Positions 1-33,329 of a stretch of 33,329 nt of DNA are shown here, in pieces. Positions within the stretch are counted from its first letter, which is position 1. Every line of letters starts with the position of its first letter. The stretch spans positions 1 to 33,329 of the forward strand of contig NZ_PMZU01000013.1 of NCBI RefSeq assembly GCF_003170075.1, in the 5' to 3' direction. A model generated the notes under the pieces. That model was not told the origin of the DNA. It worked only from the letters and a program-made list of their open reading frames with translations, and ran no database searches. The stretch is from Methanoregula sp. (GTDB lineage: Archaea > Halobacteriota > Methanomicrobia > Methanomicrobiales > Methanospirillaceae). The translations under genes were made by a program, and so were the position numbers.

Positions 1-2
1 TC

Positions 3-983
3 ATCGCGTTCCTGAAACTCCAGGGCTGGATGCGGCCGCGGCCGATCACCTTCCCGGGCCAGCAGATCGTAAACACCGCGTTTCTGGCCCTCGCTATCGT
101 GTCCGGCGTACTCGTCGTCCTGCAGCCAACATGGATCCCACTCACAGTCGCCATATACCTCCCGCTGTTCTTTGTCCTCTCACTTGGTTTTGGGCTTCTC
201 ATGACGCTCCCGATCGGCGGGGCGGATATGCCTGTCGTGATCTCAATGTACAACGCCTTCACCGGCCTTGCCGTCGCCCTCGACGGGTTCTCGTTTGCTA
301 CCCCCAACTACGCGATGGTCATCGCTGGCATCATAGTCGGCGCTGCGGGTTCGCTGCTCACGCTCAATATGGCAAAGGCGATGAACCGCTCGATCTCGAA
401 CGTCTTCTTCGGTGCGTTCGGCGCAACAGAGGAGAAGGGGCTGCAGATCCAAGGCAGCATGAAGTCGATCGAAGTCGACGATGTCGCAGTCATGCTTGCC
501 TACGCGGATAAGGTAATCATTGCTCCCGGCTACGGAATGGCGGTTGCCCAGGCCCAGCAGAAGGTCAAAGAGCTGACTGACCTGCTCGAGAGCAAAAACG
601 TTCAGGTGAAATTTGCAATCCATCCGGTCGCCGGACGGATGCCCGGGCACATGAATGTCCTCCTGGCCGAGGCAGGGGTTGCCTACGACCGCCTCTTTGA
701 CCGGGACGAGGTAAACCCGGAGTTCCCGAGCACCGACGTGGTCCTTGTTATTGGGGCAAACGACACCGTTAACCCGGCGGCGCACCGGCAGGGGAGCCCG
801 CTCTTCGGCATGCCAATCCTCGATGTCGAACAGGCAAAGAATGTGATCGTCCTCAAACGAGGCCAGGGAAAGGGTTTCGCCGGGATCGAGAACGACCTCT
901 TCTACCGGGACAACACGCGGATGCTGTATGGCGATGCTCAGGAATCTGTCGGGAAGCTCGTGCAGGCCCTCAAGAAGTTATAA
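3..983 (+). CDS. pntB: NAD(P) transhydrogenase beta subunit, 5' end outside window
   Basis: PntB is the membrane subunit of the proton-translocating transhydrogenase, which moves hydride between NADH and NADP+ at the expense of the proton gradient. The frame is already open at base 3 (residues IAFLKLQGW precede the first Met at base 30), so the gene starts upstream. About 326 residues are present of roughly 460 usual for the family. Visible parts are membrane segments in the first ~120 residues with the GGADMPVVISMYNAFTG block, then the soluble NADP-binding domain with PGYGMAVAQAQ, HPVAGRMPGHMNVLLAEA and VIGANDTVNPAA, all PntB hallmarks. pntA is expected just upstream, outside the window. A GGGGATCCCC palindrome and a T-tract follow the stop. 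Confidence 0.95.
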   Translation: MAFLKLQGWMRPRPITFPGQQIVNTAFLALAIVSGVLVVLQPTWIPLTVAIYLPLFFVLSLGFGLLMTLPIGGADMPVVISMYNAFTGLAVALDGFSFATPNYAMVIAGIIVGAAGSLLTLNMAKAMNRSISNVFFGAFGATEEKGLQIQGSMKSIEVDDVAVMLAYADKVIIAPGYGMAVAQAQQKVKELTDLLESKNVQVKFAIHPVAGRMPGHMNVLLAEAGVAYDRLFDRDEVNPEFPSTDVVLVIGANDTVNPAAHRQGSPLFGMPILDVEQAKNVIVLKRGQGKGFAGIENDLFYRDNTRMLYGDAQESVGKLVQALKKL

Positions 984-990
984 TGCCCAT

Positions 991-1021
991 GGGGATCCCC
1001 CCACAGGCAGACATTTTTTTT
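991..1021 (+). terminator. terminator after pntB
   Basis: A perfect GGGGATCCCC palindrome at 991-1000 begins seven bases after the pntB stop. An uninterrupted run of eight T follows at 1014-1021. Archaeal transcription commonly ends at oligo-T runs. Confidence 0.5.
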
Positions 1022-1333
1022 ATCCAACTCTTTGAAAGTTGGAGTCACCCACGCGGCAGGAGTGATAGCCCCCGGGAGTGTTCATGGTAAGTATCTGATT
1101 CTCAATCCGGCTTCCCGCAATGTACCTTCCATGTTCCGGGCCGGCAATTCTCTGCCCAATCCATTATTCATGTCCGGTCGCGGGGAGGTCTTTCGTGTAC
1201 TGTACGGAAACCTGAATTGGCCAAAATATCGGCCCGAACATTAAAACGTTCATCTTCCGACAGCACCCTGCCCACAGGTATAAGAACAAATATCGCCAAA
1301 ATGTAGAGAAAACATTACAAGGAGTGAACTATT
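1022..1333. other. intergenic region, no convincing gene
   Basis: About 310 bases between pntB and the small repeat protein. A 70-codon frame at 1032-1244 has no ribosome site and no recognisable family, and its Pro/Asn/Arg-rich composition looks random, so it is not called. The only clear signal is the ribosome site (GGAGTGA, 1320-1326) for the next gene. Confidence 0.5.
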
Positions 1334-1576
1334 ATGGACTTTGGAAATCTCGGCGGAATCGGCGGCTCTGTCGCCGGTTTTATCGCTACACCTGAAGGTC
1401 AGACTGCAGTAAAAAATTTCCTGGCAACACCTGACGGGACAACCCTGCTCAAGAATTTTGCTGCGACCCCACAGGGCCAGCAGATCATTATGAGCATTCT
1501 TCCCTCCGTTGTTGACGGGATGAACCTGCCGGAACCGGTCAAGGCAATGATCAAGAGCTCCGCCCCGACCCAGTAA
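1334..1576 (+). CDS. small protein with three 13-residue repeats
   Basis: An 80-residue protein of unknown function. The start is well set by GGAGTGA 7 bases before the ATG. After a glycine-rich N-terminus (GNLGGIGGSVAGF), the motif (I/L/A)ATPxGxxxxKNF occurs three times with an exact 13-residue period, its Ala at residues 18, 31 and 44: ATPEGQTAVKNF, ATPDGTTLLKNF and ATPQGQQIIMSI. A short hydrophobic/proline tail follows. There is no signal peptide or convincing membrane span. The repeats could form stacked amphipathic helices joined by ATPxG turns. A monocistronic unit is likely: it stands alone and a T-tract follows the stop. No function is assigned. Confidence 0.75.
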   Translation: MDFGNLGGIGGSVAGFIATPEGQTAVKNFLATPDGTTLLKNFAATPQGQQIIMSILPSVVDGMNLPEPVKAMIKSSAPTQ

Positions 1577-1587
1577 ACGATTAATCC

Positions 1588-1598
1588 TTTCTTTTTTT
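1588..1598 (+). terminator. T-rich terminator after the repeat protein
   Basis: The run TTTCTTTTTTT lies about 12 bases after the stop codon, as expected for an archaeal oligo-T terminator. Confidence 0.45.
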
Positions 1599-1615
1599 CA
1601 TGAACCATTCTTAAA

Positions 1616-1735
1616 ATGCGGGGCAAGGACCTGTCCCCGAAGGATGATGTATACACGGCAAATCTCGATGAAGTGCAGGATATGATCAAGAGTGTCAGGA
1701 TCTCCCCCGTGATCGTTACCACAAAAAGCCGGTAA
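1616..1735 (+). CDS. possible 39-residue ORF or gene remnant
   Basis: A short frame encodes a charged peptide beginning MRGKDLSPKDDVY and ending VIVTTKSR. Its codon choice resembles the neighbours and its composition is protein-like (acidic helix, then a beta-like VRISPVIVTT). It has no ribosome site, and the preceding T-tract would separate it from the upstream gene. It could be a remnant of a longer gene or chance. Function unknown. Confidence 0.2.
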   Translation: MRGKDLSPKDDVYTANLDEVQDMIKSVRISPVIVTTKSR

Positions 1736-1849
1736 AGACACGAAGGGATACCGAAGTTACCGCAACAAACAGGAGACACTATAACCAAACGGGAATTTCC
1801 CCTCAACGTGACGAGTACAAAAGATCGAAATGGTAGAAAAATTTCAGCA

Positions 1850-1879
1850 CTAAAAAACCGGGTCCGGGTTCTTTTTTAG
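1850..1879 (-). terminator. inverted repeat ending the polyphosphate operon
   Basis: CTAAAAAA at 1850-1857 is mirrored by TTTTTTAG at 1872-1879, around a GC-rich core (CCGGGTCCGGGTT). The element overlaps the ppx stop codon. Read on the minus strand it gives a stem ending in a T-run; it could also act in the other direction. Confidence 0.45.
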
Positions 1880-3486
1880 TTCTCCCGTTTCTCATTCCCG
1901 TTCCCATCAGTCCGGGACGCAATTACGTTAATGATGAGCCGTTTTGAGAACACTTTCTCAAATGCCCTCTGCTCGGCCTCCACGCCCCAGATCTCAAGCT
2001 GGCAGTCGCTCTGCGCGATGATATCGAGAACGACCTCGTTTTTATCAGACCGGATAAACTTCGTATGCTCCACGAGCCCCGCGTGGCTCCGGTCCAGGCT
2101 CTCACCCAGCCGGACAAACATTGCAAGCACCAGCACCATCCGCTGCTCGTGACCGTCAAGATCGGGAACATCAAGGTGCTTTTTACGCGGCTTCTTCTTG
2201 CGGTGGAACCGTGCGATATTTGCCATAATATCGATCTCTTTTAAGTCAAACCCGAGCAGTTCGGAATTCTTGATGATATAATAGGAGTGGGCATGGTGGT
2301 TGGTAAAGGAGATGAACGAACCGATGTCGTGCAGGAAGGCGGCATATTCAAGGAGCTCCTGTTCCCATTCACCGTAATCGTGCAGTTTCATTTCTTTCGC
2401 GGAATCAAAGATCTCAAGCGCCAACCGGGTCACGGTCCGTGCGTGTGCCTCATTGATCCCGCAGGACCGGCCCAGCTGGAGCACGCTCGTCTCCCTGGGA
2501 GAAAGCGTCCCGAACAGGGGAAAATCCTCCATCCGTGAAAGATAATCCACGAGAAGGCCGTCCTGGAGCCCCCGACTGGTTGTGGTCACGGATTCAAGAG
2601 CGAGCTCTTTCATGAAGATCTCAAGAATCACAGCCCCTGCGATGATGATGTCGGCCCGCTCGGGATTGACTCCCGGCACTTTCCGGCGATCTTCAAGCGG
2701 GAGTGCACAGAGAAGGTCGATCACTTTTTTGAGGTCCCGGTAGGTGAGCACACCGGACGGGGAAGTACCGGCAGGGTGAAGCGCTTTCTGCGCGATGTCG
2801 GCAAGATTCATGATGCTGCCAGAGCTACCCACCGCGAGGTCGATCTTCTGTTTTTTTATCTTCTGGACCGTGTGGATGATCGCGTTTTTCACGTACTGCT
2901 GGACGACCTTGTACTGGTCGGAACGCACAGGCTCAGCCAGGTTCCGTGAGAAGAACAGGTTCGTCAGCCGGATCGCGCCAAGCCGGAAACTTTCGAGTAT
3001 CTGGTACTGCTGCTGGCCCCCGACCGAGATCTCGGTGCTCCCCCCGCCGATATCGAGAAAAAATGCCTGTTGGTCGCCAAGGTGCATCCCGCTTGCGACC
3101 CCGAGATATATCAGCCGTGCCTCTTCAAGTCCGGAAATCACCCGGACATCGAGCAGCGCATCGCGCCGCAACCGGTTAAGCAGTTCGTTCTGGTTTGAGG
3201 CTTCACGGGCCGCCGAGGTTGCAACCGCGACAAACTCCTCAGCGGAAAACGTGCGTGCAAGATCGACGAACTTCCGGCAGACGAGGCAGGTGCGATCGAT
3301 AGCCTCTGGTGTTATTTCCTCGTCATCAAACTCGCCTTCCCCGAGACGCACCTGCTGTTTCTGCCGGGTCAGGATACTGTAGGAGTGGTTGGGATTGAAC
3401 CGGACGACGAGCATCCGTACGGAGTTTGTCCCGATATCGATGAATGCCACGATGCGGCCGGCAGCCCCGATCTTTCTGGATTTCAC
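1876..3486 (-). CDS. ppx: exopolyphosphatase, Ppx/GppA family, with HD-type C-terminal domain
   Basis: Ppx/GppA enzymes remove terminal phosphate from polyphosphate or hydrolyse pppGpp; here polyphosphate is the likely substrate because ppk1 is in the same operon. The 536-residue product has the actin-like ATPase fold signatures FIDIGTNSVRML (about residues 15-26) and FLDIGGGSTEI (143-153), then a helical C-terminal part with an HD-type motif, AAFLHDIGSFIS (about 382-393). The length fits long Ppx proteins. The start is GTG at 3486. It overlaps the upstream CHAD-HD stop as GTGA (four bases), which suggests translational coupling. It is the last gene of the ppk1 operon and a terminator-like inverted repeat overlaps its stop. 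Confidence 0.92.
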   Translation of the reverse strand: MKSRKIGAAGRIVAFIDIGTNSVRMLVVRFNPNHSYSILTRQKQQVRLGEGEFDDEEITPEAIDRTCLVCRKFVDLARTFSAEEFVAVATSAAREASNQNELLNRLRRDALLDVRVISGLEEARLIYLGVASGMHLGDQQAFFLDIGGGSTEISVGGQQQYQILESFRLGAIRLTNLFFSRNLAEPVRSDQYKVVQQYVKNAIIHTVQKIKKQKIDLAVGSSGSIMNLADIAQKALHPAGTSPSGVLTYRDLKKVIDLLCALPLEDRRKVPGVNPERADIIIAGAVILEIFMKELALESVTTTSRGLQDGLLVDYLSRMEDFPLFGTLSPRETSVLQLGRSCGINEAHARTVTRLALEIFDSAKEMKLHDYGEWEQELLEYAAFLHDIGSFISFTNHHAHSYYIIKNSELLGFDLKEIDIMANIARFHRKKKPRKKHLDVPDLDGHEQRMVLVLAMFVRLGESLDRSHAGLVEHTKFIRSDKNEVVLDIIAQSDCQLEIWGVEAEQRAFEKVFSKRLIINVIASRTDGNGNEKREN

Positions 3487-5093
3487 GGTATCACCAGCGT
3501 TCTTCCGAATACGTCCGCGAACAGGTCACTCTTTTTTATGGCACGGGCCTTCTCGGTCGCCACATCTCCTGTGAAAGTAATCACGCACTGCACTTCAGTC
3601 CCGCCGATCGTGCAGTGCAGATCGGTCACGCTTGCCGCGTGGAGGTAATCGAGGCCGTCGGCAACCCGGAGGAGCGCAGCAAGGATGCGGACGCGTTTCT
3701 GATCGGCTGGTGAAAGGAGGAGCCAGAAACCTGTCGGCCGGGACCGTGTGCTCCCGCCATGGAGGCCTGTAACGAGGGCGATGATACCCTGTTCGCGGAC
3801 CGGTACCGTCAGGTCGCCGCAGGAAAGGATCAATTCGGCGCTTTTTTTCTGGTGCCCAACCTGCCCCATCAACCAGCCGATATCGTGGATGGTTGCAGCA
3901 TAATCAAGCAGCGCACGGTCACGGGAGCCAAGCCCGTGAAGGGGAGCAAGTTCATCAAAGAGCCGAAGGGAAAGTGCCGCGACCGTGCGGCCATGGGCAG
4001 CGTGTTCGGGCGCCATAGTGGCAAGTTGAACGAACGCCGCACGCTCCTCTTTAACCGAATGAGAGGGTCGGTGGCAGACTGCCGTCCGCTGTCCTTCCAG
4101 CACCGTTAAGCGCAGCTCGTCCCAGAACCCGGTACGGACAAGGGTGTCCCAGTACCGTACAAACTGCCGGTAGAGCCGGGCCCGGCACCGCTCCCGGTTG
4201 ACCAGCAGTCTTCGGAGGGGGGCCACCGCAGATACCGCGGCGCCGGGCAGGTCCCCCCTAGGGTACCGGTGGGCACGCTGTTTTATGATAGCAAGGGTCA
4301 TCTGCTCGATCCAGACATCGCAATCATGGATGTCGCCGAGGAGATCCTGGAGCCTCTTTATCCGTGCGATTGGTTTCCCGAGCTCACGCCGGTAGAGCGG
4401 GGCATAGGTTTCCAGCGTGTACCGGAGTTTCTTTGCCGCGATCCTCATGGCATGGTGCTCGAACACCGCGTCCGGGTTGTGCACAAAGGGTTCAAACCGG
4501 TCCAGCCCGGCCAGCCGTCTGCCAATCCGGTCGGCGGCGACCGGGAGCACCCCGAAATACCGCGCCCGTCTCCTTCCCCGTCCTGCTGCGGCAGGCACGG
4601 GGCATGCCGCCTGTATCCCGGAGAGCACCAGTGTTTCCTCCAGCTCGTCAAGTGCCGAGATCACCTGCTGCTGGAGGAGCCCGCGTCGTTTCTGGAGCCG
4701 CGAAAGAAGTGCGGCAATGGGATCGCCGGCGTAGGATTGTGCAGGGGCCGGTTCGGTCATACCTGCCGGCACCGGGACTGCTTGAGCCTTCAGGTACTTT
4801 TTCAAAAATGCAATCTGGACATCCGTATCCCGGGCTTCCCCAAGGGCGCGGGTAACAGATTTTATCTCATGCATCCAGTGGCGGAAATCCTTCTCCGGGA
4901 AGCAGGAGGAGAAGAGCGGGAGCGCCGCACGGAGCCGGCGGGAGGCCACCCGCATGCGGTGGATATGCTCAATATCGTCATCATCCCGTACACCGGTGAT
5001 CTCTTTTGAGGTGACATCAATGAGAGGCAGCAGCCGGCCCGCCCCGAAAACGCAGGGGCCTGGCACGGGCACCCGCGGTTCAGGTGCCGGCAT
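3483..5093 (-). CDS. CHAD domain protein fused to a Ppx-like HD domain
   Basis: CHAD domains are helical, histidine-rich modules that bind polyphosphate. The signature EHIHRMRVASRRLR lies near the N-terminus, and a second half-repeat carries HAMRIAAKKLRYTLETY and RIKRLQDLLGDIHDCDVW. The last ~140 residues are a separate HD-type domain (YAATIHDIGWLM ... RILAALLRVADGLDYLH) that resembles the C-terminal domain of the adjacent Ppx (LEYAAFLHDIGSF ... MFVRLGESLDRSH). The frame is open to 5150, but that would overlap ppk1 by 71 bases. ATG at 5093 leaves a 14-base overlap and the CHAD domain intact, so it is preferred. Catalysis by the HD part is not proven. A polyphosphate-responsive or polyphosphate-tethering role is inferred from the operon. 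Confidence 0.85.
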   Translation of the reverse strand: MPAPEPRVPVPGPCVFGAGRLLPLIDVTSKEITGVRDDDDIEHIHRMRVASRRLRAALPLFSSCFPEKDFRHWMHEIKSVTRALGEARDTDVQIAFLKKYLKAQAVPVPAGMTEPAPAQSYAGDPIAALLSRLQKRRGLLQQQVISALDELEETLVLSGIQAACPVPAAAGRGRRRARYFGVLPVAADRIGRRLAGLDRFEPFVHNPDAVFEHHAMRIAAKKLRYTLETYAPLYRRELGKPIARIKRLQDLLGDIHDCDVWIEQMTLAIIKQRAHRYPRGDLPGAAVSAVAPLRRLLVNRERCRARLYRQFVRYWDTLVRTGFWDELRLTVLEGQRTAVCHRPSHSVKEERAAFVQLATMAPEHAAHGRTVAALSLRLFDELAPLHGLGSRDRALLDYAATIHDIGWLMGQVGHQKKSAELILSCGDLTVPVREQGIIALVTGLHGGSTRSRPTGFWLLLSPADQKRVRILAALLRVADGLDYLHAASVTDLHCTIGGTEVQCVITFTGDVATEKARAIKKSDLFADVFGRTLVIP

Positions 5094-7182
5094 TGTACCA
5101 TATCCCGGGGTGTTCGAGGAACCATAACTGCGAATCGACCGGCGCCTCACCCGATTCAGGATGTTTCCGCATGTATGTCCCGTCCCCTGACATCAGCCGC
5201 AGCTGCTGGTTGTCCTTAAGTTCGGTATCGAGAATGATTGAGAGAAGCGCCTTTTTAATTGCGGGATCGGTGACCGGGAAGAGCACCTCCACCCGCCGGT
5301 CAAGGTTCCGGGGCATGAGATCGGCGCTCCCGAGAAAGACTTCGTCATCGCCACCGTTTCTGAAATAATAAATCCTCGCATGTTCAAGGAACCGGCCGAC
5401 GATCGCACTGACCGTGATCTTCTCGCTTGTACCGGGAAGGCCCGGCCTGAGGCAGCAGATACCCCGGATCTGGAGGTCGATTGTTACCCCGGCCTGGGAA
5501 GCGCGGTACAAGGAGTTAATGCACTCCTGATCCACAAGCGCGTTCATCTTGAAAATGAGGTGCCCACCGCCGTGCTCTCTGTGGTTTTCGATCTCCCGGT
5601 CGATCCGCGTGATAATGGCGGTGCGGAGGGTGACCGGCGCCACGGCAAGCTTCAGATACTTGTCAATACGGGCATAGCCGGTCAGGAAGTTGAAGAGGTT
5701 AGCTACGTCATATCCGATATCCCGGTCGCAGGTAAACATCCCGAAATCCGTGTAGACCCGGCTTGTCGTTGCATTGTAATTGCCGGTACCGAGGTGCATG
5801 TATCGCCTGATCCCATCCTTCTCGCGCCGGACAACCATGCAGAGCTTCGCGTGCACCTTGAGGCCGACGACCCCGTAGACCACGTGGACACCGGCCCGCT
5901 CGAGCGCACGGGCCCATCCGATATTGTTTTCCTCGTCGAACCGGGCCTTGAGTTCGATCAACGCGGCCACCGCCTTCCCATTCTCGCGGGCCTCCAAAAG
6001 TGCCTGGACAATCGGTGATTTCGAACCCACCCGGTACAGGGTGATCTTGATCGCAAGGACGTCCGGGTCGTGCGCCGCCTGCCGGATAAAATTGATCACC
6101 GGGGAGAAACTGTCATAAGGGTGGAAGAGGAGGATATCCTTTTTCCTGATGGCGGAAAAAATATCTTTTTCCTCGGCAAGTTCCGGCGGGATCGATGGCT
6201 GGAACGGGGGATCTTTCAAGTCGGGCCGGTCAAGCGAGAGAAGTTCCATGAGGTCGGCCATGCCCACCGGGTGGCCGATCCGGTACAGCATGTGGGACCC
6301 GATGCCCAGTTTCTTTTCAAGCATGTGGCAGGTACTTTCGTGCATTGATGAGTCGACCTCGATCCTGACCGGGGTGCCCCGGGCACGCTGTTCCATGATC
6401 TCCTCGACCGTGGTCAGGAGATCGGACGCCTCATCAACTTCGATGTCGAGGTCAGCATCACGTGTGATACGGAAGGGGGACGCCCCCACCACTTCGAGGC
6501 CGGGGAAGAGCAGGTCAAGGTGCGCTGCCACGAGGTCTTCGAGGTACACCAGGTGCACCTGTTTATTGTCACGGTGGCCGCCAGCGCCGGTTTCCGGGAC
6601 CCTGACAAGCCGGGGAAAAAGGCCGGTTGGTACTTTGATCCGTGCGAAGAGTTCCTTTCCTTTCGGGTCGCGGATGATGATGGCGAGGTTGAGAGAAAGG
6701 TTGGAGATGAAGGGAAACGGGTGAGCGGAATCGAAGGCGAGTGGGGTGAGCACCGGGAATACTTCCTCGATAAAGAACGTGCGGAGCGCTTTTTTCTGCT
6801 CCGCGTCAAGCTCCTTGTAGAGATGGATAAAGATCCCGGCGCTGTAAAGCCGGGGAAGGATCTCCTTTGTCCAGCAGTCGTACTGAAGGGCAAGTTCGGG
6901 GAGAAGTGCTTTTTCTATCGCGACGAGCTGCTCTGATGCCGTCATCCCGTCGGGGGGAGCCTTGAGTACACCCTGTGCAGCCTGCCGCTGAAGACCCGAG
7001 ACGCGGATCATGAAGAATTCATCAAGGTTGTTTGCAAAGATGGAAAGGAACTTCACCCGTTCCAGGAGCGGGTGCCCCTCGTCCTGTGCTTCCTCCAGCA
7101 CATGGTGGTTGAAACGGATCCAGCTCAGCTCGCGGTTGATATAGAGCGACGGGGAATCCAGTGGGGGAGCGGAATCGGTCAT
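5080..7182 (-). CDS. ppk1: polyphosphate kinase 1
   Basis: Ppk1 reversibly transfers the gamma phosphate of ATP onto polyphosphate through a phosphohistidine. The product has the N-terminal block LYINRELSWIRFNHHVLEEA, the ANNLDEFFMIRVSGL block, the ITLYRVGSKSPIVQALLEA block and the phosphorylated-His motif GLKVHAKLCMV (His about residue 444 from this start). HLGTGNYN follows it. Length (700 residues) is normal. The frame is open to an ATG at 7215. The ATG at 7182 is preferred because GGTGATC, complementary to the 16S rRNA end, lies just before it and family similarity begins shortly after. First gene of the ppk1/CHAD-HD/ppx operon. Confidence 0.95.
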   Translation of the reverse strand: MTDSAPPLDSPSLYINRELSWIRFNHHVLEEAQDEGHPLLERVKFLSIFANNLDEFFMIRVSGLQRQAAQGVLKAPPDGMTASEQLVAIEKALLPELALQYDCWTKEILPRLYSAGIFIHLYKELDAEQKKALRTFFIEEVFPVLTPLAFDSAHPFPFISNLSLNLAIIIRDPKGKELFARIKVPTGLFPRLVRVPETGAGGHRDNKQVHLVYLEDLVAAHLDLLFPGLEVVGASPFRITRDADLDIEVDEASDLLTTVEEIMEQRARGTPVRIEVDSSMHESTCHMLEKKLGIGSHMLYRIGHPVGMADLMELLSLDRPDLKDPPFQPSIPPELAEEKDIFSAIRKKDILLFHPYDSFSPVINFIRQAAHDPDVLAIKITLYRVGSKSPIVQALLEARENGKAVAALIELKARFDEENNIGWARALERAGVHVVYGVVGLKVHAKLCMVVRREKDGIRRYMHLGTGNYNATTSRVYTDFGMFTCDRDIGYDVANLFNFLTGYARIDKYLKLAVAPVTLRTAIITRIDREIENHREHGGGHLIFKMNALVDQECINSLYRASQAGVTIDLQIRGICCLRPGLPGTSEKITVSAIVGRFLEHARIYYFRNGGDDEVFLGSADLMPRNLDRRVEVLFPVTDPAIKKALLSIILDTELKDNQQLRLMSGDGTYMRKHPESGEAPVDSQLWFLEHPGIWYNAGT

Positions 7183-7237
7183 ACGATCACCGGACACTGC
7201 ACGAAATGGCTTCATGCAGATGCCTTAATAGTGTACA

Positions 7238-7906
7238 GTGATGGTAGGGAGGCCGGGTTTATCAAGCCTGCACCCGGCAGGAGACATAGAGAGCCTCCAT
7301 GAGATTGCCGAATCGTTCAACAACCTGCTGGGCTGTGCCGTAGCGGTGGGCAGGGCATACGGGAGTGCCCCGGTCCGGTTTATCTCACGGGGTTTTGTGA
7401 TCTTCTGCAAGGGCTGCCCGCTCCTCCTTCTCCTCTTTATCCTGTACTTTGGGATGCCTTCTGTCGGGATCATGCTCACGCCGTTTGTCGCCTCGGTTAT
7501 CGGTTTTGTCTGCTGCAACTCGGCGTACAATTCCGAGTATATCCGGGGGGCCATCCACTCGATAAAAGAAGGGCAGATGACGGCAGCACAGGCGCTCGGG
7601 ATGTCAAAGTGGCAGGCGATCCGCTGGATCATCCTCCCGCAGGCATTACGGAAGGCGTTCCCGGGGATAACAAACGAGTTCATCTACCTGGTCAAGTACT
7701 CGTCTCTCGCGTACATGATCACATTGATCGAGCTCACAGGTGCGGCAAAGATGATCGCAACCAAGTACTTCGAGTACAACGAGACGTTCCTCTGCGTCGG
7801 CATCGTGTATCTCGCACTTGTCACGATAACGACAGTTGCCGCACATTTTATCGAGAAGAAATATGCAATCCCGGCCGGTCAGGCCGCGTGCAGCGCGGTC
7901 GCATGA
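7238..7906 (+). CDS. amino-acid ABC transporter permease, N-terminally shortened
   Basis: The protein matches the polar amino-acid (HisM/GlnP-type) permease family. CKGCPLLLLLFILYFGMPSVGI corresponds to the RGTPLLVQLFxIYFGLP block, and AAQALGMSKWQAIRWIILPQALR is the cytoplasmic EAA loop that contacts the ATPase. At least four membrane segments remain. The usual first membrane helix is missing: a non-hydrophobic stretch precedes ESFNNLLGCAVAVG, and an in-frame TAG lies at 7229. The start is a GTG at 7238 or ATG at 7241, without a good ribosome site. No ATPase or binding-protein gene is adjacent. It could be a decaying remnant or an unusual orphan subunit. Confidence 0.75.
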   Translation: MMVGRPGLSSLHPAGDIESLHEIAESFNNLLGCAVAVGRAYGSAPVRFISRGFVIFCKGCPLLLLLFILYFGMPSVGIMLTPFVASVIGFVCCNSAYNSEYIRGAIHSIKEGQMTAAQALGMSKWQAIRWIILPQALRKAFPGITNEFIYLVKYSSLAYMITLIELTGAAKMIATKYFEYNETFLCVGIVYLALVTITTVAAHFIEKKYAIPAGQAACSAVA

Positions 7907-8050
7907 GAGCGGCAGATTGGCCGGATTTTTTTTTACTTTGTCAACATTACCGGATTTTTTTTAAAGACCGTAAACTCATTTGAACTTTTTTGCAGTATTC
8001 ACTAAACTTGTCGGACTTTTTTTAAACTGCCGGCCCTGATCCCAACGCCA

Positions 8051-8059
8051 TTTATAAAT
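8051..8059 (+). promoter_or_regulatory. TATA box
   Basis: TTTATAAAT matches the archaeal TATA consensus closely. Initiation would be expected near 8080-8085, upstream of the GC-rich hairpin element, some 370 bases before the next gene of normal size. It may drive a non-coding RNA or a long leader. Confidence 0.4.
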
Positions 8060-8143
8060 CACAGGCCGAATTGGATCACTCACGATCCGGACGGGCGATC
8101 ATGATGATGGGGGCTGATGCCCCCATACCCCCACAAGCGAGGA

Positions 8144-8272
8144 GTGCCGCCGCCCCAGAAGGGGCACCCCCGCGGCGGATCAGAGACTAAAAAGAATGCA
8201 AAATACAAATGATATAAAAAAAACTCCCTTCCCCCGCCGTGCCCCGTAGGGGCCCTGATGCGGGGAGCCCTC
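8144..8272 (+). repeat. dispersed GC-rich element, copy A
   Basis: Two blocks recur in the same order and orientation at 28462-28564. Block 1 (8144-8183) matches 28462-28501 at 36 of 40 positions and can fold as GCCGCCG...CGGCGG with an inner CCCC/GGGG stem. Block 2 (8251-8272, GGCCCTGATGCGGGGAGCCC core) matches 28543-28564 with about two differences. A/T-rich sequence follows both copies. Read as protein, block 1 gives AAAPEGxxPRRIR in both copies. Confidence 0.6.
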
Positions 8273-8453
8273 GTCTTATTTTTATTGAAGAGTATCGTTT
8301 GGTGTGAGAGTTGTTGGTCTGTATACCTGCTTACATCACAAGTTTTTTTCCGGATTTCATTATAGTGCAGAATGCCCCCGTTTTATCTGTAAATACTCCG
8401 TTCCCCATTCCAAGGCTTCATATCCGGTGCAGTCAACTGTACCGTGAAAGACC

Positions 8454-9110
8454 ATGACCGATGCAACGTATGGTGCAAAACTCCAGCGTGACGGCAAGAC
8501 CTACGCGATCCAGACCCGGATCCCGGCCGGTGTCGTCACACCGGAAAATCTCGAAACAATTGCGAAGGTTGCAAAGAAATACCATATTCCCCTTGTAAAG
8601 ATAACTTCAGGCCAGCGTTTCCTGCTTGTCGGCGTTCAGGAACAGGATATCACAGATGTACGCAGGGAACTTGGCAATCTTGGGATGGCCTCCATCACTC
8701 CCGGTGTACGGTATGTCCAGTCATGCCCGGGAATCGCGTACTGTAAAAATGGCACGCAGGATTCCATCCACCTCGCCCGGGAGATCTCCGATGAATATGC
8801 GGGAAAAGAATTCCCGGCCAAGATCAAGATCGGTGTCTCCGGCTGCCCGCGGTGCTGCGGGGAGAGCCGGGTACGGGATATCGGCATCATGGGAACTGCC
8901 AAGGGCTGGACGATATTCTTCGGCGGACACAGCGGTTTTAAATCACGGCAGGGAGAGCAGGTCGCCACCGGCCTCACCTCAAAGGAGGTACGGGATCTTA
9001 TCCGGGCCCTGCTTAATCATTATAAGACCCATGCGGAGCCAAAGGAGCGGAGCTCACGGTTCCTCGAACGGGTGGGAACGGAATGGATTAGGGATGTGAA
9101 ACCGGCATAA
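8454..9110 (+). CDS. small sulfite-reductase-like siroheme/4Fe-4S protein (Dsr-like protein)
   Basis: A 218-residue single-unit homologue of the nitrite/sulfite reductase family, of the kind called dissimilatory sulfite reductase-like proteins in methanogens. An N-terminal ferredoxin-like half (KTYAIQTRIPAGVVTPENL ... ITSGQRFLLVGV) precedes the cluster/siroheme half. The cysteine ligands are in SCPGIAYC (C-x5-C) and GCPRCCGE (C-x3-C). The protein is far shorter than assimilatory enzymes and lacks a second ferredoxin-like repeat. The physiological substrate is unknown; sulfite or nitrite reduction, or siroheme handling, are options. The ATG at 8454 has only a weak ribosome site. It is monocistronic and convergent with the DUF2115 gene. 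Confidence 0.85.
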   Translation: MTDATYGAKLQRDGKTYAIQTRIPAGVVTPENLETIAKVAKKYHIPLVKITSGQRFLLVGVQEQDITDVRRELGNLGMASITPGVRYVQSCPGIAYCKNGTQDSIHLAREISDEYAGKEFPAKIKIGVSGCPRCCGESRVRDIGIMGTAKGWTIFFGGHSGFKSRQGEQVATGLTSKEVRDLIRALLNHYKTHAEPKERSSRFLERVGTEWIRDVKPA

Positions 9111-9160
9111 GGGAGGTCGTGTTGGATTCGGGGCATACCGGTTAAAAGCGATTCCCACCA

Positions 9161-9838
9161 TTACCCGTTGAAATTATGATACCTGTAGCAGTTATCGATA
9201 AATTCCTGTTTCCGGTGCTCGCTCGCGTTCAACGGCGGCTTCAGGTACCCGACTGCCGGCGTCTGCTGTGCCGGGCAGAACGGGCAGAGGGCAGCATCAA
9301 CATCGCCTGCCTTTTCCCGGACCGGGCAGTAATACACTCCATCAATAAGTTCGACCCGGTCGCCACCGGGAAACCGCATCCCCACCGGGTGGCCCGGCTC
9401 CTGCTGCACGATCATGCAGGAAGCGGCAAGCAGGAATTTTAAGAAACGGAGCCGGAGGTCGCCGGTGCCTGGACGGCACTGTGCGATCACCATATCCCAG
9501 TAGGTGTTCTCCGCATCCGTCACCGGCTCTTTTTTTGTCCTGAACGTTCCCTGCTGATCCATGAGCCGGATGGCCTGGTATGTCCCGAGAAGGTGGCCGG
9601 TGATCGCCTCTTCGAGGTCTTTGCGGTAATCCGGCGAAAGATCCCGTATCGAGTTCCCGAAATTCTGCTCCATCTGCCGGATGTCGCGGGGCGAATACAA
9701 AAGCACGACCCGGGCAAGTGCAACACCGAGTTCACCCCGGCTCCGCATTGCCTTGAACCGGGTGCAGTCCCGGTTTATGGCAGCGGCGATCTGTTCCGGC
9801 ATACCCTGTTCCGGATTATACGGTGTGTCTGCATTCAT
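9161..9838 (-). CDS. DUF2115 (UPF0305) family protein
   Basis: A 225-residue soluble protein that appears to belong to the archaeal DUF2115/UPF0305 family, known mainly from methanogens and without an established function. The C-terminal part holds the cysteine cluster YYCPVREKAGDVDAALCPFCPAQ-like segment, suggesting metal binding. An internal block reads LARVVLLYSPRDIRQMEQNFG. The frame stays open on the minus strand to 10231, but that extension lies inside the opposite-strand cimA gene and is a shadow. The ATG at 9838 has GGAG ten bases upstream and is chosen. The gene is divergent from cimA across about 140 bases that must hold both promoters. Confidence 0.75.
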   Translation of the reverse strand: MNADTPYNPEQGMPEQIAAAINRDCTRFKAMRSRGELGVALARVVLLYSPRDIRQMEQNFGNSIRDLSPDYRKDLEEAITGHLLGTYQAIRLMDQQGTFRTKKEPVTDAENTYWDMVIAQCRPGTGDLRLRFLKFLLAASCMIVQQEPGHPVGMRFPGGDRVELIDGVYYCPVREKAGDVDAALCPFCPAQQTPAVGYLKPPLNASEHRKQEFIDNCYRYHNFNG

Positions 9839-9931
9839 GGGAACAGTCTCCAGGGTATTATTTTCCTTACGGTATTTTACCCGGCCGGGACATGTAAGGG
9901 TTCCGGTGCGGGTATTCCGGTGTCCGAACGT

Positions 9932-9939
9932 TTTAATAG
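9932..9939 (+). promoter_or_regulatory. probable TATA box of the cimA-ilvBN operon
   Basis: TTTAATAG lies about 45 bases before the GTG start of cimA. A transcript starting about 25 bases downstream would have a leader of only some 15 bases. Confidence 0.35.
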
Positions 9940-9977
9940 TCTGCATTCCTAGTTCTGTAGCATGGTGTCTACCATGA

Positions 9978-11468
9978 GTGAGTGTTTTATTCGCCAGTAA
10001 ACTGCGTTTTTTTGATACCACGTTACGGGACGGGGAACAGACCCCGGGTGTATCGTTAAACCCGGACCAGAAGTTAGAGATTGCGACAAGGCTTGCAGAC
10101 ATCGGTGTCGATGTTGTCGAAGCCGGTTCTGCTGCGGCATCCACAGGAGAGCAGGACGCGATCCGGCTTATATCGGGCGCCGGGCTCCCGGTCGAGACCT
10201 GCACGTTTGTCCGGGCCGTGAAAGCCGACATCGATTATGCCGCGGACAACGGCGCCGATTCGGTTCATCTCGTAATACCTGTCAGCGACCTGCACATCGA
10301 AAAGAAGATGCGCAAGACCCGCGAGCAGGTTGCGGAGATGGCGTGGAGTTCGGTCGAGTACGCGAAGAGCCGGGGGCTCATTGTCGAACTCTCGGGCGAG
10401 GACGCGTCGCGGGCCAACCAGGAATTCCTCAGGCAGGTTTTTTCCGGGGGGGTGGAACGCGGGGCCGACCGGCTCTGCTTCTGCGACACGGTGGGCGTGC
10501 TTACGCCCGAGAAGATCACGGCATTCATCCCGCCGCTTGCGGGGATCGCTCCGCTTTCAATCCACTGCCATGACGACCTCGGCTTTGCGCTCGCAAACAC
10601 GGTCGCGGCCTTGAAAGCCGGCGCAACCTGTGCCCACGTCACGGTAAACGGCCTTGGAGAGCGGGCAGGGAACACGCCGTTTGAGGAACTGGTCATGTCA
10701 TTAGAGGTGCTTTACGGGTACCCGACCGGGATCAAAAAAGAGGAGATCTATTCCCTCTCGACCCTTGTCTCGCGGCTCACGGGCGTCCCGCTACCGGTCA
10801 ACAAGGCAATCGTTGGCGAGATGGCGTTTACCCACGAGAGCGGAATCCACGCCCACGGCGTGATCCGGGAGCCGACAACGTACGAGTCGATCCAGCCCGA
10901 GCAGATCGGCAGGAAACGCCGGATCGTGCTCGGGAAACATTCCGGTACTGCATCAGTCGAAGCGGCGCTGCACGAGATGAAGTACGCGCCAAACGGGCAG
11001 CAGCTCAAGGCCATCGTTGCACGGATCAAGGACCTCGGGGACTCCGGTAAAAGGGTAAGCGATGCTGATCTCATGGCCGTTGCCGATACAGTGCTTGCGA
11101 TGGAGTGCAAACCCGTGATCAAACTGCGGCAGTTCACGGTCGTCTCGGGAAGCAGCATGCTCCCTACCGCCTCGGTCACGCTCGAAGTGAAGGGAAAGGA
11201 GATAACCGGCGCAGCAACCGGCGACGGCCCGGTCGATGCCGCGATGCAGGTGCTCAGCAAATCGATCGCCGATGTTGGAGATATCCGGCTTGAAGAGTAC
11301 CATGTCGACGCGATCAGCGGCGGGACGGATGCACTTGTCGAAGTAACAGTAAGGTTAAGTAAAGACGGGAAGATAATTACTTCACGAGGCGCCCGCACCG
11401 ACATTATCATGGCGAGCGTCGAGGCGATGATCGCCGGAATGAACAGACTACTCGAGGAACGAACATGA
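9978..11468 (+). CDS. cimA: (R)-citramalate synthase, LeuA/CimA/AksA family
   Basis: CimA condenses pyruvate with acetyl-CoA to (R)-citramalate, the first step of the pyruvate route to isoleucine. The N-terminal TIM barrel shows RFFDTTLRDGEQTPGVSL, SIHCHDDLG (metal-binding His-x-His), VNGLGERAGN and FTHESGIHAHG. The C-terminal ~120 residues form the LeuA-type regulatory domain. VDVVEAGSAAAS, where LeuA and AksA proteins usually have EAGFP or EAGTP, and strong overall likeness to M. jannaschii CimA (from memory) favour CimA. 2-isopropylmalate synthase remains possible. The start is GTG at 9978. The gene overlaps ilvB by four bases (ATGA), and the operon supports a branched-chain amino-acid role. 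Confidence 0.8.
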   Translation: MSVLFASKLRFFDTTLRDGEQTPGVSLNPDQKLEIATRLADIGVDVVEAGSAAASTGEQDAIRLISGAGLPVETCTFVRAVKADIDYAADNGADSVHLVIPVSDLHIEKKMRKTREQVAEMAWSSVEYAKSRGLIVELSGEDASRANQEFLRQVFSGGVERGADRLCFCDTVGVLTPEKITAFIPPLAGIAPLSIHCHDDLGFALANTVAALKAGATCAHVTVNGLGERAGNTPFEELVMSLEVLYGYPTGIKKEEIYSLSTLVSRLTGVPLPVNKAIVGEMAFTHESGIHAHGVIREPTTYESIQPEQIGRKRRIVLGKHSGTASVEAALHEMKYAPNGQQLKAIVARIKDLGDSGKRVSDADLMAVADTVLAMECKPVIKLRQFTVVSGSSMLPTASVTLEVKGKEITGAATGDGPVDAAMQVLSKSIADVGDIRLEEYHVDAISGGTDALVEVTVRLSKDGKIITSRGARTDIIMASVEAMIAGMNRLLEERT

Positions 11469-13144
11469 AAACCGGGGCAAAACTCCTCATTGAAGCACTG
11501 CAGCGCGAGGGTACCGATACGATATTCGGTTACCCTGGCGGCTCGGTGCTGCCGATCTATGATGAACTCTACGATTCACCATTGCGGCATATCCTGGTAC
11601 GGCACGAACAGGCAGCTGCTCATGCCGCGGACGGGTATGCCCGCGCGAGCGGCCGGGTAGGAGTATGCCTTGCCACCTCGGGGCCCGGTGCCTGCAACCT
11701 TGTCACCGGGATTGCGACGGCCTACATGGACTCGGTTCCCCTTGTCGCCATTACCGGCCAGGTTCCGACCACGATGCTCGGGAACGATGCGTTCCAGGAA
11801 TCGGATATCCAGGGCATTACGATGCCGATCACCAAGCACAACTACCTCGTGAAGGACACATCAGACATCCCCCGCGTGGTACAGGAGGCATTCTACATCG
11901 CGGGCACGGGACGGCAGGGACCGGTCCTTATTGACCTGCCAAAGGATATCAACACCCGGTCAGTCAAGGAACCGGTTGTGCCCGAAAAAGTTGCACTCCG
12001 TGGCTACAACCCGACATACAAGGGGAACAAGCGCCAGATCGACAGGGCGATCGAACTGATTGTGGCGGCCGAACGCCCACTCATCTACGCGGGCGGAGGC
12101 GTGATCTCGTCTAATGCGTCGCCGGAACTCGTGACATTTGCGACAAACCTCGGCATCCCGATCACCACAACCCTGATGGGACTCGGGTGCATTCCCTGCG
12201 ATCACCCGCTCAACCTCGGGATGCTCGGGATGCACGGCACCGAGTACGCGAACTTCGCGGTCACCGAATGCGATCTTTTAATCGCGATCGGGGCCCGGTT
12301 CGACGACCGGGTCACGGGCAAGATCGACACCTTCGCGCCGCATGCAAAGATCATCCATATCGATATCGACCCGGCCGAGATCGGGAAAAACAAGCGCGTG
12401 GACGTGCCGATCGTCGGCGATGTGAAATCCGTGCTCACGGACATGATCGCGGGCTTAAAGAAGATCGGTACCTGCGACGCGTGGCAGAAGAAGATCAAGC
12501 ACTGGAAGCAGCACCACCCGCTCCGGTACGGGAAGGACAACGGGTGTCTGCATCCGCAGTTCATCCTCCAGCAGATGAGTGAATTGTTAAAAGGCGATGC
12601 GGTGATCGTGTCGGAGGTGGGCCAGAACCAGATGTGGACTGCACAGTACTTCTGTTTCCGCCAGCCCCGCACCTGGATCACATCCGGTGGCCTCGGCACA
12701 ATGGGCTACGGTTTCCCGGCTGCTATCGGGGCGCACTTTGCCCGGCCCGATGTGCCGGTTTTTGATGTGGCCGGTGACGGGAGCATCCAGATGAACATCC
12801 AGGAGATGGGAACCGTGGCGCAGTACAAGATCCCGGTGAAGATCGCGATCTTAAACAACATGTATCTCGGGATGGTGCGCCAGTGGCAGGAACTCTTCTA
12901 CGACCGGCGCTACTCGTACACCGAGCTTCCGCCGGTGGAGTTTGTGAAGATCGCACAGGCGTACGGCATCGACGGCATCAAGGTGGAGTCCTGCGATGAC
13001 GTGATGCCGTCCTTAAAGGCCGCAGTGGACTGCGACGGGCCGTTTGTGCTGGACTTCCGGATCGAGCGGGAGGAGAATGTCTTTCCCATGGTTCCGGCCG
13101 GGGCTGCGATCAACGAAATGATCGGGGGGCATCCGCGATCATGA
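11465..13144 (+). CDS. ilvB: acetolactate synthase large (catalytic) subunit
   Basis: IlvB is the thiamine-diphosphate and FAD-dependent enzyme that makes acetolactate or acetohydroxybutyrate for valine, leucine and isoleucine. The 559-residue length is standard. Visible features are the N-terminal FGYPGGSVLPIYDEL, the catalytic-Glu segment RHEQAAAHAADGYARASG, the GPGACNLVTGIATAYMDS block, and the C-terminal ThDP-binding motif GDGSIQMNIQEMGT ending in LNNMYLGMVRQWQELF. The start overlaps the cimA stop and the end overlaps the ilvN start, four bases each, so the three genes are likely translationally coupled. ilvC, which often follows, is absent here. Confidence 0.97.
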   Translation: MKTGAKLLIEALQREGTDTIFGYPGGSVLPIYDELYDSPLRHILVRHEQAAAHAADGYARASGRVGVCLATSGPGACNLVTGIATAYMDSVPLVAITGQVPTTMLGNDAFQESDIQGITMPITKHNYLVKDTSDIPRVVQEAFYIAGTGRQGPVLIDLPKDINTRSVKEPVVPEKVALRGYNPTYKGNKRQIDRAIELIVAAERPLIYAGGGVISSNASPELVTFATNLGIPITTTLMGLGCIPCDHPLNLGMLGMHGTEYANFAVTECDLLIAIGARFDDRVTGKIDTFAPHAKIIHIDIDPAEIGKNKRVDVPIVGDVKSVLTDMIAGLKKIGTCDAWQKKIKHWKQHHPLRYGKDNGCLHPQFILQQMSELLKGDAVIVSEVGQNQMWTAQYFCFRQPRTWITSGGLGTMGYGFPAAIGAHFARPDVPVFDVAGDGSIQMNIQEMGTVAQYKIPVKIAILNNMYLGMVRQWQELFYDRRYSYTELPPVEFVKIAQAYGIDGIKVESCDDVMPSLKAAVDCDGPFVLDFRIEREENVFPMVPAGAAINEMIGGHPRS

Positions 13145-13644
13145 AGGCGCACACGTTATCCATCCTTGTAGAGAACAAGGCCGGTGTCCTCTCCCGGGTC
13201 ACGGGTCTCTTCTCCCGGCGCGGCTTTAACATCGAGAGCCTCGCGGTCGGTCCCTGTGAGGAACCGGACATGAGCCGGATCACCATTGTCGTGATCGGCG
13301 ATGACGCGCAGGTCGAGCAGGTGATGAAGCAGCTCAACAAGCTCATCGATGTGATCAAGGTCTCGGACCTGACCGACAACGAACGGGTCGAACGCGAGCT
13401 GGTGATGTTCAAGGTGACCGCCGACCAGGGGACGACCCGTGCGGAGATCATGCAGATCGCGACCATCTTCCGCGCCCAGATCGTCGACGTGGGTGCAAAG
13501 TCGGTGATCCTCCAGGTGGTCGGGGATTCTGACAAGATCAACGCAATGGAGAAACTGCTCCGCCAGTTTGGGATCAAGGAACTGATCCGGACGGGAAGGA
13601 TCGGGATTTTGCGTGGGACTAAAACGGTAACGAGCAGCAAGTAA
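13141..13644 (+). CDS. ilvN: acetolactate synthase small (regulatory) subunit
   Basis: This is the ACT-domain subunit that stimulates IlvB and gives valine feedback control. The ACT domain runs from HTLSILVENKAGVLSRVTGLFSRRG to the RITIVV strand, then a second conserved domain begins after RVERELVMFKV. The 167 residues equal the usual length of archaeal IlvN/IlvH. ATG at 13141 overlaps the ilvB stop by four bases. T-tracts follow at 13681-13686 and 13698-13703, marking the end of the operon. Confidence 0.95.
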   Translation: MKAHTLSILVENKAGVLSRVTGLFSRRGFNIESLAVGPCEEPDMSRITIVVIGDDAQVEQVMKQLNKLIDVIKVSDLTDNERVERELVMFKVTADQGTTRAEIMQIATIFRAQIVDVGAKSVILQVVGDSDKINAMEKLLRQFGIKELIRTGRIGILRGTKTVTSSK

Positions 13645-13680
13645 TTTTTAATAAACAAGAGAGATGAGGGGAGTTAGAAC

Positions 13681-13703
13681 TTTTTTAAAAGGCACTCTTT
13701 TTT
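13681..13703 (+). terminator. T-tracts ending the cimA-ilvBN operon
   Basis: T6 at 13681-13686 and T6 at 13698-13703 lie shortly after ilvN and before the convergent polymerase fragment. Confidence 0.4.
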
Positions 13704-13731
13704 CCCGGTTACCCTGTTTCCGTAAAGGTGT

Positions 13732-14418
13732 CTATACCGAATGTATCACAGGGAATTTTTTTACCTGGTTTCTTTGGGAATACGCACTCACAATCTCGGC
13801 ATATGCCCTGTCGATCCGCCCGCGGTAAAACGACAGATCGAAGGATTTCGCACACCAGGCCGGTTCCACCCGGTACCGTCTGGCATCGGTCACGATATAC
13901 TGGATCTTCATGCCGGGCGCGATCCCGATCCCGTGATCCCGGTATGCCTGCACCGCCGCGCCTTCGATGCACCGGTGGGAGTACGTGAGCCGGCTGATCC
14001 GGTGGTTGATCACCATCTGCCTGGGATCCGCTGCCGGCAGGCTGGTTACCGTTTCCCGGAAAATATCCGCGACCTCTTTACCGGTCGATTTGAGTTCCGC
14101 ACTATTTTTTGCACGCGCCATGACCGCGAACATCCGGCGCTGCATCTCCCGCACGTACTCCGGCGTATCGTGCCTTCGGGCGGCAACCCCCCGGACCCTG
14201 ATGCTGCCATCCGGGAGCCGGCCGTAATACCGGTTGTAGGCACCAAACCCGTCCGCGAGCGGCAAAAAGACGATCCAGTCGAAGTGTTCTGCTTCAAGGG
14301 GCAGGCCGGTTTTACGCTCGACCCGTTCCCGGAGAGCCTCGACTGGTGACCCCTCCACCCAGAGGCAGTCTACGATCCCGTGCAGCACCTTGAAATCCAT
14401 CTCCTCAGCAATATCCAT
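13732..14418 (-). CDS. C-terminal fragment of an inactivated B-family DNA polymerase (PolB2-like)
   Basis: About 228 residues aligning with the end of the palm and the thumb of archaeal family B polymerases. MDIAEEMDFKVLHGIVDCLW matches the palm strand that normally reads GFKVLYGDTDSLW, so the first catalytic Asp of YGDTDS is lost (GIVDC). NRYYGRLPDGSIRVRGVAARR and DTPEYVREMQRRMF match the following region, and the INHRISR segment matches the thumb. Loss of DTD is, from memory, typical of the archaeal PolB2 paralogue family, regarded as non-catalytic. The rest of the polymerase and the exonuclease domain are missing upstream. The frame is open to 14502, but the stretch before ATG 14418 is a duplicated leader sequence, so that ATG is preferred. 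Confidence 0.7.
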   Translation of the reverse strand: MDIAEEMDFKVLHGIVDCLWVEGSPVEALRERVERKTGLPLEAEHFDWIVFLPLADGFGAYNRYYGRLPDGSIRVRGVAARRHDTPEYVREMQRRMFAVMARAKNSAELKSTGKEVADIFRETVTSLPAADPRQMVINHRISRLTYSHRCIEGAAVQAYRDHGIGIAPGMKIQYIVTDARRYRVEPAWCAKSFDLSFYRGRIDRAYAEIVSAYSQRNQVKKFPVIHSV

Positions 14419-14509
14419 AGCACCGATCCCTGCTGCACTGAGGGGGGTAAAGGGCTGGCCATGGGTGGTGTGAAAGTGATTTCTCACCGGTGGCTGGTGC
14501 AAGGTTGAG
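14416..14509 (-). repeat. duplicated leader, copy 1
   Basis: Ninety-four bases that match 15931-16026 at roughly 85 per cent by hand alignment with one single-base gap near the end and two extra bases in the other copy. On the minus strand it ends exactly at GGTGCTATG, the start codon of the polymerase fragment. The other copy ends at the same GGTGCTATG in front of an unrelated gene. Confidence 0.75.
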
Positions 14510-14528
14510 GGCTTTATCCTTCAACTCT

Positions 14529-15413
14529 CTATCGGGTGAAATCTGCCAGGAGGCTTTTCCGGTCCCGTACTCGCAGGTTTGCTGTAAAGGTTCGGGCGAG
14601 CAGGGGATTAACTGCCTGAGGAGGCAGGCCGATAGCTTTAGCGGTTTTTCTGGTAAATTCCATCAGGTCAGGAGGATCTGTACCGGCATTAGCAAGCACG
14701 GCTTCATGTATCATCTGGAGGTACTCAACTGCCTGGTCCATCCGTCGGTATGCCTCCTCTCCTTTTCTCGGTTCTTCCCATGCCGAGAGAAGAACCCGGA
14801 TGCCGGTAAGTCTCCGAAGCCGTTTAACCGACTGCACGGATGCGAGGGCATCATCATAGACCGGTAGATCTCCCGTCACCGGTATCGCGTCACCTGAGAA
14901 AAGCGCCCCTTCACTGTGCATGAAAAGCGAGATAGACCCGGGCGAGTGTCCCGGTGTGTGGAATACCTGCATTTCCCCGGCTCTGGTCTCATCGGGCTCT
15001 ATTGATTCCCCATCTTCAAGTTCGTGATCAAGCTGCACCGATCCACCAACAAGCGTGGCAAACCCCGGCACCGGCCGCTCGCGGTTCTGGAGTTCCACGT
15101 CCTCTATCCATGCCCGCTCCAAGGAATGCGCCGCTATACTGCACTTAGTTGCCTGTTGGATTGCCCGTGATGCCCCGATATGATCTGGATGCGAATGGGT
15201 AAGGATGATCAGTGCAATCTCTGACGGGTTGCGGCCGGTGGACCGGATAGAGTCAAAGATCTGCGCCTCACATCCTGCTACCCCCGTGTCGATGAGGGTG
15301 ATTGTCTCACCGTAAACGAGATACGAGTATACGAACCGGTCGAGTGCGATACTAGGCGCTATCGGAACCCTGAACGAATGCCTGAGCGCGTGGATGGAGG
15401 GTGCCATCTGCAT
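14529..15413 (-). CDS. MBL-fold metallohydrolase
   Basis: A metallo-beta-lactamase-fold hydrolase of unknown substrate. The metal-binding motif is LTHSHPDHIGA (HxHxDH), followed by FHTPGHSPGSISLF and LFSGDAIPV, which supplies the bridging Asp. The last metal ligand of most family members, a His in a GH(G/E) segment, is not seen: the equivalent strand reads VLLSAWEEPRKG. A helical C-terminal domain of ~90 residues follows. Start choice: the frame is open to ATG 15440, but AAAGGAATTC sits six bases before ATG 15413 (MQMAPSIH), so that start is preferred. It lies between the polymerase fragment and an unknown gene, all on the minus strand. Confidence 0.85.
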   Translation of the reverse strand: MQMAPSIHALRHSFRVPIAPSIALDRFVYSYLVYGETITLIDTGVAGCEAQIFDSIRSTGRNPSEIALIILTHSHPDHIGASRAIQQATKCSIAAHSLERAWIEDVELQNRERPVPGFATLVGGSVQLDHELEDGESIEPDETRAGEMQVFHTPGHSPGSISLFMHSEGALFSGDAIPVTGDLPVYDDALASVQSVKRLRRLTGIRVLLSAWEEPRKGEEAYRRMDQAVEYLQMIHEAVLANAGTDPPDLMEFTRKTAKAIGLPPQAVNPLLARTFTANLRVRDRKSLLADFTR

Positions 15414-15456
15414 AAGAATTCCTTTGTGCGGATTTCGCAATAAAATTTGATGGCTC

Positions 15457-15933
15457 TTACGAACCGACCATGATCGGGGTCTGCATCTCGGGCGCTGTAT
15501 TCTGCACGGGATGTAGTAATGCGAAGGTCTGATGTGAAGATTCTTTTGGCGGTTCCCGCACGATGTTCTCGGAGTGCCCGGTCAGGATCTGGTTCTGCTT
15601 TGCAAGTGCCGCAAGAATCTGCCGGTTTACTTCGAGGTTTTCCCAAGTAAGCGCGGAGATCTCTCCCATGATCTTTGTCTGCTCGGAGATCAAGGACGAG
15701 AGGTCATACGCGGATTTTGTTCCAGATTCTGCTGCAGGAATGGACAGCGGCCGTTTCTTTGCAAATTCGCTCCTTCGCTTCCAGATCTTTGAGATACTGA
15801 CGAGACCTTTTTTTGTATCGGGAAACACCGTATGATATCTCTCATAAAATTCGTGGCTATCTCTGCATTGGAGGACAAGGTCGATCTCTGCTTCTTCGAC
15901 CACTTGGTATTTGCGGACTGGGGTTTTTTGCAT
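15457..15933 (-). CDS. unknown protein with helical C-terminal half
   Basis: About 158 residues; not recognised as a named family. The N-terminal half contains the block HEFYERYHTVFPDTKKGLVS and SKIWKRRSEF, basic and aromatic, which could bind nucleic acid. The C-terminal half (LSSLISEQTKIMGEISALTWENLEVNR and onward) has heptad-like hydrophobic spacing compatible with a coiled coil, then a proline-rich tail. The frame extends to 15978, but those 15 residues lie in the duplicated leader. The ATG at 15933 is the last codon of that repeat and is preferred, with GGAGG about 11 bases before it. The gene ends 44 bases before the MBL start. Confidence 0.6.
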   Translation of the reverse strand: MQKTPVRKYQVVEEAEIDLVLQCRDSHEFYERYHTVFPDTKKGLVSISKIWKRRSEFAKKRPLSIPAAESGTKSAYDLSSLISEQTKIMGEISALTWENLEVNRQILAALAKQNQILTGHSENIVREPPKESSHQTFALLHPVQNTAPEMQTPIMVGS

Positions 15934-16026
15934 AGCACCGGATCCCTCCTGCACTGAGGGGGATAAAGTGCCGGCCATGAGTGGTGTGAAAGTGATTTTT
16001 TACCGGTATCTGACGCAAGATTGATG
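15931..16026 (-). repeat. duplicated leader, copy 2
   Basis: Second copy of the ~95-base sequence at 14416-14509. It fills most of the space between the unknown gene and the divergent SRAP pseudogene. On the minus strand it contains CCGGTAAAAAATC and GGAGG before the GGTGCTATG end, so it may carry promoter and ribosome-site functions. Confidence 0.75.
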
Positions 16027-16053
16027 AGCCCCTGCATGAGAATAACCGCTATC

Positions 16054-16725
16054 ATGTGCGGCCGGTACTCGCTTGCCTGTATCGACGATCTCTGCGGGAG
16101 ATTCCGGGTGATCGACCCGGCGATCGGCTTCCGGTCGCACTTCAACATCGCGCCAGGCAGTACGAACCCGGTGATCGTGGTGGTTGCACGAGCGCGCCGA
16201 AGCGGTCATGATGCAGTGGGGTCTTGTGCCGCACTGGGCAAAGGACATCACGGCAACGTACCGCCCGATCAATGCCCGGGCTGAAGGTCTCGCGGAGAAG
16301 CCGATGTTCCGCGATCTTCTGCGGACGAAGCGCTGCATCGTTCTTGCGAGCGGTTTCTTTGAATGGAAACTGGAAGGCGGGCGCAAAGTCCCGTTCTACT
16401 TCCACGTACGAGACGATCCGGTCTTTGCCTTTGCCGGCCTCTACGACATCTGGCGCAACCCGGCGGGCACAACCTTTATGACGTATACGATCATCACGAC
16501 CGCCGCAAAATCCCTGATGGCGCCCATTCACGACCGGATGCCGGTGATCCTCATGCAGGATGACGAGATGCGCTGGCTGTCCCGGGATGTTCTTTCCGCT
16601 GACGAGATGCACCGGATCCTTAGCCGTATCCTGTGGAGGGGATTGAGGCATACCCGGTGTCGAAGCGGGTGAATAGTCCGGGGGCGGATGATGAAAAGGT
16701 GATCGAGCGGGTGAGGGGGTTGTGA
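16054..16725 (+). pseudogene. SRAP/HMCES (YedK) gene broken by two frameshifts
   Basis: SRAP proteins crosslink to abasic sites in single-stranded DNA through Cys2. ATGTGCGGCCGG at 16054 gives the canonical Met-Cys-Gly-Arg start, followed by HFNIAPGSTNPVIVV. Near 16168-16178, in GTGGTGGTTG, the reading shifts by one base. The protein resumes as LHERAEAVMMQWGLVPHWAKD, INARAEGLAEKPMFR, GFFEWK (catalytic Glu) and PIHDRMPVIL (active-site His). Near 16621-16624 one base appears lost, and the original frame resumes with PYPVEGIEAYPVSKRVNSPG and stops at 16723-16725. All SRAP blocks are therefore present but spread over two frames. Decay is the simplest reading; sequence error is possible, although two errors in one gene would be unusual. 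Confidence 0.85.
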
Positions 16726-17068
16726 CAGGGGATCCGGTTATCTTGTGTGGAGAAGGATCCGTAAAACTGCCGTTTTACCGTTTCCACAACCGCCAGCACC
16801 TTCCGGGAAAATCTGATCACTGGAACTGTGCTATTAGGTGTTTTTTTCTATGACGTGAAAATACCTCATGCACCCTGAATTCGTGCCTGTTTTTGGTGAA
16901 TAGGTGCCTCCCGGCTGAAAAATGAGGGGGATCGGAACCCGTATAGAGGCAGAAATACCCGGTATCAGCTCAGGTCACCCATGGGAGATTCCATCCATTC
17001 CACCTGATGATAGTCCGATACATTTCGATTGTGTTATATGTTAACATGTTACAACTTAACGAGGTATT
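16726..17068. other. intergenic region with T-tract and symporter promoter
   Basis: About 340 bases. T7 at 16841-16847 could end transcription of the SRAP region. No coding frame with family resemblance was found. The right end holds TTATATG (17034-17040) and the palindrome ATGTTAACAT (17038-17047) upstream of the symporter genes. Confidence 0.5.
17033..17047 (+). promoter_or_regulatory. TATA-like box overlapped by a palindrome
   Basis: GTTATATG is followed by the perfect 10-base palindrome ATGTTAACAT (17038-17047), about 22 bases before the ATG of the small symporter partner. The position suits a repressor site overlapping or just downstream of the TATA box. Confidence 0.35.
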
Positions 17069-17173
17069 ATGTTTGGATTACCGGATATAACCATCATTGT
17101 TTTTGGCGGGTTAACTGTCATCGCCATTGCAGCATTGTTGTATTGGGGCCTGACCTTCGGGGGGCATGACTAA
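17069..17173 (+). CDS. 34-residue membrane peptide, symporter small accessory protein
   Basis: A tiny protein (MFGLPDITIIVFGG then LTVIAIAALLYWGLTF and GGHD) with one hydrophobic span of about 20 residues. GAGGT five bases from the ATG gives a good ribosome site. Its TAA stop is followed immediately by the ATG of the sodium/solute symporter, so the two are almost certainly co-translated. Small one-span partners next to SSS-family genes are annotated in other methanogens as symporter small accessory protein (from memory). A role in assembly or regulation of the symporter is inferred, not shown. Confidence 0.75.
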   Translation: MFGLPDITIIVFGGLTVIAIAALLYWGLTFGGHD

Positions 17174-18697
17174 ATGGCAGACGTGCTGACTGTTGCGATC
17201 ATTGCGTTTTACTTCCTGATCCTGCTCGGGATCGGGGTCTGGGCATCGCGCAAAGTCAAAACCGCAGAAGACTACCTTGTCGCCGGCCGCTCGCTTGGGT
17301 TCTGGGTCTTTGTCCTCCTGATGATTGGCGCGGTCTGCTCCGGGATGTCACTTCTCGGAGTCTCCGGACTCGGGTATCGTGCCGGCTGGCCGACCATGTG
17401 GGAACAGATCTTTGTCCCGCTTTCGATTGGGTTCTGCGTCATCTTCTTTGGCGTAAAACTCCATAACGTCGCAAAGACCTCCGGCTATGTCACCGTGCAG
17501 GACTACCTTGCACACCGGTACGAAAGTCCGACGGCACTCCGCTCGCTCTCGGCCATTGCCGGAATTATTGTTTCGCTCATCTATCTTGTCGGGCAGTACA
17601 CCGCAATTGCCATTGTCCTCATGTGGCTCTTTGCAATCCCGCTCTGGCTTGCGCTTCTTATTGCAACCCTGGTCACGATGGCCTACACGACTATCGGCGG
17701 ACTCTACGCGGTCGCATGGGCTTCCCTTATCCAGTCCATTATCCTTATTGCCGGGATCTTTGTCATGGCCCCGATCGTCATCTTCTATGCCGGCGGATTT
17801 ACGCATGTTAACGAAGTCATTGCAACCGTTAACCCGAACCTTGTGATGCCGTGGATGCCGACCGGCGCATTTGCTCCTGCATACATTGTCTCGTTTGCGA
17901 TCATGCTCATGGTAGGACTTGCCTGCGCACCGCACGTGATCAACAACGTGCTCGCGATAAAGGATGTTAAGTATTTTAAGTGGGCCCCGCTGGTTGCACT
18001 GCTGATCTACGGCGTGGCAATGTTCTTTTTAAAGTTCGCCGGTTTTGCCGGCCTTGTCATGGTAAAGGAAGGTGTCTTTACCCTGCCGGCCGTCTCGAAC
18101 GCATCCGACTTTGTCATTCTTTACGGCATCCAGTACTCGCTCCCCATCATTGCACTTTGGGCAGTCTTTGCGGTGATCGTGCTTGCCGCTGTCATGTCGA
18201 CCACCGACCGGCTGATGCTGACTATCGGTGCGATGTGTTCCTGGGACCTCTATAAGAAAGTCCTAAAACCGGACGCGAGCGACAAAAGCGTCGTTCTGCT
18301 CTCGAAAGTGATTGTGGTGCTCTCCGCAATCGGCACGATGATCCTTGCGATCAACCCACCTGATGCGCTTGCAAGCCTTATCTGGATGGGTATCGGCGTC
18401 ATGCTTGCCACTTTTGCCGTCCCGCTCCTTGCCGGTCTCTACTGGCGGGGCGCAACACGAGACGGAGCGCTTGCGAGCATGACTGTCGGTCTTCTTTCCG
18501 CAGTCATCTTCGGAACTCTCAACTACTTCAAGATCACCCTTCTCGGCTACAACTTTGCCAATCTTCCTGTGCACTTCTCGTTCCTCCCGTTTGTCATCTC
18601 AATTGTGCTCATGATTGTTGTCAGCATGTTCACACAAAAAACAGACCAGAAGATCCTTGACGAGACCCAAACTGGGTGGTACATCTCAAAAGAATAA
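17174..18697 (+). CDS. sodium:solute symporter family (SSS) transporter
   Basis: A 507-residue integral membrane protein with about 13 hydrophobic segments and the SSS signature region KTAEDYLVAGRSLGFWV near the N-terminus. GYVTVQDYLAHRYES and AVMSTTDRLMLTIGAMCSWDLYKK match conserved SSS loops (the latter includes the Na+ site region). SSS members import proline, pantothenate, acetate and other organic ions. The substrate cannot be read from sequence; acetate or another organic acid would make sense in a methanogen that assimilates acetate, but this is inference. It starts directly after the stop of the 34-residue partner. T6 at 18698-18703 follows the stop. Confidence 0.92.
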   Translation: MADVLTVAIIAFYFLILLGIGVWASRKVKTAEDYLVAGRSLGFWVFVLLMIGAVCSGMSLLGVSGLGYRAGWPTMWEQIFVPLSIGFCVIFFGVKLHNVAKTSGYVTVQDYLAHRYESPTALRSLSAIAGIIVSLIYLVGQYTAIAIVLMWLFAIPLWLALLIATLVTMAYTTIGGLYAVAWASLIQSIILIAGIFVMAPIVIFYAGGFTHVNEVIATVNPNLVMPWMPTGAFAPAYIVSFAIMLMVGLACAPHVINNVLAIKDVKYFKWAPLVALLIYGVAMFFLKFAGFAGLVMVKEGVFTLPAVSNASDFVILYGIQYSLPIIALWAVFAVIVLAAVMSTTDRLMLTIGAMCSWDLYKKVLKPDASDKSVVLLSKVIVVLSAIGTMILAINPPDALASLIWMGIGVMLATFAVPLLAGLYWRGATRDGALASMTVGLLSAVIFGTLNYFKITLLGYNFANLPVHFSFLPFVISIVLMIVVSMFTQKTDQKILDETQTGWYISKE

Positions 18698-18703
18698 TTT
18701 TTT
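18698..18703 (+). terminator. T-tract after the symporter gene
   Basis: Six T immediately follow the symporter TAA. Confidence 0.4.
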
Positions 18704-18799
18704 CACACAATCACTTCCAAGTGCGAAAGAGAAGAACGTCGCATGTCCATTTAATAATTCCTTCTTGATCCGACGGACAATGGTAAAACGCCCTCTGGT

Positions 18800-19432
18800 T
18801 CAGGAGATTTTTTTAAACGTGGCGGCGATCTCGGCGCGGGGGAGCGGTCGCCCGCGCACCGTCATCGTCCAGCGTCGGGTGACACATTCGCGGGGCTGCA
18901 TTGAGCGGAACAACGCCCGTACCTCACCTTCGGTGAAGTAATGGGTTGAGATCCCGTTTTTCCGTTCGAACGTGCCCGGTTCAGTCTCATGGCCGGTGCC
19001 GGCCCGGAAATCCCCGACCGAAAAACCGGAAAAAAACAGGGTTCCCCCTGCCCTGAGCACCCGTGACGATTCGTCAACACAGCGGACGCGTCCGGCCTCA
19101 GGCAGGTGCCCGATCACGTGGAACGCGATCGCCACGTCGAACGAGGCATCGGCAAACGGCAGGTGGCGTACATCGGCAAGGGCAATCTCCCCCTGTCCGG
19201 TCTTTGGGGCAAGAGACCTGCACAGGATCGCAGCGGAGATAGAAAAGTCGATGCCGACGACTTCGCACTTTTTTTCCAGCACTGCAGAAAAGGTCTTCCC
19301 GTTCCCGCACCCGAGTTCGAGCACGCGCTGGCCGGCGCGAAAAGGTGGAATCTGGTGGACCGCCCCGCCCCAGACCCGTCCCCGCCGGGAGTAATCGTTT
19401 TCCCAGCAGTCCGCATTGCGATCCCCGTTCAT
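18800..19432 (-). CDS. class I SAM-dependent methyltransferase
   Basis: A 210-residue Rossmann-fold methyltransferase. Motif I is VLELGCGNGKTFSAVL, the acidic end of strand 2 is VVGIDFS, motif post-II is ADVRHLPFADASFDVAIAFHVIGHL, and motif III is VLRAGGTLFFSGF. The HxxGHL segment and overall layout fit the Methyltransf_11/25 type group. Substrate unknown. The start at 19432 is preceded by AAAGGTGCAGGT. It is convergent with the symporter gene and lies downstream of the Mg-transport operon on the same strand, with a gap of about 90 bases, so it is probably a separate unit. Confidence 0.88.
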   Translation of the reverse strand: MNGDRNADCWENDYSRRGRVWGGAVHQIPPFRAGQRVLELGCGNGKTFSAVLEKKCEVVGIDFSISAAILCRSLAPKTGQGEIALADVRHLPFADASFDVAIAFHVIGHLPEAGRVRCVDESSRVLRAGGTLFFSGFSVGDFRAGTGHETEPGTFERKNGISTHYFTEGEVRALFRSMQPRECVTRRWTMTVRGRPLPRAEIAATFKKIS

Positions 19433-19521
19433 GTACCTGCACCTTTACCAGGCTCGATTGCACGATCCCGGGATGCAGGATGTGTCATGGAAGATGACCT
19501 TTAGTCTTCCGGATCATATAC

Positions 19522-20811
19522 CTATTCGAGAAAGTGATGCGTCAGGTTCATGACATCCCGGTACTTGATGACCCCGACAAGGCGATCATCGTCATCCGTG
19601 ACCGGCAGGGCCCGGAAATTGTACCGTTCGAATTCCGCCGATGCCTCTTTCAGGGTACTATCAGCATTTAACGCGATCACATTCTCGGTCATGATCGCGG
19701 AGAGCGGCGCCTTGTCATCCGCACTCAATAGTTCCTTTAAATCGATTACACCCAGCAGCCGGTTCTCGCCATCTACCACGTAGACATACATAACGACATC
19801 TTTTCCCCGTGCATGCCGGGGATAATCGTTCTGTACATACTCGACAAGGGTATCCGGGGAGAACGTGAGGATCTTCTGGGTTGTATAATGGATCACCTTC
19901 TCCTCCTGTTTTTCCATGATCGCCCGCAGGTTCCTCGCAGTATCAGGATTGAGCGCCGCAAGAATATCCTCGGCATCTGCATGCGGGATGACTGATAGGA
20001 CGTCGGCTGCCTGTCCCGGGGTCATATCGTTGATGAGCAGGACGACCTTATCCGTTGAGAGCGAAGAGATGATATCGCGCTGCACCTGGGGTTCGATCTC
20101 TTCGAGCGTATCACTCGCATGCTCGTGTTCGAGTGTGGAGAAGAGCATGACCCGCTGATCGTGATCCATCTCTTCGAGAATATCCGCAAGATCGACAGGA
20201 TGGATCTCAGAAAGTTTGTCTTTTAAGACATTCAGCTTGATATTACCCTTGAATCTCCCGATATTTGTCGGGAGCGGCTGAATGTATTTCCATGAGATCA
20301 TCTGCTCTGCTTCGGAGTCGGCGTTAGTGTAGAGAATCTTTGCAAGTATTCCGAGGCCCAGCCTCCGGAGACGGGCTGCCTTTCCGGTATCAACATCGGT
20401 CACGTACAGTTTCTTGTTTCGGAGGACAAGCCGGATATCGTAGACTATCTCGACCTCATTCTCTTCAAGGTCGATCACTTTCTTGTCAAGGATATAATCA
20501 CGGAGGAGAATGACATCATCGGTCGGTTCGATCTCATATGGGGTTAGATCTCCGATGGTGACCTCGATTCCCCGGCCTGTGAGGGTGTGGACATTCTCCC
20601 ACGGGATAAGGAGACTGGGGTTGCCAAAAGACCGGGAGACGTACAATGACCGCACCTCCGGGATCTTTGCGGTCTCCGCAATCACGAGGTCTGCAAGCGA
20701 TCCTATTTTCTTCCCTGAACGCAGGATAGGGACATTCAGGATATCGGAAAGAAGGATCCCGAGGTCCCCCGCCGTTACCGGTGTATTTGCAGTATCCGGC
20801 TGCGCCATCAT
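19522..20811 (-). CDS. soluble PRC-barrel, MgtE N-domain and CBS-pair protein
   Basis: A 429-residue protein without membrane segments. Order: two PRC-barrel-like segments (about residues 17-90 and 105-185); an MgtE_N superhelical domain (about 195-310, with IHPVDLADILEEMDHDQRVMLF and AADVLSVIPHADAEDILAAL); and a CBS pair (about 315-429, with YVYVVDGENRLLGVIDLKELL and RALPVTDDDDRLVGVIKYRDVM). In MgtE channels the N and CBS domains sense cytosolic Mg2+ and gate the pore. Here the pore is absent, but an Nramp-family transporter is encoded two genes upstream in the same operon. The start ATG overlaps the stop of the small membrane protein (ATGA). A metal-sensing regulator of that transporter is inferred. 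Confidence 0.9.
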   Translation of the reverse strand: MMAQPDTANTPVTAGDLGILLSDILNVPILRSGKKIGSLADLVIAETAKIPEVRSLYVSRSFGNPSLLIPWENVHTLTGRGIEVTIGDLTPYEIEPTDDVILLRDYILDKKVIDLEENEVEIVYDIRLVLRNKKLYVTDVDTGKAARLRRLGLGILAKILYTNADSEAEQMISWKYIQPLPTNIGRFKGNIKLNVLKDKLSEIHPVDLADILEEMDHDQRVMLFSTLEHEHASDTLEEIEPQVQRDIISSLSTDKVVLLINDMTPGQAADVLSVIPHADAEDILAALNPDTARNLRAIMEKQEEKVIHYTTQKILTFSPDTLVEYVQNDYPRHARGKDVVMYVYVVDGENRLLGVIDLKELLSADDKAPLSAIMTENVIALNADSTLKEASAEFERYNFRALPVTDDDDRLVGVIKYRDVMNLTHHFLE

Positions 20812-21023
20812 GCACCCCCATGGACGATCGTCCAGAATTTGTACCCGAGCAGGATCACGAGAAAGATGAGATACAGCCTGAGGAAGAGAAGGGCAAATTC
20901 TGCTCCTTTTGAAAGTTTAATCTTGGGCGTTGCATATCTCTTGTTGATCCTCGTAATCGTCCCGGTCAATTCATGGATGGTACTTCCGATCCGTTCCCCG
21001 AAGATGCTTTCAATTGCTACCAT
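20808..21023 (-). CDS. 71-residue one-pass membrane protein
   Basis: A small protein with a soluble N-terminal half (SIFGERIGSTIHELTGTITRINKRYATPK) and one C-terminal hydrophobic span (LLFLRLYLIFLVILLGYKFW). The frame is open to 21131, but that would overlap the transporter gene by 95 bases. ATG 21023 has GGGAGAG just upstream and is chosen, leaving 13 bases after the transporter stop. Its own stop overlaps the ATG of the PRC/MgtE_N/CBS gene. Family not recognised. Position between the transporter and its putative sensor suggests a linker or anchor role (inference). Confidence 0.75.
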   Translation of the reverse strand: MVAIESIFGERIGSTIHELTGTITRINKRYATPKIKLSKGAEFALLFLRLYLIFLVILLGYKFWTIVHGGA

Positions 21024-21036
21024 TTCTCTCCCTTCA

Positions 21037-22305
21037 TTATCCGAATAGGTTCGGGAACAGCGTACTGATACCGAACAATGTAGACACGATGATAATGCAC
21101 ACGACGATCGATATGTTTGCAATATTATCAAACAGGGTATTTTTATATTTCCCCATGATCTCCTCGCTGTTCAGGAGGATGATTAAAAATATCAGTGCCG
21201 CCGGCAGGAGGGTCACCGCAACGACCTGCACAAAGAGAGTGATCAATATCAGCGGAGCGTTTGGTATGAGAACCACCGCCCCGGCGGTGATCAGTCCTAT
21301 GAAGTAATACACATAGAACCAGAACGCCTCTTTTACCTTATAGTTCAGCGAGTGCGCCCACCCGAAGACCTCACCGAATGCCCATGAGTTTGTGAGCGCT
21401 ATGCAGATCGCGCCGAGGAAACCGGCATCGAAGAGACCGATGGCGACAAGCGTCCCTACCAGGGGGTGTACCCCCATGATAACCTGTGCGGCTTGTGCGG
21501 CACTCTCGATATTCATCCCGTAAAGGAGCGTGCCGGTCACGACAATCACGAAGATCGCAACGATTACGGTAAAGATCGCACCGATAAATGTGTCAAATTT
21601 GCCCCACGGAATATCCTTCTCCTTCATCTGCTTATCGACAACTGCGCTCTGCTGGAAGAAGATCATCCATGGTGCGATGGTCGTGCCGATATTTGCCATC
21701 AAGAAGAAGAACAGTTCCCCGTTAAATCCTCCCGGGAAATTGGGGATAATACCCGCCCTGAGAATATCGGAGACCGAGGGGTGGATGATAATTGCTGCCG
21801 GGATATAGATCAGGTTGACGAGGCAGAATGCCATGGTGATCTTCTCCCACGTCCAGTACCGTCCCGACATGACGATTCCGAGCATGACAAATATGACGAT
21901 GACAACGGTGATTATGGGGGAGACACCGAAAATGCTGAGCGCTGCGGTCATACCGACAAACTCGGTGACCATGGTCAGCCAGTTGACGATACTAAGATCA
22001 AGAAGGGAAAACCAGCCCCAGAATGAGCCGAATGCACTGAAGATCGCTTCTGCATGCCCGTGCTTGGTGACGGCACCCAGCCGGACCGTCATCTCCTGCA
22101 CGAAATACGCGACAGGGCCAAGAAGGACGAGGAACCAGATGAGGTTGTACCCGAATTTGGCACCGGTTGCTGCATAGGTGGTGATCCCGCCGGCATCGTT
22201 GTCTGCGATCATCACAATCAGGCCCGGACCAGCAAGCAGCAGGTAGATCTTGATAGTCTTGATAATCCGGCTGTAATTAAAATAGAATTTTGATAAAAAA
22301 TCCAT
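21037..22305 (-). CDS. Nramp-family divalent metal transporter, NRMT-like (probable Mg2+)
   Basis: About 422 residues with 11 or so membrane helices. The first-helix metal motif, DPGN in classical Nramp, reads ADNDAGGITTY (Asp/Asn at residues 35-37). The sixth-helix motif, usually with a metal-binding Met (GAxxMPHN), reads GTTIAPWMIFFQQ, where Ala replaces Met. Loss of that Met is, in Nramp-related magnesium transporters (NRMT), linked to transport of hydrated Mg2+ and Mn2+ rather than Fe2+. The downstream MgtE_N/CBS gene agrees with Mg2+. The frame is open to 22326; ATG 22305 follows GGAAGGGTACT and is preferred. A TATA box at 22448-22456 implies a leader of about 120 bases. Confidence 0.85.
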   Translation of the reverse strand: MDFLSKFYFNYSRIIKTIKIYLLLAGPGLIVMIADNDAGGITTYAATGAKFGYNLIWFLVLLGPVAYFVQEMTVRLGAVTKHGHAEAIFSAFGSFWGWFSLLDLSIVNWLTMVTEFVGMTAALSIFGVSPIITVVIVIFVMLGIVMSGRYWTWEKITMAFCLVNLIYIPAAIIIHPSVSDILRAGIIPNFPGGFNGELFFFLMANIGTTIAPWMIFFQQSAVVDKQMKEKDIPWGKFDTFIGAIFTVIVAIFVIVVTGTLLYGMNIESAAQAAQVIMGVHPLVGTLVAIGLFDAGFLGAICIALTNSWAFGEVFGWAHSLNYKVKEAFWFYVYYFIGLITAGAVVLIPNAPLILITLFVQVVAVTLLPAALIFLIILLNSEEIMGKYKNTLFDNIANISIVVCIIIVSTLFGISTLFPNLFG

Positions 22306-22350
22306 AGTACCCTTCCTTTCCTTCATTCAGTGCATTGTTTCTGTCATCCC

Positions 22351-22378
22351 CCCATTCGATCCCATTCGATCTGAATGG
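22351..22378 (-). repeat. tandem 10-base repeat plus palindrome in Nramp leader
   Basis: CCCATTCGAT occurs twice in tandem (22351-22370). The second copy forms the palindrome CCATTC-GATCT-GAATGG (22362-22378). It lies between the presumed transcription start and the Nramp start codon. Confidence 0.6.
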
Positions 22379-22447
22379 CAGTTGAAGAAAAGTTTCCCAA
22401 AAATAACGGGGCCGTTTCCTACCATCAAACAGGTAGATACCGGATTC

Positions 22448-22456
22448 ATATATAAT
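22448..22456 (-). promoter_or_regulatory. TATA box of the Nramp operon
   Basis: On the minus strand the sequence reads TTATATATG, close to the archaeal TATA consensus, about 145 bases before the transporter ATG. Confidence 0.45.
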
Positions 22457-22752
22457 TATCCCGTTCAGCGGTGTTTTTTTGGTAATTGAACCCATTCATG
22501 AACACGCCTTGCCAGCACAGGAAATAATCTGCTGAGTTTAATCAGATAAAACCCAGATTTGGTGATTTAAAATATTTTCGGAAGCAGCTGCGTTTTTTTT
22601 GGGAAACCGGGGCAGGGGTATGCCGGCAGGTATCTGTTGCGGGCGCATTGAAGCATAATAAGGTAAAACAAGATACACTATTACTGAAATAGTAAAAACC
22701 AGAAAAGATCCCTTATACCAGAATCGGGGGAATGTCGTTTGAGGTGCGCGAA

Positions 22753-24030
22753 ATGTTAGATATCAGGTTTGTACGGGCGAGCCCGGAGATCGTAAAAGCC
22801 GATCTGTTGAAACGAAATGCCCCGGAAAAGATTGCATGGGTAGATGAGATTCTTGCAAAAGACGCACGATCCCGCGAGCTCAAAGTACAGACCGATGAAC
22901 TGCGGCGCCGGAGAAACACGATTGCACGCGAGATCAACGAAGCGCGCAAAGCGGGAAAAGATTCAGCCTCCTTGATGGCAGAAGCTGCCGAACTCCCGAA
23001 AATGATCAAGGACAACGACACCGAACAGGAAGAGATCAGAACACTTATCCGCACCAGGCTCATGCGCCTCCCCAACACCCTGCACGAGAGCGTACCGCAG
23101 GGAAAAGACGATACCGAAAACATCGAGATCCGGCGCGTTGGCACCCCGCGCACGTTCGACTTCGAGATCCGGAACCACGGGCAGCTTGCTGCCGACCGGG
23201 GCTGGGCAGACTTTGAACGGGCGACGAAGATCTCCGGCGCAGGCTTCTATTTCCTGAAAGGGAACCTTGTCCTCTTGGATCTCGCGCTCCAGCGCTTTGC
23301 TCTTGACCTGCTCGAAAAGAAAGGATTTACACCGGTTGTCCCGCCGTTCATGATCAACCGCAGTTCGTATGAGGGAGTCACCGATCTCGACGATTTCGAG
23401 AAAGTCATGTACAAGATCAACGGCGATGATGTGTACCTGATCGCGACAAGCGAGCACCCGATCGCTGCGATGTACCAGGACGAGATCTTCGAAGAAAAAG
23501 ACCTGCCGCTGCGCCTTGCAGGCCTCTCCCCCTGCTTCCGCCGGGAGATCGGGGCACACGGGATTGACACAAAAGGGCTCTTCCGCGTCCACCAGTTTAC
23601 AAAGATCGAGCAGTTCGTCTTCTGCAGACCCGAGGACTCCTGGCAAATCCACGAAGAATTGCTGGGAAATGCTGAAGAGATTTTCAAAAAACTGGAACTC
23701 CCCTATCATGTGGTCAACATCTGTACCGGCGATATCGGCACGGTAGCCGCAAAGAAATACGATATCGAGGCCTGGATGCCGCGCGAGAACGCCTACAAGG
23801 AGGTTGTCTCCTGCTCCAACTGCACCGCGTACCAGGCAGCAAGCCTCAACATCAGGGTACGGGACAAAGAGAATTTCGAGTCAAAACGGTATGTCCACAC
23901 CCTCAACTCGACCGCGATTGCCACGTCAAGGGCGCTGCGGTGCATTTTAGAGAATTGCCAGAACAAGGATGGATCGGTGACGATTCCGGAAGTCCTCAGG
24001 CAGTACATGAACGACCGGGAGTTCCTGTAA
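22753..24030 (+). CDS. serS: seryl-tRNA synthetase
   Basis: SerRS charges tRNA-Ser with serine. The product begins MLDIRFVRASPEIVKADLLKR, followed by the long antiparallel coiled coil that clamps the tRNA arm (residues ~30-105). The class II core has motif 2 in LAGLSPCFRREIGAHGIDTKGLFRVHQF and motif 3 in NSTAIATSRALRCILENCQ. At about 425 residues it is the canonical (bacterial/archaeal) form, not the rare methanogenic SerRS with a zinc site. The frame extends seven codons upstream (22732), but GAGGTG six bases before ATG 22753 and the family start support the inner ATG. T6 at 24055-24060 follows. Confidence 0.97.
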   Translation: MLDIRFVRASPEIVKADLLKRNAPEKIAWVDEILAKDARSRELKVQTDELRRRRNTIAREINEARKAGKDSASLMAEAAELPKMIKDNDTEQEEIRTLIRTRLMRLPNTLHESVPQGKDDTENIEIRRVGTPRTFDFEIRNHGQLAADRGWADFERATKISGAGFYFLKGNLVLLDLALQRFALDLLEKKGFTPVVPPFMINRSSYEGVTDLDDFEKVMYKINGDDVYLIATSEHPIAAMYQDEIFEEKDLPLRLAGLSPCFRREIGAHGIDTKGLFRVHQFTKIEQFVFCRPEDSWQIHEELLGNAEEIFKKLELPYHVVNICTGDIGTVAAKKYDIEAWMPRENAYKEVVSCSNCTAYQAASLNIRVRDKENFESKRYVHTLNSTAIATSRALRCILENCQNKDGSVTIPEVLRQYMNDREFL

Positions 24031-24054
24031 AATCCACTTCCCGTTCACCTCTCC

Positions 24055-24060
24055 TTTTTT
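24055..24060 (+). terminator. T-tract after serS
   Basis: Six T, 25 bases after the serS stop and before the TATA box of the next gene. Confidence 0.35.
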
Positions 24061-24080
24061 ATCATCAAAAGCAAAACATC

Positions 24081-24090
24081 TGATAAATAC
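24081..24090 (+). promoter_or_regulatory. TATA box of the PH-like/zinc-ribbon gene
   Basis: TGATAAATAC lies about 50 bases before ATG 24137. Initiation about 25 bases downstream would fall on or just after ATG 24107, which is why the later ATG is preferred. Confidence 0.35.
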
Positions 24091-24136
24091 TTATTTGCCA
24101 TAGGTAATGCAAGAGTATACCAGGGAACGTGGTACT

Positions 24137-25660
24137 ATGGGCTATCCCGATTTGAAAAGTGACGAGTCCATTATTCTGACAGCACAGCATGTCAAGGTGA
24201 AGTCTGTGCCGTTCGAACTGGTGCTCACCAACCGGCGCCTTATCATCATCGACAGCGAGAAGAACGTTGTCCCTACTCAGCAGATCCCGCTGATAACGAT
24301 ACGGAACGTAGCAACCGGGGAAAATGCAATCCGCGACCCGGTTATCACGCTGACCATCCTGACCGATACGGCGGATACAAGGGAGCTCGCGCTTACCTTT
24401 GCCCTGCAGACTGCCGGCGAGCGCAAACGCGAGGCGGGCGAATGGGTAAAAGCCCTCAAGAAACAGATTTCCGAAGCGATATCATACCCGGTTGAGATGG
24501 TGCCGGATGCGCAGATTTCCGGGGAAACCCATCAGGAACATACCGGTACTCCCGGTGTAAAAAAGGGGATCGAGATTTCCCGCCCCATAAAAAAGATTGT
24601 GGTGGACACCAGCCACCTGCCTCCGAAACCTGTCGAGACCACGTCGCTCCCCGAGGGATCTTTCTGCGGCCGGTGCGGGAACCGCATCCCCCAGGGATCG
24701 ACATTCTGCAACCGGTGTGGGACCAAGGTTGCCACCCCGGGAGAAGAGGCGGCAGCCTCCGCAACCCCCGGGCAGATTGCCACGGCCCCGGCGGTTGCAT
24801 CTGGATCGGGTGACCGTAAAGGCCGGCCCATTGAGCAGATCATCCACTCGATTGAACCCCTGATTGAGGATTCGGTGCCCCGCACGGAAGCTGCCCCGGC
24901 AGTCCCGGAACCGGAAAAGGCACTCTTTGTTCCTGCCGACGCACCCGCAGTACCGACAGCTGAAACAACTCCCGCCGCGGCAGAAACGACGGTACCGGGA
25001 GCGGAACCGGTCGCAGCACCGGCAGTACCGCCCATACCCCCGGTTCCTCCATTGCCACCGGTTCCTGCAGCACCCCGGAAAAAACGGACAATGATTCTTT
25101 CGGGGGTCATAATCCTTATCGTGATCATCGCTGTAGCAGCCGGCGGATTTATGGTCATGAATAACATGCAGAAAAATACCGAAATTATGCCGGTGACAAC
25201 AACAATACCCACCACGTCCACAACCATGCCGACACTGAGACCGACGATGGTCATGACAACAATCGTTACAACGGCAGTGCCGACAACCGCACAGGTGCTT
25301 GTCCCTTCGACAGGAGTCTGGGCTAAAGTCACATACGATAAGATCTACACCGGTCTTATAGGTACCCCGGGTTCACAGGTTGAAGTAACAGATACCGGCG
25401 ATCACTTCTATATTATTCCCACCAGTGGCGGTACAGTTGCCGTAGATCTCCAGAAGACAGATGGCTCTGGTGACGAGCTGAAAGTTATCATCTACAAGGA
25501 GGGTAATGCGGTAAAAACATTGTCAACGACCACCCCCAAGGGCAGAATTGACCTGCAGTTTGCCCTTACAACTCCGACACCTACCCCGACACCTCTCCCC
25601 ACACAATCCCTTATGTCCAATGTGACAACAACGGTAAACGCGGCGAACAGCACGGCGTGA
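24137..25660 (+). CDS. PH-like domain, zinc-ribbon, one-pass membrane protein
   Basis: About 507 residues in clear modules, numbered from this start. First comes a bacterial-PH/GRAM-like domain (about 1-120; SIILTAQHVKVKSVPFELVLTNRRLIII). Next is a zinc ribbon with four Cys at 177, 180, 191 and 194 (FCGRCG ... FCNRCG), then a long Ala/Pro/Glu-rich linker with PPVPPLPPVP. A membrane span (about 319-340, GVIILIVIIAVAAGGFMV) follows a basic RKKR stop. After it come a Thr-rich stalk, a beta-rich outer domain of about 90 residues (WAKVTYDKIYTGLIGTPGSQVEV) and a TPTPTPTP tail. Topology: PH and ribbon inside, beta domain outside. Function unknown; transmembrane sensing or surface anchoring is inferred. 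ATG 24107 is an alternative start. Confidence 0.75.
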   Translation: MGYPDLKSDESIILTAQHVKVKSVPFELVLTNRRLIIIDSEKNVVPTQQIPLITIRNVATGENAIRDPVITLTILTDTADTRELALTFALQTAGERKREAGEWVKALKKQISEAISYPVEMVPDAQISGETHQEHTGTPGVKKGIEISRPIKKIVVDTSHLPPKPVETTSLPEGSFCGRCGNRIPQGSTFCNRCGTKVATPGEEAAASATPGQIATAPAVASGSGDRKGRPIEQIIHSIEPLIEDSVPRTEAAPAVPEPEKALFVPADAPAVPTAETTPAAAETTVPGAEPVAAPAVPPIPPVPPLPPVPAAPRKKRTMILSGVIILIVIIAVAAGGFMVMNNMQKNTEIMPVTTTIPTTSTTMPTLRPTMVMTTIVTTAVPTTAQVLVPSTGVWAKVTYDKIYTGLIGTPGSQVEVTDTGDHFYIIPTSGGTVAVDLQKTDGSGDELKVIIYKEGNAVKTLSTTTPKGRIDLQFALTTPTPTPTPLPTQSLMSNVTTTVNAANSTA

Positions 25661-25753
25661 TGATGGACGGGACTAAAAATTATTATTTTATCTGGCCGTG
25701 CGATGTGTATAGGGTAGAGAAAATAATAATAAACTTTTGTTGAGGGGTGTATC

Positions 25754-26713
25754 TTGAAACACCGGAACCTGTATGCAGGAATTCTCCTGCTCTTTATGCT
25801 CGCGGGTGCGGCAGCTGCATCCGGTTCGACACAGTCGTATCTGGGTAACATCGTTAAACTCTCGGGATACTGTTATACCAGTTCGACCGTCTACCTCTTC
25901 CTGACCGGGCCAAACCTTCCGGCGAACGGCGTTGCGCTGGATAACATCAACCGTCGGGCGGACCAGGGCGGGTTTACCGAGGTCAGCGTTGACGATCACG
26001 ATCACTGGGAATATGACTGGGGCACAAGTTCCCTCGGTGGAGGCCTTGATGCCGGAATATATACTATATATGTGGTTGACAGCCCCAATGATCGCTCCAA
26101 TCTGGATGAGGCGAGATACAGTACGATTTCCGTTTCCCTGGGCAACCCAAGCATCAGTGTCGTCACCGCAACCCCCGGCATTCCCGGCAGCTTTGACCTC
26201 CGCTCGGTACCGGATAATGCCTCGGTGGTAATAAATGGGAACTATAAAGGCAGCACACCGCTGAACGTGTCCGGTCTCGATCCCGGCACATACACAATCA
26301 CGTTCTCCCGGTTTAATTATGAGAAATTCACAACACCGGCAACGATTGAAGCGGGAGCGGTAACTGAAGTGAACGCAACGCTCCAGCCAAAGACCGGGGC
26401 CCTTGTTATCAACACAACCCCTGCCGGTGCACATATCCTTCTTGACGGGAACAATGGGGGGACAGCGCCGTTCACGAGCACGAACCTTACCGCTGGCAAC
26501 CACACGATCAATGCAACGCTTGAGGGGTATGTCCCTGTCGAAGTGCAGGCATATGTGATTGCCAACCAGACGGTGACGAGTACGATTGAACTGAAAAAAA
26601 ATGCCACAATTTTCCCGGGCTTTTCAGCTCTTGTCCCGGTTCCAGTAACGATCGGTGCCTGCACCGTGGCATTCCTGCTTTTTGCGTTCCGCCGTCCGCG
26701 TTCTGGTGCGTAA
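25754..26713 (+). CDS. exported surface protein with two PEGA domains and C-terminal membrane anchor
   Basis: A 319-residue exported protein. The start is TTG at 25754, supported by GAGGGGTG seven bases upstream. The N-terminus is a signal peptide (KHRNLYAGILLLFMLAGAAAASG). A beta-rich domain of ~120 residues follows, then two PEGA repeats: VPDNASVVINGNYKGSTPLN with LDPGTYTITFSRFNYE, and TTPAGAHILLDGNNGGTAPF with LTAGNHTINATLEGY. A single hydrophobic segment and RRPRSGA end the protein, anchoring it in the membrane. Such proteins belong to methanogen cell-surface families. AT-rich GAAAATAATAATAAAC (25719-25734) is a likely promoter. It follows the PH-like/zinc-ribbon gene after ~90 bases; both may serve the cell envelope. 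Confidence 0.8.
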   Translation: MKHRNLYAGILLLFMLAGAAAASGSTQSYLGNIVKLSGYCYTSSTVYLFLTGPNLPANGVALDNINRRADQGGFTEVSVDDHDHWEYDWGTSSLGGGLDAGIYTIYVVDSPNDRSNLDEARYSTISVSLGNPSISVVTATPGIPGSFDLRSVPDNASVVINGNYKGSTPLNVSGLDPGTYTITFSRFNYEKFTTPATIEAGAVTEVNATLQPKTGALVINTTPAGAHILLDGNNGGTAPFTSTNLTAGNHTINATLEGYVPVEVQAYVIANQTVTSTIELKKNATIFPGFSALVPVPVTIGACTVAFLLFAFRRPRSGA

Positions 26714-26875
26714 AAACGGTCGGGGGCTCTGTTAACATGTTGGGAGATAATCAATTTTTCTATGCCTGAAAAAATATACTATACCTCAACAAGTTAACAA
26801 AACCCTGCTTTGGAGAATCTCTAACTCGTGCTCTTTGAAAAATGAAGTTAGAGAATTTAACCATCAGTATAAGAG
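26714..26875. other. intergenic region with inverted repeat next to tRNA-Glu
   Basis: TCTCTAAC (26818-26825) is mirrored by GTTAGAGA (26847-26854) with a 21-base loop, on the 3' side of the tRNA. A related CTCTAACT occurs on the other side of the tRNA (26957-26964). No gene is seen. Confidence 0.4.
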
Positions 26876-26950
26876 TGCTGCTATGGGGATTTGAACCCCA
26901 GTCGCGGGCGTGAAAGGCCCGCATGATTGGCCGGTCTACACTATAGCAGC
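26876..26950 (-). tRNA. tRNA-Glu (anticodon TTC)
   Basis: On the minus strand the sequence begins GCTGCTA and ends TAGCAGC plus discriminator A, a perfect 7-bp acceptor stem. The anticodon stem CGGGC/GCCCG encloses the loop CTTTCAC, giving anticodon TTC. The D-arm GTGTAGACCGGCCAATCAT and T-arm CTGGGGTTCAAATCCCCA are typical of archaeal tRNA-Glu. CCA is not encoded. No intron. The unit is 75 bases. A TATA-like box lies about 30 bases upstream. Confidence 0.95.
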
Positions 26951-26979
26951 GTATTGCTCTAACTAGTTTTACTCTACCT

Positions 26980-26988
26980 GATAAATAG
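26980..26988 (-). promoter_or_regulatory. TATA box of tRNA-Glu
   Basis: The minus strand reads CTATTTATC about 30 bases before the tRNA 5' end, the usual archaeal spacing. Confidence 0.4.
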
Positions 26989-27071
26989 GTTATGGAAACA
27001 GGCACAGGAGAGTAACGGAGTCTTCCCGCCAATTATCGTTAAAAAAAAGGGTAATGTACTATTTCAGTCCC

Positions 27072-27090
27072 TAAATCCAGGAGGGATTTA
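27072..27090 (+). promoter_or_regulatory. hairpin with a Shine-Dalgarno sequence in its loop
   Basis: TAAATCC-AGGAG-GGATTTA is a perfect 7-bp stem with a 5-base loop. AGGAGG, a full anti-16S match, begins in the loop and ends in the stem, eight bases before an ATG at 27093. Confidence 0.55.
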
Positions 27091-27092
27091 CG

Positions 27093-27155
27093 ATGGAAAA
27101 AATAAGAAAATCTGCGAACCTAAAATGTATGGTGAAAAAGTACATCTGTCAATGA
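27093..27155 (+). CDS. possible 20-residue basic peptide
   Basis: The frame reads MEKIRKSANLKCMVKKYICQ and stops at TGA. It is supported only by the perfect AGGAGG at optimal spacing. The peptide is basic with two Cys and no similarity I recognise. It could be a small functional peptide, or a leftover start of a lost gene. Confidence 0.35.
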   Translation: MEKIRKSANLKCMVKKYICQ

Positions 27156-27356
27156 CCGGAAAACACTGACGCTTCAGGGGCTTCGCCCCGCCGCTATGGC
27201 GCCCCGGTTGCGATAGTGTGGTATTACATGGACCGAAATTTTTGGTAATACAGAAGAATCGCATGCGCCCTCGCCCCCCCATGGGGGCAGGGCTGGCGCA
27301 AGGGGGGAGCGGACGATTGTCAGAACCAGAGGTTAGGGGCTAGATTGGCACTTTAC

Positions 27357-27366
27357 CAAAAAAAAT
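27357..27366 (-). terminator. T-tract after ilvE
   Basis: The minus strand reads AATTTTTTTTGG directly after the ilvE stop. Confidence 0.4.
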
Positions 27367-28335
27367 TTATCTCTTCTTTGGTGCAGCGTTCTTTGCCACA
27401 CTCTTCTTTGCTGCCGTCTTTTTGATCGCGACTTTTTTCATAACGGTCTTTTTTGTGCCTGTAACTTTCTTTGCGATGGGGTATCCTTCCTTTGCAGTTA
27501 CGGCATGGAACGCTGCCATCAGCTGGCGGGTAATGGGGCCGACCTTGCCCGAGCCAATGACCCTGCCATCAACCCACGTGATGGGGCCAATTTCAGCGGC
27601 TGTGCCGGTGCAGATGAGTTCGTCCGCGGTGTAGAGATCGAAGTACCCGAGGTTCTGCTCCCGGAAGGTGATCCCGAGCGACTCTGCGATCTCTTTTACG
27701 ACCATCCGGGTGATGCCCCGGAGGTTGTTGAGCGTGTGCGGGGTAATGATCTCGCCGTTCTTGACGATATACAGGTTGTCGCCCGAACCCTCTGCCACGT
27801 ACCCGTTCGTGTCAAAGAAGATCGCCTCGTCGCCACCCTTGTAGTTCGCCTCGATCTTCGCGAGGATATTGTTGAGGTAATTGAGACTCTTCACGTTGGG
27901 TGGGAGGGACTCTGCGGCGTTTCTCCGGACCGAGACAGTGATCGCTTTGAGGCCCTTCTCGTACAGGTCGCCGTACATCGCGCCCCAGGTCACGGCAATG
28001 ACAATAACCGAGGCTTTCTCGCACTTGCGGGGGTCAAGGCCGAGGTCGCCGACGCCCCGGGTGATGATCGGCCGGATGTAGGCATCTTTGAGCTTGTTCC
28101 GGCGCAGCGTCTCGCAGATCGCCTCGGTCATCGCTTCTTTTGAGATCGGAGGCTGGATATCGACCGTCTTTGCCGAATCGTAGAGCCGGTCGAGATGTTC
28201 CTTTAACCGAAATATCCTGCCGTTGTAAGCGCGGATCCCTTCAAAAACACCATCCCCGTATAACAGGCCGTGATCGAACACGGAGACCTTTGCAAGGCCT
28301 TCGGGGAGGTATTTCCCGTCAATGTAAATGATCAT
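27367..28335 (-). CDS. ilvE: branched-chain amino-acid aminotransferase with H1-like lysine-rich tail
   Basis: IlvE is a class IV PLP enzyme that makes the last step of isoleucine, leucine and valine synthesis with glutamate as amino donor. The start [39 protein letters not shown]-type block, the PLP-Lys segment [14 protein letters not shown], the [11 protein letters not shown] segment and [14 protein letters not shown] are all classic. The enzyme core ends near residue 288. A further 34 residues are added ([18 protein letters not shown] and [15 protein letters not shown]), mostly Lys and Ala, resembling histone H1 or HU tails. The start has no ribosome site and may be leaderless. It is 14 kb from the cimA-ilvBN operon, with which it shares the pathway. 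Confidence 0.93.
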
Positions 28336-28461
28336 ATTGTGTTATGGGATGTCGATCGTCTTGTATTTTTTCTTTGATCCGGTGCGGGTGATGATGTGGG
28401 CATCAGGCAAATCATTCCTCAATAATGAGGGGATCGTTGCAGATCTCTGTAATTACGATGT

Positions 28462-28564
28462 GTGCCGCCGCCCCCGAAGGGACGCTCCCGCGGCGGATCA
28501 GGACGGGTAAAACCGCACTCGCCCCATCGTGTGCCTTGGAGAGGCCCTGAGGCGGGGAACCCTC
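28462..28564 (+). repeat. dispersed GC-rich element, copy B
   Basis: Same two blocks as 8144-8272 in the same order and orientation, with a shorter spacer (41 bases instead of 67). Block 1 at 28462-28501 (GCCGCCG ... CGGCGGATCAG), block 2 at 28543-28564 (GGCCCTGAGGCGGGGAACCC). An A/T-rich TATTATTT follows. Confidence 0.6.
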
Positions 28565-28664
28565 CTATTATTTACTAGGGTCTCTGCTGACCGGTGATGC
28601 CCGGTCTTTTTCCTCATCCTTCTCTAATGCAGCCCTTTCGATCACTCAAAGTAAAAATACGAAT

Positions 28665-28670
28665 AAAAAA
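28665..28670 (-). terminator. T-tract after the F430 operon
   Basis: Six T on the minus strand, about 35 bases after the cfbB stop. Confidence 0.35.
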
Positions 28671-28704
28671 CAGCACCCAGTTCTCGCACCTAATGAGCCA
28701 CTTA

Positions 28705-30078
28705 TCACTTCCGGCTCCGGCAACCATCGACAAAGTTCCGGAACATCTCCCGGCTTCCCACCGGGTGCAGGTGCGTGTAACTCCCAAGCGTGTTCTTTAT
28801 TACCGCACCGTCCAGCATCTCCCTGATCCCGATCCCCCGCGAAAGTTTGTAGGCAAATTTTGTCGATGGATCGAGTGCCACTTCCGAGTAATGAAACTCA
28901 TGGCCCCGGAACCGGGCTGCACCCATTGGGCACTGGGCATTACTGACACCCTCTACGTAGCTGACCACGCGCCGGGCCGGCATCCGGGTATCGCCCGGGA
29001 ACACCCCACACATCGCTCCGGAGAGTTCAGTCTCCCGACCCTGCCAGCCTTTATTAAGTACCATCCGGTTCGTGAGATACATGAGCCCGCCACACTCTGC
29101 ATAGATGGGTGTACCGTTCTTTGAGACATCACGAATTGCTTCCCGTATCCGGTCGTTCGCCTCCAGTTCCGGCACGAAGAGCTCCGGGTATCCCCCGCCG
29201 ATAATGAACCCATCCGCATCCGGCAGCCGGTCGTGAACAGGGCTGAACTGCACGACGCTTGCCCCAAGCGATGGGAGAACATCAAAGAGATCAGCATAGT
29301 AGAAGTTGAACGCCTCGTCGTAAGCGACCCCGATGCGCATATCCTGCTCCGGAGAGGGATTGAGCAGCGAGGCTTTTTGACATGACGGGATCCCTTTTGC
29401 AAGCGCAAGGAGCCGGTCGAGATCCACGTATCTTCCGATAATGTCGGTGATCGTCCGGATCCGCTCGTCAAAATCCCCCCGGCCCGCTCCCTCGCGGTAC
29501 GGGACAAGGCCGAGATGACGCATGGCAAGCTGCATCTCGTCCATCCGGGGGATCGCGCCGATGACCGGCACACCACAGTAATATTCGATCGCCCGCGTCG
29601 CTTTTTCCTTGTGCGAGCCGCCTTTGACCTGGTTTAGAATGACGCCGGCGATCCTGACATCGGGATCAAATGCCTGGAATCCCTTCACGATCGCAGCGGC
29701 ACTCCGGGTGATGCTCTGCGCCGAGACCACGAGCACCACCGGCAGGTCGAGCGTCTTTGCAATTGCGGCCGTACTGCCGGTATCATCCAGCGCCTCAGCC
29801 CCTTCATAAAGGCCCCGCACCCCTTCGACCAGTGCAAAGTCGGCGCCCCGGCACCCGAACGAGAAGATATCCCGGACCTGGCGGTCGCCGAGCGCAAAAT
29901 TGTCGAGGTTCCGGCAGGGGCGGCCTGAGACCGCGGAAAGGTACGAAGGATCAATATAGTCCATCCCAACCTTGAAGGTCTGGACAATGCCCCGTTTTTT
30001 CAGGAGAGCTGCAAGCGCGAGCGTAATGCTCGTTTTCCCGCTACCGGACCGGTCGCCGGTAATGAGCAGCGCTTTCAT
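28705..30078 (-). CDS. cfbB: Ni-sirohydrochlorin a,c-diamide synthase
   Basis: CfbB amidates the a and c acetate side chains of Ni-sirohydrochlorin with glutamine and ATP, the second step of coenzyme F430 synthesis. It is a CbiA homologue. The N-terminal P-loop is ITGDRSGSGKTSITLAL, followed by KVGMDYIDPSYLS and VEGVRGLYEG. The C-terminal glutaminase-type domain has GFIIGGGYPELF and the nucleophile segment PIYAECGGLMYLT (Cys). The end GSYTHLHPVG contains the His of the triad region. Length (457 residues) is standard. Family alone cannot exclude cobyrinate amidation, but the cfb neighbours settle it. The start overlaps the cfbD stop by four bases. Confidence 0.92.
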   Translation of the reverse strand: MKALLITGDRSGSGKTSITLALAALLKKRGIVQTFKVGMDYIDPSYLSAVSGRPCRNLDNFALGDRQVRDIFSFGCRGADFALVEGVRGLYEGAEALDDTGSTAAIAKTLDLPVVLVVSAQSITRSAAAIVKGFQAFDPDVRIAGVILNQVKGGSHKEKATRAIEYYCGVPVIGAIPRMDEMQLAMRHLGLVPYREGAGRGDFDERIRTITDIIGRYVDLDRLLALAKGIPSCQKASLLNPSPEQDMRIGVAYDEAFNFYYADLFDVLPSLGASVVQFSPVHDRLPDADGFIIGGGYPELFVPELEANDRIREAIRDVSKNGTPIYAECGGLMYLTNRMVLNKGWQGRETELSGAMCGVFPGDTRMPARRVVSYVEGVSNAQCPMGAARFRGHEFHYSEVALDPSTKFAYKLSRGIGIREMLDGAVIKNTLGSYTHLHPVGSREMFRNFVDGCRSRK

Positions 30079-31145
30079 ACAAGGCTCCGGAGCACCGCAC
30101 CAAACTCGCTCTCCACGATCTCCCGCACGCCCAGCGTCTTTGGGTGGAGGTCGATCTCAACGAGCACATGCTGGTGCCCGATTGCATGAAGCGGCGCGAC
30201 CTGACGGGGACCGTTTGTCACCGAGAAGCACTCGATTCCGTTCGTGTACTCTGGGGGAATCGCGTGCGGGACGCCGGCAATAATGGCAAACTGCGGGGCA
30301 AGTTCCCGGAGACGGGCCCCGAGTATGTCACCGTTTGCCCCATACTCGTCCAGCGCCCCGTTTATCTCCAGCGGCACGCCGCGCTTTGCCATCTCGTCCC
30401 GGATCCGCTGTGCATCCGCCCGCACCTTGGGCAGGCCCCGGTTGTCGAGATTTGCGATGTACGTAATATTCGCGTCGGGGCAGGCATCGTGAAGTGCGAT
30501 TAGTTCGTCGGCAAACATATAAGCCGTCTCTTTTTTGGCATTTAAGATCGCGACTCCCTTTGCCCCGCTTTTCGCGCATTCGATAAGGCGCTGTGCGGCT
30601 ACGTGCTTTAAGTCTCCCCGTGAGGGTTCGATGTATGCCTGCGACGCGGCGCCCCGGATTTTTTCGACCTCGTTTGCTTTTCCCATGAGCCGGTACTGGC
30701 GTGCGAGTTCGTCTTCGGTGATCCACCCGGCTTCCTTTGCCGCATCAAGGGTCGCAAGCACGCCGGAAATATTCTCGGGAAATCCTGCATGGATGTCCAC
30801 GGCAATTGTCGGTATCGTGATCCCCGCGCTGTCAATGGCCGATGTGAGATCCTCGCCGATGATCATCGAGACGCAGGTTCCAATCACGGCCATCCTTTTT
30901 GGGGAAAACGTATTTTCTGCGTATCGCAGTATCTCTTCGAGTGGCTTCTGGCCGCCAAAGATAAACTCGTTGTCCGCAAGTGCGGTCGTAAGTACCCGCA
31001 TCCCGTCCTCTTCGAGAAGCCGGGCGTGCTTAAACGAGCAGCCCGATGGGCCGTGCAGGATCGCCACATCCACCTTGAGGTCGCGTGCGGTATAGAGTGC
31101 GGCCACAATCGAACTCGGACGGGGGTGCATGAATCGTGCTGGCAT
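30075..31145 (-). CDS. cfbD: Ni-sirohydrochlorin a,c-diamide reductive cyclase subunit CfbD
   Basis: CfbD is the NifD-like component that, with the NifH-like reductase CfbC, performs the multi-electron reduction and lactam ring closure giving 15,17(3)-seco-F430-17(3)-acid. The 356-residue product has the nitrogenase-family Cys positions in LHGPSGCSFKHARLL and AVIGTCVSMIIGEDL, and conserved segments VDIHAGFPENISG and YIANLDNRGLPKV. The frame is open to ATG 31160, but GGAGGT at the end of cfbE lies seven bases before ATG 31145 (MPARFMHPRPSS), a near-perfect ribosome site, so that start is chosen. It lies five bases after the cfbE stop. cfbC is not in the window. Confidence 0.92.
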   Translation of the reverse strand: MPARFMHPRPSSIVAALYTARDLKVDVAILHGPSGCSFKHARLLEEDGMRVLTTALADNEFIFGGQKPLEEILRYAENTFSPKRMAVIGTCVSMIIGEDLTSAIDSAGITIPTIAVDIHAGFPENISGVLATLDAAKEAGWITEDELARQYRLMGKANEVEKIRGAASQAYIEPSRGDLKHVAAQRLIECAKSGAKGVAILNAKKETAYMFADELIALHDACPDANITYIANLDNRGLPKVRADAQRIRDEMAKRGVPLEINGALDEYGANGDILGARLRELAPQFAIIAGVPHAIPPEYTNGIECFSVTNGPRQVAPLHAIGHQHVLVEIDLHPKTLGVREIVESEFGAVLRSLV

Positions 31146-31150
31146 ACCAG

Positions 31151-32377
31151 TTACCTCCATGTCTTGACCGCTAGCACAATAGCACCGGTCGTTGTTTTTT
31201 CAAGAGCACAGCGCTCGGCCTCCTCAAGGGTCGGACAGACTGCGTCGATTCTCCACGGGACAGAAGACCCGGATTTTTCTTTATGTTCCGGGGGATCCCC
31301 CACCCAGATGACCGAGCGGGGCCGGATCGTTTCGATTGCCGATACGATCTGCTCATAAGGGAACCCTTCACAGACGGCACCGTCTCCTTTAACCGTCCCG
31401 ATCACCAGCGTGATCCCAGGAGATCCTGCACAGGCACGGGCGTATCGGGCGGCCTCGACCGTTGTTTCAACCGTTGTGCCGCTGTTTGCATTGTCGATGA
31501 CAAGAACGTTTTTGTGTTTTCGTACCGACATGCGACCCGCCACCCCGGAAAAGGTGGAAAGCGGTGCGGGATCGTACCCGAGCATCACCGCGGCCGTTGC
31601 GGCAAGGGCAAGTGGGACCCGGTACCCTTGCAGGGCTAGCAGGGGATTCGTAAACGCTGCAGTTTGGACACCCGACGTGATGGTGCAGGTCGTGCCGGAG
31701 ACGCTGGCAACATTGTCCAGCTGCACTGCATCCGCATGTGCAACGGCCGGGATACCGGGGGCGAGCAGGAGATGCCGGCTTTTTCCGGCCGATGCAATCT
31801 TTTCTGCGAGCGCACTTTTTTTCTTGGCTGCGCACCGGTAATCTGACGGCGACGTGATGATGGTCAGGTCACCGGCGCCGGTCACCCCGAGAGACTCTTC
31901 AGCGACAAGCCAGCCGTGAAGGGATGTCGCATTTTCTGCGGCCGCAAGCACCGAGGCCGGCGTGATACTTTTTTTAAAAAGCCACCTTCGCCCGGGCATC
32001 GCATACGTCCCGGCCGATGTATGCAGGACGCCGGGGCCGGGCAGCAGGTGCGCAAGTGCATGCGCCGTAGTCGTTTTTCCCTGCGCCCCGGTGATCTCGA
32101 TCATTGGATTGGGCAGATGGCCTTCGAGCAGTTGTCGCACTGCTTCGTGATGTGATATGACCAATGCCGATACGGTACGTCCGGCAAGCAGCGGGTGTGC
32201 AGGGTCAAGGTGGACCGGGGCAACAATGAGATCGTATGTCTCTTGTGCAGCCCGTTCTGCCGCATCCGGTGTCGTACCCCGGTATACGTCCACCATGTCA
32301 ACAGCGTGACCGGCACGGGCAAACGCTGTACCAATCTCGCAGCCGCCATGGATCGTATCAAGTACCAGGATCCGCAT
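31151..32377 (-). CDS. cfbE: coenzyme F430 synthetase (MurF-like ligase)
   Basis: CfbE closes the last, six-membered carbocyclic ring of F430 using ATP; it belongs to the Mur ligase family. The ATP-binding P-loop is EITGAQGKTTTAHALAHLL. The central domain includes ITPASVLAAAE and WLVAEESLGVTGAGDLTIITSPSDY. The C-terminal domain has SGVAGRMSVRKHKNVLVIDNANSGTT, the Mur-type hinge region. The 408-residue length fits. It starts eight bases after the cfbA stop and ends five bases before cfbD, so it is in the middle of the operon. Confidence 0.92.
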   Translation of the reverse strand: MRILVLDTIHGGCEIGTAFARAGHAVDMVDVYRGTTPDAAERAAQETYDLIVAPVHLDPAHPLLAGRTVSALVISHHEAVRQLLEGHLPNPMIEITGAQGKTTTAHALAHLLPGPGVLHTSAGTYAMPGRRWLFKKSITPASVLAAAENATSLHGWLVAEESLGVTGAGDLTIITSPSDYRCAAKKKSALAEKIASAGKSRHLLLAPGIPAVAHADAVQLDNVASVSGTTCTITSGVQTAAFTNPLLALQGYRVPLALAATAAVMLGYDPAPLSTFSGVAGRMSVRKHKNVLVIDNANSGTTVETTVEAARYARACAGSPGITLVIGTVKGDGAVCEGFPYEQIVSAIETIRPRSVIWVGDPPEHKEKSGSSVPWRIDAVCPTLEEAERCALEKTTTGAIVLAVKTWR

Positions 32378-32385
32378 ATTCCGTG

Positions 32386-32787
32386 TCAGATAAGCGTGAG
32401 CGCTTTGCGTGCGTTTTTGACCATCAGCTCTGCTAGCAGCGGATCGATTCCGATGGGATCGGCATAGACGAGGGGTATGGATTTTCCGTTGAGTACAAAC
32501 GTACCTTTCTTTGTTCCTTCGGGAAGGCCTATTTCAGAGGGAATGTCTTTTTCGATGTGGACCCCTTTTGCAAGAAAGAGCGGTACGACCACAAGCACGT
32601 CGATATTTTCTTTTTTGAACTCGGTAAGTGCATCCCTGATGGAAGGTTTATTGATGTTCATAAAACCGCATTTGACCACAAACTCGGAGGTCTGAGCCGC
32701 GATCAGTTTTCCGGTAGACTCAATGAGTTCCTTGTTGTAGGGCATTGTGCTGCCATGGCCTACAAGTAACATTCCCTTCGTAACCAT
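32386..32787 (-). CDS. cfbA: sirohydrochlorin nickelochelatase (CbiX small form)
   Basis: CfbA inserts Ni2+ into sirohydrochlorin to start F430 synthesis; the same fold (CbiX-S) inserts cobalt for B12. The 133-residue protein is the homodimeric short form. The two catalytic His are in LLVGHGSTMPYN and FLAKGVHIEKDIP. Nickel specificity is inferred from the operon with cfbE, cfbD and cfbB. The ATG at 32787 is preceded by GAGGT at seven bases. It is the first gene of the operon; the promoter should lie in the AT-rich stretch after 32788, but no clear TATA box was fixed. Confidence 0.93.
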   Translation of the reverse strand: MVTKGMLLVGHGSTMPYNKELIESTGKLIAAQTSEFVVKCGFMNINKPSIRDALTEFKKENIDVLVVVPLFLAKGVHIEKDIPSEIGLPEGTKKGTFVLNGKSIPLVYADPIGIDPLLAELMVKNARKALTLI

Positions 32788-33329
32788 GTAGATAACCTCA
32801 ATGTTATGTTTTTTTTCAGATGGTTCACTATTGGTTTAGAACAACGAATACGTAATGTATGACAAATTGAGCATTATCGTAATAATTTTTATCGTTTTGA
32901 TCTTTATATTCGTGTTACCAGTCATTGATCTTCAGTACTTAAAACAAGTCTTCTTTTCATTTGATCCGTTACATCCACCCATCAGTCACGAGAACCGGGA
33001 GCAGAAACACAGGGTAAGATGCGATGGTGAAGGGGGTATAGAGGCATTCTCCATCATATTTTCGGACTCTGCGTATTTGAATACACCCACCACTTTCACT
33101 TCATGGACACACCAACCCTGTGCAGGGTACAAAAAGCAGTATTGAAGTTTTCCGAATCCTTCACCATCTCATATATCCGGTTTGCGCAGAATGAGTACAG
33201 CTTGCGCGAAAAACGAACGGAAGTTATTCATCCCGGTTCTGGTGTGTTGTCGTGTCTTTCGACGTGAACACCGAAAATTTGCGGTTTTCGTGGTTTTTAA
33301 AAAACAGACAGTGAAGTCAGGAACTATTT
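32788..33329. other. AT-rich right end, nearly empty
   Basis: The 540 bases are visibly more AT-rich than the rest. Apart from the ribosome site of cfbA and one doubtful frame, no gene, hairpin or repeat was recognised. Confidence 0.5.
32855..33145 (+). CDS. doubtful 96-residue ORF with N-terminal hydrophobic span
   Basis: The frame starts MYDKLSIIVIIFIVLIFIFV, a strong hydrophobic segment, then becomes a polar stretch without recognisable domain (Ser/Thr/His-rich, three Cys). There is no ribosome site. TTTAGA lies about 20 bases before the ATG, so a leaderless transcript is conceivable. AT-rich DNA readily gives such hydrophobic codons by chance. Function unknown. Confidence 0.3.
   Translation: MYDKLSIIVIIFIVLIFIFVLPVIDLQYLKQVFFSFDPLHPPISHENREQKHRVRCDGEGGIEAFSIIFSDSAYLNTPTTFTSWTHQPCAGYKKQY

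Follow-up and report, generated by a model that had tools for sequence, protein, structure and literature searches.

Among the Mg2+ importers of prokaryotes, NRMTs make up a fourth class, which has so far been studied as single polypeptides. The signature of the Mg2+-transporting NRMTs is a metal site composed of DxxG and TxxA (Ramanadane et al. 2022, PMC8806188). According to Shin et al. 2014 (PMC4072509), most NrmT genes adjoin a homologue of the cytoplasmic domain of the Mg2+ channel MgtE, and cytoplasmic feedback regulation is proposed for NrmT. The same study describes the NrmT of Acidobacterium capsulatum as mainly a Mn2+ transporter, with no improvement of rescue when the A. capsulatum MgtE fragment was co-expressed. 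In MgtE itself, six acidic residues are named for the regulatory Mg2+ sites: E59, D91, D95, D226, D247 and D250 (PMC5882242).

We analyzed an archaeal operon of this general type in the methanogen Methanoregula sp., within a window of 33,329 nucleotides (the window being the whole stretch of DNA studied). An earlier reading, made from the letters and open reading frames alone (the sequence-only reading), had described three minus-strand genes, set 13 bases apart at one junction and overlapping by ATGA at the other, and the sequence carries them as claimed. The features are as follows.

21037..22305, minus strand: NRMT transporter gene, 422 aa, about 11 helices (Pfam Nramp, EleNRMT match)
21024..21036, minus strand: gap of 13 bases between the transporter and small genes, with a GGGAG ribosome-binding-like stretch
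20808..21023, minus strand: gene for the 71 aa small protein, which has one span and an N-terminus predicted to lie in the cytoplasm
20832..20900, minus strand: membrane helix of the small protein (LLFLRLYLIFLVILLGYKF), its most conserved part (alignment, hydropathy, helix in the read-through model)
20808..20811, minus strand: ATGA overlap of the small-gene stop and the sensor start (sequence)
19522..20811, minus strand: sensor gene, 429 aa, soluble, with a predicted tandem PRC-barrel, an MgtE N domain and a CBS pair
20224..20763, minus strand: sensor residues 17-196, predicted to form a tandem PRC-barrel (fold match 8qzo)
19903..20205, minus strand: sensor residues 203-303, forming the MgtE N domain (Pfam MgtE_N, E 3.9e-21)
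19525..19902, minus strand: sensor residues 304-429, forming the CBS pair (matched by Pfam CBS in two stretches, E 1.6e-17)

The ATGA overlap may couple translation of the small gene to that of the sensor. The transporter start was taken as 22305 because the family alignment begins there, despite an in-frame ATG upstream at 22326. Both the Pfam Nramp family and the MgtE_N domain occur only once in the source genome. Elsewhere in the window, positions 24107-25660 of the plus strand encode a protein of 517 aa that combines a zinc ribbon, a weakly PH-like start, a proline-rich region and a single membrane segment.

Judged by its sequence, the transporter is a member of the known NRMT family. It matches Pfam Nramp (E 1.3e-71), and its metal site consists of D37-A-G-G40 in helix 1 and T208-T-I-A211 in helix 6; these lie in the stretches ADNDAGGI and IGTTIAPW, matching the DNDAGG and GTTIAPW motifs given in the sequence-only reading. 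DAGG is kept in 83 of 88 related loci and TTIA in 81 of the 88. The best PDB match is EleNRMT (7qia, E 5.2e-61, with the next-best at 5.5e-15), and a structure model of the transporter superimposes on EleNRMT with Z 43-44. The protein combines DxxG in helix 1 with TxxA/T in helix 6, lacks the site Met, and has an NRMT as its closest solved relative. DAGG and TTIA stand where MntH has its DxxN and A/CxxM metal site, and the NCBIfam MntH model scored far under its cut-off on this protein. An Nramp protein without the site Met is an already-known kind, the NRMT.

The sensor had been described as a soluble protein comprising two PRC-barrels, an MgtE_N domain and a CBS pair, and each part was recovered, the MgtE_N and CBS domains by Pfam and the tandem PRC-barrel by a fold model. 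Pfam PRC gave a single match of 19.0 bits (cut-off 21.2). In an AlphaFold2 model built from 46 sequences (mean pLDDT 89), residues 17-196 align to CdpB1/CdpB2 (8qzo) with Z 15.0 over 137 residues at an rmsd of 2.7, and this likeness of the model supports a tandem PRC-barrel as the predicted fold of the N-terminal half. Residues 195-424 of the model match the cytosolic domain of MgtE with Z 21, at a large rmsd because the angle between the domains is different, and the CBS region gave fold matches of Z 14-18 to known CBS pairs. The chain ends after the CBS pair with no membrane pore, and the NCBIfam mgtE model was matched only to position 250 of 450. The proposal that a Mg-type Nramp relative shares one operon with a pore-less MgtE-type N/CBS protein is thus borne out.

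The further suggestion that this protein senses Mg2+ by the MgtE scheme has only partial support. Among 46 sequences of the sensor family, three of the MgtE positions are kept, namely E59 (43 with D or E), D95 (42 with D) and D247 (44 with D); D91, D226 and D250 are not conserved. D247 belongs to the motif by which CBS domains usually bind nucleotides and may be kept for that purpose, so that it does not necessarily signify Mg2+ binding.

An NRMT gene lies next to an MgtE cytoplasmic-domain gene in the window and in 79 of 80 related loci. The idea that an MgtE-type sensor serves an Nramp-type transporter fits this operonic pairing, but it is not new, having been put forward for bacteria by Shin et al. 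2014. The pairing of an NRMT with a detached MgtE-type sensor is therefore known; the archaeal setting and the PRC-barrels extend it.

We assessed conservation of the whole operon at two scales. Among 80 genomes of the same order (the source genome plus relatives), 18 carry the transporter, and the small and sensor genes adjoin it in those same 18; the co-occurrence of the three genes in this order is far beyond chance. In a scan of 84,980 species genomes, the best 80 loci were kept, with transporters 55-75% identical to that of the window. According to the record titles these loci span bacteria and archaea in more than 20 phylum-level groups, with the proviso that most of the records are metagenome bins and single phylum labels may be wrong. 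The small protein is present in 80 of these best 80 loci and the sensor in 79, the remaining contig stopping inside the small gene. The order transporter-small-sensor is found in 72 of them (one being the locus that is cut off) and the order transporter-sensor-small in 8, where the small protein is shorter (36-37 aa). As the sequence-only reading requires, related genomes keep the three genes together. The subgroup in which the 36-37 aa protein is placed after the sensor consists of loci L128, L131, L132 and L135-L139. In one relative (G015, contig C1, 66088-67579; loci L014 and L025) the operon shows apparent signs of decay: a TGA lies in frame within the transporter gene, and no usable start codon is present for the small gene.

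The operon also occurs, with a transporter 70% identical to that of the window and a small gene that lacks annotation, on complete plasmids from Citrobacter freundii and Serratia marcescens. It evidently moves from species to species, and probably from one domain to the other; no copy of the plasmid operon was found in complete E. coli genomes. Both plasmids are of the conjugative IncHI type and bear the full operon (L155 12001-14713 in C. freundii pPSV; L156 6001-8713 in S. marcescens), next to an ArsR regulator and a P-type heavy-metal ATPase. The window's own small-protein sequence was too short and divergent to match anything when used as a query against plasmids.

A viral contig of 61.8 kb (L061; IMG/VR IMGVR_UViG_3300027896_002037) encodes an NRMT at 4968-6263, 56% identical, and a 36 aa small protein at 6275-6385. 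It also bears UvsX-like, NrdD-like and Cas4-like genes, and no sensor was found on it. The NRMT of this contig could be a Mg2+ importer carried by a phage. Searches of viral contigs for the sensor, and of GenBank phages for the transporter, returned nothing, and the small protein alone, again too short and divergent a query, found no match in viral contigs.

The small protein itself has no match in Pfam or NCBIfam. Its membrane helix is preceded by a conserved, basic N-terminal stretch, and K and R are commoner before the helix than after it in 80 of 82 proteins, so its N-terminus is placed inside. Conservation across phyla rules out a chance hydrophobic open reading frame. The protein had been called apparently undescribed, and we agree insofar as a literature search found no description, subscription papers lying largely outside its scope; the passages of Shin et al. 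2014 (PMC4072509) consulted make no mention of a small membrane protein. When a read-through of the transporter and small genes was folded with 26 paired rows, the small helix was modeled with pLDDT of about 80-86, and several alignments to 12-helix Nramps reach it. The five-residue linker in this fold forces the N-terminus of the small helix outside, contrary to the charge pattern.

More distant transporters, from plasmids and Actinomycetota genomes, fell into three sets, having a separate small gene, a C-terminal extension, or neither. The extensions, found in 19 transporters, are 86-122 residues long and contain exactly two hydrophobic helices each, the last of which shows the LRxYL...K pattern of the small protein. 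In HHalign, the small family aligned to full-length fused transporters only at columns 487-534 of 538 (P 8.7e-6), and the small-family profile had no match in unfused NRMTs. Searched against 9,787 six-frame open reading frames, the profile gave a top 18 made up entirely of transporter C-termini or frames directly after a transporter, with none inside a transporter core. Individual fused matches are weak (19 bits at best), and the weakest fused members each fall below significance; we regard the fused helix as a homologue of the small protein because of its position, the profile comparison and the uniform architecture, and not because of single scores. The topology of the fused forms is in keeping with this assignment. 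Since an 11-helix transporter ends outside and the small helix starts inside, fusion requires one extra helix, and exactly one is present in 19 of 19 fused forms, followed by a K/R-rich loop (5-15 K/R).

We then compared the distribution of the small protein with a tree of 133 transporters (quick IQ-TREE, SH-aLRT support), in which some branches are long and the deep root is unsure. The 69 transporters that have the small protein, whether separate or fused, all fall to one side of a single branch (support 92), and the fused transporters form one clade (support 99). The sole other row on the small-bearing side is L237, at which we noticed, post hoc, an 80 aa look-alike frame with a similar helix and an ATGA overlap with the transporter stop. 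On the opposite side lie EleNRMT and its nearest relatives, which have the sensor upstream and no small protein detected; profile and motif searches within 1.5-2.5 kb of EleNRMT-like loci found none. Loci with an upstream sensor and no detected small protein include L174, L185-L202, L216, L219-L221 and similar ones, with EleNRMT-like and other transporters. The small protein follows the transporter clade, not the sensor. We believe the single-span protein to be what is new in this system: it is found across the clade, as a separate chain in one lineage and joined to the transporter in another.

Taken together, it is likely that the operon specifies a three-part Mg2+ import system, made up of an NRMT, a transmembrane subunit and a cytosolic PRC/MgtE_N/CBS regulator. 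By analogy with EleNRMT, the transporter would import Mg2+ without proton coupling. The 71-residue protein would span the membrane as a subunit of the transporter, its N-terminus facing the cytoplasm; in another lineage it would have been incorporated into the transporter chain as a 13th helix. The cytosolic regulator may lower import when internal Mg2+ is high, or when a nucleotide signal received through the CBS pair is high. Physical binding and the direction of regulation are points that we infer. Weighing against such a system are the preference for Mn2+ of the A. capsulatum NrmT and the failure of its co-expressed MgtE fragment to give better rescue; the ability of EleNRMT to work without such a subunit; the three MgtE positions that the sensor does not conserve; the individually insignificant scores of the weakest fused members; and the outcome of a riboswitch search of the window, which found none, M-box included. 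A wider formulation, toward which we lean with somewhat less assurance, is that an entire clade of NRMTs consists of two-subunit transporters, their single-span subunit having escaped notice because its gene is short and often goes unannotated. The subunit would set stability, gating or the response to the sensor, and the sole solved NRMT comes from a clade without it.

A rival view, suggested by the sequence-only reading, is that the small protein serves as a tether or adaptor at the membrane through which the MgtE-like sensor is recruited to the transporter. Gene order is compatible with this role, the small gene lying between transporter and sensor, or starting that order, in 72 of 80 loci, and the cytoplasmic, conserved and basic stretch before the helix could contact the sensor. 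We nevertheless consider a tether unlikely. The small protein or fused helix occurs without an adjacent sensor gene on phage contig L061 and in plasmid loci L157, L158, L159, L161, L178 and L181 (judged at the locus only). EleNRMT-like transporters show the reverse, a neighboring sensor with no small protein detected, and conservation centers on the membrane helix, only the 36-37 aa form being kept by the phage and by 8 further loci. That the small protein persists without an adjacent sensor gene, on the phage and on several plasmids, argues for a subunit of the transporter rather than a tether for the sensor. Alternatively, the small protein might be a stability or quality-control factor, MgtR-like or AcrZ-like, that remains outside the working transporter. 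AcrZ, MgtS and MgtR are small single-span partners of transporters, and roles of this sort are known for small membrane proteins; however, a condition-specific regulator would not be expected to be fused permanently in one clade and paired almost universally in the other, and we hold this explanation to be quite improbable.

The identity of the metal bears on the system as a whole. An M-box riboswitch lies about 300 bases upstream of the transporter in four sister operons (L071, L097, L183 and L184), all of which include the small gene, and another precedes the fused transporter of Alicyclobacillus (L158). Genes for MgtA-type Mg2+ pumps, scoring above the NCBIfam cut-off, adjoin L090 and L124. 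The M-box on the four sister operons and the neighboring pumps support Mg2+ as the ligand, and Mg2+ would by extension be both ligand and cargo in this archaeon. The system could instead carry Mn2+ or another divalent metal, with a sensor responsive to that metal. In Shin et al. 2014, the A. capsulatum NrmT rescued a Mn2+-uptake mutant and a Mg2+ mutant only weakly; EleNRMT also transports Mn2+ (PMC8806188), and some plasmid copies adjoin heavy-metal pumps and ArsR-type regulators. We find this reading improbable, as the site residues are those of Mg2+ transporters, and the M-boxes and the Mg2+ pumps beside two loci also speak against it.

If the small protein is indeed a clade-wide subunit of the transporter, it would change what must be expressed to assay or solve NRMTs, and it could, speculatively, explain the poor rescue given by some NRMTs expressed alone. 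The split and fused forms offer a natural pair for studying what a small membrane protein does to a transporter of the LeuT fold, and the complete operon makes the MgtE-type feedback proposal of 2014 testable.

In comparison with known systems, the operon most closely resembles the NrmT operons of Clostridium acetobutylicum and Acidobacterium capsulatum described by Shin et al. (PMC4072509), which likewise have an Nramp-related transporter and a free MgtE N/CBS-type neighbor, some of them under M-box control, and for which feedback regulation was proposed. It differs from these in its archaeal setting, its transporter-small-sensor order and the predicted tandem PRC-barrel on the sensor. With EleNRMT of Eggerthella lenta (7qia and others; PMC8806188), the closest solved relative, the transporter has in common the fold and the DxxG/TxxA site signature, whereas the EleNRMT clade is without the small protein and, in the nearest relatives found here, has the sensor gene upstream. 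The sensor shares an N domain and CBS pair with the cytosolic domain of the MgtE Mg2+ channel (2yvy, 2zy9; 26% identity, Z about 21), but the pore is absent from its chain, a predicted tandem PRC-barrel has been added, and D91, D226 and D250 are not conserved. Finally, the small protein is like AcrZ, MgtS and MgtR in architecture, being likewise one short membrane helix associated with a transporter; it is set apart by a pairing that is clade-wide and operonic, and is replaced by fusion in one lineage.
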